Assembly (NCBI RefSeq): GCF_030655195.1
Contig: NZ_JAURWA010000092.1
Coordinates: 1-50,068, forward strand
Source: Patulibacter sp.
GTDB taxonomy: Bacteria; Actinomycetota; Thermoleophilia; Solirubrobacterales; Solirubrobacteraceae
Direction of reading: 5' to 3'
Length of the DNA: 50,068 nucleotides
Under the pieces are notes generated by a model. It was not told where the DNA came from. It saw nothing but the letters and a program-made list of their open reading frames with translations, and ran no database searches. Made by a program: the position numbers and the translations under genes. Below, in pieces: positions 1 through 50,068 of this stretch; the first letter of the stretch is position 1; every line of letters starts with the position of its first letter.

Positions 1-654
1 AGGCCCGTCCGCGCCGGGGCGACCGCGCCCGGCGCCGGGTCGGTCGAGGCGCGCCCGGCGGCGGTCCGCGACCCCTGGGCCGTGGTCGCCGGTCTGCTGC
101 TCTTCGGCGTCGCCTGGCTCGTCCTCGTCGCGATCATGACCGAGCGCGGGTACTCCGGGAACGAGCGGTACCTCATCCAGCCGGCCGCGCTCCTGATCGT
201 CGCCGCCGGCACGGCCGCCGGACTCGTGCTGCGCCGGCTCCCGGCCCCGGCGCGGACGGGCCTCCTCGTCGTCGCCGTCGGCGGCATCGGCTTCGCCGCC
301 GTCAGCGAGCTGCCCGAGCAGGTCGACAGCGTGCTCTACGAGGGCCGCCTCGTCCACGGCCTCGACGACGCGATCGCGTCCGCCGGTGGCGCCGAGCGCC
401 TGAAGGGCTGCGGCGCGGTCAGCACCCTGAACCTCATGGTGCCGCAGGTGGCCTGGGCGCTCGACGAGCACGCCGTCGACGTCAAGGACGCGAAGTTCGC
501 CCGCACCCCCGTGGTGCTGCGCCTGCGCCTGCAGGAGGGCGACATCCTGCGTCCGAGCGTCGGCCGCGTGCCGTCGCTGCCCGTCCTCGCCCGCACCCCG
601 TACTGGCAGATCGAGGCGGCGGACTGTCCCGCGACGCCCGGAAGGACCCGATGA
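1..654 (+). CDS. Polytopic membrane protein, C-terminal part (probable GT-C type)
   Basis: The reading frame is open from base 1, so the start lies outside the window. The visible 217 residues begin with a short Ala/Pro-rich linker, then hydrophobic helices around residues 28-47 and 59-75, a third short one near 82-99, and a soluble tail of about 110 residues. The tail holds two cysteines and ends 'PATPGRTR'. The phrase 'GYSGNERYLIQPAALL' resembles the late transmembrane region of actinobacterial dolichyl-phosphate-mannose-type (GT-C) membrane proteins. Its stop overlaps the ATG of the following glycosyltransferase (ATGA), so the two are probably translationally coupled in a glycan-assembly operon. 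The function is inferred from this context; the catalytic N-terminal half is not visible. Confidence 0.6.
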   Translation, partial: RPVRAGATAPGAGSVEARPAAVRDPWAVVAGLLLFGVAWLVLVAIMTERGYSGNERYLIQPAALLIVAAGTAAGLVLRRLPAPARTGLLVVAVGGIGFAAVSELPEQVDSVLYEGRLVHGLDDAIASAGGAERLKGCGAVSTLNLMVPQVAWALDEHAVDVKDAKFARTPVVLRLRLQEGDILRPSVGRVPSLPVLARTPYWQIEAADCPATPGRTR

Positions 655-2309
655 GCACCACGGACACCACGCCCGCCCCCGGGCGCCCGGCCGGTCTGCC
701 CGGCGCGGCCCCCGCGGTCACCGGGCTGCGTCGCAGCGCCGCGTGGTTCGTGGGCCGGGGCGCGCCGTTCACCGTCCTCCTGCTGCTCCTGTGGTCGGCG
801 TACCTGCGCACGCGCAACATCGACGCCCCGTTCTGGATCGACGAGGGCATCAGCGTCGGCGTCGCGCACTTCCCCTTCGCCGATATCCCCGCCGCCCTGC
901 GCCTCGACGGCAACCCGCCCGTCTACTACCTGCTGCTGCACGGCTGGCTCCGGCTCTTCGGGGACTCCGTCGCGGCCGCCCACTCGCTCTCGACGGTGTT
1001 CGCGCTCGCCGCGGTCCCCGGCGTCTTCCTGCTGGCGCGGCGACCGCTGGGGACCGGTGTGGCGCTCGGGGCCACCGCGCTGGCCGCGACCCTGCCGTAC
1101 CTGACGTACTTCGGGCAGGAGACCCGGATGTACTCGATGGTGGCGTTCCTGTCCGTCGTCGTGGCGGGCCTGCACCTGCGCCTCTTCGACGTCGGGGCGC
1201 GTCGGGTCCAGGTCGCGCTCGCCGCCGTCCTGATCGTCCTGCTCTACACCCACACCTGGGGCGTCTTCCTCGTCGGCGGCAGCGTCCTCGCCGTCGGCGC
1301 CCGGGCCCTGATGCAGCCCGACCGCGCCGGGCGCCTGCGGGTCGTGAAGATCGGCTTCGTCGTGCACCTCGCGGCGGCCGTCGCGTGGGCGCCGTGGATC
1401 CCGATCCTGGCCAAGCAGGCCAGCGAGACCGGGGCGCCGTGGTCGCTCAAGCCGACCTTCACGATGCTCCTGGAGGCCGTGGGCTCCGTCGTCCAGCCGC
1501 AGATCCCGGCCGTCGTGATCCTCTGCTCCGCCGTCTTCGGCGCGACGGTCATCGCCGGCTCCGCGAAGGGGCGCGTCGCCGGACCGAACATCGCCCCGCA
1601 GGCCGAGGCCCGCGTCCTGCGCCAGCACGCGCTGGTCCTCGTCGTGATGCTCGTCTCGACGATGCTCTTCGCGTGGTTCGCGTCGCTGGTCAGTCCCGCC
1701 TGGGCCAACCGCTACATGGGCGTCGCGGTCGGCCCGGTCGTGCTGCTGGGCGGCATCCTGCTGACCCGCACCGGGCGTGCGCCGCTCGTCGTGCTGCTGC
1801 TGCTGGTCGCCCTGTGGGGCACGAGCACCCAGGGCGCCCGGCTGCGCGACAAGGCCACGCCGGAGGCCATGGTCAAGGCGACGGCGCCGGAGCTGCGCCG
1901 GGGCGACCTCGTCGTCTCGGTCCACCCCGAGCAGCTGCCGGTGATCGCCTACGGGCTCGACCACCGCGGCGTCGCCGACGGCGTCCGCTACGCCACCGCG
2001 CTCGGCCGACAGCAGGACGTCCGGATCTTCGACTGGCGCCGCGGCCTGGACCGCATGAAGGCCGCCGAGCCGTGGGTCGTGGCCGATCGGCTGATCCGCG
2101 CGCAGCGGCCCGGCTCGTCGATCCTGCTGGTGCTGCCGGTGATCTCCCGCGGCAACTGGTCGGGTCCCTGGACGAAGCTCGTCGCGGACAACACGAAGGC
2201 CTGGCGCGCCCTGCTGCAGGCGGACCCGCGACTGCGCATGGTGGGGCGCCGACCCGTGATCGGTCCGGCGCAGGGCGTCTTTGGCGTACTCTTCGAGGTT
2301 CGGCCGTGA
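651..2309 (+). CDS. GT-C family (GT39/ArnT-like) membrane glycosyltransferase
   Basis: A 552-residue multi-pass membrane protein. A cytoplasmic N-terminus is followed by a helix at about residues 38-51 and the acidic loop 'FWIDEG' (61-66), then 'GNPPVYYLLLHGW' (87-99). This D-E plus N-P-P-x-Y-Y signature marks the first extracytoplasmic loop of GT39/PMT/ArnT-type enzymes, which transfer a sugar from a polyprenyl-phosphate donor on the outer face of the membrane. Roughly ten more hydrophobic segments and a soluble C-terminal domain follow. The ATG overlaps the previous stop (ATGA) and is preceded by GAAGGA at 641-646, which supports this start. Donor and acceptor cannot be read from the sequence. 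Confidence 0.8.
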   Translation: MSTTDTTPAPGRPAGLPGAAPAVTGLRRSAAWFVGRGAPFTVLLLLLWSAYLRTRNIDAPFWIDEGISVGVAHFPFADIPAALRLDGNPPVYYLLLHGWLRLFGDSVAAAHSLSTVFALAAVPGVFLLARRPLGTGVALGATALAATLPYLTYFGQETRMYSMVAFLSVVVAGLHLRLFDVGARRVQVALAAVLIVLLYTHTWGVFLVGGSVLAVGARALMQPDRAGRLRVVKIGFVVHLAAAVAWAPWIPILAKQASETGAPWSLKPTFTMLLEAVGSVVQPQIPAVVILCSAVFGATVIAGSAKGRVAGPNIAPQAEARVLRQHALVLVVMLVSTMLFAWFASLVSPAWANRYMGVAVGPVVLLGGILLTRTGRAPLVVLLLLVALWGTSTQGARLRDKATPEAMVKATAPELRRGDLVVSVHPEQLPVIAYGLDHRGVADGVRYATALGRQQDVRIFDWRRGLDRMKAAEPWVVADRLIRAQRPGSSILLVLPVISRGNWSGPWTKLVADNTKAWRALLQADPRLRMVGRRPVIGPAQGVFGVLFEVRP

Positions 2310-2344
2310 CCTTTTCCCAGGTCGCGGGTACTGGTCCTTGACCA

Positions 2345-2358
2345 TGCTGCACGCAGCA
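2345..2358. promoter_or_regulatory. Short inverted repeat upstream of the FAD oxidoreductase gene
   Basis: TGCTGC-AC-GCAGCA, six-base arms around a two-base centre, lies 18 bases before the ATG at 2376. A TTGACC hexamer sits just upstream at 2338-2343. It could be an operator or a small mRNA hairpin near the ribosome binding site (AGGAG at 2366-2370). No regulator is identified. Confidence 0.3.
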
Positions 2359-2375
2359 CGACCGTAGGAGTCAGG

Positions 2376-3923
2376 ATGAACGACGGCCCCACAACGCCTT
2401 CGAGCACCCACACCGCGCCCGAGGGGCGCACCATGGTGATCGGCGGCGGGCCCGCAGGCCTCACGGCCGGCTACCTGCTCGCGAAGCGCGATGCGGACGT
2501 CGTCGTCTACGAGGCGGCCGACCAGGTCGGTGGCATCGCGATGACCGTCGTGCGCGACGGCTACCGCTTCGACCTCGGCGGCCACCGCTTCTTCACCAAG
2601 GTCCGCGAGGTCGAGGACCTCTGGTACGAGATCATGGGCGACGAGTTCCTCCGTCGTCCTCGCATGTCGCGCATCTTCTGGAACGGCAAGTTCCTGGACT
2701 ACCCGCTCAACGGCATGGACGTCATCAAGAAGCTCGGCCCGGTCGAGCTGACGCGCTCGGGCCTGTCGTACATGTGGGCGCTGGCCAAGAAGCCGTTCCG
2801 CCGCAAGCCCGAGGCCTCGCTCGAGGAGTGGGTCTCCGCCCGCTTCGGCAAGCGGCTCTACGAGCACTTCTTCAAGACCTACACCGAGAAGGTCTGGGGT
2901 CGTCCCGCGAGCGAGATGACCGCCGACTGGGCCGCCCAGCGCATCAAGGGCCTGTCCTTCATGACGGCGGCCAAGGACGCCTTCTTCCCCTCCAAGACCG
3001 GCGACATCAAGACGCTGATCACGGAGTTCGACTACCCCCGCTACGGCCCGGGGCAGATGTGGGAGAAGATGACCAACGCCATCGAGGAGCGCGGTGGCTC
3101 CATCGAGATGGAGTCCCCGATCGAGCGGATGAAGGTGCAGGACGGCCGCATCACCGAGATCACGGTGAACGGCGAGACCATCACCGACTTCGGCAACGTC
3201 GTCTCGTCCCTGCCGCTGCGCAACCTGCTGCGGATGACCGAGGGCGCACCCGACGATGTCCGCGCCGCGGCCGAGGGCCTGCGCTACCGCGACTTCCTCA
3301 CGGTGTCGCTGATCCTCGAGGGCGAGGATCCGTTCCCGGACAACTGGATCTACATCCACGAGCCGGGCGTCATCGTCGGTCGCGTCCAGAACTTCCGCTC
3401 GTGGAGCCCCTGGATGGTCCCGGACGAGACCAAGGCCTGCGTCGGCATGGAGTACTTCTGCTTCGAGGGGGACGACCTCTGGACGTCGTCCGACGAGGAC
3501 CTCGTCGCGCTCGCGACGAAGGAGCTCCAGGAGATCGGGCTCTCGAAGCCCGGGCAGGTCGTCAAGGGCTACGTCGTGCGCGTCCCGAAGGCCTACCCGG
3601 ACTACGTGGACGGCTACGCCGAGAACGTGCAGACCATCAAGCGCTGGGTCTCCTCGATCGAGAACCTGCAGCAGGTCGGCCGCAACGGGCTGCACCGCTA
3701 CAACAACTCGGACCACTCCATGCTCACCTCGATGCGCGCGGTGGACAACCTCTACGGCGAGCAGCACGACCTCTGGGAGGTCAACGCCGAGGACGAGTAC
3801 CTCGAGGAGGGCGAGACGAAGCAGTCGCCCTACCCGTACCAGGCGGGCAAGACCCCGTCGGGCGAGGTCGGCCTGCACGACGACGTCGCCATCAAGACCG
3901 GCGAGGGCGTCTCCGGCTCCTAG
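2376..3923 (+). CDS. FAD-dependent oxidoreductase (UDP-galactopyranose-mutase/protoporphyrinogen-oxidase-like fold)
   Basis: A 515-residue soluble flavoprotein. The dinucleotide-binding fold is at 'VIGGGPAGLTAGYLLAK' (21-37), with the acidic residue ending the second strand in 'VVVYEA' (42-47). 'DLGGHRFF' shortly after is typical of UDP-galactopyranose-mutase-like and amine-oxidase-like FAD proteins that sit in polysaccharide loci. AGGAG at 2366-2370 is well spaced from the ATG, making this one of the few genes here with a clear Shine-Dalgarno. It follows two glycan membrane proteins, so a role in sugar-nucleotide or polyprenyl-sugar modification is likely. The exact substrate is unknown. Two strong hairpins follow the stop. 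Confidence 0.75.
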   Translation: MNDGPTTPSSTHTAPEGRTMVIGGGPAGLTAGYLLAKRDADVVVYEAADQVGGIAMTVVRDGYRFDLGGHRFFTKVREVEDLWYEIMGDEFLRRPRMSRIFWNGKFLDYPLNGMDVIKKLGPVELTRSGLSYMWALAKKPFRRKPEASLEEWVSARFGKRLYEHFFKTYTEKVWGRPASEMTADWAAQRIKGLSFMTAAKDAFFPSKTGDIKTLITEFDYPRYGPGQMWEKMTNAIEERGGSIEMESPIERMKVQDGRITEITVNGETITDFGNVVSSLPLRNLLRMTEGAPDDVRAAAEGLRYRDFLTVSLILEGEDPFPDNWIYIHEPGVIVGRVQNFRSWSPWMVPDETKACVGMEYFCFEGDDLWTSSDEDLVALATKELQEIGLSKPGQVVKGYVVRVPKAYPDYVDGYAENVQTIKRWVSSIENLQQVGRNGLHRYNNSDHSMLTSMRAVDNLYGEQHDLWEVNAEDEYLEEGETKQSPYPYQAGKTPSGEVGLHDDVAIKTGEGVSGS

Positions 3924-3933
3924 CCTGCCCCGC

Positions 3934-3958
3934 GCGCGCCGGCCGTCGGCCGGCGCGC
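3934..3958. terminator. GC-rich hairpin after the FAD oxidoreductase gene
   Basis: An 11-base-pair perfect stem (GCGCGCCGGCC / GGCCGGCGCGC) with loop GTC starts 10 bases after the stop codon. There is no T-tract behind it. It is the first of two tandem hairpins. Confidence 0.5.
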
Positions 3959-3968
3959 ACCGCGTCCT

Positions 3969-3996
3969 CGACGGCCGCCCTCCGGGGCGGCCGTCG
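3969..3996 (+). terminator. Rho-independent-type terminator ending the glycan locus
   Basis: A 12-base-pair perfect stem (CGACGGCCGCCC / GGGCGGCCGTCG) with loop TCCG is followed by TCGTT. Together with the preceding hairpin it separates the glycan genes from cysS. Confidence 0.65.
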
Positions 3997-4172
3997 TCGT
4001 TCCGTGGCCGCGGCATCGACGGCACGGACGGCGGCCCCGCCCGGCCGGCGGACCGCCCGCCGCTCGCCCGGGCCCTCCCGTGGCGGGCGGAGCCGGCCGG
4101 ACGGACGGGTGACGCGGGGATCGAACCCGTGGCCGCGCGAGAGGGGCCCCGGGTGCGGCCCCCGGGCCGCGA

Positions 4173-4178
4173 TACCCT
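4173..4178 (+). promoter_or_regulatory. -10 box (TACCCT) of cysS
   Basis: TACCCT is followed by 8 bases and then the GTG start at 4187. Transcription would start at or next to the start codon, giving a leaderless mRNA. No Shine-Dalgarno is present. Confidence 0.6.
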
Positions 4179-4186
4179 GATCCGTC

Positions 4187-5560
4187 GTGCGCACGATCCG
4201 GATCCACGACACCGCAGCGGGGGAGCTCCGTGAGCTGACGCCGCGCGTGCCCGGCGAGGTCGGGATCTACGCGTGCGGCCCGACGGTCTACAACCGGATC
4301 CACGTCGGCAACGCCCGGCCGTTCGTCACCTTCGCGCTCCTCAAGCGGTTCCTGCAGCACGAGGGGTACGACGTCACGCTCGTCTCGAACCTGACGGACG
4401 TCAACGACAAGATCTACGCCGCCGCCGTGCGGACGGGGGTCCCCTCGACGACGCTGGCCGAGGAGATGGGGGCCCACTACCGGGCCGACACCGACCGGCT
4501 CGGTCTGGGCCGGCCGGACGCCGAGCCGCTGGCGACGACCTCGATGCCCGGCATCATCGCCCTGATCGCCGACCTCGTCGAGCGCGACGCCGCCTACGAG
4601 GCGGAGGGCGACGTCTACTTCCGCGTCCGCGCCGACGCGCGCTACGGCTCGCTGTCCCGCAGGGACGTCGACATGATGGACCAGGGGGAGGGGGACGACC
4701 CGGTCGGTCTGGCCCTCAAGCAGGACGCCCTGGACTTCGCCCTCTGGAAGGCGACCAAGCCCGGCGAGGACGTCGCCTGGGACAGCCCGTGGGGACGCGG
4801 CCGGCCCGGCTGGCACATCGAGTGCTCCGCGATGGCGGAGGAGGCCCTCGGGGTCGGCTTCGAGATCCACGGCGGCGGCAACGACCTGGTCTTCCCGCAC
4901 CACGAGAACGAGGCCGCGCAGACCCGCTGCGCCCGCGACCACGAGCTCGCGCAGCTCTGGATGCACACGGGCATGATCGAGCTGCGCGGCGCGAAGATGT
5001 CCAAGTCGGTCGGCAACATCACGCCGCTCGTCGAGGCGCTCGACGACATCGGACGCGACGCGCTCGTGCTGCTCTTCGCGTCGTCGCACTACCGGCAGCC
5101 GCTGAACTGGGCCGACGACTCGATCGAGCAGGCCCGCGCCGGGGTCCGGCGGATCCGCGAGGCGGGCCGGCTGCTCGTCGACGGGCCGTCGCCCGAGGAC
5201 CTGGCCGGGGAGCTCGAGGCGTTCTTCGCCGCCCTGGCCGACGACTTCAACACCGCCCGCGCGCTCGGCCACCTGTGGTCGTGGGTGCGCGAGGCGAACC
5301 GCCGCACCGCGGCGGGCGAGCGGGTCGGCGACGCCGACCTCCGCACCATGCTGGCCGTGCTCGCCCTCGACGGGGTGCTGGACGGCCCCGACGACGGTGG
5401 CCCGGACGATGCCGCGCTCGCGCTCCTGCGCGAACGCGACGCGGCACGGGCGGCGAAGGACTGGGCGCGGGCGGACGACCTCCGCGACGCGCTCGCGGCG
5501 GACGGCTGGACCGTCCGCGACGGCGCCTCGGGCGCCGAACTCGTACGAACCGAAACGTAG
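4187..5560 (+). CDS. cysS: Cysteinyl-tRNA synthetase
   Basis: Charges tRNA-Cys with cysteine in the cytoplasm. The 457-residue class I synthetase has the zinc ligand Cys30 in 'YACGPTVYN', the HIGH-type motif 'HVGN' (39-42), further zinc ligands around Cys213 ('HIECSAMA') and His238/His239 ('FPHHENE'), and KMSKS at 270-274. The length is normal for the bacterial enzyme. A TACCCT -10 box 8 bases before the GTG supports this start and suggests leaderless transcription. rlmB and a SigH-type sigma factor follow, a gene order known from Firmicutes (cysS, mrnC, rlmB, sigH); mrnC is absent here. Confidence 0.97.
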   Translation: MRTIRIHDTAAGELRELTPRVPGEVGIYACGPTVYNRIHVGNARPFVTFALLKRFLQHEGYDVTLVSNLTDVNDKIYAAAVRTGVPSTTLAEEMGAHYRADTDRLGLGRPDAEPLATTSMPGIIALIADLVERDAAYEAEGDVYFRVRADARYGSLSRRDVDMMDQGEGDDPVGLALKQDALDFALWKATKPGEDVAWDSPWGRGRPGWHIECSAMAEEALGVGFEIHGGGNDLVFPHHENEAAQTRCARDHELAQLWMHTGMIELRGAKMSKSVGNITPLVEALDDIGRDALVLLFASSHYRQPLNWADDSIEQARAGVRRIREAGRLLVDGPSPEDLAGELEAFFAALADDFNTARALGHLWSWVREANRRTAAGERVGDADLRTMLAVLALDGVLDGPDDGGPDDAALALLRERDAARAAKDWARADDLRDALAADGWTVRDGASGAELVRTET

Positions 5561-5568
5561 GCACCACC

Positions 5569-6726
5569 ATGGCACCTGGAAAGCCGAAGGGCGGCGGGGG
5601 ATCCCGCGGCGACCGGCCGGGCGGCAAGGGGTCGGGCGCCGAGTCGCGCGACGCCCGCCGCGCGGCGAACATCAAGGGCGGCAAGGCCGCGCGCGACGCG
5701 CGGCGCGCCGAGGGCGGGCGGAAGGGCAACAAGCCCCCCGAGTCCGGGGCCCCCGATCCGCGGGGCGACGGCTGGTGGGGCGACCAGCGCGGCCCCGACT
5801 ACTGGAAGGCCCGCAAGGCCGGCAAGATCCCGTCGCCCGCCGCGGTGGCCCGTGGTGAAGCCGAGGCGCCCCGTCGGGGCCGCGGCGGCAAGCCGGGCGG
5901 GCGTCCGCCGAAGGGCGGTCCCGCCGGCCGCGACGACCGCGGCCCGCGCCGCGACGACCGGCCCCGTGCCGAGGCGCCGCCGCTCCCGCGCGACATGCCG
6001 CTCGAGGGGCAGCTGCTCTACGGCCGCAACGCCGTCCACGAGACCCTGCGCGCCGACCGGCGTCCCGTCCGCGCGATCTGGGCGACGGCGGCCACCGCCG
6101 CGGCCGAGGACTGGCTCGAGGGCGAGGACGTCCGCACGGCGGAGACCGATGCGCTGACCACCCTCTGCGGCTCGCCCGACCACCAGGGCGTCGTCGCGGC
6201 CGTCGACCCGTACCCCTACGTCGAGCTCGCCGAGCTCCTCGCCGTCCCGTCGCCGCTGATCGTGGCGCTCGACGAGGTGCAGGACCCCCAGAACCTCGGA
6301 GCGATCGCCCGCACCGCCGAGTGCGTGGGCGCGACGGGGATGATCATCTGCCGCCACCGCGCCGCCGAGGTGACCCCCGCAGCCGTGAAGGCGTCCGCGG
6401 GCGCCACGGAGCACCTGCCGATCGTCCAGGCGCGCAACCTGGCCGACGCCCTGGCCGAGGCCAAGGCCGCGGACGCCTGGGTCTACGGCGCGGCCGGCCG
6501 CGAGGAGGGCGCCGTGCCCTACACCCAGCCGGACTACACGGGGGGCATGGTGCTCGTGATGGGGGCGGAGGGAACGGGCCTGCGGCCCCGCGTCGCGGCG
6601 ACCTGCGACGCACTCGTGGCGCTGCCCCTGCGGGGGCGTCTGGACAGCCTCAACGTGGGGGCTGCGAGCGCCGCGCTCCTGTACGCGATCTTGCATCAGC
6701 GAGATCGTGTTGACAACGGGACATAA
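5569..6726 (+). CDS. rlmB: 23S rRNA 2'-O-ribose methyltransferase, RlmB/TrmH family, with a long basic N-terminal extension
   Basis: A SPOUT-class methyltransferase of 385 residues, expected to methylate a guanosine ribose of 23S rRNA. The substrate-binding domain starts near residue 144 ('LLYGRNAVHETLRA'). The SPOUT core carries 'DPQNLGAIARTAE', 'GAEGTGL' and 'LNVGAASAALLY', the three motifs of the SAM-binding knot. About 140 residues before it are rich in Gly, Arg, Lys and Pro and look disordered. This is far longer than the E. coli enzyme and probably binds RNA. The start ATG lies 8 bases after cysS, implying one transcript. The sigH promoter appears to lie in its last codons. Confidence 0.9.
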   Translation: MAPGKPKGGGGSRGDRPGGKGSGAESRDARRAANIKGGKAARDARRAEGGRKGNKPPESGAPDPRGDGWWGDQRGPDYWKARKAGKIPSPAAVARGEAEAPRRGRGGKPGGRPPKGGPAGRDDRGPRRDDRPRAEAPPLPRDMPLEGQLLYGRNAVHETLRADRRPVRAIWATAATAAAEDWLEGEDVRTAETDALTTLCGSPDHQGVVAAVDPYPYVELAELLAVPSPLIVALDEVQDPQNLGAIARTAECVGATGMIICRHRAAEVTPAAVKASAGATEHLPIVQARNLADALAEAKAADAWVYGAAGREEGAVPYTQPDYTGGMVLVMGAEGTGLRPRVAATCDALVALPLRGRLDSLNVGAASAALLYAILHQRDRVDNGT

Positions 6727-6738
6727 CCCTGTCAGATT
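6710..6738 (+). promoter_or_regulatory. Candidate housekeeping promoter of the SigH-type gene (TTGACA-N17-CAGATT)
   Basis: A perfect -35 hexamer TTGACA (6710-6715), 17 bases, then CAGATT (6733-6738). The -35 lies inside the end of rlmB. The start near 6745 would give a leader of about 145 bases before the GTG at 6892, unlike the leaderless genes around it. Confidence 0.5.
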
Positions 6739-6756
6739 CACCGCGTCGTGACCGTC

Positions 6757-6773
6757 GACCTCAGGTCTAGACC
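6757..6773. promoter_or_regulatory. Overlapping palindromes in the SigH-gene leader
   Basis: Three alternating half-sites, GACC-TCA-GGTC-TA-GACC, include the perfect 10-base palindrome GGTCTAGACC (6764-6773). They sit about 12-28 bases after the predicted transcription start, a position suited to a repressor operator. No candidate regulator can be named. Confidence 0.35.
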
Positions 6774-6891
6774 GGGCCCTCGGGGTCGGCGTCAACGACG
6801 AACATCGCAGCACCAAGTCAGCTCTTAGCGCCGTGGGAGGCGCGCGTTACGAGGCTTCAAGACCGCGTGGAGGCGGTCGGAAAGGCATCTC

Positions 6892-7554
6892 GTGGCACAA
6901 CTCAAGACCAGCCCTAACGCTCAACGTCAGGTTGAGGATGGGTTTCTCATCGCCCGTGCGAAGCGCGGAGATGAAGCATCGACAACCCGCTTGATCCAGC
7001 GGTACCAGGGATTCGTCCGGATGAAGGCCAGTTCCTTCTTCCTGTCCGGCGGAGATCGCGACGACCTCATCCAGTACGGCCTGATGGGCCTGTACGAGGC
7101 GATCCGCGATTTCCGCACGGACCGGGAGTCGAGCTTCCGCAACTTCGCCGAGCTCTGCATCACGCGCCGGATGATCACGGCCATCAAGGCCGACAACCGG
7201 CACAAGGCCAAGCTGCTCAACGACGCCGTGTCGCTGTCCTCGCCGCCCCCCGGGGCGTCGGAGGGCGAGAGCACGATGCACGACGTCATCGCCGGCCCGC
7301 AGAAGCACGACCCGGCCCGCCTCGCGGTGGACCGCGACGAGCTGCGCGCCCTCGTCTCGTCCGTCCCGGAGCTGCTCTCGGACCTCGAGTCCCGGGTGCT
7401 CGCGCTCTACCTGCGCGGCCGCTCGTACGAGGAGATCGCGGAGCGCCTGGGCTCGGACACCAAGCGGGTGGACAACGCCCTCCAGCGCGTCAAGCGCAAG
7501 ATCGGCGACTTCCTCCGCGAGCGGGAGCGCGTGCCGCTCCGCATCGTCTCGTAG
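6892..7554 (+). CDS. sigH: RNA polymerase sigma factor, SigH (Spo0H) type
   Basis: A 220-residue sigma-70-family protein. Region 2 spans about residues 18-100, with 'DDLIQYGLMGLYEAIRDF' for core binding and 'FRNFAELCITRRMITAIKAD' for -10 recognition. Region 4 covers about 145-210, with 'LRGRSYEEIAERLGSDTKR' as the helix-turn-helix that reads the -35. The size and the 'RYQGFVRMKA' start fit the SigH/Spo0H group rather than ECF sigmas. The GTG is chosen because GGAAAGG precedes it by 6 bases. Position after cysS-rlmB supports the orthology. In a lineage with no known sporulation its regulon is unknown. Confidence 0.85.
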   Translation: MAQLKTSPNAQRQVEDGFLIARAKRGDEASTTRLIQRYQGFVRMKASSFFLSGGDRDDLIQYGLMGLYEAIRDFRTDRESSFRNFAELCITRRMITAIKADNRHKAKLLNDAVSLSSPPPGASEGESTMHDVIAGPQKHDPARLAVDRDELRALVSSVPELLSDLESRVLALYLRGRSYEEIAERLGSDTKRVDNALQRVKRKIGDFLRERERVPLRIVS

Positions 7555-7580
7555 GACCCGCCCCGCGCGGGGCGAGCGGC

Positions 7581-7601
7581 GACGCGCCACGTCGGCGCGT
7601 C
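7581..7601. terminator. Hairpin after the SigH gene
   Basis: An 8-base-pair perfect stem GACGCGCC / GGCGCGTC with loop ACGTC. The palindrome CGCCCCGCGCGGGGCG lies directly upstream. There is no T-tract, so termination is only probable. Confidence 0.4.
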
Positions 7602-7609
7602 CCGCGCAC

Positions 7610-7615
7610 TACAGT
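7610..7615 (+). promoter_or_regulatory. -10 box (TACAGT) of the small membrane protein gene
   Basis: TACAGT, 7 bases, then ATG at 7623. This favours the ATG over an in-frame GTG at 7614 that lies inside the box. Confidence 0.55.
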
Positions 7616-7622
7616 GCGCGCC

Positions 7623-8060
7623 ATGACGGTCGCGCCGCCCACCGCCCTCACCGACCCGACCGGCCACGTGCCACTGGCCGTGTCGGTGGTGGGGGTGGTC
7701 CTCCTGGTGATCATCGCGGTCGTCGCGCTGCTCGCCCTCACCGGCTTCCTGGCCGCCCGCCGCCGCGACGAGTCGCAGCGCGCAGGGACCGACGAGCGCA
7801 TCCGCGCCGCCAACTCCGCGCTCGCGGCCGCCCACGCGGCCGACGAGGGCTGGGACCCCGTCGTGATGCGTGCCGCGGCGCTCGAAGCCGCGCGGAGCCG
7901 CGGGATCGCGGCCCCGTCCGCGGTCGGCCTCAGCCTCGTCTCCGTCGACGACCAGCCCGGCGTCGACGACGACCGGGCCACCTTCGTCGTCGCGGACGGC
8001 GAGCGGACCCACGAGATCGTCCTCGGCCGCAGCGCCGACGGGGCCTGGCTCCCCGTCTGA
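7623..8060 (+). CDS. Small single-pass membrane protein of unknown function
   Basis: 145 residues with one strong transmembrane helix at about residues 18-42 ('SVVGVVLLVIIAVVALLALT'), followed by a positively charged 'AARRRDE'. By the positive-inside rule the rest of the chain lies in the cytoplasm. The C-terminal part ('WDPVVMRAAALEAARSRGIA', then an acidic strand-rich stretch) matches no family I can name. The start is fixed by the upstream TACAGT box; there is no Shine-Dalgarno. It is convergent with the ABC exporter, 17 bases apart. Confidence 0.6.
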   Translation: MTVAPPTALTDPTGHVPLAVSVVGVVLLVIIAVVALLALTGFLAARRRDESQRAGTDERIRAANSALAAAHAADEGWDPVVMRAAALEAARSRGIAAPSAVGLSLVSVDDQPGVDDDRATFVVADGERTHEIVLGRSADGAWLPV

Positions 8061-8077
8061 CCCCGCGGCCCCGCGGA

Positions 8078-9958
8078 CTACCGCTCCGGCGAGGGGCGGC
8101 CCAGCAGGGCGTCGGAGACCTCGCCGGTCTGCACCGACCACAGCGCCGCGTAGCGGCCGCCGCGGGCGACGAGCTCGTCGTGCGTGCCGGCCTCCGCGAC
8201 CACGCCCGCGTCCATCACGTGGATGCGGTCGGCGTGGCGGATCGTCGAGAGCCGGTGGGCGATCACGATGGTCGTCCGGTCGTGGGCGACGCGCAGCAGG
8301 GATCGCTGGATCGCGGCCTCCGTCTCGTTGTCCACGGCGCTGGTGGCCTCGTCGAGGACGAGGATCGCCGGGTCGCGGACCAGGGCGCGCGCGATCGTCA
8401 GTCGCTGGCGCTGGCCACCGGAGAGCTTGACGCCGCGCTCGCCGACCGGCGTGTCGTAGCCGTGGGGGAGGGCCTCGACGAACTCGTGGGCCTCCGCGAG
8501 CTCCGCCGCCCGCCGCAGCGCGTCGTCGTCGGCGTCCGGCGCCCCGTAGCGCAGGTTCTCGGCGACGGTCCCGTCGAAGAGGAACGTGTCCTGGCCGACG
8601 TACCCGACGGCCCCGCGGAGCGCGGTGAAGGACAGCTCGGCGGCGGGGACGCCGCCGACCGTCAGCGCGCCCGAGTCCGGGTCGTACAGGCGCAGCAGCA
8701 GCTTGACCACCGTCGACTTGCCCGCGCCGGTGGCGCCGACGATCGCGTGGGTCTCGCCGGCGGGGACGTCGAGCTGCAGCCCGTGGAGGACCGGGATCCG
8801 GTCGGCGTCGTCGACCGCGGCGTCGGGGCGGGCGCCGTAGGAGAACCGCACGTCGGCGAAGCGCACCGGCAGGGGGACGGCGACCCCGTCGGCGGCGCGG
8901 TGGTGCAGCTCACGGGTCCCGGGCCGGATGGTCACCGGGACGTCCAGCAGGTCGAGGATCCGCCGGATCGACGCGACGCCGCGCTGGTAGAGGTCGAGCG
9001 TCTCGCCGAGCTGCGTCAGCGGCCAGAGGAGGCGCTGGGTCATGAACACGAGGACGGAGTACAGGCCGATCTCGAGGGTGCCGTCCAGCGCGGCCCGCCC
9101 GCCCAGGACGAGCGTGAGGATGAAGCCGACGAGGATCGCCATCCGGATCAGCGGGACGAAGGCGGAGCTGTAGGCGATCGCCCGGCGGTTCGCCACGGCG
9201 TAGTCCAGCGAGGCTGCACGGACGCGCGCGGCCTCGCGATCCTCCGCGCCGAACGCCTTGATCGTGGCGATGCCCCCGAGGTTGCCGCCGATCAGACCGC
9301 CGAGGCGGCCGGCACGCTCGCGGACGGCCTCGTACCGCGGACCCAGGCGTCGCTGGAACAGCAGCGAGCCGGCGATGATCACCGGGATCGGGACGAACGC
9401 CGTCAGCGCGAGCGACGGGGAGATCGTGAAGAAGACCGCGCCGACGGCGATGACGTTGGTGACCGTGAGGATGATCTGGGCGGCCCCGACGTCGAGGAAC
9501 CGCTCGAGCTGGTTCACGTCGTCGTTGAGGACGGTCAGCACGCGACCGGACTCGCGGTCCTCGAACCACGCGGTGTCCAGCTCCTGGACGTGCCGGTAGG
9601 CGTCGACGCGCAGGTCGTGCTGGAGGTCCTGCGAGAGCCCGCGCCAGAGCCGGGCGGCCACGTAGTCGCTCGCGCTCTCCAGCGCCCAGGCGATCGCGGT
9701 CAGGCCGCCGAGGATCAGCAGCTGGTCCTCGCGGTCGGCGACGTCGAAGACCTGCCCGACGAACGACCCGTCCGTCCGGACGACCACGTCGATCGCCACG
9801 CCGATGAGGAGCTCGGGGGCGATGTCGAAGAGCTTGTTGAGGACCGTCGAGACGACCGCGAGGACGATCCGTGGGCGGAACGACGACGAGCGGCCCCAGA
9901 GACGCTGGAGCGGGTGCTCGTCGTCCGCCCGTGGTTCGAGGGTCGCGTCGCCGGCCAT
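8078..9958 (-). CDS. ABC exporter half-transporter (fused permease and ATPase)
   Basis: A 626-residue type IV ABC exporter. The N-terminal membrane domain (about 30-340) has six predicted helices, including the coupling-helix phrase 'RHVQELDTAWFEDRESGRVL'. The ATPase domain follows, with Walker A 'GATGAGKST', Q-loop 'GYVGQDTF', signature 'LSGGQRQRL', Walker B 'ILVLDEATSAVD' and the switch His in 'IVIAHRLSTI'. All catalytic residues are intact. An upstream in-frame start would add 33 residues. The start at 9958 is preferred because TACCCT lies 6 bases before its ATG. It probably works as a homodimer exporting a lipid, peptide or drug; the substrate is not predictable. Confidence 0.9.
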   Translation of the reverse strand: MAGDATLEPRADDEHPLQRLWGRSSSFRPRIVLAVVSTVLNKLFDIAPELLIGVAIDVVVRTDGSFVGQVFDVADREDQLLILGGLTAIAWALESASDYVAARLWRGLSQDLQHDLRVDAYRHVQELDTAWFEDRESGRVLTVLNDDVNQLERFLDVGAAQIILTVTNVIAVGAVFFTISPSLALTAFVPIPVIIAGSLLFQRRLGPRYEAVRERAGRLGGLIGGNLGGIATIKAFGAEDREAARVRAASLDYAVANRRAIAYSSAFVPLIRMAILVGFILTLVLGGRAALDGTLEIGLYSVLVFMTQRLLWPLTQLGETLDLYQRGVASIRRILDLLDVPVTIRPGTRELHHRAADGVAVPLPVRFADVRFSYGARPDAAVDDADRIPVLHGLQLDVPAGETHAIVGATGAGKSTVVKLLLRLYDPDSGALTVGGVPAAELSFTALRGAVGYVGQDTFLFDGTVAENLRYGAPDADDDALRRAAELAEAHEFVEALPHGYDTPVGERGVKLSGGQRQRLTIARALVRDPAILVLDEATSAVDNETEAAIQRSLLRVAHDRTTIVIAHRLSTIRHADRIHVMDAGVVAEAGTHDELVARGGRYAALWSVQTGEVSDALLGRPSPER

Positions 9959-9964
9959 GTCCGG

Positions 9965-9970
9965 AGGGTA
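9965..9970 (-). promoter_or_regulatory. -10 box (TACCCT) of the ABC exporter gene
   Basis: On the minus strand TACCCT, 6 bases, then ATG at 9958. It lies in the 68-base divergent gap shared with the six-cysteine gene. Confidence 0.55.
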
Positions 9971-10026
9971 GGAGCCGGAACGTCCGGACGGTTGTGCGCC
10001 CCGCCCGCGTCCGCGACGCTGTCGCG

Positions 10027-11292
10027 GTGCTGTGGTCCCGAACGTCCGACCGGTCATCGTCCCGACGCCTCCGCGCCGCCCTCGGGGTGGTGGTGCTCGT
10101 CGTCGCCCTCGCGGCCGTCGCGTACGTCGCGACCCGCGACACCTCCGACGACCGGGCCCGCGACGAGGTGGTCGCGTCGGTCCGGGAGCTCGTGACCGCG
10201 GCGGCGGTCGTCCCCGACCTCCGCGGGCCCAGGCTCTGCGACCGCCTCACCGCCGGGACGCGCGAGCGCCTCGACGCCCTCCTCGAGCTCTCGAGCACGA
10301 GCGAGGCGCGGCGGGGCTGCTCCGTGGCGGTCGCCGAGGTGCCCTGGCGGCTGCGGCCGATCACGGCCGACCGCGACCGGACGGACGCCGACACGTGGGA
10401 CGTCCGCATCGACGGGGATCGCGCCGTGGTGGACCGCGGGGGCGAGGGGGTCCTGCGCCTCGCGCGCATCGCCGGGCGCTGGCAGGCCGACCTCGAGGCC
10501 GATCCTGCATGGGCCCACCGGCTCGTCGTCGCCGAGGCGTGCACGCGCGCGGGCCGGTCGGCCGCCGGCGTCGTCCCACCGCGGGGGACCGTCTCGAGCC
10601 TCCGGGCGTACTTCGCACGGAACGCCCGGATCCTCGAGATCCTCGCCCGCCGCGTCGGGCGCGAGACGCCGCCCCGCGGGCTCGCCGCCACCGACCGGCG
10701 GCTCGTGGAGGCGACGACCGTGGCCGCCCGGCGCTTCCGGACCGCGGCGGCGCGGGTCAGCGCGGACCCGGACCGGCTCACCTCCGTCCTGCGTCGGGTG
10801 TCCCCGGACGGCTACGACCTCGTCGCCCAGCTGCCCGCGACGGTCAGCCTGCGCTTCCGGCGGGCGGTCGGGTTCTGCTTCACGGACACCGCGGTGATCG
10901 CGGACCCGAAGGGCGCGGCCCGGCTCGACCGCATCTGCGCACGGGCCGCCCGCCCGCTCGCCGAGCTGGGTCCCATCCGATCGCTCGCCGACCTCCGGGC
11001 CTACGCCTCCGCCGTCCGGGCGGCGCTCCGGCCGCTGCCCGGCGGCCTCAACCGGGTGCTCCTCCCGCGGGGCCAGGAGCCGGTGCGGGAGGCGGTGCTC
11101 GCGCGCATCCGCACGATGTCGCGGGACGCGACGGGCTTCGCCGCCGCGCTCCGGGCGGGAGGCCTCCCGTCGAGGGCCCTGGCGGAACGGGTCGAGCTCA
11201 CCGGCGTGGCGATCGATCTGGGGCTCCGCCAGCTCGGTGTGCGGTGCCTGGTCGGGGACGGCGCCGGGGCGGCGCGGGGCACGCCGATCTGA
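10027..11292 (+). CDS. Membrane-anchored six-cysteine protein of unknown function (paralogue 1)
   Basis: 421 residues. A basic N-terminus and one transmembrane helix at about 17-36 ('AALGVVVLVVALAAVAYVAT') place the rest outside the membrane. There are exactly six cysteines (71, 98, 172, 284, 304, 407). They are collinear with those of the protein at 17608-18837 (73, 98, 170, 278, 295, 405), although overall identity is low. The stretch 'VRIDGDRAVV...GRWQADLEADP' looks like an NTF2-like sheet. The GTG start is tentative: GACGCT lies 6 bases upstream, but an earlier in-frame GTG at 9994 is possible. It is divergent from the ABC exporter. I do not recognise the family. Confidence 0.65.
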   Translation: MLWSRTSDRSSSRRLRAALGVVVLVVALAAVAYVATRDTSDDRARDEVVASVRELVTAAAVVPDLRGPRLCDRLTAGTRERLDALLELSSTSEARRGCSVAVAEVPWRLRPITADRDRTDADTWDVRIDGDRAVVDRGGEGVLRLARIAGRWQADLEADPAWAHRLVVAEACTRAGRSAAGVVPPRGTVSSLRAYFARNARILEILARRVGRETPPRGLAATDRRLVEATTVAARRFRTAAARVSADPDRLTSVLRRVSPDGYDLVAQLPATVSLRFRRAVGFCFTDTAVIADPKGAARLDRICARAARPLAELGPIRSLADLRAYASAVRAALRPLPGGLNRVLLPRGQEPVREAVLARIRTMSRDATGFAAALRAGGLPSRALAERVELTGVAIDLGLRQLGVRCLVGDGAGAARGTPI

Positions 11293-11384
11293 GGTCGGCC
11301 CCACGGGCGGGGCGGTCGGGGCGGCGCCGGTCCGCCCGGGCCCACGGGCCTCGACGACCGTCCCGCGGGCCGCCGCCCCGCTAG

Positions 11385-11390
11385 TACGAT
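11385..11390 (+). promoter_or_regulatory. -10 box (TACGAT) of tRNA-Thr
   Basis: TACGAT lies 11 bases before the mature 5' end of the tRNA, leaving a short leader for RNase P. No clear -35 element is visible. Confidence 0.45.
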
Positions 11391-11401
11391 GCGGCGTCTC
11401 C

Positions 11402-11475
11402 GCCCGCGTAGCTCAGTTGGCCAGAGCAGCGCTCTTGTAAAGCGAAGGTCGTCAGTTCGAATCTGACCGTGGGCT
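11402..11475 (+). tRNA. tRNA-Thr (anticodon TGT)
   Basis: A full cloverleaf of 74 bases. The acceptor stem GCCCGCG (11402-11408) pairs with CGTGGGC (11468-11474), with one G-T wobble. The D stem is GCTC/GAGC. The anticodon loop CTTGTAA has TGT at 11436-11438 and reads ACA. The T stem is GTCAG/CTGAC with loop TTCGAAT. The base after the acceptor is T. The outermost anticodon-stem pair is G-A, leaving four good pairs. CCA is not encoded and must be added by the CCA enzyme. Confidence 0.97.
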
Positions 11476-11568
11476 TCCGCCGGGGACGGACGGCGACGGG
11501 GTGCTCCCCCGTCGACCCGGCTCCGGCGGGCGTGCCGCTCCCGGGAGCGACCGCGTCGGGCTCCGGCG

Positions 11569-11979
11569 TCAGGCCCCCTCGCCCGTGGCGTCGTACTCGT
11601 CGTCGGTGACGTGCCGGCCCCAGGTGACCGGGCTGCCGGACTCGTCGTTCTGCTGCAGCGCGACGTGCGCCATGAACCGGCCCGGTGCTGCGCCGTGCCA
11701 GTGGTTCTCCCCGGGCTCGAAGAAGACGCGGTCGCCGGCGCGGAGCGTCTCGACCGGCCCGCCCTCGCGCCGGCAGAGCCCGACGCCCTCGGTGACGAAG
11801 ATCGTCTGGCCGTGCGGGTGGGTGTGCCATGCGGTCCGAGCACCGGGCGTGAAGTGCACGAGCGCGGCGGCGAAGGTCGACGTGGCCTCGGGGGCGGCGA
11901 CGGCGTCGATGTAGACGTCGCCGGTGAACCAGTCGGCGGGGCCCTTCTGGGTGTCGACGGTGGTGCGGGTGATGATCAT
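11569..11979 (-). CDS. Small cupin-domain protein
   Basis: A 136-residue single-domain cupin. Motif 1 is 'HTHPHGQTIFVTEGVG' (52-67) with metal ligands His52/His54 and probably Gln58; motif 2 is 'PGENHWHG' (89-96) with His93 and His95. The family includes manganese-dependent mandelonitrile-lyase-like and carboxymuconolactone-decarboxylase-associated cupins, so a small redox or lyase reaction is plausible but not proven. The ATG at 11979 is chosen because AGGAG lies upstream at normal distance. An upstream open extension of 30 residues is Pro/Arg-rich and unlike the family. It is last in a minus-strand run behind the MFS and lipoprotein genes. Confidence 0.85.
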   Translation of the reverse strand: MIITRTTVDTQKGPADWFTGDVYIDAVAAPEATSTFAAALVHFTPGARTAWHTHPHGQTIFVTEGVGLCRREGGPVETLRAGDRVFFEPGENHWHGAAPGRFMAHVALQQNDESGSPVTWGRHVTDDEYDATGEGA

Positions 11980-12070
11980 GGTGCGTCTCCTGGGGTCGGG
12001 ATGTGATGCGGGAAGGGCGTGGCTCCGGCCGGGCCGGTTCGTGCCGTCGAGGACGTCCGGCAGGGGCAAC

Positions 12071-13339
12071 CTATGCCCCGACCACGGGGCGCATCGGGAA
12101 CGCGCGGCGCCGTCCCAGGACCGCCACCGTCAGCGCCACGAGGGCGAGGGCGACCATCGCGACCGGCAGCGCCGAGCCGCCGAGGTCGCCGACGACGACC
12201 GCGCCCAGGACGCCCGCGCCGAAGATGGCGAGGTTGAACGCGACGCCGAGCATCGAGTTGGCGACGTCGGCGTCGTCCCCGGCGGCGATGCCGATGGCGG
12301 TCTGCAGCTGCGCCGCGGCACCCCCGAACGCGAGCCCCCAGAGGACGACGGCGCCGACGACGGCGACCGTGGACCCCCGTCCCAGGCCGAAGACGACGCC
12401 GGCCACGACGAACCCGAGGATGCTCGCGAGCACGAGCGGACGCAGGGTGCGATCGATCAGCGCCCCCGTGACCGCGATCCCGGCGAGCGCGGCGACCCCG
12501 AAGACGACGAGGGCCAGGTCGACCGACAGGTCCACGCTCCCCGAGTCCAGGTACGAGGAGACGTAGGTGTAGAGGACGTTGTGGGCGAGCATCCACGCGA
12601 CGATCACGGCGAGCACGACGGCGACGCCGGGGATGCGCACGATCCGGGAGGACGGGGTCTGCGAGCCGGCCTCCTGGCCCGGGGCGTCCGGGACGAGGGT
12701 GGCCGCGAGCACCACGGTGGCCAGCGTCAGCACCGCGAGCGTCCCGAAGGACCAGCGCCAGTCGAAGGTCGTGCCCAGCCACGAGCCGAACGGCGTCCCG
12801 ATCGCCAGGCCGACCGGGGTGCCCACCGAGGCGATCGCGAGCGCCCGGCCCGCGAACCGCGGCGGGGTGATGCGCCGTGCGTAGCCGGCCGTCATCCCCC
12901 AGAGGAGTCCGGAGAACGCGCCGGCCACGAAGCGCGCGACGAGCGACAGGACGAGCACCCCGGAGACCGCCGTCACGACGTTGGCGACGAGGAACCCGAG
13001 GACGGCCACCAGGAACACCGGCTTGCGGCGCATGCCGCGCGTCAGGGCCACGGCGGGGATCGCGGCGACCACGGTCCCGAGCGCGTAGACGCTGACGAAC
13101 TGTCCGGCGACGCCCTCGGACGTGCCCATCCCCGCGGCGATCTGCGGCAGCAGGCCTGCGGGCATCGTCTCGGTGGCGATGAGGAGGAACCCCGTGAGGG
13201 CCATCACGAGGACGGCCGCCAGGGGGAGGCGATCCCCGGGGGTCCCGACCCCGGAGGCCGGGACCGGCGTGTCCTGTGCGACCCCGAGGTCCGGGGCGGA
13301 GGGGCCCGGCGTCGGTGCGACGTGGTCGTGCGTGCCCAT
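12071..13339 (-). CDS. MFS transporter, drug/arabinose-efflux type (DHA1)
   Basis: 422 residues with twelve predicted membrane helices after a Pro-rich cytoplasmic tail of about 35 residues. 'TETMPAGLLPQIAAGMG' in helix 1 and 'GTVVAAIPAVALTRGMRRK' (motif A region) are typical of the arabinose-efflux/DHA1 drug-proton antiporters. 'VGTPVGLAIGTPFGSWLG' matches the antiporter motif C. The start lies 4 bases after the lipoprotein gene, so the two are co-transcribed. The cupin gene follows 91 bases later. The divergent LysR regulator makes an inducible detoxification or export unit likely. Confidence 0.88.
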   Translation of the reverse strand: MGTHDHVAPTPGPSAPDLGVAQDTPVPASGVGTPGDRLPLAAVLVMALTGFLLIATETMPAGLLPQIAAGMGTSEGVAGQFVSVYALGTVVAAIPAVALTRGMRRKPVFLVAVLGFLVANVVTAVSGVLVLSLVARFVAGAFSGLLWGMTAGYARRITPPRFAGRALAIASVGTPVGLAIGTPFGSWLGTTFDWRWSFGTLAVLTLATVVLAATLVPDAPGQEAGSQTPSSRIVRIPGVAVVLAVIVAWMLAHNVLYTYVSSYLDSGSVDLSVDLALVVFGVAALAGIAVTGALIDRTLRPLVLASILGFVVAGVVFGLGRGSTVAVVGAVVLWGLAFGGAAAQLQTAIGIAAGDDADVANSMLGVAFNLAIFGAGVLGAVVVGDLGGSALPVAMVALALVALTVAVLGRRRAFPMRPVVGA

Positions 13340-13343
13340 CGGT

Positions 13344-13892
13344 CTACCGCCCGCCCCGCTGCCGCTCGACCCGGACGCGGACGTCCGGGGCGCGACGGAG
13401 CGCCCCGAGGTCGCCCGAGAACCGGCCGATCCGCACGATGCCGTCGAAGTACGGCGCCGCGTCGTCGTAGTAGAGGACGAGGTCGCCGCCGGGAGCGTAG
13501 TAGCCGATGTCGCCGGCGCGGGGGTCGTGACCGTCGGGGGCGCCCTCGGTGGAGAGCGGCCGGGACAACCCGCCCGTCTTCTCCGCACCGTCGTGGTCGC
13601 TCATCGTCACGGTCTGCGGCAGCAGCGCGGCGAGCCCGCGTGCGGTCGCGTTGTCGTCCAGCCGACCCACGAACTCGGACCCGTCCACGGTGATCCCGAT
13701 GTTCCGCGTCGTGTCGCCGAGGCGACCCTCTGCCGTCGCCCCGCCGTCGCTCCCGGAGATCGGCGACGCGTCGGTCGCCGCAGACGTCGTGCGAGGCGGT
13801 GCGTCGCCACGGTCGCCGGCGGTCTCCGAGCCGCCGCATGCGGCGAGTGAGACGGCTGCCAGCACGGGCAGGACGAGCGGTGCGGTCCTCAT
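13344..13892 (-). CDS. Lipoprotein with a cyclophilin-like domain
   Basis: 182 residues. The signal peptide 'MRTAPLVLPVLAAVSLAACGG' carries a lipobox (LAAC), so the mature protein should be anchored to the outer face of the membrane. After an Asp/Ser/Thr-rich linker, the domain runs from about residue 65 to the end ('IGITVDGSEFVGRLDDNATA', 'ALLPQTVTMSD', 'PRAGDIGYYAPGGDLVLYY'). This matches the bacterial cyclophilin-like fold family often found beside oxidoreductases and MFS pumps. Those homologues are usually cytosolic, so the lipoprotein form is unusual. GGAGG lies only one base before the ATG, too close for a normal ribosome site. Confidence 0.75.
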   Translation of the reverse strand: MRTAPLVLPVLAAVSLAACGGSETAGDRGDAPPRTTSAATDASPISGSDGGATAEGRLGDTTRNIGITVDGSEFVGRLDDNATARGLAALLPQTVTMSDHDGAEKTGGLSRPLSTEGAPDGHDPRAGDIGYYAPGGDLVLYYDDAAPYFDGIVRIGRFSGDLGALRRAPDVRVRVERQRGGR

Positions 13893-13943
13893 GCCTCCAT
13901 GGTGCGGTGCGGTCACATAGATTCCCAATACGAGGATGTGCCC

Positions 13944-13949
13944 TAGCAT
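13944..13949 (+). promoter_or_regulatory. -10 box (TAGCAT) of the LysR gene
   Basis: TAGCAT, 11 bases, then ATG at 13961. It lies within the 68-base divergent gap with the lipoprotein operon, where the LysR protein would be expected to bind. The gap also holds GATG-N8-CATC (13935-13950) and CATAG...CTATG (13915-13963), possible dyads. Confidence 0.45.
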
Positions 13950-13960
13950 CGGATTCTCCT

Positions 13961-14860
13961 ATGGATCCGCGCCGTCTCCTGACCTTCCGGGTCGTCGCCC
14001 ACGAGCGCTCGTTCTCCCGCGCCGCGGAGCAGCTGTCGCGGTCGCAGCCGTCGGTCTCCAGCCAGATCGCGTTGCTGGAGACGGAGATCGGCGTGCGGCT
14101 CTTCGACCGGGCCCGTCGCGGGCTGCGCCTGACGCCCGCCGGCGACGTCCTGCTCGAGCACGCCGACCACGTCGCCTGGCGCCTGGCCCTGGCCGACGAG
14201 CAGCTCGCCGCCCTCGCCGGCGCCCATCGCGGGCAGGTCCGTCTGGGGTCGTTCCCGACCGCGATGGCCGGGCTCGTCGCGTCCGGCATCGCGCGGCTGC
14301 GCGCCGCCGGCGGCGACATCCGCGTGCTCGTCGACGAGGTCACGTCGGAGACGCTCGAGCCACGGCTCCTCGGCGGCGACTTCGACATCGCTCTCGGGTA
14401 CCAGGACCGCGCGCGTCCCCGCCGCGAGATCGAGGGTGCCGAGCGCGTCGACCTCGTCGAGGAGACGTTCCTCGTCGGCCTGCCCGTCGAGCATCCCCTG
14501 GCCGAGCGGACCGGGACGCTCGAGCTGGCCGAGCTCGCCGGCGAGGACTGGATCATGGCCTCCCCGCGGGGCTTCCTCTCCGACGCCTGCCGCGAGGCGG
14601 GCTTCGAGCCGCACATCGTCGCCCTGTGTCACGAACCCGTCGGCACCCACGGCATGATCCGACGCGGTCTCGGGATCGGCTTCGTGCCCAGCCTGCTCGT
14701 CCACGAGCACCCCGACATCGTCATGCGCCCCGTCGCCGGTCCCCTTCCCCGCCGGCAGATCTACGCGATGCTGCCGCCCGGGGAGCGCCACCCGCACGCC
14801 CGCCACGTCCTCACGGCCCTGCGGGAGGCGGCCGACGACTTCGCCCCGCGGGGCACGTGA
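13961..14860 (+). CDS. LysR-family transcriptional regulator
   Basis: 299 residues. The winged helix-turn-helix is at 1-60: 'DPRRLLTFRVVAHERSFSRAAEQLSRSQPSVSSQIALLETEIGV' in outline, with 'LFDRARRGLRLTPAG' closing it. The effector domain (about 90-290) has 'RLGSFPTAMAGL' at the first strand and 'GGDFDIALGY' mid-domain, both normal for LTTRs. The ATG is the canonical LysR start. It is divergent from the cyclophilin-like lipoprotein, MFS and cupin genes and probably controls them in response to a small ligand. Confidence 0.93.
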   Translation: MDPRRLLTFRVVAHERSFSRAAEQLSRSQPSVSSQIALLETEIGVRLFDRARRGLRLTPAGDVLLEHADHVAWRLALADEQLAALAGAHRGQVRLGSFPTAMAGLVASGIARLRAAGGDIRVLVDEVTSETLEPRLLGGDFDIALGYQDRARPRREIEGAERVDLVEETFLVGLPVEHPLAERTGTLELAELAGEDWIMASPRGFLSDACREAGFEPHIVALCHEPVGTHGMIRRGLGIGFVPSLLVHEHPDIVMRPVAGPLPRRQIYAMLPPGERHPHARHVLTALREAADDFAPRGT

Positions 14861-14882
14861 CGCCGCACGGAGAGGTGCTGTA

Positions 14883-14910
14883 ACCCCGGCCCTCGTGCGG
14901 GGTCCTTCTT
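14883..14910 (+). terminator. Small hairpin with T-rich tail between LysR and plsC
   Basis: A 6-base-pair stem ACCCCG / CGGGGT (14883-14888 and 14898-14903) is followed by CCTTCTT. It could end the LysR transcript or sit in the plsC leader. Confidence 0.45.
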
Positions 14911-14914
14911 GCAG

Positions 14915-15811
14915 ATGGATCGCGAGTCACCTGCCCCCGAAGTCCGCCCCGAGACCGTGCCGGTGCTCGCGCGAGGCGCCGTCCCGGAGGCCGCCGGGAA
15001 GGCGGAGCGCCCGGACCTCGACCGCGACCAGCGGCTCGCCCTGCACGCCCGGGTCGGCAAGGGCGTCAACCCGCTCGTCTACTGGACCGTGCGGGCGTTC
15101 TTCCAGCCCTTCTTCCACGTGTACTTCCGGCTGTCGCGCATCGGCCGCGAGCACATCCCCGCGACGGGCCCGGTCATCTTCGCGGCCAACCACCGCAGCT
15201 TCCTCGACCCCTTCGTGATCGGTGCGATGTCGCGCCGCCCGCTCTACTTCGTCGCGAAGAAGGAGCTCTTCCGCAAGCCGCTGCAGCGCTGGTTCCTCAA
15301 CAGCCTCGGCGCGTTCCCGATCGATCGCGGCAACGCCGACGGCGACGCCATGAGCACCGCCCGCGCGGTGCTCGAGCGCGGCGACTGCGTCGTCATCTTC
15401 CCCGAGGGCACGCGCACCCGCCCGGGCGGCATCGGCCGTCCCAAGCGCGGCGTCGGCCGCCTCGCGCTGGAGACCGGCGCGCCCGTCGTCCCGGTCACCG
15501 TCCACGGGACGAGCCACATCCGCACGACGTGGCGGATCCGCCCGCACAAGGTGAGCGTCCGGGCGGGCCGGCCGCTGACCTTCCCGCAGGTCGAGGACCC
15601 GACGAGCGAGCTGGCCACCGCCGTGACCTCGCGCATCTGGCCGTGCGTCGAGCTCGGCTGGAACAGCCTTGGCGGGCACACCACCGAGCGCGGCATCGGC
15701 GTGGATCCCGCGCTGCTGCGTCCCGAGCTGGCCCCGGACGGCCTGGCCCCCCAGCGGACCCTGGCCCCCGCGGCCGACGACCGTCCCGACCGGAAGGCCG
15801 ACGCCGTCTAG
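14915..15811 (+). CDS. plsC: 1-acyl-sn-glycerol-3-phosphate acyltransferase (PlsC family)
   Basis: Transfers an acyl chain to the sn-2 position of lysophosphatidic acid, giving phosphatidic acid at the inner membrane face. The 298-residue protein has the catalytic motif 'NHRSFLD' (His93, Asp98), the substrate motif 'FPEGTR' (162-167) and a hydrophobic segment 'AFFQPFFHVYF' at about 61-71. About 45 N-terminal and 60 C-terminal residues extend beyond the core fold. A TTG at 14909 is in frame, but the ATG is the more likely start. Several PlsC paralogues exist in such genomes, so another acyl acceptor is possible. Confidence 0.85.
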   Translation: MDRESPAPEVRPETVPVLARGAVPEAAGKAERPDLDRDQRLALHARVGKGVNPLVYWTVRAFFQPFFHVYFRLSRIGREHIPATGPVIFAANHRSFLDPFVIGAMSRRPLYFVAKKELFRKPLQRWFLNSLGAFPIDRGNADGDAMSTARAVLERGDCVVIFPEGTRTRPGGIGRPKRGVGRLALETGAPVVPVTVHGTSHIRTTWRIRPHKVSVRAGRPLTFPQVEDPTSELATAVTSRIWPCVELGWNSLGGHTTERGIGVDPALLRPELAPDGLAPQRTLAPAADDRPDRKADAV

Positions 15812-15852
15812 GCGGGCGCGTCGCGGACGACGGGCACCCCGCCGCATGGCGG

Positions 15853-15858
15853 TACAGT
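15853..15858 (+). promoter_or_regulatory. -10 box (TACAGT) of the ECF sigma gene
   Basis: TACAGT, 7 bases, then GTG at 15866. An alternative GTG at 15857 lies inside the box, so the second GTG is the better start. Confidence 0.55.
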
Positions 15859-15865
15859 GCTCGAC

Positions 15866-16411
15866 GTGGAAAAGGCCGAGCTCGACGACCGGTTCTCCGA
15901 GCTCTACCGGGACCACCTCCGCGACGTCTACTCGTTCGCCTACTACCGGGTCGGCAACCACCACGACGCGGAGGACCTGACCGAGCAGACGTTCCTGCAG
16001 GCCTACCGGCACTTCGAGCGTGCGCTCCGCGAATCGGACGGGCGGCCCCTGCGGCCCTGGCTGATCCGCATCGCCCACAACCTCGCCGCCAACCTCTTCC
16101 GGGACCGGTCGCGCCGCCCGCAGACCTCGATCGACGACGACGACTCGACGACGATCCTGCGGGCGACCCACACGACCGAGGACCTCGTGGAGGGCCGCGA
16201 CGAGCTGGGACGCATCCTCGCCGCCGTGCAGCACCTGCCGGACGACCGCCGTGAGGCCCTGATCATGCGCTTCGCCCTGGGAATGGACAACCGCGAGATC
16301 GCTCGCGCGATGGGACGCTCCGACGGGGCGACGAAGGTGCTGATCCACCGGTCGATCAAGCAGCTCGAGGGCATCGTGGCCGAGACGCCGACCCAGGGGC
16401 TCCCCTCGTGA
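15866..16411 (+). CDS. ECF-type RNA polymerase sigma factor
   Basis: 181 residues holding only sigma regions 2 and 4. Region 2 (about 10-80) contains 'YRDHLRDVYSFAYYRVGN', 'DAEDLTEQTFLQAY' and 'PWLIRIAHNLAANLFRDR'. Region 4 (about 115-170) contains 'LPDDRREALIMRFALGMDNR' and 'EIARAMGRSDGATKVLIHRS' as the -35 helix-turn-helix. The GTG at 15866 is set by the upstream -10 box. The next gene overlaps its stop by four bases (GTGA) and encodes a small membrane protein, the usual place for an anti-sigma factor. Confidence 0.92.
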   Translation: MEKAELDDRFSELYRDHLRDVYSFAYYRVGNHHDAEDLTEQTFLQAYRHFERALRESDGRPLRPWLIRIAHNLAANLFRDRSRRPQTSIDDDDSTTILRATHTTEDLVEGRDELGRILAAVQHLPDDRREALIMRFALGMDNREIARAMGRSDGATKVLIHRSIKQLEGIVAETPTQGLPS

Positions 16412-16758
16412 GCAAGTCCGCCCTGAACATCGAGACGCTGCTCCGCGAGGCGATGGCGCCCGTCGAGCCGCCCGAGCGGCTCGGGACCCGGGTCGAGACC
16501 ACGCTGCGGAACCTGTCGGAGCTGGCCGCCGACGAGCTCGAGTCGTGGGAGCTCGCCGCGATGCGCGACCCCCGCAACTGGGTCCGCCCGGCCGTCGCCG
16601 TCGCCGTCGGCGGCGTGGCCGGCACCGGCCTGGCGGTCGTCCGCTGGCGACAGGTCAGCCGCTCCCGCCGCGGGCAGGCCGGAGCGACCCTGGACCGGGC
16701 CGCGGAGGACGTCGCAGGTGCCGTGCGCCACGGGCTCCGGCGCCTTGGCGGTCGTTGA
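16408..16758 (+). CDS. Small single-pass membrane protein, candidate anti-sigma partner
   Basis: 116 residues. The first 60 are charged and helical ('IETLLREAMAPVEPPERLGTR', then 'ELAADELESWELAAMRDPRNW' in outline). One transmembrane helix spans about 62-79 ('VRPAVAVAVGGVAGTGLAVV'). A basic tail ends 'HGLRRLGGR'. The gene is translationally coupled to the ECF sigma gene. It lacks the HxxxCxxC zinc signature of classical anti-sigma domains. If it restrains the sigma factor it would do so by an undescribed helical domain. No family is recognised; the anti-sigma role is inferred from context only. Confidence 0.6.
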   Translation: MSKSALNIETLLREAMAPVEPPERLGTRVETTLRNLSELAADELESWELAAMRDPRNWVRPAVAVAVGGVAGTGLAVVRWRQVSRSRRGQAGATLDRAAEDVAGAVRHGLRRLGGR

Positions 16759-16780
16759 TCGCGGCCTCAGCCACGACCGG

Positions 16781-16786
16781 TACGCT
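16781..16786 (+). promoter_or_regulatory. -10 box (TACGCT) of the rhomboid gene
   Basis: TACGCT, 9 bases, then ATG at 16796. It gives the rhomboid and the coupled six-cysteine gene their own transcript start. Confidence 0.55.
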
Positions 16787-16795
16787 CCCGGACCG

Positions 16796-17611
16796 ATGGC
16801 CACCTGTTACCGCCACCCGTCGCGCGAGACGGGCGTGGCCTGCTCCAACTGCGACCGTCCGATCTGCCCGGACTGCATGACCCCGACCCCGGTCGGGATG
16901 CGGTGCCCGGAGTGCGCGAAGGAGAAGACGCGCGTCCACACGATCGGCTCGATCGCCGGCACCCACGCGCCGCAGCTGACGCAGGCGATCATCGCGATCT
17001 GCGTCGTGGCGTTCATCGCCGGGGGCAACTTCGGCGTCGGTGGCGGGCCCGAGGCGTCGTGGATCGATCGTCAGGGCTGGCTCTACGGCCCGCAGGTCGC
17101 CGACGGCGAGTGGTGGCGGCTGGTCACCGGCGGCTTCCTGCACGCCGACCTGCTCCACATCGCCCTGAACATGGTGCTGCTGTGGTTCCTGGGCAGCCAG
17201 ATCGAGGCCAAGCTCGGCACCGCCCGCTTCGGTCTCGTCTACCTGACGGGTCTCCTGGGCGGCTCGCTCGGCGCGCTGATCCAGACCCAGGGCGTCACGG
17301 TCGGGGCGTCCGGTGCGGTCTTCGGGCTCGCCGGCTACCTGCTCGTCGAGATGCGCCGCCAGGGCGTCAACCCGTTCCAGAGCCAGCTCGGCTTCCTGAT
17401 CGTCATCAACCTCGTGCTGTCCTTCCGGCCCGGCGTCAGCTGGGGCGGCCACCTCGGCGGCCTCGTCTTCGGGGCCCTCGCGGCGCTGGCGCTGCAGGAG
17501 GGCGCGCGTCGCGGGCCGCGCTGGCTCGGACCGGCGCTCTGCGGGGCTCTCTGCGTGGTCGCCGCCGTCGCCGCCGTGTCGGTCGCCGAGCCGTTCGGGG
17601 CGTTCGCGTGA
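16796..17611 (+). CDS. Rhomboid intramembrane serine protease with N-terminal zinc finger
   Basis: 271 residues. A B-box-like double zinc finger occupies residues 1-45 (Cys4, His7, Cys16, Cys19, Cys24, Cys27, Cys37, Cys40). The rhomboid domain follows with about seven helices. The catalytic serine is Ser172 in 'GASGAVFG' and the partner histidine is His219 in 'WGGHLGG'. 'HADLLHIALNMVLLWFLG' supplies the conserved His and Asn of the oxyanion region. All catalytic residues are intact. The cytosolic zinc finger is common in actinobacterial rhomboids. The stop overlaps the GTG of the six-cysteine gene, so the two are produced together; the substrate is unknown. Confidence 0.92.
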   Translation: MATCYRHPSRETGVACSNCDRPICPDCMTPTPVGMRCPECAKEKTRVHTIGSIAGTHAPQLTQAIIAICVVAFIAGGNFGVGGGPEASWIDRQGWLYGPQVADGEWWRLVTGGFLHADLLHIALNMVLLWFLGSQIEAKLGTARFGLVYLTGLLGGSLGALIQTQGVTVGASGAVFGLAGYLLVEMRRQGVNPFQSQLGFLIVINLVLSFRPGVSWGGHLGGLVFGALAALALQEGARRGPRWLGPALCGALCVVAAVAAVSVAEPFGAFA

Positions 17612-18837
17612 GGCTGCCCTCCGGGCGCCGGCCGGCCGGCGCACGCCCATCCCGCCGCGTCCTGCTCGTCGGGCTGGCCGTCGTCGCGCTCGTGGTCGTC
17701 GGGGTCGTCCTCCTGACCACGGGCGGGGGCGGCTCGCCCGAGGAGCGCCGCGACGCGATCGCCGCCTCCGAGCGCCTCACGTCGTCGGTCACCGCCCGCC
17801 CGACCCCGACGTCGCGTCGCCTCTGCGCCGCCGTGGGCCCCCGCACCCGCGGCGAGCTCGCCGCCCTGGCCCGCTACCTCCCCGCCCCGCGCACGGAGTG
17901 CCGGAACCTCCCCAACCGCCTGCTCCGCGCGGCGCTGGAGCCGCTGCCCGGCGTCGCCGGCCGGCCGCTGGAGGCCGAGGTCGACGGGGACGTGGCGACC
18001 GTGAGCCTCGTGGACGGACCGGAGGTCTCCCGGGCGACGCGGACGGCCGACGGCTGGCGCGCGGACCCCGGCGTCGGCGGGCTCGGCGCCTGGCGCCTGG
18101 AGACCGCACGGCGGTGCTCCCGTGCGCTGACCACGAGTCGCATGGCCCCGCTGACCCCGGATCCCACCGGCTACCGGCGCGCGGTCACGGTGCGGCTGCG
18201 CGGGGTCGTCGACGTGCTCGACATGCTGCAGGGCGACCGGCTGCCCGGTGCCCTCGACGGCCGTGTGAGCGAGCCCCGCAACGGCCTCACCGAGCTGCGC
18301 GACGGCCTGCGCCGTGCGCTGCAGGCCTCGGAGTCCGGGGACGCCGCGCTCGCGCGCAACGCCCCCGACAGCGCCCAGCTCCCGTCCGTGCTGCAGCTGC
18401 TGGAGGCGTTCGCGTCGCTCCGCGAGCTCGGCGCCCCGTGCCTCGGGGGCCCCAGCTCGCCCGGCGCGGTCGATGCCGGAAACGCGGTCTGCGCGGCCTA
18501 CCGGCAGTCCGTCGACACGGGCTACCGCGTCATCGGCCGGTCCGAGACCTCGGCCGTCGCGGCCGACGGCTTCCGGACGCTGGCCGGCGCGTGGCGGCAG
18601 ATCAGCCGTCGCATCGGTGCGATCGACCTCTCCGCCACCCGCAGCCTGCAGCCCGTGCAGACCGACGCGGTGCGCTCCGGCGCCCTGGTCGCGGTCCTGG
18701 CCGACCGCCTGGCGACGCAGACCACCGAGGGCGGTGGCCCGAGCGACGCGACCGCCGCCGATCTCGACCTGGCGCAGCAGAGCGCGCTGGACGCCCTGAT
18801 GGCCCTGGGCTTCCGGGAGTGCGGCGCGATCAGCTGA
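17608..18837 (+). CDS. Membrane-anchored six-cysteine protein of unknown function (paralogue 2)
   Basis: 409 residues. A basic N-terminus (16-17 Arg-Arg) and one helix at about 18-37 ('VLLVGLAVVALVVVGVVLLT') are followed by a Gly-rich GGGGS linker. The rest should be extracytoplasmic. The six cysteines (73, 98, 170, 278, 295, 405) align in order, spacing and local context with those of the protein at 10027-11292. Shared contexts are 'RLC' at the first, 'DGWRADP' between the second and third, and 'LGFREC' at the last. The gene is coupled (GTGA) to the rhomboid gene. Its last 8 bases overlap the end of the convergent glycosyltransferase gene. The family is not recognised. Confidence 0.7.
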   Translation: MRLPSGRRPAGARPSRRVLLVGLAVVALVVVGVVLLTTGGGGSPEERRDAIAASERLTSSVTARPTPTSRRLCAAVGPRTRGELAALARYLPAPRTECRNLPNRLLRAALEPLPGVAGRPLEAEVDGDVATVSLVDGPEVSRATRTADGWRADPGVGGLGAWRLETARRCSRALTTSRMAPLTPDPTGYRRAVTVRLRGVVDVLDMLQGDRLPGALDGRVSEPRNGLTELRDGLRRALQASESGDAALARNAPDSAQLPSVLQLLEAFASLRELGAPCLGGPSSPGAVDAGNAVCAAYRQSVDTGYRVIGRSETSAVAADGFRTLAGAWRQISRRIGAIDLSATRSLQPVQTDAVRSGALVAVLADRLATQTTEGGGPSDATAADLDLAQQSALDALMALGFRECGAIS

Positions 18838-20008
18838 GGGCGCTGCCCCGCGGCGGGTCGGTGACCTCCGCGTAGAGGCGCTGGATCCCGTCCGCGAGGC
18901 GGTCGGCGCCGAAGCGGGCCGCCGCGTCGGCGGAGGCGAGCGCCCCGAGCCGCGAGCGGCGCTCCGGGTCGTCGCGGAGCGCGGCGAGGGCCTCCGCCAG
19001 CGCGACGGGGTCCCCGGGCGGGACGAGGACGCCGGTGCGGCCGCCGTCGAGGATCTCGCGCAGACCGCCGTGGTCCGCGGCGACGACGCAGCACCCGGCC
19101 GCGGCCGCCTCGAGCGCGGCGTTGGGCAGCGGGTCCGGGTGCACCGAGGGCACCGCGACGACGTCCGCCGCGGCGTAGACGAGGCCGACGCGGTCGACGA
19201 AGCCGGGCAGCCGGACGCGGTCGGCGACGCCGAGGGTCGCGGCCCGCGAGCGCAGGGCGTCGGCGAGGGCGGGGTCGTCGCGCCAGGCGGAGCCCGCCAG
19301 GAGGACCACGGCGCCGGGATCGTCCCGCAGCGGGGGCCCGCCGAGCGCCTCCACGAGCAGCTCCTGGCCCTTCCAGGCCGAGAGGCGCCCGAGCAGCGCG
19401 ACGACGAACGCGTCCTCCGGGAGGCCGAGCTCGGCCCGTGCGGTCGCTCGGTCGACGGGATCGGGCGCGAGGGCCAGGCCGTCGTGGAGGACCCGGGCGC
19501 GGCCGCGGCGGGGGAGACCGTCGAACTGCGCGCGCACCGCCTGGCTGACGCACGGGACGGCTGCGGCGCTCAGCAGCATCCGCCCGTAGGCCGGCCACGG
19601 GCGCTCGAAGCCCGTGTAGATCTCGCGGACGTGCCAGACGTGGGGGATGCCCAGCGCGGCGGCGACGGGCGCCCCGCCCAGGGTGACCGAGGTGTTCGTG
19701 TGGACGACCGCGACCCCCCGTGCGCGCGCCACGCGCCCGAGCCCCAGCACGTCGGCGGTCCACTCGCGGCCCACCTGCAGGAGCCCCCGCGGCGACAGCA
19801 GCTCGCGACGGAGGACGGAGAGCGGCCGGACCAGCACCTCGCAGCCGACGGAGCGCAGGTCGTCGACGAGCGGGCCGTCCTCGGCGAGCACCGCCGTCGC
19901 GCGCCACCGGTCGGGGTCCAGGCCACCGGCCATCGCCACGAGCTGCCGGTCGGCCCCGTAGCGGCCGGCCGAGCTGTGCAGGTACAGGACGCGACGCGCG
20001 CGGCTCAC
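18830..20008 (-). CDS. Glycosyltransferase family 4 (GT-B fold)
   Basis: 392 residues. The N-terminal Rossmann half starts 'RRVLYLHSSAGRYGADRQLV' (5-24), where the Gly-rich loop contacts the acceptor. 'PHVWHVREIYTGF' and 'AAAVPCVSQAVRAQF' complete that half. The donor half has 'LLGRLSAWKGQELLVEAL' and the signature 'VPSVHPDPLPNAALEAAAAG', with 'P-N-x-x-L-E' corresponding to the usual E-x7-E region of GT4 enzymes. It transfers a nucleotide-activated sugar in the cytoplasm. The GTG overlaps the stop of the BtuF-like gene (GTGA), so the two are coupled. The acceptor is unknown. Confidence 0.88.
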   Translation of the reverse strand: MSRARRVLYLHSSAGRYGADRQLVAMAGGLDPDRWRATAVLAEDGPLVDDLRSVGCEVLVRPLSVLRRELLSPRGLLQVGREWTADVLGLGRVARARGVAVVHTNTSVTLGGAPVAAALGIPHVWHVREIYTGFERPWPAYGRMLLSAAAVPCVSQAVRAQFDGLPRRGRARVLHDGLALAPDPVDRATARAELGLPEDAFVVALLGRLSAWKGQELLVEALGGPPLRDDPGAVVLLAGSAWRDDPALADALRSRAATLGVADRVRLPGFVDRVGLVYAAADVVAVPSVHPDPLPNAALEAAAAGCCVVAADHGGLREILDGGRTGVLVPPGDPVALAEALAALRDDPERRSRLGALASADAAARFGADRLADGIQRLYAEVTDPPRGSALS

Positions 20009-20970
20009 GCTCGCGCGGCCCGTCGTCGGGACGTCGCCGCCCGGGGCACGTCGAGGACGTCCGCCGCGGGTGCGGGCACCCGGTCGGGGTGCAGGACGTG
20101 CGCCAGGAGCTCGAGACCGTCGACGAGGCGCGGACCCGGCCGGGCGAAGAGGCCGGAGGCGTCGACCGCGACCACGCGCCGCGGTCCGCCCTCCCACAGC
20201 CGTTCCGCGCGGGGGACGGCCTCGGCCAGCGAGCGCTCGGCGTCGTAGCCGCAGGGCATGCAGACGACGACCTCCGGCCGCAGCAGCGCGAGCTCCTCGA
20301 AGGTGGTGCGGGCGCTGCGCTCCCCCGGGAGACCGAGCAGGTCGGTCCCGCCCGCCAGCTCGATCAGCTGCGGGGTCCAGTGACCGGCGACGTACACCGG
20401 GTCGAACCACTCCACCGCTGCGACGCGCGGCCGATCCGCCCCCCGGACGGCCACGCGGACGCGGTCCACGCGGGTGCCGATGGCGCGACGGAGCGCCGCG
20501 CCGGCGTCCGGGACGTGGCAGACGGCCGCGACCGCGGCGACGTCCTCGAGCGTCTCGCCGAACGTGTGGGGGTCGAGCGCCAGGACCTCGGGCGTCCCCG
20601 GCATCTCGCGGCAGAGCGCGACGACCTCGTCGTGGGACACGGCGCAGACGGTGCAGAGCGCCTGGGTGACCACGAGGTCGGGGCGCAGCCGCTCGAGCAG
20701 GTCGACGTCCAGCCGGTTCGACCCGCCGCCCGCGGCCGCGAGCTGCCGGACGGCGGCGTCGATCCCGGCGGCGTCCAGTCCCGCGGGCAGGGCGCTCGAG
20801 GTCACCTGCGGCAGGTCCCGCGCGGCCGCGGGGTGGTCGCACTCGTGGGACACGCCGACGACGCGATCGCCCAGCCCGAGGGCGAACAGGAGCTCCGTCG
20901 CGTGGGGGACGAGCGACACGATGCGGCGCGGACCACGGGTCTTGAGGCGGGCGGGCGGCAGGTGCTCCAC
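20005..20970 (-). CDS. Cobalamin-binding-like (BtuF/periplasmic-binding fold) protein without signal peptide
   Basis: 321 residues of the helical-backbone binding-protein fold: 'RIVSLVPHATELLFALGLGDRVVGVSHECDHP' in outline at about 15-46, 'LRPDLVVTQALCTVCAVS' at about 94-111 and 'LALLRPEVVVCMPCGYD' near 228. This is the BtuF-like subgroup often named cobalamin-binding protein. Unlike true ABC binding proteins it has no signal peptide or lipobox, and no permease or ATPase gene is near, so it is probably cytosolic. The GTG start lies 11 bases from the ATG of the divergent pterin dehydratase. Its ligand is unproven. Confidence 0.75.
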   Translation of the reverse strand: MEHLPPARLKTRGPRRIVSLVPHATELLFALGLGDRVVGVSHECDHPAAARDLPQVTSSALPAGLDAAGIDAAVRQLAAAGGGSNRLDVDLLERLRPDLVVTQALCTVCAVSHDEVVALCREMPGTPEVLALDPHTFGETLEDVAAVAAVCHVPDAGAALRRAIGTRVDRVRVAVRGADRPRVAAVEWFDPVYVAGHWTPQLIELAGGTDLLGLPGERSARTTFEELALLRPEVVVCMPCGYDAERSLAEAVPRAERLWEGGPRRVVAVDASGLFARPGPRLVDGLELLAHVLHPDRVPAPAADVLDVPRAATSRRRAARA

Positions 20971-20984
20971 TATGCCTGGTTATG
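20971..20984. promoter_or_regulatory. Overlapping divergent -10 boxes between two start codons
   Basis: The two starts (GTG at 20970 minus, ATG at 20982 plus) are 11 bases apart. On the plus strand TATGCC (20971-20976) ends 5 bases before ATG. On the minus strand CATAAC (20979-20984) ends 8 bases before GTG. Each gene must be transcribed without a leader, and each promoter lies partly in the other gene. Confidence 0.5.
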
Positions 20985-21263
20985 GCAGATCTGATCGGTG
21001 ACGCACGACTCGACACGTGGCTGGAGGCGCGGGCGTGGTCCCGGAGCGGCGAGGCCCTGGAGCGGGAGTGGTCGTTCGCCGACTTCGCCGGCGCCCTGGC
21101 GTTCGTCAACGCCGTCGGCGGACTGGCGGAGGCCCAGGGTCATCACCCGGACATCACGCTCCACGACTTCAACCAGGTGCGCCTGCGGCTGTCCACCCAC
21201 AGCGCGGGCGGGGTGACCGAGAACGACCTCGAGCTGGCCGAGCGGGTCGACGAGCTGCAGTGA
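20982..21263 (+). CDS. 4a-hydroxytetrahydrobiopterin dehydratase (PCD/DCoH family)
   Basis: Dehydrates pterin-4a-carbinolamine, recycling the pterin cofactor of aromatic amino acid hydroxylases or correcting pterin side products. The 93-residue length is normal. The family signature is complete: 'WSFADFAGALAFVNAVGGLA' in outline, the catalytic 'AEAQGHHPDITL' (two adjacent His), 'VRLRLSTHSAGGVTENDLELA'-type strand with the third His in 'STHS', and the final helix. It starts 11 bases from the divergent BtuF-like gene and must be nearly leaderless. No aromatic hydroxylase gene is in the window. Confidence 0.93.
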   Translation: MADLIGDARLDTWLEARAWSRSGEALEREWSFADFAGALAFVNAVGGLAEAQGHHPDITLHDFNQVRLRLSTHSAGGVTENDLELAERVDELQ

Positions 21264-21407
21264 CGAACGTCCAGCCGGGCGATCCGAGGCGTCGCGTCTC
21301 GCTTTCGTGTTGGCCCGTTTCGGTCAACGTGGTGTCCGAAAGCTAAGGACTTCGGCCGATTTCGGCCATTCGCCGGAACGCCGGCGGACCTGCCCGGCGG
21401 CATCCGT

Positions 21408-21413
21408 CACTAT
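21408..21413 (+). promoter_or_regulatory. Weak -10 candidate (CACTAT) for the structured RNA
   Basis: CACTAT lies just before the 12-pair hairpin that starts at 21417. No -35 is visible and the implied start near 21420 falls inside the stem, so this is only one possibility. Confidence 0.2.
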
Positions 21414-21533
21414 GTCCCTGTCCGAGCCGATCCTGGTGCGGCTGGACGGGACAACACGGTGCAGTGCCCGGGACGGCGCTGCACCACATAGGGACGGGCG
21501 ATTCGTCGCCCCGACCACCACACACACGCACGG

Positions 21534-21565
21534 ATGACCCCGAGGAGCTCGCTCCTCGGGGTCAT
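21534..21565. terminator. Strong bidirectional-type terminator between convergent units
   Basis: A perfect 15-base-pair stem ATGACCCCGAGGAGC / GCTCCTCGGGGTCAT with loop TC, followed on the plus strand by TTGTCG. It lies 26 bases beyond the stop of the minus-strand dehydrogenase gene and can serve both strands. Confidence 0.85.
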
Positions 21566-21591
21566 TTGTCGTCCGGCCGGAGCCCGTCTGC

Positions 21592-22386
21592 TCAGCGGCG
21601 CCAGTCGAGGAAGCCCTCGCCGCTCTTGCGGCCGAGCTTGCCCTCGGCGATCAGCCGGTCGACCTCGGCCGGGATCGGGGTGCCGATGGTCTGGCCGATG
21701 GCCTTCGAGACGTCGAGGCCCACGAAGTCCAGCAGGGCGAAGGGGCCCATGGGCTGTCCGGCGCCGAGCTGCATGCAGGCGTCGATGTCCTTGGCGGACA
21801 GGCCGCTCTGCTCCTTGAGCTCCACGGCGGAGAAGAGGAACGGGAACAGCAGCTTGTTGACGACGAACCCGGGCATGTCGGGCATCTCGACGGCGGTCTT
21901 CTCCCACGCCGTCGCCAGGGCGCGCGAGCGGTCCTTCGTGTCGTCGGAGGCGGCCGCCGGGAAGATCAGCTCGATGAGCTCCATCTTCGTGACGGGGTTG
22001 AAGACGTGGAGGCCGACGAAGCGCTCGTGGATCCCGGAGGACTCGGCGAGCTTCTCGATCGAGAGCGACGAGGTCGTGGTCGCCAGGATCGCACCCTCGT
22101 GGATGATCGACTCGAGCTTCGCGAAGACCTCGCTCTTGGTGGCGTGGTCCTCCGAGACGGCCTCGATCAGGTACGTCGCCGCGGCGAGGTCCTCGATGGT
22201 CGTGGTGACCGTGACGCCGGAGACGTCGATCTCCAGCTTGGCGGCCTGCTTGTCGATGGCCTTCTGTGCACGCGCGGCGCTCTCGGCCGAGCGGGCCCAG
22301 AGCAGGACCTTCGAGGTCTTGGCGGCGGTGACCGCGATGCCGGTGGCGATGGTGCCGGATCCGGCGACGGCGACTGTCTCAGACAT
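21592..22386 (-). CDS. 3-hydroxyacyl-CoA (3-hydroxybutyryl-CoA) dehydrogenase
   Basis: NAD(P)-dependent oxidation of a 3-hydroxyacyl-CoA or the reverse reduction. The 264-residue single-function form has the dinucleotide loop 'GSGTIATGIA' (8-17), catalytic-region 'GLHVFNPVTKMELIELI' with the active His, 'MPGFVVNKLLFPFL', and the C-terminal signature 'GAGQPMGPFALLDFVGLD'. The helical C-terminal domain forms the dimer. The ATG at 22386 gives the canonical start; an upstream extension of 14 residues is unlikely. A TAGGAT hexamer on the minus strand at 22427-22432 implies a leader of about 35 bases. The length of the acyl chain cannot be read from sequence. Confidence 0.9.
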   Translation of the reverse strand: MSETVAVAGSGTIATGIAVTAAKTSKVLLWARSAESAARAQKAIDKQAAKLEIDVSGVTVTTTIEDLAAATYLIEAVSEDHATKSEVFAKLESIIHEGAILATTTSSLSIEKLAESSGIHERFVGLHVFNPVTKMELIELIFPAAASDDTKDRSRALATAWEKTAVEMPDMPGFVVNKLLFPFLFSAVELKEQSGLSAKDIDACMQLGAGQPMGPFALLDFVGLDVSKAIGQTIGTPIPAEVDRLIAEGKLGRKSGEGFLDWRR

Positions 22387-22475
22387 GGGGTTCCAGGTTC
22401 GCTGAACGAAGACGGGGAGGCGCGGCATCCTACCGACCGTCGGAAATCAGGGCCGTCCCCGTCGACGCGGTGCCC

Positions 22476-23564
22476 TCAGTCGTCCTGCGCGAGCCGGAAT
22501 CCCGCGGTGGTGACGTCCAGCGAGAGCGGCGACGACGGGAGCTCCGCCGGCAGGTCGACGTCGTTGAACGGCATCGGTGCCAGGTCGTTCGGGCCGTCCG
22601 GGTGGTACGTGGCGGCGAGCAGCTGCGCCTGGCCGCGGCCGGGGCCCAGCTCGGTCTGCCCGCCGGAGTACGTGCCGATGCCGCGCTCGCGGCAGGCCTC
22701 GTAGAACGCGGAGAGCTCGCGCAGGCTGCCGATCCGCGACGGCTTGAGGTTCACGGCCTTCGGCGCGAACGGCAGCGCGTCGAGGTCCGCGACGTCGTGG
22801 ATCGGCACGTCCCAGGTCAGTCGTGCCGCGTGCGGGGCCAGGACCGGGCGCGTGTCGTCGTCGACGAACGGGTCCTCGAACCACGCGTCGGGGAGCCCGT
22901 CGACGATCAGGCCGTACAGCGCGGCGTCGATCGGGGCGTCGACGGGCGTGCCGCGGTAGAGCCCCTTGAGGTCGACCGTGGTCGCGGCACCCGTGCCGGC
23001 GAGGGCGGCGATCGAGTCGGCGTCCCACGCGCGACCGAGGTCGAGCTTCATGCCGAGCCCCGGCGAGCGGTCCCGCAGGTCGGCGATCGTCGCGGGGTCC
23101 GGCGGGTCGCCCACGCCGCGGGAGGAGACGAACGTCAGCGGGCGGACGGGCCGGCCGACGGCGGTGGCCCAGTCCGTCCCGGCCTGTCGGAGCGCCAGGT
23201 CGAGCGCCGCCGACTCGAACGCCCAGCGGCGGTAGCGCTCGTCGACCGCGTGCTCCGGCGTGGTGGGGAAGAGCGAGACGCCCTCGAAGACCGCGCTGAA
23301 CGACTCGACGGTCCACGACCCGCGGACCTCCGGCAGGCCGTCCCAGCCCTGCAGCGCGGAGTGGGAGAACGGGTCGTAGGTGACGTCCTCGCCGACGCCC
23401 TCGTGGCCGTCGCCGCGCAGGCGCACCACGGTCGTCAGCCGGACGCCCATCTTCGTCGGCCGTTCGAGGATCTCCAGGGCGAGCTCGTCGACCCGCAGCG
23501 GCAGGCCGGCGACGGCCTCCCAGAGCGGCGGACCGGGCACGGGGGGCGGGACGGGCGCGGGCAT
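22476..23564 (-). CDS. Enolase-superfamily enzyme (MR/MLE-like)
   Basis: 362 residues with a capping domain (about 20-130) and a TIM barrel. The three probable metal ligands are the acidic residues in 'TVDLKG', 'WFEDPF' and 'LTWDVPIHD'. Catalytic lysines are likely in 'GMKLDLGRAWD' and 'AVNLKPSRIGSL'. 'GGQTELGPGRGQAQLLAA' closes the barrel. These fit the mandelate-racemase/muconate-lactonizing/o-succinylbenzoate-synthase group, which abstracts a proton alpha to a carboxylate. No menaquinone or muconate genes are adjacent, so the substrate is open. GAGG precedes the ATG. It lies 53 bases after a small unknown gene on the same strand. Confidence 0.78.
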   Translation of the reverse strand: MPAPVPPPVPGPPLWEAVAGLPLRVDELALEILERPTKMGVRLTTVVRLRGDGHEGVGEDVTYDPFSHSALQGWDGLPEVRGSWTVESFSAVFEGVSLFPTTPEHAVDERYRRWAFESAALDLALRQAGTDWATAVGRPVRPLTFVSSRGVGDPPDPATIADLRDRSPGLGMKLDLGRAWDADSIAALAGTGAATTVDLKGLYRGTPVDAPIDAALYGLIVDGLPDAWFEDPFVDDDTRPVLAPHAARLTWDVPIHDVADLDALPFAPKAVNLKPSRIGSLRELSAFYEACRERGIGTYSGGQTELGPGRGQAQLLAATYHPDGPNDLAPMPFNDVDLPAELPSSPLSLDVTTAGFRLAQDD

Positions 23565-23617
23565 CGGGACCTCGGGGTGGGACGACGGTGGGCGGTCCCG
23601 GCGGCCGGGACCGGGGC

Positions 23618-23899
23618 TCAGCCGCGGGGGAGGGCCGTGGACGGCAGGCCCGGCATCCCGGGCTGCGCCAGGGCGCCGCGGACCTCGCCGGAGCGGCTGA
23701 GGGCGGTGAGGCGCCGGACCTCGGCCTCGCCGACGAGGCGGGCGGGGTGGTCGGCGGGGAGGGGGGCGATCAGGCGGGCGACCCGGTTGCGGATCTGCTG
23801 CGCGAAGTGCGGGGTGGCGGCGCCGGTCAGCGCACGCACGTCGTCGACCGTGACGGCCGCGCCGAGGTCGCGGTGGTCGGGGCGCTGCGCTTCGCTCAT
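23618..23899 (-). CDS. Small protein of unknown function
   Basis: 93 residues, soluble and Arg/Ala/Pro-rich. 'VTVDDVRALTGAATPHFAQQ' followed by 'IRNRVARLIAPLPADHPARL' and 'GEAEVRRLTALSRSGE' suggests three or four helices, and a Pro/Gly-rich tail ends the chain. No family is recognised. The minus-strand hexamer TACAAC lies 6 bases before the ATG, which supports expression and this start. It probably shares a transcript with the enolase-superfamily gene 53 bases downstream. Confidence 0.6.
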   Translation of the reverse strand: MSEAQRPDHRDLGAAVTVDDVRALTGAATPHFAQQIRNRVARLIAPLPADHPARLVGEAEVRRLTALSRSGEVRGALAQPGMPGLPSTALPRG

Positions 23900-23905
23900 G
23901 CGTCT

Positions 23906-23911
23906 GTTGTA
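23906..23911 (-). promoter_or_regulatory. -10 box (TACAAC) of the small unknown gene
   Basis: TACAAC on the minus strand, 6 bases, then ATG at 23899. It deviates from TANNNT only at the last base. Confidence 0.45.
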
Positions 23912-23969
23912 CCGGGCCCGGGCGTGGCGCGCGGGACCACGGGTGCCGCGGCGCCGTGCCCGGCCGGCG

Positions 23970-25301
23970 TCACGGGCGGGGCGTCGGCGCGGCCGTCGTG
24001 GTCCCGGGGGACGTCGCGCCGCCCTGGGAGGTCGTCGTCGGGCCGGGGCCGCCGCGCGACTCGCGGTCCGACCGCGTGGCGCTGTCCGCGGTCTCCCCGG
24101 CGTCCGGCGCCGTGTCGACGGGGGCGATCTCGAGCAACGCGTCGAGCTGGGCCTGCTGCCCCTCGTCGATGGCGGACACGTCCCCGGTGATCCAGGCGCG
24201 GTTGTAGCCGCCGGCCTGCGTGGCGTCGAGCGCCGGGTCGTCGGGGTAGTACCCGGGCTTGACGTCCAGGAGGTAGCCGGCGACGGCCTCGGGCAGGGCG
24301 GTGGCGGAGTCCGTCAGGAGCAGCGGACCGTGCAGCCCCGAGGCCGCGAGCGGCGCGAGGGTGATCGCCCCGAGGGTGTCGGTGGACCGCGCGAGGGTGA
24401 AGCCGTGGCCGGGGCGGTTGACGTTCCAGCCGAAGGCGCCGTCCTTGTAGCGCGCGAAGCCGACGGCGTTCGAGACGGGATCGACGCCGCCCATGCGCTT
24501 CACCGTGCCGTAGCGACGCAGCTGCTTGGTCACCGCGGGCCGGATCACGGCGCTCGGGCCCAGGACGTAGAGCGTGGCCTTCGGGTGGGCCGCGAGCTGC
24601 CGGGCGGTGGCCGCCGGGATGCCCTTCGACGTGACGAACGCGACGGGGTCGCCGCTCTTGGCGAGCCAGGCGGCGGCCGGGACGGCGAACTCGGGCCGAT
24701 CGGCGCTGACGACGAGCACGCGGTCGGCGGTGCGGCCCCGGGCCCGGGTCGTGTAGCGGTCGATCGCGCGGGCGAGCTCGTAGGGGTCCTTCCCGGCGAT
24801 GTTCTCCGTGCGCGTGCCCGACGGGCGCCCGACGTCACCGACACGCAGCGCCTGGACGCCGTCGCCGCCGGTCCCGCCGGAGGGCTTCAGCGCCCGGATG
24901 GCCTCCTCCGTGGGGTCGGGGAGCGAGGTGCCGTCGCTGAAGAGGAGCGGCGCGCTGACCGGCGGGGCGACGAGCGCCGAGGCCGCGAGCGCGACGCGCC
25001 AGTCGTCCTCGTCGACGATCGCGACCGCCTTGGCGCGGCTGGCGTCCGAGCCGCCCGGGAACGCCGCGCGGGCGACCGCCGCGGCGGCGTCGACCGGGTC
25101 GCCCGTCGCCGTGCGGGTGGTGTTGCGCGTCGCGACCACCGGGATGCCCAGGCTGGCCGCGGCCTTCGACTCGCCCTTCGGGGTCTTGAACGGCGAGCCG
25201 GTGTCGTCGCCGCCCCCGCAGCCGGCGAGGGCGGCGGACACGGTCGCGGCCGCGAGGAGGACCGTGGTGGCGCGGCGGGGGCGGGGGAGGACCGGACGCA
25301 T
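23970..25301 (-). CDS. Cell-wall-binding-repeat lipoprotein
   Basis: 443 residues. The lipoprotein signal ends 'AALAGCGGG' (lipobox LAGC) at about residue 25-30. Repeated units resemble the cell-wall-binding type 2 repeat (known from Clostridium surface proteins): 'GDPVDAAAAVARAAFPGGSD', 'VAIVDEDDWRVALAASALVA', 'APLLFSDGTSLPDPTEEAIR' and later 'PLLLTDSATALPEAVAGYL'. The tail is a Thr/Ser/Gly/Pro-rich low-complexity stretch. It should tether the protein between membrane and wall. TACGGT lies 7 bases before the ATG, setting the start despite a long open extension upstream. It is divergent from the riboswitch-controlled NlpC/P60 gene. Confidence 0.8.
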   Translation of the reverse strand: MRPVLPRPRRATTVLLAAATVSAALAGCGGGDDTGSPFKTPKGESKAAASLGIPVVATRNTTRTATGDPVDAAAAVARAAFPGGSDASRAKAVAIVDEDDWRVALAASALVAPPVSAPLLFSDGTSLPDPTEEAIRALKPSGGTGGDGVQALRVGDVGRPSGTRTENIAGKDPYELARAIDRYTTRARGRTADRVLVVSADRPEFAVPAAAWLAKSGDPVAFVTSKGIPAATARQLAAHPKATLYVLGPSAVIRPAVTKQLRRYGTVKRMGGVDPVSNAVGFARYKDGAFGWNVNRPGHGFTLARSTDTLGAITLAPLAASGLHGPLLLTDSATALPEAVAGYLLDVKPGYYPDDPALDATQAGGYNRAWITGDVSAIDEGQQAQLDALLEIAPVDTAPDAGETADSATRSDRESRGGPGPTTTSQGGATSPGTTTAAPTPRP

Positions 25302-25574
25302 CGGCCGCACCGTATCCGGACGATGCCCGTGCGTGCGCGACCGCACACGCCGCGCGGCCGCCTCCCGGTGCCGGAGGTGCGCCCGCGGGAACGGCAGCGG
25401 ACGGCGGTGGGGCTCGGCGCCCGATCTCGTGTGTGGGAGGGGCCTCCGGGGGTACGTGGCCCGCAGCTGCTCTCCCCCCGTGCCCGACCGAGGGCGTCGC
25501 CCTCGCCGTCGACGCCCCGTCGAGCTGCTGCAGGAACCCGTGCATCCGCGGGTGAGATCTTGCGCGGGCCCTGC
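25302..25574. other. Intergenic stretch upstream of the c-di-AMP riboswitch
   Basis: Apart from the lipoprotein -10 box at 25309-25314 I see no gene, repeat or strong hairpin here. It separates two divergent cell-wall genes. Confidence 0.5.
25309..25314 (-). promoter_or_regulatory. -10 box (TACGGT) of the cell-wall-binding lipoprotein gene
   Basis: TACGGT on the minus strand, 7 bases, then ATG at 25301. No Shine-Dalgarno is present. Confidence 0.6.
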
Positions 25575-25580
25575 TACTGT
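25575..25580 (+). promoter_or_regulatory. -10 box (TACTGT) of the riboswitch transcript
   Basis: TACTGT places the transcription start near 25587, exactly where the conserved 5' part of the riboswitch (GCCGAA) begins. Confidence 0.6.
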
Positions 25581-25583
25581 CCG

Positions 25584-25712
25584 CGCAGCCGAATCGCCGG
25601 GATCTATTCCGGTGGGCGGGGGAACCACGTGTTCTTGGGGCTTGTTCGCCGGATTCCGGCGGAAGCGCGACTCTTTCTGCGCTAGCCCGTCAGCTAACCC
25701 CGTAGGCCGACG
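25584..25712 (+). promoter_or_regulatory. c-di-AMP riboswitch (ydaO-yuaA class)
   Basis: Conserved blocks appear in the right order: GCCGAAT (25588-25594), GGGGGAACCA (25618-25627), TGGGGC (25636-25641), an inner hairpin GCCGG-ATT-CCGGC (25648-25660), and CCCGTCAGCTAACC (25686-25699) followed by CCGTAGGC. These are the invariant elements of the ydaO leader, whose two-site pocket binds cyclic di-AMP. In actinobacteria it typically precedes NlpC/P60 or resuscitation-promoting-factor genes and lowers expression when c-di-AMP is high. The cell-wall hydrolase start follows 14 bases later. No diadenylate cyclase gene lies in the window. Confidence 0.9.
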
Positions 25713-25725
25713 AAAGAGAGCAGCA

Positions 25726-26388
25726 GTGCGTTTGACTTCACGGGCCATAGCGTTGACGGCGGTCGTGTTCGCCGGCTTCACGGGCGTCGCCGGCACGGCG
25801 TCAGCCCAGACCGCGGCACCCGCCACGGGCGGCGTCACCCCGACGGCCCCGGCCGCCCCCGCGGCCACCCCGACCGATCCGGCCACGCCGGGCGCGGTCG
25901 CCGTCCCCGCGGGGATGCGCACCACCAACGGCGTCCGCGCCAAGCGCTACAAGGGCAAGACCCTCGACGGCCGCACGGCGTACTTCGCCCGCGTGCCGCT
26001 CAAGGCACCGGCCCAGGTCCAGAGCGCGATCATCGCGGCCAACAAGATCGTCGGCAAGCCGTACCGCCTCGGCGGCGGGCACGCCAAGGTCGAGGACTCC
26101 GCCTACGACTGCTCCGGCACCGTCTCCTACGCGCTGATCGGCGCGGGCCTGCTGAAGACGCCGCTGTCGTCCTACGAGTTCGACGACGCCTGGAAGGCCG
26201 GCGTCGCGGGCGAGGGCCAGTGGATCTCGGTCTACGGCAACTCCGGTCACGTCTACGCGATCGTCGCGGGCCTGCGCCTCGACACCTCCTCCGCCCGCGA
26301 CTCCAGCGGCCTCCGCGGCCCGCAGTGGCGCCCGGACAACCGCGTCGACGCAGACGACTTCGTCGTCACGCACCCCGACGGCCTGTAG
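25726..26388 (+). CDS. Secreted NlpC/P60-like cell-wall hydrolase under c-di-AMP control
   Basis: 220 residues. The signal peptide (1-27) ends 'TASAQ'. An Ala/Pro/Thr-rich linker to about residue 60 is followed by a papain-like domain. The catalytic cysteine is Cys129 in 'YDCSGTVSYAL' and the catalytic histidine is likely His175 in 'SGHVYAIVAGLRLDT'. 'KPYRLGGGH' before the Cys is typical of NlpC/P60-type CHAP-like domains that cut peptidoglycan stem peptides. The GTG start lies 14 bases behind the riboswitch with only a weak purine-rich ribosome site, so the riboswitch may act on translation. Two terminators follow. Confidence 0.85.
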   Translation: MRLTSRAIALTAVVFAGFTGVAGTASAQTAAPATGGVTPTAPAAPAATPTDPATPGAVAVPAGMRTTNGVRAKRYKGKTLDGRTAYFARVPLKAPAQVQSAIIAANKIVGKPYRLGGGHAKVEDSAYDCSGTVSYALIGAGLLKTPLSSYEFDDAWKAGVAGEGQWISVYGNSGHVYAIVAGLRLDTSSARDSSGLRGPQWRPDNRVDADDFVVTHPDGL

Positions 26389-26389
26389 G

Positions 26390-26425
26390 CCGTCACGGCT
26401 GGGGCACGCACCCCAGCCGTGACGG
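26390..26425 (+). terminator. Terminator after the NlpC/P60 gene
   Basis: A 15-base-pair perfect stem CCGTCACGGCTGGGG / CCCCAGCCGTGACGG with loop CACGCA, then TTTT ten bases later. It starts right after the stop codon. Confidence 0.85.
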
Positions 26426-26439
26426 TGGGACGAGTTTTG

Positions 26440-26464
26440 AGAGGCGCCGCATCGCGGCGCCTCT
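26440..26464 (+). terminator. Second tandem terminator
   Basis: An 11-base-pair stem AGAGGCGCCGC / GCGGCGCCTCT with loop ATC, followed by TCTCGTT. It backs up the first terminator and shields pspA. Confidence 0.7.
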
Positions 26465-26600
26465 TCTCGTTCCAGGGGCGTGCGTCGGCGATCCGCCGGA
26501 CCCGTCGCGCGGCGGGCCGGCGGGAGGGCTTCACGGCGCGTTGAGGCAGGACCGATAGGCTGCCTTCGACCGTCCTCTGACACGCCAAAGGGAGCACCAC

Positions 26601-27413
26601 ATGGGTCTCGGCGCCCGCATGTCCACCACGATCAAAGCGAAGCTGTCCCGGGTTCTGGACAAGGCCGAAGATCCCGGTGAGACGCTCGACTACAGCTACC
26701 AGAAGCAGCTGGAGAACCTGCAGAACGTCAAGAAGGGCATCGCCGACGTCGTCACGGCGAAGAAGCGCCTGCAGCTGCAGACCGACAAGCAGCAGCAGTC
26801 GATCGTCAAGCTCGACACCCAGGCCCGTCAGGCGCTCGCAGCCGGCCAGGAGGACCTGGCCCGCACGGCGCTGGAGCGCAAGACGCTGATCCAGCAGGAG
26901 CTGCAGGGGCTCTCGGGCCAGATCCAGGATCTCGAGAACCAGCAGCAGGCGCTGATCACGTCGGAGCAGAAGCTCCGCACGAAGGTCGAGCAGTTCCGGA
27001 CCAAGAAGGAGACCATCAAGGCGCAGTACAGCGCCGCGGAGGCCCAGGTCCGCATCTCCGAGGCGGCCACGGGCGTCGGCGAGTCCATGGCCGAGGTCGG
27101 CATGGCGATGCAGCGCGCGGTCGACAAGACCGAGGACATGAAGGCCCGCGCCGACGCGGTCGCCGAGCTCGAGGAGGCCGGCACCTTCGGCGACATGATG
27201 GAGCTCGGCTCGGGCAAGGACGACATCGACCGGCAGCTCGAGCAGCTGTCCTCCGGGTCCCAGGTCGACTCCGAGCTCGAGCGCATGAAGGCCGAGCTGG
27301 GCCAGGGCTCCGCGCCCGCCGCGGCGCTCGGCGCCGGCGAGACCGCGGCCCCCGAGGCGGCCCCGACCCCCGAGAGCACCGCGGTGCCGCAGAACCAGGA
27401 GAAGGAGGCGTGA
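26601..27413 (+). CDS. pspA: PspA/IM30 (Vipp1) family membrane-stress protein
   Basis: 270 residues, almost entirely coiled coil from about 25 to 225 and rich in Gln, Lys and Glu, as expected for the ESCRT-III-like PspA/IM30 fold. It assembles on the inner face of damaged membrane. The N-terminal amphipathic stretch 'MSTTIKAKLSRVLDKAEDPG' and 'LDYSYQKQLENLQNVKKGIA' are family signatures. The tail is Ala/Glu/Pro-rich. GGGAG precedes the ATG at normal distance, and a TAGGCT hexamer at 26556-26561 suggests a leader of about 33 bases. pspAA overlaps its end. Regulation by a phage-shock-type sensor is not visible here. Confidence 0.92.
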   Translation: MGLGARMSTTIKAKLSRVLDKAEDPGETLDYSYQKQLENLQNVKKGIADVVTAKKRLQLQTDKQQQSIVKLDTQARQALAAGQEDLARTALERKTLIQQELQGLSGQIQDLENQQQALITSEQKLRTKVEQFRTKKETIKAQYSAAEAQVRISEAATGVGESMAEVGMAMQRAVDKTEDMKARADAVAELEEAGTFGDMMELGSGKDDIDRQLEQLSSGSQVDSELERMKAELGQGSAPAAALGAGETAAPEAAPTPESTAVPQNQEKEA

Positions 27414-27700
27414 TCGTCCGGATCTTCATGGATCAGCAGTACCGGATGGCCGACGACACCCACGCCGCGCTCAACGACATCGACGACGCGGTCGTGGCCG
27501 CGGTCGACGCCGGCGACGAGGACGGGTACGCCCGCGAGTTCTCCAAGCTGCTGGCGTTCGTGCGGGAGAAGGGGACCCCGCTGGACGACGACGAGCTGAT
27601 CGGGTCCGACGTGCTGATCCCGGCGGACGACTTCTCGTTCGCCGAGGCCGGCCAGGAGTTCACGGGCGAGGGCCTCGTCCCGGACCCCAAGGACGCCTGA
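27410..27700 (+). CDS. pspAA: PspA-associated protein PspAA
   Basis: 96 residues, acidic and soluble. The start 'MIVRIFMDQQYRM', the middle 'LNDIDDAVVAAVDAGDE' and the end 'DELIGSDVLIPADDFSFAEA' match the PspAA family, found almost only beside actinobacterial and archaeal pspA genes. The GTG overlaps the pspA stop (GTGA). AAGGAGG lies one base before it, too close for ideal use, so translational coupling is likely. It may modulate PspA assembly; the biochemical role is not established. Confidence 0.85.
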   Translation: MIVRIFMDQQYRMADDTHAALNDIDDAVVAAVDAGDEDGYAREFSKLLAFVREKGTPLDDDELIGSDVLIPADDFSFAEAGQEFTGEGLVPDPKDA

Positions 27701-27735
27701 CGCCGACCCGCCCCGTCGCCGGGGCGGGACGCAGG

Positions 27736-27773
27736 GACGACGAAGGCCCGCCGATCGGCGGGCCTTCGTCGTC
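27736..27773. terminator. Bidirectional terminator between pspA-pspAA and htpX-pspAB
   Basis: An 18-base-pair perfect stem GACGACGAAGGCCCGCCG / CGGCGGGCCTTCGTCGTC around AT. A smaller hairpin CCCGCCCC / GGGGCGGG lies just upstream (about 27707-27728). It serves both convergent units. Confidence 0.85.
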
Positions 27774-27838
27774 CTCCGGGGCGCGGCGGACGCCCCCGGC
27801 AGGTCGGGTCCCGGGGCCGCTCCGCCGTCTCCGGCGGC

Positions 27839-28426
27839 TCAGCCGCCGATCGGCGCGCCCCAGAGGGGGTACCAGCGGTCCATCTCGGGCTCGAGGCCCA
27901 TGAGCGGATCGAGGATCGCGCGCATCTGCAGCTCGCGCTCGCGGCCGCGCTCCTTCGTCTGGCCCGGCACCGGGACGAACGGGTACCAGGTGCCCCGCTT
28001 GGCGAGGTAGACCAGGTGCAGCGGGCTGCCGTCGCGCTCCTGCTTGAAGGCGAACACCGCGCACAGCACGCGGTCGGCGTAGCCACCGGCCTGCAGCGAC
28101 TCCATGACCGCGTTGACGCCGATGACCTGGTCGTCGACGTCGGGGTCCTGAAGCACCATCCAGCGGTAGCCGTAGTCGTCGTCACGACGGACGACCGTCG
28201 TGCCGGTGTCCTCGCCCGAGCTGCGGAGGATCGCCTCGGCGTCGTCCGCGATCTCGTTGAAGTCGCCGGTGGCGAGCGGCTGGAAGACGATCGCCGCCTC
28301 GCCCGTGGTCACGATGCCGTGGGCGGTCTCCAGGTCCAGGGCCGCGGTGGTCAGCGCGAACAGCCGGTCCGGGCGGACCTGTTTGACCGTCTTGGTCCGG
28401 CCGAACAGCGTGTCGAGGAAGCCCAC
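27839..28426 (-). CDS. pspAB: PspA-associated protein PspAB
   Basis: 195 residues, soluble. 'GFLDTLFGRTKTVKQVRPDRLFAL' in outline at the N-terminus is the hallmark of PspAB. 'VQPLATGDFNEIADDAEAIL'-like and 'YGYRWMVLQDPDVDDQVIGV' stretches follow, with 'RGTWYPFVP' near the end. PspAB genes usually lie next to htpX and pspA in actinobacteria, as here. The GTG start lies 5 bases after the htpX stop, so the pair forms one operon. Its function is unknown, but genomic linkage ties it to envelope-stress control. Confidence 0.85.
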   Translation of the reverse strand: MGFLDTLFGRTKTVKQVRPDRLFALTTAALDLETAHGIVTTGEAAIVFQPLATGDFNEIADDAEAILRSSGEDTGTTVVRRDDDYGYRWMVLQDPDVDDQVIGVNAVMESLQAGGYADRVLCAVFAFKQERDGSPLHLVYLAKRGTWYPFVPVPGQTKERGRERELQMRAILDPLMGLEPEMDRWYPLWGAPIGG

Positions 28427-28431
28427 GGCGA

Positions 28432-29337
28432 TCAGACCGTCCGGCCGAGCTGGAGCTGGCCCTCGATCTCCTGCAGGGCCGCGATCCGCTTCTCCATCGA
28501 CGGGTGCGTGGAGAACAGCTCGCCCATCGCGCTCTTCGCGCGCGGGGGCAGGATGTAGAAGGCCGACGCCGCGCCGACCTCGCGGAGGTCCTGCTGCGGG
28601 GTGTGGCGGATGCCCTCGCTGATCTTCAGCAGCGCGGAGGACAGGGCGCTCGGCCGGCCCGTGACGATGGCCGCGCCGCGGTCGGCCGCGTACTCGCGGT
28701 AGCGCGACAGGGCGCGGAGCAGGAAGAAGCTGATCGCGTAGACGAGCGCCGAGACGGCGATGACGGCGAGCAGGCCGGGGCCGTCGTCGTCGTCGTTGTT
28801 GCTGCCGCCGCCGAACCAGATCGCGTTCTGGACGATCAGGGCGGCGAGCGAGGCGAAGAAGCTCGCGAGGGTCATGACCGCGACGTCGCGGTGGGCGATG
28901 TGCGCCAGCTCGTGGGCCAGGACGCCTTCGAGCTCGGCGGGGCTGAGGAGCTCGAGCAGGCCCGTCGTGACCGCCACGGTGGCGGTCTTGCGGGAGCGGC
29001 CGATCGCGAACGCGTTGGGCATCGGGTCGTCCGCGATCGCGACCTTCGGCTTCGGCAGGTCGGCCTGCAGGCAGAGCCGGTCCACCAGCGCGTGGAGCTC
29101 GGGCGCCTGCTCCGGGCCGACCTCGTGGGCGTGCATGGACCGCAGCGCGAGCTTGTCCGAGGTGAAGAACTGGAACAGCAGCAGGCCGAGGCAGATGATG
29201 ATCACGGGGCCCGCGTTGCGCAGGGCGGCGAACAGGACGGCCGCGAAGACGACGTACAGCAGCCCCAGCGCGAAGAGGGTGGCGACCATCCGGGTCTGCA
29301 GGCCGGGGTCCTTTCCGAACGATGCGCCTCGAGGCAT
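28432..29337 (-). CDS. htpX: Zinc metalloprotease HtpX homologue (M48)
   Basis: 301 residues. Two N-terminal helices at about 17-57 anchor it. The zinc motif HELAH at 142-146 and the third ligand Glu in 'RYREYAADRGAA' are intact. 'PKPKVAIADDPMPNAFAIGR' before the motif is typical of M48B proteases, which degrade misfolded membrane proteins. A second hydrophobic pair is near 155-200. The ATG at 29337 gives the canonical length; GGAG lies just upstream and the hexamer GACGAT lies 6 bases before the ATG. It is followed by pspAB and is convergent with pspA. Confidence 0.92.
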   Translation of the reverse strand: MPRGASFGKDPGLQTRMVATLFALGLLYVVFAAVLFAALRNAGPVIIICLGLLLFQFFTSDKLALRSMHAHEVGPEQAPELHALVDRLCLQADLPKPKVAIADDPMPNAFAIGRSRKTATVAVTTGLLELLSPAELEGVLAHELAHIAHRDVAVMTLASFFASLAALIVQNAIWFGGGSNNDDDDGPGLLAVIAVSALVYAISFFLLRALSRYREYAADRGAAIVTGRPSALSSALLKISEGIRHTPQQDLREVGAASAFYILPPRAKSAMGELFSTHPSMEKRIAALQEIEGQLQLGRTV

Positions 29338-29576
29338 GGCTCCATCGTCCCACACCGGGGGCCCCGATCTCGCCCGAGAACGCCCTCGGGACCGAAGATT
29401 TACCCCTCCCTCAGCGCGCGCGAAGCGGGCACGTCCGCCAGCGGCCTCGTGCCAGGTCCGCGCCGGTGCGCCAGGCCCGCCCGAGCGGCGGGGCGCCACG
29501 GGCCGCGGGACGGCGCGGGTCCGCATCCACCCCCGCAAACCCGGTTGCACCGCTAGGTCGCCGGCGGTCGCGGCCG

Positions 29577-29582
29577 TACCGT
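29577..29582 (+). promoter_or_regulatory. -10 box (TACCGT) of the M23 peptidase gene
   Basis: TACCGT, 9 bases, then GTG at 29592. No Shine-Dalgarno is present. Confidence 0.55.
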
Positions 29583-29591
29583 CGATGGCCT

Positions 29592-30821
29592 GTGCCCAGG
29601 TCCTCGCCCCGTCGCCCTTCACGCCTGCTGCCGTCCGCGGGTGTCGCACTGCTCGTCACCGCCGGCCTCGCGACCGGGGTCGGCGTGGTGGGCGACCCCG
29701 CGCCCGCCGATGCCGCGACCCAGCAGCAGCTCGAGAAGCTGCGCAACGAGATCGACGCCACGCGCGGCAAGGTCGAGACGAAGAAGCGCCGCGAGCGCGT
29801 CCTCGTCTCGGACGTCCGCCGCTACAGCGAGCGCATCGACGGGCTCCAGGGACGGATCGACGTGCTGCAGCGGCAGCAGGCGTCCGTGCAGGCCGACCTC
29901 GACGTGAGTCAGGCGGCGCTGACCCGGACCCAGACCGGCCTGCGCGCCGAGCGGGCCCGCCTCGTCCGGCTCCGCGCGCGCCTCGAGGAGTCGCGGCGCG
30001 TCCTCGCCGCCCGCCTCGTCGAGCTCTACCAGGCGGACAAGCCCGACCTGGTCTCCGTGGTCGTCTCCGCCAACGGGTTCTCGGACCTCGTCGAGCGGGG
30101 GGAGTTCCTCGCCCGCATCGGCGCCCAGGACCGGCGCGTCGTCGAGGCCGTCCGGACCGCGAAGACCGACGCCGTCGCGACCGAGAAGCGCCTGGCGGTG
30201 CTCGAGCGGGGCCAGCGCGCGACGAACGACCGCATCGAGGCCCGCAAGGACGAGGTCGTCCAGGTCAAGGGGCAGCTCGTCGGCGCGCGCAGCACGATCA
30301 GCGAGGCCCGCTCGAGCCGCAAGACCCTGCTCAAGAGCGTCCGCGGCGACCGCCAGGACCTCGAGTCGCACCTCGACGGCATCGAGAAGGAGGAGAGCAA
30401 GATCCAGGCCAAGCTCTCCGGGATGCCCAGCGGGGGCGGCACCGTCAAGAAGGGCAGCGGCGCCCTGGACTACCCGGCCAACGGCACGTTCACGTCGCCC
30501 TTCGGGTACCGCTGGGGCCGCCTGCACGGCGGCATCGACATCGCCGTGCCGGTCGGCACGCCCGTCCACGCCGCCGCGTCGGGCACCGTGCGGATCGCCG
30601 GCTGGGTCGGCGGCTACGGCAACTACGTCTGCATCGACCACGGCGGGGGGCTGTCCACGTGCTACGGCCACAACTCCCGTCTGGGCGTGAGCGTCGGGCA
30701 GAAGGTCACCAAGGGCCAGGTCATCGCCGCCAGCGGCAACACCGGCAACTCGACCGGTCCGCACATCCACTTCGAGACGCGCGTGGGCGGGGTCCAGAAG
30801 GACCCGATGGGCTACCTGTAG
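29592..30821 (+). CDS. Secreted coiled-coil M23 peptidase (EnvC/NlpD-like)
   Basis: 409 residues. A signal peptide ends 'PADAATQQQ' near residue 41. A long coiled coil (about 42-275) with a 'LVELYQADKPDLVSVVVSAN' hinge is followed by the M23 (LytM) domain (about 295-409). Zinc ligands are visible as 'HGGIDIAVPVGTPV' (His and Asp) and 'HIHFE'; 'YGNYVCIDHGGGLSTCYGHN' in outline supplies the third His. The catalytic set looks complete, so it may be an active endopeptidase rather than only an amidase activator. The GTG start is set by the TACCGT box. lgt follows closely with its own box. Confidence 0.88.
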   Translation: MPRSSPRRPSRLLPSAGVALLVTAGLATGVGVVGDPAPADAATQQQLEKLRNEIDATRGKVETKKRRERVLVSDVRRYSERIDGLQGRIDVLQRQQASVQADLDVSQAALTRTQTGLRAERARLVRLRARLEESRRVLAARLVELYQADKPDLVSVVVSANGFSDLVERGEFLARIGAQDRRVVEAVRTAKTDAVATEKRLAVLERGQRATNDRIEARKDEVVQVKGQLVGARSTISEARSSRKTLLKSVRGDRQDLESHLDGIEKEESKIQAKLSGMPSGGGTVKKGSGALDYPANGTFTSPFGYRWGRLHGGIDIAVPVGTPVHAAASGTVRIAGWVGGYGNYVCIDHGGGLSTCYGHNSRLGVSVGQKVTKGQVIAASGNTGNSTGPHIHFETRVGGVQKDPMGYL

Positions 30822-30832
30822 GCCGAGACGGC

Positions 30833-30838
30833 TAGCCT
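30833..30838 (+). promoter_or_regulatory. -10 box (TAGCCT) of lgt
   Basis: TAGCCT, 7 bases, then GTG at 30846. Confidence 0.55.
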
Positions 30839-30845
30839 TCCCGGC

Positions 30846-31613
30846 GTGCAGCCCGAGATCGATCTGCTGGGCCTCCCGGTCAAGACCTTCGGGCTCTGCT
30901 TCGCCATCGCCTTCCTGGCCGCCGGCGCCGTGCTGACGCGCCGCTTCCGCGAGCTGCGCTGGCCGGGCGACCAGGCGACGGAGGCCCTGCTGGCCGCCCT
31001 CGTCGGCGGACTCGTCGGGGCCCGGGCGTACTGGCTGATCGACAACTGGTCCGAGGCCCAGGGCGATCTGGTCGGGTCGCTCTTCGGCGGCTCGGGCCTC
31101 ACGTGGTACGGCGGGGCGCTGGGCGGTGCGCTCGCCGTCCTGGCCTGGGCCCGCTGGCGCGACCACCTCAACGCCCGGCTGCTCGACGCCGCCGCCCCGG
31201 CGCTGGCGCTCGGCTACGCGATCGGGCGCGTCGGCTGCCAGGTCTCCGGCGACGGCGACTACGGCCGGGCGTCCGATCTGCCCTGGGCGATGGCCTACCC
31301 CGACGGCGTCGTGCCCACGGACGAGGTCGTCCAGCCCACGCCGATCTACGAGACGCTCTCCATGGGGCTCGCCGCCCTCGTGCTCTGGCAGCTGCGCGAC
31401 CGGCTCCCCGCCGGGGCGCTGTTCGGCCTGTACCTCGTCTTCGCCGGGGTCGAGCGGTTCGTCGTCGAGTTCTGGCGGCGCAACCCGGACGTGGACCTGG
31501 GGCTGACGACCGCCCAGGTCACGAGCCTGGGGATGCTCGTCGTCGGGACCGCGCTCGTCGTGTGGCGCCTGCGCGTGCACCGCCCGCAGGGCCCCCGGGC
31601 GGCGGCGTCCTGA
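30846..31613 (+). CDS. lgt: Prolipoprotein diacylglyceryl transferase
   Basis: Transfers diacylglycerol from phosphatidylglycerol to the lipobox cysteine of prolipoproteins. The 255-residue, seven-helix membrane protein has 'LVGARAYWLIDNW' early, 'GLTWYGGALGGALAVLAW' (catalytic periplasmic loop) and the signature 'GRVGCQVSGDGDYG', where the invariant Arg and Gly are kept. 'PTPIYETLSMGLAALVLW' is also typical. At least three lipoprotein genes in this window (13344, 23970, 39640) would be substrates. The start is supported by the TAGCCT box. The next gene lacks a clear box and may be co-transcribed. Confidence 0.95.
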   Translation: MQPEIDLLGLPVKTFGLCFAIAFLAAGAVLTRRFRELRWPGDQATEALLAALVGGLVGARAYWLIDNWSEAQGDLVGSLFGGSGLTWYGGALGGALAVLAWARWRDHLNARLLDAAAPALALGYAIGRVGCQVSGDGDYGRASDLPWAMAYPDGVVPTDEVVQPTPIYETLSMGLAALVLWQLRDRLPAGALFGLYLVFAGVERFVVEFWRRNPDVDLGLTTAQVTSLGMLVVGTALVVWRLRVHRPQGPRAAAS

Positions 31614-31690
31614 GCGCCGGCCCTACGACGTCCGTCCAGGCCGTCGGATCCGGTCTCAAGTCGCGCGGCACCCCTGCCGATCCACCGAAC

Positions 31691-32344
31691 GTGTCGCGTC
31701 TGCGCCTCATCCGCTCCGTCGCGCCGGGGATCAGCCTGGGGGCGGTCCCCGTGGTCGCCGCCGTCGTCCTCGCCGCCGGTGCCGCCGGCGTGCTCGGCGG
31801 CACCGGCGTCGTGAGCGTGCCCGGCGGTTCGACGGACGCGCCGCTCGTCGTCAGCGCCGCCGGCAACCGCGACCTGCCGCTCGTGGCCTCGGCCAGCAGC
31901 GACGCCGCCGTGGCCCTCCCCGAGGCGCCGACCACCGCGACTGCCGCGGCCGCCCCGACCGCCGCGACCACGACGACCGCCTCGAGCGCCGCCGCACCGG
32001 TCACGACGACGGCCGCGCAGCCGGAGCCGCTGGACCGCGGCACCGCGACGACGGCCCCGTCGAAGGAGACGCCGACCGTCGCCGCCCCGGCCGACACGAC
32101 GCCGACCACGCCGACGACCCCGGCCGCCGCTCCCGTCCGCGGGGCGCTGCCCGCCGTCGGCAAGGGCCTCGACGACACCACCGACGACCTGGCCGACGTC
32201 ACGAAGTCCCTGACGGACGGCATCACGGACGCCGTCGGCGGCGCGCGGTCGGTCCTCGGCTACCTCGTCGACGGCCTCGGCACCGCGGTCGACGACACGG
32301 TGCGCGGCCTGGGCAACGGCCTCGGCTCCGCGCTGGGCAACTAG
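31691..32344 (+). CDS. Secreted Ala/Thr-rich low-complexity protein of unknown function
   Basis: 217 residues. A basic start 'VSRLRLIRSVAPG' leads into a hydrophobic segment 'AVPVVAAVVLAAGAAGVLGG' at about 18-37, a signal peptide or anchor. Residues about 70-150 are Ala/Thr/Pro-rich and resemble a wall-spanning or O-glycosylated linker. The last 65 residues are amphipathic helices ('LDDTTDDLADVTKSLTDGIT', 'LGTAVDDTVRGLGNGLG'). No family is recognised. The GTG is the only usable in-frame start after lgt. No -10 box is obvious, so it is probably transcribed with lgt. Confidence 0.55.
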   Translation: MSRLRLIRSVAPGISLGAVPVVAAVVLAAGAAGVLGGTGVVSVPGGSTDAPLVVSAAGNRDLPLVASASSDAAVALPEAPTTATAAAAPTAATTTTASSAAAPVTTTAAQPEPLDRGTATTAPSKETPTVAAPADTTPTTPTTPAAAPVRGALPAVGKGLDDTTDDLADVTKSLTDGITDAVGGARSVLGYLVDGLGTAVDDTVRGLGNGLGSALGN

Positions 32345-32386
32345 CCCGCGCCGCGTCGCACCCCGCGGTCCCGGCCACCGCGCTGG

Positions 32387-32392
32387 CATCAT
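32387..32392 (+). promoter_or_regulatory. Weak -10 box (CATCAT) of lysA
   Basis: CATCAT, 9 bases, then ATG at 32402. It differs from TANNNT at the first base. Confidence 0.35.
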
Positions 32393-32401
32393 CCGGCGGC
32401 G

Positions 32402-33694
32402 ATGACCGCCGACCCCCTCGCCGTCTACCCCCTGGGCAGCACGCTCGACGACCGCGGCCGGCTGCAGCTCGGCGGCTGCGACGCGCTCGAGCTCGCGGCC
32501 GAGCACGGGACGCCCGCCTACGTCGTGGCCGAGGACGACCTGCGCGCCCAGGCGCGCGCCTACCTCGAGGCCTTCGAGCGCCGCGCGCCCGGCGCCCACG
32601 TGTCGTTCGCGTCCAAGGCGTTCCCGTGCACCGCGGTCCTGCGGGCGTTCGAGGAGGAGGGGCTGGGCTGCGACGTGGCCTCCGGCGGCGAGCTGGCGCT
32701 GGCCCTGAACGCCGGCTTCGCGCCCGACCGGATCCACCTGCACGGCAACGCCAAGTCCGAGGCCGAGCTGCAGGCCGCCGTCGACCACGGCGTCCGGCAG
32801 GTCGTGATCGACAACGCGGGGGACGTCGAGCGGCTCGCCCGGATCGCGCGGGAGCGCGGCGTGGTCCAGGCCGTCGCCATCCGCGTGACGCCCGACGTGC
32901 GCGGCGACACCCACGACGGGATCTCGACCGGGCAGGCGGACTCGAAGTTCGGCCTCGGGCTCGACGAGACGCGCGAGACGATCGATCGGATCGGCGCGCT
33001 GGGGTCGCTGCGCCTCGACGGCCTGCACTTCCACGTCGGCTCGCAGCTCCTCGAGCTCGACGTCTTCCGTCGCGCGGTGGCCGCGATCGCCCCGCTGGCC
33101 GGCGCGGTCGAGGAGGTGAACCTGGGCGGTGGCCTCGGTGTGGCCTACACCGCCGACCAGGCGGACCTCCTGCCCTCGGTCGACGACTACGTGCGGGTGA
33201 AGGTCGACGCCGCGCGGGAGCTGATCGGCGACCGCGTCCGGATCGCCGACGAGCCCGGACGGTCGCTCGTCGGCCGCAGCGGCGTCACGCTCTACCGCGT
33301 CGAGACGGTCAAGCGGAACGTCTCGACGTGGGTCGGGGTCGACGGCGGCATGGCGGACAACCTGCGGCCGATGCTCTACGACGCGCAGTACGAGGTCCAG
33401 GTCGTCGACCGCTTCGCCGGCACGTCGCACGCGCGGGCCGACGAACCCACCGCGTGCCGCGTGGTCGGCAAGCACTGCGAGTCCAGCGACGTGCTCGTCC
33501 GGGACGCGCGGCTGGACGACCCCCGGCCGGGCGACGTCCTCGTCACCCCGGTGACGGGCGCCTACGGCTTCGCGATGTCGAACACCTACAACGGCGTGCC
33601 GCGCCCGCCCGTGGTCTTCGTCTCGGGCGGCCGGTCGCGCGTCGTGGTCCGGCGCGAGCGGGTCGACGAGCTCTGGGGCCGCGACGTCGGCTGA
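32402..33694 (+). CDS. lysA: Diaminopimelate decarboxylase
   Basis: Last step of lysine synthesis: PLP-dependent decarboxylation of meso-diaminopimelate. The 430-residue fold-type III enzyme has the PLP lysine in 'VSFASKAFPC' (about 63-72), 'LHFHVGSQL' for phosphate contacts, 'NLGGGLGVAY' and the C-terminal barrel with 'GKHCESSDVL' (the active-site Cys from the partner subunit) and 'GAYGFAMSNTYN'. The length is normal. It heads a lysine/threonine block followed by hom, thrC and thrB, with an antisense HAD gene in between. Confidence 0.96.
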   Translation: MTADPLAVYPLGSTLDDRGRLQLGGCDALELAAEHGTPAYVVAEDDLRAQARAYLEAFERRAPGAHVSFASKAFPCTAVLRAFEEEGLGCDVASGGELALALNAGFAPDRIHLHGNAKSEAELQAAVDHGVRQVVIDNAGDVERLARIARERGVVQAVAIRVTPDVRGDTHDGISTGQADSKFGLGLDETRETIDRIGALGSLRLDGLHFHVGSQLLELDVFRRAVAAIAPLAGAVEEVNLGGGLGVAYTADQADLLPSVDDYVRVKVDAARELIGDRVRIADEPGRSLVGRSGVTLYRVETVKRNVSTWVGVDGGMADNLRPMLYDAQYEVQVVDRFAGTSHARADEPTACRVVGKHCESSDVLVRDARLDDPRPGDVLVTPVTGAYGFAMSNTYNGVPRPPVVFVSGGRSRVVVRRERVDELWGRDVG

Positions 33695-33710
33695 TCCCCG
33701 GCGCGGCGGC

Positions 33711-34352
33711 TCAGGGCAGGTCGGCCCCGCGGAGGAACGCAGAGACGTCGTCGACGACCTCGTCCGCGTCCCGCAGCGCGTCGCCGTCGTGGGAGCAGCG
33801 CACCGCCACCACGCGCATCCCCGCGGCCCGGCCGGCGGCGATGCCGGCCGGCGCGTCCTCGAGCACCAGGCAGTCGGCCGGGTCGACGCCGAGCTCCCGC
33901 GCGCCCAGCAGGTAGGGATCGGGATCCGGCTTGACGCGGGCCGTCCGCTCCGCGGTGATCAGCACGGCCGGGACCGGGAGGCCGGCGGCGCGGATCCGGG
34001 CCAGGGCGAGCGGCCGGGTGCACGACGTGACGACCGCGACGAGGGGCCATCCGGCGGTGGCGGCCCCCGCGTCCTCCGCCGCGGCGACGCGCAGGAGCAC
34101 GTCCGCGCCCGGCAGCGCACGGACGCCCTCGAGGTCGGCGATCTCCCGGCGCTCGAGCTCGTCGGCCTCCGCATCGGCGTCGAGGTGCGGGGCGAGGGTC
34201 GCGACGATCGACCGCGCCGGGATGCCGTGAGGATGCTTCTCGGCGGGGAGCACCGGGAGGTCCCGGTCGCGCATCCAGCCCTGCCAGACCCGGAGGACCG
34301 CCGGGGTGGAGTCCACGAGCGTGCCGTCGAGGTCGGAGAGGATCGCGCGCAT
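33711..34352 (-). CDS. HAD-superfamily hydrolase (phosphoglycolate/sugar phosphatase-like)
   Basis: 213 residues. Motif I 'DLDGTLVDST' (7-16) carries the nucleophile and the acid Asp. A helical cap occupies about 18-85. Motif II is the 'VVTSCTRP' Thr/Ser, motif III is the lysine in 'TARVKPDPDPYLLGARELGV', and motif IV is 'CLVLEDAPAGIAAG'. All four are intact. It resembles the subfamily I phosphatases acting on small sugar or glycol phosphates. It lies antisense between lysA and hom. No evidence links it to threonine synthesis, since thrB and thrC are both present. Confidence 0.85.
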   Translation of the reverse strand: MRAILSDLDGTLVDSTPAVLRVWQGWMRDRDLPVLPAEKHPHGIPARSIVATLAPHLDADAEADELERREIADLEGVRALPGADVLLRVAAAEDAGAATAGWPLVAVVTSCTRPLALARIRAAGLPVPAVLITAERTARVKPDPDPYLLGARELGVDPADCLVLEDAPAGIAAGRAAGMRVVAVRCSHDGDALRDADEVVDDVSAFLRGADLP

Positions 34353-34423
34353 CGCCGACAGGGTCCCACGCGGCCGCGGAGGACGGACGGTCCACCGCGG
34401 GCCGGTCGCCCGGGAACCCGTGC

Positions 34424-34429
34424 GATGAT
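34424..34429 (+). promoter_or_regulatory. Weak -10 box (GATGAT) of hom
   Basis: GATGAT, 8 bases, then ATG at 34438. The first base deviates from the usual T. Confidence 0.35.
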
Positions 34430-34437
34430 CAGGCGCG

Positions 34438-35673
34438 ATGCCGGACGCTCCCGCCCCGTTCCGCGTCGGCCTGCTCGGTCACGGCACCGTCGGCTCGGCC
34501 GTCGACCTGCTGCTGCCCGAGCGCGCGGACGCCATCGCCCACGTCACCGGCCTGCGGCCGGAGGTCTCGGGGGTGCTCACGACCTCGCGCGGCGACTTCG
34601 AGGAGATCCTCGCGGGCTCCGATCTGATCGTCGAGGTCATGGGGGGCATCGATCCCGCCCACGAGTACGTCACCCGGGCCATCCGCGCGGGCAAGCACGT
34701 CGTGACGGCGAACAAGCAGCTCCTGGCCGAGCACGGCGAGGAGCTCTGGGGCCTGGCCCGCGAGCACGGGGTGCAGCTCCGGTTCGAGGCCGCCGTCGCC
34801 GGCGTCGTGCCGATCATCCGCGTGCTGCAGGAGTCGCTGACCGGCCAGCACATCGACCGCCTGCACGGGATCGTCAACGGCACGACGAACTTCATCCTCA
34901 GCCGGATGGCCGCCACGGGCGCCTCGTACGCCGAGGCGCTGGAGGAGGCGCAGGAGCTCGGGTACGCCGAGTCCGACCCGACCGACGACGTCTCGGGCAA
35001 GGACGCCGCCGCGAAGATGGCGATCCTGGCCCGCTTGGCGTTCGACACGCCGGTGCACCTCTCCGACGTCCCGTACGAGGGCATCGAGCAGCTGACGACG
35101 GAGGACATCGAGTACGCCCGGGAGCTCGGCCTGTCGCTGCGGCTGATCGGCACCGCCGAGCGCATCGGCGACGAGCTGGCCGTCCGCGTGCACCCCGCGT
35201 TCCTCTACGCCGGGCACCCGCTGTCGTCCGTGGACGGGCCGTTCAACGCCGTGACGATCGAGTCGCCGTCGATCACGGAGATCACGCTCTCGGGTCCGGG
35301 CGCCGGTGGCCCCCAGACGGCCACGGCGGTCATCGGCGACGTGATCTCCGCGATGATCCCGCCCGCCCAGACGCCGCCGACGCAGAACAAGCTCGGCTTC
35401 GTCGACGACGTCGCGTCGAGCTTCTACCTCCACGTCGAGGTCGCCGACAAGCCCGGCGTGCTCGCCCAGATCGCCCAGGTCCTCGGGCTGCAGGGCGTCT
35501 CGGTCAAGAGCGTCGTCCAGAAGGGCACCGGCACCGGCGCCCGTCTCGTCCTGGTCGTCCACCCCGTCCTGGAGTCCCGCTTCTTCGGCGCGGTGCAGCT
35601 CATCGCCTCCAAGGACTTCGTGACCGCACCCCCGCGCGCGATCCGCGTGATCGACGAGGAGTTCGCCTCGTGA
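34438..35673 (+). CDS. hom: Homoserine dehydrogenase with ACT domain
   Basis: Reduces aspartate semialdehyde to homoserine. The 411-residue monofunctional enzyme has the NAD(P) loop 'VGLLGHGTVGSAV' (10-22), the catalytic 'TANKQLLAEHG', the substrate-binding 'GIVNGTTNFILSRM' and 'AESDPTDDVSGKDAAAKMAIL'-type helix. A C-terminal ACT domain (about 325-405, 'SFYLHVEVADKPGVLAQIAQ' start) is the usual site of threonine feedback. thrC overlaps its stop (GTGA). The weak GATGAT box upstream suggests leaderless transcription. Confidence 0.96.
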   Translation: MPDAPAPFRVGLLGHGTVGSAVDLLLPERADAIAHVTGLRPEVSGVLTTSRGDFEEILAGSDLIVEVMGGIDPAHEYVTRAIRAGKHVVTANKQLLAEHGEELWGLAREHGVQLRFEAAVAGVVPIIRVLQESLTGQHIDRLHGIVNGTTNFILSRMAATGASYAEALEEAQELGYAESDPTDDVSGKDAAAKMAILARLAFDTPVHLSDVPYEGIEQLTTEDIEYARELGLSLRLIGTAERIGDELAVRVHPAFLYAGHPLSSVDGPFNAVTIESPSITEITLSGPGAGGPQTATAVIGDVISAMIPPAQTPPTQNKLGFVDDVASSFYLHVEVADKPGVLAQIAQVLGLQGVSVKSVVQKGTGTGARLVLVVHPVLESRFFGAVQLIASKDFVTAPPRAIRVIDEEFAS

Positions 35674-36788
35674 GCACCGACGGCCTCATCACCCCGCCCG
35701 GGGGCGCGCGCGGCGACCGCGTGGCGCACCGCCTGCAGGGGCCCGACTCGATCCGCCGGATGGGCCTGATCGAGCGCTACCTCGACCGGCTGCCGTTCGA
35801 GGCCGGCGACCCGATCGTGTCCCTCAACGAGGGCTCGACGCCGTTGATCTTCGCCCCGCGCCTGTCCGAGCGCGTCGACGCCGAGGTCTTCCTGAAGTAC
35901 GAGGGCCTGAACCCCACGGGCTCGTTCAAGGACCGCGGGATGACGTGCGCGGTCTCCGCCGCCGTCCGCGACGGCGCCGACGCGGTCATCTGCGCGTCGA
36001 CGGGCAACACCGCCGCCTCCCTGGCGGCCTACGCCGCCCGGGCCGGCATCCGCGGCGTCGTGCTCGTCCCGGACGGCAAGATCGCCGCGGGCAAGCTCGC
36101 CCAGGCGCTGATGCACGGGGCGCAGGTCGTCGCCCTGCGCGGCAACTTCGACGAGGCGCTGCGGCTCGTCCGCGAGATCACGCAGATCCACCCCATCGCG
36201 CTGGTCAACTCGGTCAACGACTACCGCATCGCCGGGCAGAAGTGTGCGGCGTTCGAGGTCATGGAGGACCTCGACGGTCGCCTCGACGCGCTCTGCATCC
36301 CCGTCGGCAACGCGGGCAACATCACGGCCTACTGGAAGGGCTTCCAGGAGCTGCACGCCGAGGACCCGTCGGTCAGCCTGCCCGCCATGCACGGCTTCCA
36401 GGCCCGCGGCGCCAACCCGCTCGTCCGCGGCGAGATGGTGCCCGAGCCCGAGACGATCGCCTCGGCCATCCGCATCGGCGCGCCCGCGCGCTGGGAGGAG
36501 GCGATGGCCGCGATGACCGGGTCCGGCGGCACCGTCGCCGACTGCACGGACGAGGAGATCCTCGACGCCTACCGCTTCCTCGCCCGCGAGGAGGGCGTGT
36601 TCTGCGAGCCGTCGTCGGCCACGTCGGTCGCCGGCCTGCTCAAGCACGGGGTGGGCGACGCCCGCCGGGTCGTCTGCGTGCTCACCGGCCACGGCCTGAA
36701 GGACCCGCAGACCGCGCTGGACGAGTCGCCGCCGGTCGTCCCGTGCGAGCCGTCGCTGTCGGCGCTGGAGAAGATCCTCGTCGGCTGA
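35670..36788 (+). CDS. thrC: Threonine synthase
   Basis: Converts O-phosphohomoserine to threonine with PLP. The 372-residue type I enzyme has the PLP lysine in 'GLNPTGSFKDRGMT' and phosphate-binding 'CIPVGNAGNITAYW'. 'STGNTAASLAAYAARAG' and 'CEPSSATSVAGLLK' are also standard. An N-terminal stretch of about 30 residues precedes the fold. The GTG overlaps the hom stop and has GAGGAG 8 bases upstream, a clear ribosome site for a gene inside an operon. thrB follows after 68 bases with its own -10 box. Confidence 0.96.
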   Translation: MSTDGLITPPGGARGDRVAHRLQGPDSIRRMGLIERYLDRLPFEAGDPIVSLNEGSTPLIFAPRLSERVDAEVFLKYEGLNPTGSFKDRGMTCAVSAAVRDGADAVICASTGNTAASLAAYAARAGIRGVVLVPDGKIAAGKLAQALMHGAQVVALRGNFDEALRLVREITQIHPIALVNSVNDYRIAGQKCAAFEVMEDLDGRLDALCIPVGNAGNITAYWKGFQELHAEDPSVSLPAMHGFQARGANPLVRGEMVPEPETIASAIRIGAPARWEEAMAAMTGSGGTVADCTDEEILDAYRFLAREEGVFCEPSSATSVAGLLKHGVGDARRVVCVLTGHGLKDPQTALDESPPVVPCEPSLSALEKILVG

Positions 36789-36841
36789 CGGGCGGCCCCG
36801 CGGGTGCTCCCGGGCGAGCGTTCGCGGGACGGTCCGTGGGG

Positions 36842-36847
36842 TACGGT
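36842..36847 (+). promoter_or_regulatory. -10 box (TACGGT) of thrB
   Basis: TACGGT, 9 bases, then ATG at 36857. thrB can thus be expressed separately from hom-thrC. Confidence 0.55.
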
Positions 36848-36856
36848 AGGCGTCGC

Positions 36857-37726
36857 ATGGGTCGCACCGTCTCCGTCTCCGTCCCCGCCTCGAGCGCCAA
36901 CCTCGGGCCGGGCTTCGACTGCATGGCCGCCGCCCTCGGGCTCTGGCTGCACGTCGAGGTCGAGGAGACCGGCACGTTCGCCGTCGAGCACGACCTGCCG
37001 CTGCCCACCGACCGGGGCAACGCGATCGTCCAGGCGTTCGAGCGCCTGCGGTCCGCCGACGGCGTCACGTTCCGCGTCCGGACGGACATCCCGCTGGCCG
37101 GGGGCCTCGGCTCGAGCGCGACGGCGATCGTCGCCGGCCTCGCCGCCGCGGCGGCGCTCGACGGCGGCAGCACGGAGCCCGAGGCGCTGCTGCCGCTCGC
37201 GGTCGACCTGGAGGGGCATCCCGACAACGTCAGCGCCGCGCTGTTCGGGGGCATCGTCCTGACCGACGGCAGCTGGTGCGTGCGGATCGCCCCGCCCGAC
37301 GGTCTCGAGGCCGTCTTCGTCGTGCCCCACGAGGCCGTCCGCACGGCGGCGGCCCGCGCCGTGCTGCCGCAGACCGTGCCGCTCGAGGACGCCACCGCCA
37401 ACGTCGCCTGGGGCGCGTCCCTGGCGATCGGCCTGGAGCGCGGCGACCTCGACATCGTCGCCCACAGCCTGCAGGACGTCCTCCACCAGCCCCACCGCGC
37501 GGCCCTCTTCCCGCGCTCGTCCGAGCTGGTGGACGACGCGACGAGCCTCGGCGCGATCGGTGCGACCGTCAGCGGTGCCGGACCGACCGTGATGCTCTGG
37601 ACGAGCTCGGACGCCGCGCCCGCGGTCCTGGAGGCCGCCCGCGAGCGGGCCGGGAGCTGGGCGACGGTGCTGCACGCGCCGTTCGTCGGCGACGGCGCGC
37701 GCGTCGCCGTCGTCGTCCCCGACTGA
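36857..37726 (+). CDS. thrB: Homoserine kinase
   Basis: Phosphorylates homoserine for threonine synthase. The 289-residue GHMP kinase has 'VPASSANLGPGFDCMAAALG' at the N-terminus, the ATP-binding glycine/serine loop 'PLAGGLGSSATAIVAGLAAA' and the C-terminal 'GATVSGAGPTVM' motif. All three GHMP motifs are intact and the length is normal. A convergent parA gene follows after 76 bases. Confidence 0.95.
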   Translation: MGRTVSVSVPASSANLGPGFDCMAAALGLWLHVEVEETGTFAVEHDLPLPTDRGNAIVQAFERLRSADGVTFRVRTDIPLAGGLGSSATAIVAGLAAAAALDGGSTEPEALLPLAVDLEGHPDNVSAALFGGIVLTDGSWCVRIAPPDGLEAVFVVPHEAVRTAAARAVLPQTVPLEDATANVAWGASLAIGLERGDLDIVAHSLQDVLHQPHRAALFPRSSELVDDATSLGAIGATVSGAGPTVMLWTSSDAAPAVLEAARERAGSWATVLHAPFVGDGARVAVVVPD

Positions 37727-37802
37727 TCCGGGACCCGCCCGCCGGCAGGGCGCCGGGGGACGGAGGCGGCGCAGCGCCGGCCGGCCGCGCCCGGCGGGAG
37801 CG

Positions 37803-38591
37803 CTAGGCCCGCGCGGCCTTGGCCAGCGCGGTCAGCTTGCGCTTCGCCGCGCTCTCGCCGAGGGCGCCGGCCAGCTCGCGGGCGAGGTCGAGGTAGTCCA
37901 CGCCCAGCTCCGGGCGGTGGTCGAGGATCGACACGCCGCGCTCCGCGGACTCGGCGTAGGCGATCGACGAGCGGATGACGGCGTCGAGGATCTTGCCGGG
38001 ATGGGCCTCCCGCAGGGCCACGACGGCCTCCCGGGAGTGAACCGTCCGCAGGTCCGCCTTCGTGACGACGGCGCCGAGGAGCTCGAGGTCGGGGTTCAGC
38101 CCGTCCTTGGCCAGCTCGATGACCTGCAGCGCCTGCTCGACGCCCTGCAGCGCGAAGTACTGGGCCTCGCACGCGATCAGTGCGTGGCTCGCGGCGACCA
38201 GCGCGTTGACGGTCAGCAGGCCGAGGTTCGGCGGGCAGTCCAGGAGCACCACGTCGACGTCGTCGTCGACCCCCCGGAGCACCTTGCGCAGCGTCAGCTC
38301 GCGGCCCATCCGGCCCGCGAGGGCCAGCTCGGCCTCGGCGAGCTGCAGGTTGGCCGGGATCACCCCGTCGTGCACGGCGTCCCCGGCCTGGGCCCTGCCG
38401 GTGAGGACCTCGGCGATCGTCGGCGTGGCGTCGGCCGGCACGTCGAAGTAGTCCGAGAGGTTGCCCTGCGGGTCCAGGTCGATCGCCAGGACCCGCAGCC
38501 CTCCGCGCCGGAACGCGTCGGCGAGCGTGCGGACGGTGGTCGTCTTCCCGGTGCCGCCCTTCTGGGACAGCACGGCGATCCGGTGGGCCAT
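37803..38591 (-). CDS. ParA/Soj-family ATPase without an adjacent ParB
   Basis: 262 residues. The deviant Walker A 'KGGTGKTTT' (11-19) keeps both lysines. Walker A' is 'IDLDPQGNLSDYF' and Walker B 'VVLLDCPPNLGLLTVNAL'. The C-terminal helices carry basic residues that may bind DNA. The fold is that of chromosome or cargo-positioning ATPases, but there is no parB, parS-like palindrome or replication gene nearby. It could position a cellular cargo. The minus-strand box TAGACT lies 6 bases before the ATG. It is divergent from a small Zn-ribbon protein, a possible partner. Confidence 0.88.
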   Translation of the reverse strand: MAHRIAVLSQKGGTGKTTTVRTLADAFRRGGLRVLAIDLDPQGNLSDYFDVPADATPTIAEVLTGRAQAGDAVHDGVIPANLQLAEAELALAGRMGRELTLRKVLRGVDDDVDVVLLDCPPNLGLLTVNALVAASHALIACEAQYFALQGVEQALQVIELAKDGLNPDLELLGAVVTKADLRTVHSREAVVALREAHPGKILDAVIRSSIAYAESAERGVSILDHRPELGVDYLDLARELAGALGESAAKRKLTALAKAARA

Positions 38592-38597
38592 GGGCGC

Positions 38598-38603
38598 AGT
38601 CTA
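38598..38603 (-). promoter_or_regulatory. -10 box (TAGACT) of the ParA-like gene
   Basis: TAGACT on the minus strand, 6 bases, then ATG at 38591. Confidence 0.55.
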
Positions 38604-38667
38604 TGGACGGTCGCGGCGCGGAGCCCGGGGGAGGAGCTGCCCCCGCGGCGGCGAACAGCCTCGAGAC

Positions 38668-38940
38668 ATGCGCCGCCAGCCGATCTCCGAAGCCGATCTC
38701 GAGCGCCAGCTGCTGCGGAGGTCCGTGTCGTCCCTGCACGCCGAGCGGCTGAACTGCCACCGCTGCGGACGCACCCCGCTGGTCGGCGAGGTCGTCTACC
38801 GCTACCCCCGGGAGCGCACGATCTGCGCCCTCTGCGTGCCGTACCGGCGCGACCGGCCGCTCGCGTCGATCCCGGTCCGCCACGGCGAGGAGATCCGCGC
38901 CCAGCGGCTGACCCCGCCGGTCGCCGACCCCACCGCCTGA
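38668..38940 (+). CDS. Small Zn-ribbon-like protein of unknown function
   Basis: 90 residues, basic. A helix 'ISEADLERQLLRRSVSSLHA' is followed by a four-cysteine module 'CHRCGRTPLVGEVVYRY' then 'RTICALC' (Cys30, Cys33, Cys51, Cys54), a likely zinc ribbon. The C-terminal 'RRDRPLASIPVRHGEEIR' is charged and probably flexible. The weak hexamer CAGCCT lies 6 bases before the ATG. It is divergent from the ParA-like gene with 76 bases between them. A nucleic-acid- or protein-binding role is plausible; no family can be named. Confidence 0.6.
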   Translation: MRRQPISEADLERQLLRRSVSSLHAERLNCHRCGRTPLVGEVVYRYPRERTICALCVPYRRDRPLASIPVRHGEEIRAQRLTPPVADPTA

Positions 38941-39015
38941 GGCGCACGCCGGCGGTCCTCCGTCGGCGAGGACCCGCCCCGACGGCCCATGGGGTCGGAC
39001 GGACGGGGCCGGGGC

Positions 39016-39021
39016 TACACT
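39016..39021 (+). promoter_or_regulatory. -10 box (TACACT) of the SRPBCC gene
   Basis: TACACT, 7 bases, then GTG at 39029. Confidence 0.55.
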
Positions 39022-39028
39022 TCGAGTC

Positions 39029-39616
39029 GTGGATCCGGTCACGAGCACGGTCAGCATCAGTCGCCCCCGTGAGGAGGTGTTCGCGTACCTCTCGGACATC
39101 GCGAACCACCGGCGGTTCCTCGACGGGCGCCTGACGTCCTGGCACCTCACCCGCGAGGACTCGATCGGCTTGGGCGCCGGCGTCCGCGTCAAGGCGAAGC
39201 TGCCGCTGAACCGCTTCTCGTACTTCGACGTCACGTTCACGGAGGTCGAGCCGCCGTACCGCATCGCGATGGTCGGCCGGGGCGGCAAGTACGACCGCAC
39301 GCTCGTGCTGGGCGAGATCACGATCCGCGACGACGGCCCGCACGGGTCGACGGTCGCGTGGACGATCGAGACCGAGACGTCGATGCCCTCGGACGGCATC
39401 ATGGAGACCGTCGGCCTGCAGAAGACGCTCGCCAGGCGCGGGCTGAAGAAGGGCCTCGAGCGGCTCCGGGCGATCCTGGAGGACGGCGCCGAGGGCTCCG
39501 CGCCGGTCACGATCGCGGGCGGCGCACGCAAGCCGGCGACCGGGTTCCGGCTCCCGCAGGAGCTCGCCGACCAGGCCCACCCCGTCGACGGGTCGCGCGC
39601 GCACGCCTCGTCGTGA
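39029..39616 (+). CDS. SRPBCC (START/polyketide-cyclase-like) family protein
   Basis: 195 residues. 'VTSTVSISRPREEVFAYLSD' then 'IANHRRFLDGRLTSWHLT' is the usual start of the helix-grip SRPBCC fold, followed by the beta strands 'GAGVRVKAKLPLNRFSYFDV' and 'YRIAMVGRGGKYDRTLV'. The long C-terminal helix has 'GLKKGLERLRAILE'. Such proteins bind hydrophobic ligands in a deep cavity or act as cyclases or transfer proteins. There is no signal peptide. The last 35 residues are disordered. The ligand is unknown. A lipoprotein gene follows 23 bases later with its own -10 box. Confidence 0.82.
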   Translation: MDPVTSTVSISRPREEVFAYLSDIANHRRFLDGRLTSWHLTREDSIGLGAGVRVKAKLPLNRFSYFDVTFTEVEPPYRIAMVGRGGKYDRTLVLGEITIRDDGPHGSTVAWTIETETSMPSDGIMETVGLQKTLARRGLKKGLERLRAILEDGAEGSAPVTIAGGARKPATGFRLPQELADQAHPVDGSRAHASS

Positions 39617-39625
39617 GCGCTCGAC

Positions 39626-39631
39626 TAGACT
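39626..39631 (+). promoter_or_regulatory. -10 box (TAGACT) of the lipoprotein gene
   Basis: TAGACT, 8 bases, then ATG at 39640. Confidence 0.55.
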
Positions 39632-39639
39632 CCCCGCTC

Positions 39640-40332
39640 ATGCGTCAGCGGCTCCTCCCTCTGCTTGCGGTCGCCTTGGTGTCCACGACCCTCACGGCGT
39701 GCGGCTCCAAGGAGGCCAACCCGACCCACGCGGAGACCGAGGCGGTCTACGTCTCCGTCGGCCCCGAGAACGGCCCATACCTGAAGTACCAGGTGCAGGT
39801 CTCCCGGCAGCTGAACCCCGGCGACTTCGAGAACCTGACCGCGCGCGGCGATCAGGAGAAGATCGACCCGGAGGACTCCGAGTACCTGCGCGGCATCCCG
39901 TCGTCCGAGCTCGAGCTGACGAAGAACCCACAGAAGCCGATCGACGACGAGATCTACTTCGGCGTCTTCATCCAGGTCGCCAACGACAACAAGCAGCCGC
40001 TCCGCTCGGCCGCCCTGTCGGGCTTCGAGATCGAGGACTCGCAGTTCGTCGCGGGCTCCTCGACCGCCGAGGAGCACGTCTTCACGCCGATCGCCGCGTT
40101 CGATCCGAAGAACCCCGGCAACCCGTTCCTCTACCGCCAGGCGATCGTCCCGGGCGCCGTGGGCACCGGCAGCGGCTACCAGCCCCTGCCCAACAGCCCG
40201 GCCGGCTCGAGCACCACGGCGGCCGAGCTGCTCGTCTTCAAGATCCCGCAGTCCAAGCTGGAGAACCGCCCGCTCGTCCTCAAGATCAAGGGGCCGACCG
40301 GCGGCGAGGCCGAGGTCGACCTCGACGTCTGA
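39640..40332 (+). CDS. Lipoprotein of unknown function
   Basis: 230 residues. The signal 'RLLPLLAVALVSTTLTACGS' has the lipobox LTAC with the modified Cys at residue 21. The mature part is rich in strands: 'AVYVSVGPENGPYLKYQVQV', 'IYFGVFIQVANDNKQPLRSA' and 'VDLDV' at the end. It looks like an Ig- or DUF4352-like beta-sandwich with one partner face; the family is not certain. It has fewer GC-rich low-complexity stretches than its neighbours. The start is set by TAGACT 8 bases upstream. A 12-pair terminator follows the stop. Confidence 0.7.
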   Translation: MRQRLLPLLAVALVSTTLTACGSKEANPTHAETEAVYVSVGPENGPYLKYQVQVSRQLNPGDFENLTARGDQEKIDPEDSEYLRGIPSSELELTKNPQKPIDDEIYFGVFIQVANDNKQPLRSAALSGFEIEDSQFVAGSSTAEEHVFTPIAAFDPKNPGNPFLYRQAIVPGAVGTGSGYQPLPNSPAGSSTTAAELLVFKIPQSKLENRPLVLKIKGPTGGEAEVDLDV

Positions 40333-40655
40333 GCGTCGCGGCCGGCCCCCGCGGGCCAGCACCCCAGCAGGACCCCGACGGGGCGCCCACCGGCGCCCCG
40401 TCGTCGTTCCGGGGGCCAGGGGTGGCCGCCGGTCCCGAGGGGTCGACGCCGGTCCCGAGGGCCCCTCCCGTGCCGCGCGAGGGTCCGTCCCGTGCAGCGC
40501 CTGCGTCGCCGCGGGCCGCCGTCCGACCGCAGCCCGCGACGGCGCGGACCGGGATGCTCCGCCCGGGCCGTCGACGGGGCCCGTCGACGTCGCGTCCCGC
40601 CTCCCGCCCCCGGGGCCGCCGCCGGTCGGCCGCCGGACGCCGCCGGTCCCGGCCC
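40333..40655. other. Gene-free interval between convergent lipoprotein and PBP genes
   Basis: It holds a terminator (40376-40403) and a short tandem repeat: the unit GCCGGTCCCGAGGG occurs at 40428-40441 and again at 40448-40461, a 20-base period. The remaining 190 bases are extremely GC-rich and show no plausible start, ribosome site or protein-like frame. Confidence 0.55.
40376..40403. terminator. Terminator after the lipoprotein gene
   Basis: A 12-base-pair perfect stem CGACGGGGCGCC / GGCGCCCCGTCG with loop CACC, followed by TCGTTCC. Confidence 0.75.
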
Positions 40656-42542
40656 TCAGCCGCCGAGGGCGGCCGTCAGGACCTGACGGGCGACGGGGGC
40701 GGCCGTGCCGCCGCCCTGGAAGTTCCGGGCGCGCAGCACGCCGATCGCGACGGGGTCGACGTCCCCGCGGCGGGTGATGGGGGCGAAGGCCGACATCCAG
40801 GCGGTGGTCGACTTGCCGTCCACGTTGCCGCAGGCCGACACGGGCTCGGGCGCCTCGGTGACCTTGTCGGGCACCTGCTGCTCGGCGCGGGCGGCGGCCT
40901 CGGCGTCGCACTGGGCGCCCTGGGTCGTCGCGAGCTCGGCGGTGCCGGTCTTGCCGGCGGTGGTGATCCCCGGCAGGGCGACCCGGGCGCTCTCGCCGGT
41001 GCCGTCGGCGATCACCGCGGCCATGAGCTGCCGCATCCCGGAGGCGGTCTTGGCGCTGATGACGCGCTTGGTCTTCGCGGTCCTGCTCGTGCGCAGGAAC
41101 GTCAGCTCGGGCTGCCGGCCGCCGTTGGCGATCGTCGCGGTCATGAGGGCGATCTGCAGGCTCGTGGCCTGGACGGTGCCCTGGCCGATGGCCGAGACCG
41201 CGGCCTGGCGGTCGTCCATCGTCGAGGCCTTCGCGATCGTCGAGATCTCCGCCCCGGGGATGCCGGGCGTCTTCTCGTTGAAGCCGAACTTCTCCGCCAT
41301 CTCGACGAGGCGCTTCGATCCGAGCTTCGCGCCCATCGGGACGAACACCGAGTTGCACGAGTGGGCGAAGGACTCGACCAGGGTGCCGCCGCAGGACTCC
41401 CCGTCGGCGTTCTGGATGCCGAAGCCCTCGGCCTCGGTCTGTCGCGGGTAGGTCGTCGTGGTCTTCGCGACGCCGTCCTCGAGCGCGGCGGCGGCCGTGA
41501 CGATCTTCATCGTCGAGCCGGGCGGCTGCAGCGCCGTCCACGCGGAGCCCTGGAACCCGAGGACCTCACCGGTGCGGGAGTCGATGACCATCGTGCCGCT
41601 GGCGTCGGGCGCGTTGGCCTGGGCGGCGGCCGCAGCCTTGACCACGGCGATCGAGATCGAGCTGCGGACCGCGCGGGCCTTCTTCGGGGCGACCTCGGCG
41701 AGCACGCGGTCCCCGGCCTTCAGGGTGCCTCCGGGGGTGCCGACGAGCTGCGGGTTGAGGATGCGCTCGAGGCCCGAGACGCCGACCTTCGCGCCGTCGG
41801 GCACGCCGAGCGCCCGCAGCGATGCCTTGTCCGCGTCGGTGGCGGTGCCCAGGGCGCCGACGACCTGACCGGCGATGTTGGGGACGTCGGACGTGCGGTC
41901 GGTCCCGCCGGCCAGGACCGTCGAGCCGTCGCGCGCGAGGATGTCCGCCCGGGCCGGCATCTCGGTGGTCCGCGAGACCGTCTCGCCCGCCCGCAGGCCC
42001 GGGAACGCCATGCGACGGCTCCAGCGGATCCCGGCCTGGTCGCCGGAGCCGTCGAGCGGGATCGCCACGGTCCCGCGCAGGGTGCCGAAGAGCCGGGTGC
42101 GGACCGAGACGGGCGCGGAGAACCCGCCGTCCGTGCGCCGGAGCTCGCCCGTGGTCAGCGACGTCGCCGTCGCCGTGGTGAGCGCGCCGCGCATGATCTC
42201 CGTGAAGCGGGCCTCGTCGAGGCGGCCGGCGACGTCGTCGCCGAGCTCGCGGTGCATCGTCGAGTAGTCCTTCGAGGACCACGCCTTCAGGTACGACGCC
42301 GCGAGGTCGCGCTCGGCGGCGCGGCTGGACCGGGCGTCGAGCAGCAGGTAGGTCGCGACGCCGGCCACCAGCAGGACGACGACGGCGATCACGGGGGCGA
42401 GGCGCCGTGGCCCGGCACCGCGGGAGGCCGGCCGACCGGAGCGGCCGCGCGGGGGAGCGGCGCGGGTGACGGGGGAGCGCGGGCCGAGGGACCCGCCGGA
42501 GGTCCGTCGCTGGGGAGGACGTCGGCGTCCGGGGGCGGGCAT
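40656..42542 (-). CDS. Penicillin-binding transpeptidase with NTF2-like N-terminal domain
   Basis: 628 residues. A basic N-terminus and one membrane helix (about 49-69) anchor it outside. An NTF2-like (MecA-N-type) domain spans about 75-180, then a dimerisation linker and the transpeptidase domain from about 300. Catalytic motifs are intact: SxxK at 343-346 ('STMK'), SxN at 395-397 ('SCN') and KTG at 531-533. It is a class B-type peptidoglycan cross-linking enzyme of the elongation/division type. Of two in-frame ATGs, the one at 42542 is chosen because TAGTAT (42553-42558) lies 10 bases upstream and contains the other ATG. It is divergent from the MarP-like gene. Confidence 0.9.
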   Translation of the reverse strand: MPAPGRRRPPQRRTSGGSLGPRSPVTRAAPPRGRSGRPASRGAGPRRLAPVIAVVVLLVAGVATYLLLDARSSRAAERDLAASYLKAWSSKDYSTMHRELGDDVAGRLDEARFTEIMRGALTTATATSLTTGELRRTDGGFSAPVSVRTRLFGTLRGTVAIPLDGSGDQAGIRWSRRMAFPGLRAGETVSRTTEMPARADILARDGSTVLAGGTDRTSDVPNIAGQVVGALGTATDADKASLRALGVPDGAKVGVSGLERILNPQLVGTPGGTLKAGDRVLAEVAPKKARAVRSSISIAVVKAAAAAQANAPDASGTMVIDSRTGEVLGFQGSAWTALQPPGSTMKIVTAAAALEDGVAKTTTTYPRQTEAEGFGIQNADGESCGGTLVESFAHSCNSVFVPMGAKLGSKRLVEMAEKFGFNEKTPGIPGAEISTIAKASTMDDRQAAVSAIGQGTVQATSLQIALMTATIANGGRQPELTFLRTSRTAKTKRVISAKTASGMRQLMAAVIADGTGESARVALPGITTAGKTGTAELATTQGAQCDAEAAARAEQQVPDKVTEAPEPVSACGNVDGKSTTAWMSAFAPITRRGDVDPVAIGVLRARNFQGGGTAAPVARQVLTAALGG

Positions 42543-42552
42543 TCGACCCCGC

Positions 42553-42558
42553 ATACTA
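42553..42558 (-). promoter_or_regulatory. -10 box (TAGTAT) of the PBP gene
   Basis: TAGTAT on the minus strand, 10 bases, then ATG at 42542. It lies in the 67-base divergent gap. Confidence 0.55.
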
Positions 42559-42594
42559 CCGGCGTGTACGGGTTCGGCCGCCGCTCCGACCGGG

Positions 42595-42600
42595 TACGCT
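42595..42600 (+). promoter_or_regulatory. -10 box (TACGCT) of the MarP-like gene
   Basis: TACGCT, 9 bases, then GTG at 42610. Confidence 0.55.
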
Positions 42601-42609
42601 CCATCGCCT

Positions 42610-43779
42610 GTGACGGGCCTCGACTGGGTATTGGTGGCGGTCCTCCTCCTCGCCGCGGCGGGCGGCACGACCCAGGGGTTCCTGGCCTCGGCGCTCGGCT
42701 TCGCGGGGTTCGTGGGCGGCGCGCTGGTCGGCGCCCGCGTCGGGCCGCTGGTGGTGCCGGGCGGGGAGTCCGGTCCGGACGGCCCGATCGCGGCGATCGT
42801 CGGGGCGATGCTGCTCGGGATCGTCCTCGGCGTCGGGCTCCAGCGGCTGGGGGACCGCCTGCGGCGCGGGCTGGAGGGGGGCGGGACCCGCCGCTTCGGC
42901 CGGGCCCTCGACGGCGCGCTGGGCGCGGTCTTCAGCGCGGCGCTGGTCGTCCTGGCCGCCTGGTTCGTCTCGGCGATGGTCCTGCAGTCGCCGGGCGCCC
43001 CGTCCTCCTGGCGCTCCCAGGTCCGCGAGTCGGCCGTGCTCAAGGAGCTGCGCCGCACCCTGCCGCCGGCCGACGACGCCCTGGCGCTCCTGTCGCGGTT
43101 CGATCCGCTGCCGGGCTTCGCCGGGCCGCGGGCCGTCGTGGACGCGCCGGACCCCGCGATCACGCGGGTCCCGGGCGTCGCCCGTGGTCGCCGCGGCGTC
43201 GTCCGGGTCGAGGGCTCGGCCTGCGGCGTCGGCGTCGTCGGGACGGGCTGGGTCGCGGCCCCGGGGATCGTCGTGACCAACCAGCACGTGATCGCGGGGG
43301 AGGGCGACACCCGCGTCACCGCCGAGGTCGGGGGCCAGCAGGTCGACGCGCAGGCGATCTACGCGGACCGCGCACAGGACATCGCGATCCTCGCCGCCCC
43401 CGGTCTGACGACGGACGCGCTCGAGACGGTGCGGGACCCGCGGACGGGCGCCTCGGCGGCGATCCTCGGCTACCCGCTGGCGGGACCGTTCCGGGCCCGC
43501 GCCGGGCGCATCGGCGAGGCCCAGACGGTGACGGGCGAGGACTCGTACGGCCAGGGCCCGATCCGGCGACGGGTCCTGCCGTTCCGCGGTCTGGTGCAGC
43601 AGGGCAACAGCGGTGGCCCGCTCGTGGACCGCCGGGGGCGCGTCGTCGGCACGGTCTTCGCCTCGTCCTCGGGCGGCGGGCAGCGGCGCGGGTTCGCCGT
43701 CCCCAACGACGTCGTGCGCCGGGCGCTGCGCTCCGCGGACCCGGCGGTCCGCGTCTCGACGGGACCCTGCAGCCACTGA
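42610..43779 (+). CDS. MarP-like membrane serine protease (CvpA domain plus trypsin-like domain)
   Basis: 389 residues. Four hydrophobic segments (about 5-125) form a colicin-V-production (CvpA) domain. A trypsin-fold domain follows outside the membrane, with His226 ('TNQHVIAG'), Asp257 ('AQDIAIL') and Ser334 ('QGNSGGPL'). Cys205 and the near-terminal Cys387 match the positions of the regulatory disulfide known in Mycobacterium MarP (Rv3671c), which supports acid and oxidative-stress resistance. No PDZ domain is present. The GTG is set by TACGCT 9 bases upstream. The divergent PBP gene fits a role in cell-wall control, as MarP cleaves a wall hydrolase. Confidence 0.88.
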   Translation: MTGLDWVLVAVLLLAAAGGTTQGFLASALGFAGFVGGALVGARVGPLVVPGGESGPDGPIAAIVGAMLLGIVLGVGLQRLGDRLRRGLEGGGTRRFGRALDGALGAVFSAALVVLAAWFVSAMVLQSPGAPSSWRSQVRESAVLKELRRTLPPADDALALLSRFDPLPGFAGPRAVVDAPDPAITRVPGVARGRRGVVRVEGSACGVGVVGTGWVAAPGIVVTNQHVIAGEGDTRVTAEVGGQQVDAQAIYADRAQDIAILAAPGLTTDALETVRDPRTGASAAILGYPLAGPFRARAGRIGEAQTVTGEDSYGQGPIRRRVLPFRGLVQQGNSGGPLVDRRGRVVGTVFASSSGGGQRRGFAVPNDVVRRALRSADPAVRVSTGPCSH

Positions 43780-43865
43780 TCCCCGGCCCGCGGGCCGCGG
43801 GACCTCGGCGCACGATCGTCCGTGATCCGGCGCACGGGGTGACAGGGCCGCAGCAGTCGTCCCGC

Positions 43866-43871
43866 TACGCT
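43866..43871 (+). promoter_or_regulatory. -10 box (TACGCT) of topB
   Basis: TACGCT, 7 bases, then GTG at 43879. Confidence 0.55.
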
Positions 43872-43878
43872 GCGGCGC

Positions 43879-46215
43879 GTGGGCAAAACGCTGGTCATCG
43901 CCGAGAAGCCGTCCGTCGGACGGGACCTCGCCAAGGTCCTCCCGGGATCGTTCGCCATCGGCAAGCCGACGGGCGAGCGCAGCGCGCGCTGGATGGAGGG
44001 CCCCGACCACGTCATCACCTGGGCGATCGGCCACCTGGTCCAGCTGGCCGAGCCCGACGCGTACGACAAGCGGTTCAAGCGCTGGAAGATGGAGGACCTC
44101 CCGATCGTCCCGGAGGAGTTCCAGCTCGTCGAGCGCGACGACAGCTCGAAGAAGCAGATGGCGGTCATCAAGAACCTGCTGCACCGCGACGACGTCTCCG
44201 ACGTCATCAACGCCTGCGACGCGGGCCGCGAGGGCGAGCTCATCTTCAAGTGGGTGTTCACCGCCGGCGGCGGCACCCAGCCCGTGCAGCGCCTCTGGCT
44301 CTCCTCGATGACCGAGGCCGCCATGCGACGGGCGCTGGGCGAGCTGCGGTCGCCCGACGAGCTGGTCCTGCTCGGCGAGGCCGCCCAGTCGCGGTCCGAG
44401 GCCGACTGGCTCGTCGGCATGAACGCCACCCGCGCGGCGACGATCCGCCTGCGCTCCAGCTTCGACGGCGCCGTGTCCCTCGGCCGCGTGCAGACGCCGA
44501 CGCTGGCGATCCTGGCCCGCCGCGAGGAGGAGATCCGCGCCTTCGTCCCCGAGCCGTACTGGCTCGTCGACGCCCGGTTCGACGCCGGCCCCGGCGCGGA
44601 CTCGAAGAAGGCCCGCACCTACCTCGGCCGCCTGTACCAGGGCACCGAGCCGCGGCTGAAGACCGCCGAGGAGTCCGACGCGATCGCCGCGGCGGTCGAG
44701 GGACGCACCGGAACGATCACCAAGCTCGACAAGGTGCGCCGCAAGGAGCGCGCCCCGATGCTCTACGACCTCACGTCGCTGCAGCGCGAGGCCGGCAGCC
44801 GCTTCGGCTTCACCGCCCGGCGCACCCTCGGCGCCGCCCAGCGCTGCTACGAGGAGCACAAGGCGCTGACCTATCCGCGTACGAGCTCGCGCTTCCTGAC
44901 GACCGACATGATCCCCGAGATCAAGCCGACGGCCGGTCAGGTCGGCATCCGGCCGGAGTACCGGGAGGCCGCCCGCTACGTGCAGGGCCTCGACTCCCTG
45001 CCCCTGGGCCGGGTCGTCAACGACGAGAAGGTCGCCGACCACCACGCGATCATCCCGACCAACGCGCAGCACGTCCTCGACAAGATGGGCGACGACGACC
45101 GCCGCATCTACGACATGGTCGTCCGCCGGTTCCTCGCGGTCTTCCACCCCGAGGCCGAGTTCGAGAACACCCGCATCGAGACGACGGTGCAGACCCCCGA
45201 CGCGCCCGAGATCGCGAAGGGTCCCCACGTGTTCCGCACCCGTGGCCGCGTCCTGCTCGTCCCGGGCTGGCGCGGGGTGTACGGCGAGCTCGAGGAGGGC
45301 TCGGAGAACGAGGACGAGGGCGCCAACCAGACGCTGCCCAAGCTCGAGAAGGGCGAGGACGCCGCGGTCACGAAGGTCTCCTCGGACGAGAAGGTCACCA
45401 AGCCCCCGCGGCGCTACAGCGACGCGTCGCTCCTGGGCGCCATGGAGACCGCCGGGCAGCTCGTCGACGACGACGAGGCCCGCGAGGCGATGAAGGACGC
45501 CGGCATCGGGACGCCGGCCACCCGTGCGGCGATCATCGAGCGGCTCATCGACGTCGGGTACACCGAGCGCGACGGCCGTGCCCTGATGGTCACCGAGAAG
45601 GGGCTCAACGTCATCCGGCTGCTCGACGGCCACCAGCTTACGTCGCCGTCGCTCACCGGCGACTGGGAGCACCGCCTCGCGAAGATCGAGTCGGGCGAGG
45701 AGACCCGCAAGGCGTTCATGGACGCGATCGCGGGCTTCGCCAAGTCCACGGTCGAGGAGCTCGACGCCAAGCTGAAGGACGTCCGCATCCCGCGGGCCAA
45801 CCTGGGGCCCTGCCCCGTCTGCGGCCGGGACATCAGCGAGAACCGCAAGGGCTTCTCCTGCTGGTCGAAGGACGACCCGGGCTGCGGCTTCGTGATCTGG
45901 AAGAACAAGGCCGGCAAGACGCTCGCGCCCGTGGTGGCCAAGGAGCTCATCAAGACGGGCCGGACGGTCAAGCCGATCACCGGCTTCAAGAGCCGTGCGG
46001 GCCGCAGCTTCCGGGCCCGCCTGGCGCTCCACCAGACCGACGAGGGCAAGTGGCGCGTCGAGTTCGACGAGCCCTGGGCCCAGGACGGCCTGAAGAACCC
46101 GACGCCGGAGGAGATCGCCGCGGCCGAGGCCGCGACGGCCGCCGCGACCGGCGAGGTCGTCGCGGCCGTCGCCGCCGAGGCGCCCGCCGCGGACGGCTCC
46201 GACAAGGCGGCCTGA
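43879..46215 (+). CDS. topB: DNA topoisomerase III (type IA)
   Basis: 778 residues. The Toprim domain starts 'TLVIAEKPSVGRDLAKVLPG' (4-23), with the Mg ligands in 'NACDAGREGELIF' (111-123). The catalytic tyrosine is Tyr332 in 'LTYPRTSSRF'. 'GIGTPATRAAIIERLIDVGY' is a further IA signature. A C-terminal zinc module 'CPVCGRDISENRKGFSC' (from about 638) and 'GCGFVIWKN' follow, then an Ala/Glu-rich tail. It relaxes and decatenates single-stranded DNA junctions. A second IA enzyme beside TopA is usual outside mycobacteria-type actinobacteria. The recombination helicase-nuclease pair follows downstream. Confidence 0.95.
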   Translation: MGKTLVIAEKPSVGRDLAKVLPGSFAIGKPTGERSARWMEGPDHVITWAIGHLVQLAEPDAYDKRFKRWKMEDLPIVPEEFQLVERDDSSKKQMAVIKNLLHRDDVSDVINACDAGREGELIFKWVFTAGGGTQPVQRLWLSSMTEAAMRRALGELRSPDELVLLGEAAQSRSEADWLVGMNATRAATIRLRSSFDGAVSLGRVQTPTLAILARREEEIRAFVPEPYWLVDARFDAGPGADSKKARTYLGRLYQGTEPRLKTAEESDAIAAAVEGRTGTITKLDKVRRKERAPMLYDLTSLQREAGSRFGFTARRTLGAAQRCYEEHKALTYPRTSSRFLTTDMIPEIKPTAGQVGIRPEYREAARYVQGLDSLPLGRVVNDEKVADHHAIIPTNAQHVLDKMGDDDRRIYDMVVRRFLAVFHPEAEFENTRIETTVQTPDAPEIAKGPHVFRTRGRVLLVPGWRGVYGELEEGSENEDEGANQTLPKLEKGEDAAVTKVSSDEKVTKPPRRYSDASLLGAMETAGQLVDDDEAREAMKDAGIGTPATRAAIIERLIDVGYTERDGRALMVTEKGLNVIRLLDGHQLTSPSLTGDWEHRLAKIESGEETRKAFMDAIAGFAKSTVEELDAKLKDVRIPRANLGPCPVCGRDISENRKGFSCWSKDDPGCGFVIWKNKAGKTLAPVVAKELIKTGRTVKPITGFKSRAGRSFRARLALHQTDEGKWRVEFDEPWAQDGLKNPTPEEIAAAEAATAAATGEVVAAVAAEAPAADGSDKAA

Positions 46216-46321
46216 CCCTCGCGGGTCGGGCGCTCCGGGTGCGGTCCGCGCAGCTCACGCCCCGGAATCCCCGCTGGGACGCGTCGTGCAGGCCGTCCGG
46301 TCGTCCTGAGACGGTCGTGGG

Positions 46322-49300
46322 GTGACGCTCCAGCTCGTCACCGGGCCGACGAACGCCAGCAAGGCGGGGGTCGTGCTCGGCCTCGTCCGCCGCTGGGGGG
46401 CGGAGAACCGCAGCCCGGTGCTCGTCGTGCCGACCGGGCCCGACGCGGACCGCTACCGCCGCGAGCTCCTGCGCGTGTCCGGCGGCGTGGCGGTCGGCGT
46501 CACCGTCGGCACCTTCGGACGACTGACCGAGCTCGTCCGCCGGGCGGCCGGGGTCCCGGCCGCGACGCTCGGGCCTCTCGCGCGCGAGCGGCTGCTGGCC
46601 ACGGCGTTGGCCCGGGTTCCGCCCGGTCGCCCCCTCGGCCGCACCGCGGACCGCCCCGGCGTGCGGCGCCGCCTCGACGGCCTGCTGGAGGAGCTCGCGG
46701 AGCGGGGCTTCGGACCCGAGGCGCTGCACGCGGACCTCGAGGGTCTCGATCCCCTGGAGCACGGGGTCGACGGCCAGCTGGTCGACGACCTCCGCGCCGT
46801 CCTCCACGACGTCGTGACCGCGGCCTCGGGGCTCGTCGACGGTCAGGGTCACCCGCTGCCGTCGCCCGCGGCGCAGGCCCGCGACGTCCGGCTGCGCGTC
46901 GCGGCCGACCCCGCGCTGTGGGCCGGGCGCCCCGTCGCCTTCTACGGCTTCGACGACCTGACCTTCGGCCAGCTCGCGCTCGTCCGCACGCTGTCGCGGT
47001 CGGCGGACGTCGTCGTGTCGCTGCCGTTCGAGGACGAGCGGGTCGCCACGAGCGCGCGCCGCGACGTCGTCGACGAGCTCCGGGCGGTGGCCGCGGAGGG
47101 GGTCGGGCGCGCCGTCGGGGCGACGGGGGCGCTGCCGCTCACCGGGGCCTCGCCCGAGCTGCGGACCGCCGCCGTCGCCCGGGTGGACCGCCACGAGGTC
47201 GCCCTCGCGGCGGCCGGGGGCGAGGGCGGCCGCGGCCTGCTGGAGCGCCGACTCTTCGAGCTGCGCACCCCGGAGGACCCGGCCGTTCCGGGCACGGCGG
47301 AGCCGACGCGGCTGGAGGACGTCGTCCTCGTCGAGGGCGGCAGCGCCCGGGCCGAGGCCGAGGCGCTCGCCGACCAGCTGCTCACGGCGGTCGACGAGCT
47401 GGCGCTGGAGTGGCACGACGTCGCGGTCGCGGTGCGCGAGGCGGGCGGCGCGGCCGGCGCGCGGCTGGAGCGCGAGCTGGTCTCGCGCGGGGTGCCCGTC
47501 GCCCGACGGCGCGACGTGCCCGCCCGCCGGACGGCCGTCGGGGGCGCGATCGCCGCGCTCGCCCGGATCCGCACCGGCGCGGGCTCGGCCGACGACGTCG
47601 TGGGCGTCCTGCGCGCCGGCGCGTCGCTGGAGAACCTCGAGGCGATCGACGGCTTCGCCCTGGCCCTGCGGCGGGCGGGCGTCCTCGACGCCGGGGAGGC
47701 CGAGCGCCGGGCTCAGGTGTTCTCCCCGACGCTCGAGGGGCTCGACGTCCTGAACGCGGTGCCCGCCGACCGGCGCGACCCGGGGGCGGAGCACCTGCTC
47801 GCGGGGCTCCTGACGGCGCTGCCGTCGTTCGTCGAGCTGACCGCGGCCCCGGTCGGCGCCCCGGACCGCGACCCGGAGCGGGCGGCCGGCCGGCGGATCG
47901 GCGAGCACCTGACGGCGCTGGCGACCCTGGCGGGCGCCGACGCGGGGCTCCTGCCCGGTCCCGCCGAGCTGGCCGAGGAGCTCGCCGAGCTGCCCGTCCC
48001 GGTCGGCGATCCCCCCGGTCCCGGCCGGCTGGAGATCGCGGCCCCGCCCGCCCTGCGCGGCCGGCAGGTCGCGGTGCTCGCGCTCGCCGACCTGCGCGAG
48101 CAGGCCTTCCCGGCGCCCGAGCCCGTCGACCCGCTGATCGACCGCGACGCCCGCGAGGTGCTCTCGCGCGCCGGGGGCACCACCCTCGGCCTGCCGGTCT
48201 CGCGCCTGGCGGCCGAGCGGATGCTGTTCCTCGAGCTCGTCGCCCGCCCGACCCGCCGACTGGTGCTGTCGCGCCCCACGGCCTCGGACGCGGGGGAGCC
48301 CGTGCCCCCCGCGCCGTTCCTCGCCGACGTGCTCGCCGCCCTCGCGCCCGCCGCTCCCACCGTCGTCCGGCGCGGGGCGTCGGCGGTGCGGCCCGGGCGC
48401 CGCCGCGCGCTGGCGGACCCCGCCCCGTTCGGCTCGGCCCTCGACGCCGCCGGGCGCGAGGCGGTCCGCCGGGCCCTGCTGGACCGCGAGCGGTTCGCGG
48501 TCCGCGAGGTCGAGCGCCTGGCCCGCTGCCCCGTCTGCTGGGTCGTCGAGCACCTCGCCGGCGCCGGCGACGACGCCCCGGACTCCGAGGCCCAGGTCCA
48601 CGGCAACCTCGTCCACCGCGTGCTGGACCGGGCGCTCTCCGAGGCCGCCGTGGGCCGACCGTACGGCGAGCTGGACCCCGACGAGCTGGTCGGCGCCGGT
48701 CTCCGGGCGCTCCGGGCCGAGGGGCCCGCCGCCGTCGCCGGCCTGCCCCGGCACCGGGCCGAGGTCCTGCTCCGGCGCGTCGAGGTCGGCGTGCGCGCGG
48801 TGCTCGTCGCCCTGCCGGGCAGGTACGGGCCCGCCTCGCTGCAGGACACCGAGGTCGTCGTGGGCGACGGCGGCCCCGTGCCGGCGGTGGACCTGGGGGA
48901 CGGCGCGCACGCCGTCGGCCGCATCGACCGGGTCGACACCGTCCCGCTGCCCGACGGCGGGGAGGGGGTCGGCGTCGTCGACTACAAGCTCGGGACCGGC
49001 GGGGCGGTCGGGGCATCGCGGTGGGCGTCGACGGCCACCCTCCAGGCGGCGCTCTACGCCTCTGCCGTCCGCACCGCCGCGCGGTCCGTCGCCTACGCGC
49101 TCTACCAGCCCACCGCCCCGGCGGGCGGATTCGACCCGGGCGCGCGGCCGCCCGCCGGCGCCGAGCTGCGCGGGGTCCTGGGCGGGCGGAGCGGCCTGAA
49201 GGAGCAGGCGGCCGTCGAGGCCGCGGTCGAGGAGGCCCGGCTCCGTGCCGCGGAGGCCGTCGCGGCGCTGCGCTCCGGCGTCGTGGCGCCCCTCCCGGGG

Positions 49301-49363
49301 ACCTCCGTCCACGCCGACGCGGGCGTCTGCGACCACCCCGCCGTCGCGAGGCTGCTCGGATGA
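46322..49363 (+). CDS. AddB/RexB-like helicase-nuclease subunit with PD-(D/E)xK nuclease
   Basis: 1013 residues. A UvrD-like helicase core spans about 1-760, but the Walker A equivalent 'TGPTNASKAG' lacks the GKT consensus, so ATP hydrolysis here is doubtful. The C-terminal RecB-type nuclease (about 725-1013) has 'HGNLVHRVLDRAL' (His), 'AVGRIDRVD' (Asp) and 'VVDYKLG' (Asp-Tyr-Lys), the full PD-(D/E)xK set. The usual Fe-S cysteine cluster after the nuclease is missing: only one Cys (in 'GVCDHP') remains, with two in 'ARCPVCWVVEH' before it. Its stop overlaps the start of the UvrD-like gene. Role: double-strand-break end processing. Confidence 0.8.
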   Translation: MTLQLVTGPTNASKAGVVLGLVRRWGAENRSPVLVVPTGPDADRYRRELLRVSGGVAVGVTVGTFGRLTELVRRAAGVPAATLGPLARERLLATALARVPPGRPLGRTADRPGVRRRLDGLLEELAERGFGPEALHADLEGLDPLEHGVDGQLVDDLRAVLHDVVTAASGLVDGQGHPLPSPAAQARDVRLRVAADPALWAGRPVAFYGFDDLTFGQLALVRTLSRSADVVVSLPFEDERVATSARRDVVDELRAVAAEGVGRAVGATGALPLTGASPELRTAAVARVDRHEVALAAAGGEGGRGLLERRLFELRTPEDPAVPGTAEPTRLEDVVLVEGGSARAEAEALADQLLTAVDELALEWHDVAVAVREAGGAAGARLERELVSRGVPVARRRDVPARRTAVGGAIAALARIRTGAGSADDVVGVLRAGASLENLEAIDGFALALRRAGVLDAGEAERRAQVFSPTLEGLDVLNAVPADRRDPGAEHLLAGLLTALPSFVELTAAPVGAPDRDPERAAGRRIGEHLTALATLAGADAGLLPGPAELAEELAELPVPVGDPPGPGRLEIAAPPALRGRQVAVLALADLREQAFPAPEPVDPLIDRDAREVLSRAGGTTLGLPVSRLAAERMLFLELVARPTRRLVLSRPTASDAGEPVPPAPFLADVLAALAPAAPTVVRRGASAVRPGRRRALADPAPFGSALDAAGREAVRRALLDRERFAVREVERLARCPVCWVVEHLAGAGDDAPDSEAQVHGNLVHRVLDRALSEAAVGRPYGELDPDELVGAGLRALRAEGPAAVAGLPRHRAEVLLRRVEVGVRAVLVALPGRYGPASLQDTEVVVGDGGPVPAVDLGDGAHAVGRIDRVDTVPLPDGGEGVGVVDYKLGTGGAVGASRWASTATLQAALYASAVRTAARSVAYALYQPTAPAGGFDPGARPPAGAELRGVLGGRSGLKEQAAVEAAVEEARLRAAEAVAALRSGVVAPLPGTSVHADAGVCDHPAVARLLG

Positions 49364-50068
49364 GCGCGGCCGACGACGTGCTGCGGAGCTCGCCGATCGC
49401 CGTCGACCGCCTCGTCGACGCGGAGGGCCGCCTGCGTCGCGAGCTGCCCGGCCCCGACGGCGGGGGCGCCGTCTTCTCCGCCCGCCAGGCCGCCGCGATC
49501 GAGCGCCAGGGAGAGACCCTCGTGTCCGCCGGGGCCGGGGCGGGGAAGACGAGCGTCCTCGTCGAGCGCTACCTGCGGCTGCTGGAGGCGGACGACACGC
49601 TGTCGACCGGCGCCGTCCTCGCGATCACCTTCACGGACAAGGCCGCCGCCGAGATGCGCGAGCGGGTGCGGCTGCGACTCGAGGCGCTCGTGGGCGGCGA
49701 CGTCGAGCTGCCGGAGCGCTGGCGCCTGGAGGACGCCTGGATCGGCACCTTCCACGGCATCGCCCAGCGGCTGCTGCGCCGCTACGCGCTGGCGGCGGGC
49801 GTGGACCCCGACGCCGAGGTCGCGGACGAGAGCCGCGCGCGGGAGCTCCGGCACCTCGCGTTCGAGCGGGCGCTGACCGCCTGGCTGGAGGACCCGCTCC
49901 GCGCACGCGGCGGCGTCGCCCCGGAGGGGCCGCCGGACGCGCTTCCGGCGGACGCCCCCGCCGCGCTGGGCCTGGCGGCCGCCGTCGGTCTCGACGCCCT
50001 GCGCGACGAGACGCTCGGGCTGCTCGCGCTCCGGCGCACCCAGGGCCGGGACCCCGCGATGACCGGGG
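49360..50068 (+). CDS. UvrD/AddA-like helicase, N-terminal part (cut by window end)
   Basis: The frame is open to the last base, so only the first 236 residues are visible. Walker A is at 'VSAGAGAGKTSVLVERYL' (about 50-67), motif Ia at 'AITFTDKAAAEMRERV' and motif Ic at 'IGTFHGIAQRLLRRYAL'. These are the UvrD/AddA/RecB helicase signatures, and Walker A is intact, unlike in the upstream partner. The ATG overlaps the upstream stop (ATGA) and GAGG lies 8 bases before it. The two should form one heterodimer in which this subunit drives translocation. Whether a second nuclease domain follows is not visible. Confidence 0.88.
   Translation, partial: MSAADDVLRSSPIAVDRLVDAEGRLRRELPGPDGGGAVFSARQAAAIERQGETLVSAGAGAGKTSVLVERYLRLLEADDTLSTGAVLAITFTDKAAAEMRERVRLRLEALVGGDVELPERWRLEDAWIGTFHGIAQRLLRRYALAAGVDPDAEVADESRARELRHLAFERALTAWLEDPLRARGGVAPEGPPDALPADAPAALGLAAAVGLDALRDETLGLLALRRTQGRDPAMTG

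Follow-up and report, generated by a model that had tools for sequence, protein, structure and literature searches.

A candidate multi-copy small RNA family of Patulibacter with two exposed CGGGAC motifs

On sequence evidence, the hairpin region between a pterin dehydratase gene and a convergent 3-hydroxyacyl-CoA dehydrogenase gene of a Patulibacter genome belongs to a family of small RNAs that this genus carries in multiple copies. The evidence consists of conservation, covarying pairs in hairpin P2, a preferred strand, the number of copies, their independence from the genes around them, and constant motifs that are predicted to be exposed. The window, by which we mean the whole stretch of DNA that was analysed (50,068 nucleotides), holds a syntenic, long-form member of about 150 nt at approximately 21420-21569, and the status of 21420-21569 on the plus strand as an RNA gene is well supported. 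We read this RNA as a multi-copy "sibling" small RNA (sRNA) that acts in trans, independently of Hfq, by pairing with mRNAs via two CGGGAC motifs, a reading to which we assign a probability of about 0.6; both the expression of the RNA and its base pairing with mRNAs are steps that we infer. The family looks new, and its regulatory role is putative; Rfam at gathering scores returned no family in the interval, the 6S RNA and the CsrB/RsmXYZ clan included.

Architecture and Folding of the RNA

The elements of the RNA follow one another in the order P1 (with a CCUGG loop), an exposed CGGGACAAC linker, P2 (with a constant CGGGAC loop) and P3, after which a CA-rich linker leads to the terminator hairpin. 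The locus in the window comprises the following features:

21285..21311, plus strand: terminator-like hairpin (21285-21301) and its T-rich tail, directly past the dehydratase stop
21318..21341, no strand assigned: imperfect palindrome TTTCGGTCAACGTGGTGTCCGAAA, upstream of the RNA gene
21408..21413, plus strand: -10-like hexamer CACTAT, non-canonical, where scattered copies have TACGGT
21420..21569, plus strand: small RNA gene, with its probable start at G21420 and its end at the terminator tail
21420..21447, plus strand: hairpin P1, nine pairs and one bulged G, the loop holding UCCUGG (21431-21436)
21444..21455, plus strand: constant 12-mer GGACGGGACAAC, made up of the P1 3' strand and the exposed linker with the first CGGGAC
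21458..21485, plus strand: hairpin P2, 11 pairs, whose constant loop CGGGAC (21469-21474) is the second CGGGAC motif
21496..21511, plus strand: hairpin P3 with UUCG loop, long form only
21514..21529, plus strand: CA-rich single-stranded linker ACCACCACACACACGC
21530..21569, plus strand: terminator hairpin with short U-rich tail, 18 pairs in the predicted fold

The original prediction had drawn seven consecutive hairpins by hand over 21301-21567. Four of these form the conserved RNA, whereas the remaining three, given without coordinates, must fall in 21301-21416, where the alignment of the seven syntenic copies, judged by eye, shows little conservation. An RNA beginning at 21301 is unsupported; conservation is poor over 21301-21400, and this part precedes the probable start. 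The 11-pair stem at 21458-21485 and the UUCG hairpin at 21496-21511 are present exactly as drawn. The proposed stem of 12 pairs at 21417-21450 is possible as well, but the conserved RNA includes only its inner nine pairs and the bulged G (21420-21447); its outer three pairs precede the probable start and are disrupted in the syntenic copy from genome G006 and, on inspection by eye, in all eight scattered ones. There is also a terminator stem at 21534-21565, although with a four-base loop it has 14 pairs rather than the 15 that had been counted, and the predicted fold lengthens it to 18 pairs (21530-21569) by drawing on part of the short T-rich tail.

The expectation that the region is structured beyond chance held. 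The 337-nt interval has a folding energy of -182 kcal/mol (z = -5.37) with none of 100 shuffles as stable, and the presumed 150-nt transcript of the window gives z = -5.74 with none of 200 shuffles as stable. The minus strand of the interval is nearly as stable (z = -5.19), and folding energy alone therefore cannot assign the strand. Each of the 15 presumed transcripts, which measure 112-160 nt, beats all of its 200 shuffles (z between -3.0 and -6.8). A 3' terminal hairpin appears in the predicted folds of all 15 copies; a hairpin of varying sequence at the P3 position is predicted in the eight long-form copies and in L034, and is absent from the six short copies.

Covariation and Strand

Covariation was assessed in two alignments, A3, made with MAFFT (nine rows), and A5 (14 rows), which is fitted to the model and for this reason leans toward the structure. 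A5 was derived from A4 (17 rows) by removal of L034, L026 and a minus-strand match of 19 bits in L023. In A3, 96.6% of the cells pair, and in 8 of 20 pairs both sides have changed; none of 500 shuffles attains even one of the five measures. Slid controls drop to 24-51% paired. A5 shows changes on both sides in 12 of 20 pairs (44 cells), with four measures attained by none of 500 shuffles and one by a single shuffle in 500. These counts are of sequences, not of events. P2 carries most of the covariation (8 of its 11 pairs changed on both sides in A5). For P1 the figure is 4 of 9 pairs, with one pair failing in 6 of 13 rows; the seven syntenic copies all have the same P1 sequence, so that only the scattered ones contribute to the covariation of P1. 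Covariation is hence present and conservation extends beyond the terminator, two of the points on which the original prediction had declared itself refutable.

The stem cells of A5 comprise 247 Watson-Crick pairs, 14 G-U, no A-C and 14 others, and this wobble asymmetry points to the plus strand as the one transcribed. A closing helix, TATGT/ACATA (21411-21415 with 21486-21490), had seemed conserved. It was dropped by judgement, because the -10-like box covers part of its 5' strand and because, by eye, the short copies offer it nothing to pair with.

Copies and Distribution

A covariance model of P1 and P2 built from nine aligned copies (R1) found 15 copies in seven of eight Patulibacter genomes, seven syntenic and eight scattered. 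Five copies lie in G003, four in G001, two in G000 and one each in G002, G004, G005 and G006, with none in G007; G001, G003 and G000 thus each hold more than one homologous copy, as is expected of sibling sRNAs. L034 is the weakest copy (35 bits) and was accepted on its P1, 12-mer, CA linker and terminator; it was left out of A5 and of a second covariance model, R2, built from 14 copies. No copy was detected in G007 (82% complete), where the dehydrogenase was not found either (best 38% identity); its contig C1045 has the 12-mer GGACGGGACAAC but gives no model match.

A search at the DNA level over 61 genomes returned matches at E of about 1e-27 or below (weakest 1.7e-27) in seven genomes, all of them Patulibacter and the window's included, with shorter matches elsewhere in some of those genomes. 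G007, from the genus, and G027, from the family, gave only short matches (E near 5e-4). With the models, searched over sets of more than 40 genomes under filters that are stricter and miss some of the weak matches, R1 added one match over 146 family genomes (32 bits, inside a coding frame) and nothing beyond the genus over 299 class genomes, and R2 added three matches outside the genus over 232 order genomes (29-32 bits), two of them within one shared coding frame and the third without the core motif. At the outgroup dehydrogenase loci L098-L100 there was no model match. A pattern scan of named genome contigs returned 21 stretches. Eleven are from Patulibacter, namely P. minatonensis (four), P. 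americanus, P. medicamentivorans, Patulibacter sp. NTP18 and one MAG (four), and all of these score at least 47 bits; the other ten score at most 29.7. Neither the family, class and order model searches nor the pattern scan produced a convincing copy beyond Patulibacter.

Several candidate members were rejected. L026 (G145) and L106 (G136) both lie in the same coding frame, which in L026 carries ATP-grasp_2 and Ligase_CoA domains, as succinyl-CoA synthetase beta does. The resemblance of P1 and its linker (window 21424-21455) to a coding stretch (VVRLDGTN) at L026 1501-1566, which the model scores at 32 bits, is taken as chance. L107 (G388, 29.3 bits) is without the motif GGACGGGACA, and L046, from Actinomadura, reaches from the tail of one frame into the beginning of a second (by eye). 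The other nine pattern matches outside Patulibacter score at most 18.6 bits, or give nothing at E up to 1.

Promoter, Terminator and Upstream Palindrome

Transcription would run rightwards from about 21420 and end at the RNA's own terminator. A TANNNT -10 box lies 6-7 nt before P1 in seven of the eight scattered copies and in none of the seven syntenic ones, compared with 0.14% of random positions; the eighth scattered copy, L033, has TGCGGT at this position. Under a looser test (A at position 2 and T at position 6), 13 of 15 copies have the box, vs 3.2% by chance. The window copy has the non-canonical -10 sequence CACTAT and no recognisable -35 element, and a consensus scan of the window found no sigma-70 promoter at this -10-like box. 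The start at G21420 was therefore placed by position, from the promoter box of the scattered copies. Siblings under differing promoters would raise the dose of the RNA or answer differing signals.

A terminator scan did not call the terminator of the window RNA (21530-21569), the tail of which is short. The scan yielded one terminator-like site, the hairpin at 21285-21301, vs 0.1 expected in shuffles, and this hairpin may part the dehydratase transcript from the RNA gene.

Between the terminator-like hairpin and the RNA lie the palindrome halves TTTCGGTCA..TGTCCGAAA (21318-21341). The palindrome is alike in five of the seven syntenic copies, where it is followed by TAAG, half-kept in G004 and not evident in G006 (all by eye). 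A strict pattern occurs at 14 sites in the eight genomes, three at syntenic loci (3 of 7) and 11 elsewhere, vs one site in each of three genomes for the reversed-pattern controls. These counts were used to evaluate the palindrome as a genome-wide operator, and a regulon could not be demonstrated. It is perhaps a binding site or operator for a regulator, and may mark a regulated upstream promoter.

Constant Motifs and Their Exposure

The motif GGACGGGACA is present in all 15 copies and the 12-mer GGACGGGACAAC in 14, as is the P2-loop motif CCCGGGACGG, which is missing in L034, the copy without the P2 CGGGAC loop. All 15 copies also have CCTGG in the P1 region and a CA-rich linker with CACAC..GC. 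The mean unpaired probability is 0.69 for the P1 loop (0.20 in L034), 0.77 for the CGGGAC linker over 15 copies, 0.97 for the P2 loop (14 copies) and 0.80 for the CA linker, compared with an overall background of 0.29-0.41; a conserved, accessible motif is thus common to the siblings. The exposed CGGGAC motifs, in the linker and in the P2 loop, would pair in trans with mRNAs without Hfq, and the UCCUGG loop of P1 or the CA-rich linker perhaps also pairs with mRNAs.

The 12-mer is largely confined to the family, with 14 of its 15 occurrences in the eight genomes falling within these RNAs. Its exact complement is found at 15 places across the genus, which are 14 of the RNA genes themselves and one chance site, and so yields no target. 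When one mismatch is allowed, the CA-linker complement occurs at ten places, eight of them RNA genes and the others in G006:C350 and G003:C2, against three for the reversed control; the sites outside RNA genes are no more than in that control, and no target emerged here either.

Surroundings of the Scattered Copies

In G003, three copies adjoin paralogous small cysteine-containing genes (DPDxYDDFL... or SDALDSFL...), at L057 5317-5505 (plus strand), L058 5852-6130 (minus strand) and L059 996-1184 (minus strand). The paralogues have no Pfam match, and a TACNNT box directly ahead of each of their starts suggests that they may be leaderless. At L058 4399-9193 the genes for a CoiA-like nuclease and an HNH_2 endonuclease flank one RNA copy, and their proximity suggests that the region is mobile. 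At L061 (5702-5983 and 6076-6143), a copy in P. minatonensis comes after a gene of the ParE_toxin family (40.4 bits vs 23).

Discussion

A constant exposed sequence on covarying stems fits pairing sRNAs and protein-binding RNAs alike. It is possible, though we consider it clearly less probable than mRNA pairing, that the RNA is a decoy or scaffold which titrates an RNA-binding protein other than CsrA via its CGGGAC motifs, in the manner of CsrB/RsmZ. Such a role would agree with two exposed copies of one hexamer in each RNA, with a P2 loop that stays constant in 14 of 15 copies while the stems change and with genes in multiple copies, like those of the CsrB siblings; however, two motifs are few for a sponge, the protein partner is hypothetical, and CsrA is an unlikely candidate, exceeding the cut-off in only four of the eight genomes searched (G001, G002, G003 and G005). 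CsrA was not found in the RNA-bearing G000, G004 and G006, the window's genome (94.9% complete) among them; membership of CsrB/RsmXYZ would need it as the partner protein. None of the eight Patulibacter genomes has an Hfq over the cut-off, the one match below it (22.3 bits) being in G003. Since no Hfq exceeded the cut-off and CsrA was found in four of eight genomes, not including the window's, we favour an Hfq-independent pairing sRNA and place the protein decoy second. A wider proposal, which we regard as doubtful, is that the RNA forms the RNA arm of a post-transcriptional system, in which, in bacteria that lack a recognisable Hfq and in many cases CsrA, the tandem display of CGGGAC would bind a putative protein and extra copies on mobile DNA would tune a host network.

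The remaining explanations concern whether there is a separate RNA gene at all. By tblastn, the convergent dehydrogenase adjoins the RNA in all seven syntenic copies and the pterin dehydratase lies upstream in six, the exception being G004, whose 3.2-kb locus has no dehydratase. The stretches of 5.8-14 kb around the eight scattered copies contain no dehydratase by tblastn and, at a single locus, one distant relative of the dehydrogenase (37% identity). That the RNA is a structured 3' UTR of the dehydratase transcript, an alternative that the original prediction had offered, or of the dehydrogenase transcript would accord with its place between both genes in six of seven syntenic copies. This reading is nevertheless very unlikely, as nine of 15 copies have no dehydratase nearby, the scattered copies have no close dehydrogenase, the terminator-like hairpin at 21285-21301 stands ahead of the RNA, and the wobble pairs oppose the dehydrogenase strand. 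Still less likely is structured mobile DNA, a recombination site or the end of an element, that is not expressed as RNA. The scatter of the copies and, in G003, the three beside paralogous cysteine genes, one of which is also near CoiA-like and HNH genes, are what such DNA might leave behind, but the asymmetry of G-U over A-C suggests selection on one transcribed strand, promoter boxes lie at a fixed distance, each of seven genomes holds one syntenic copy, and viral contigs gave no exact pattern match. We give least credence to a small protein encoded by the 41-residue frame that runs from ATG 21412 through the core. The frame is open in the window; yet single-base indels shift it in G002, G004 and G003:C145, the ATG is lacking in G006 (though an in-frame GTG persists), the stem changes are compensatory, and ATG 21412 precedes the presumed RNA start. 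The independent small RNA that had been proposed is supported, in contrast, by a conserved covarying core, scattered copies without a common upstream gene, a terminal hairpin, the -10 boxes of the scattered copies and the separate terminator-like hairpin at 21285-21301.

In open-library searches, the coverage of which leaves most subscription papers outside, no paper combined Patulibacter with "small RNA" or Thermoleophilia with "sRNA"; the present family would thus be an early example of a defined sRNA family in Thermoleophilia. It is present in the named strains P. minatonensis DSM 18081, P. americanus DSM 16676 and P. medicamentivorans I11, offers testable motifs and natural siblings for the design of mutants, and raises the question of how sRNAs act in actinobacteria in which no Hfq is detected.

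Comparison with Known RNAs

An Rfam scan of the whole window found only a c-di-AMP riboswitch and tRNA, neither of them at the RNA locus. The riboswitch (RF00379) lies at 25577-25723 on the plus strand (67.2 bits). NlpC/P60-type hydrolases are the usual neighbours of this riboswitch, and the frame behind it has only a sub-threshold NlpC/P60 match (16.5 bits vs 23).

Among known families, the best match at a loose threshold is ftsZ-DE (RF02985), which has a similar succession of a hairpin, a CCACCACA-like linker and a terminator; at 27.1 bits vs a gathering score of 72.2, and spanning only P3 to the terminator, this match reflects a general layout. CsrB/RsmZ-type RNAs are alike in their repeated exposed GGA-containing motifs and in having siblings, the CsrB siblings being described as multi-copy genes (PMC6262261). 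They differ in score (18.1 bits vs 52 for RsmW), in the number of motifs, here only two, and in their CsrA partner, which was not found in the window's genome.

Two sibling sRNA systems provide functional parallels. The NmsR RNAs of Neisseria are sibling sRNAs with a common pairing sequence (PMC5362039). They use anti-Shine-Dalgarno sequences and have mapped targets, whereas the Patulibacter RNA has CGGGAC and CA-rich motifs and putative targets. FopS is a set of paralogous sRNAs of Bacteroides, scattered and multi-copy, with a conserved unpaired motif, their own promoters and Rho-independent terminators, and help from phages in their spread has been suggested by its authors (PMC11697453). FopS belongs to another phylum, and a sequence relation to the Patulibacter RNA is not known; FopS consists of a single-stranded 5' stretch and a terminator, whereas the Patulibacter RNA has two conserved hairpins ahead of its terminator. 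What the two have in common is their occurrence in multiple copies at scattered places and the possession of a conserved unpaired motif.
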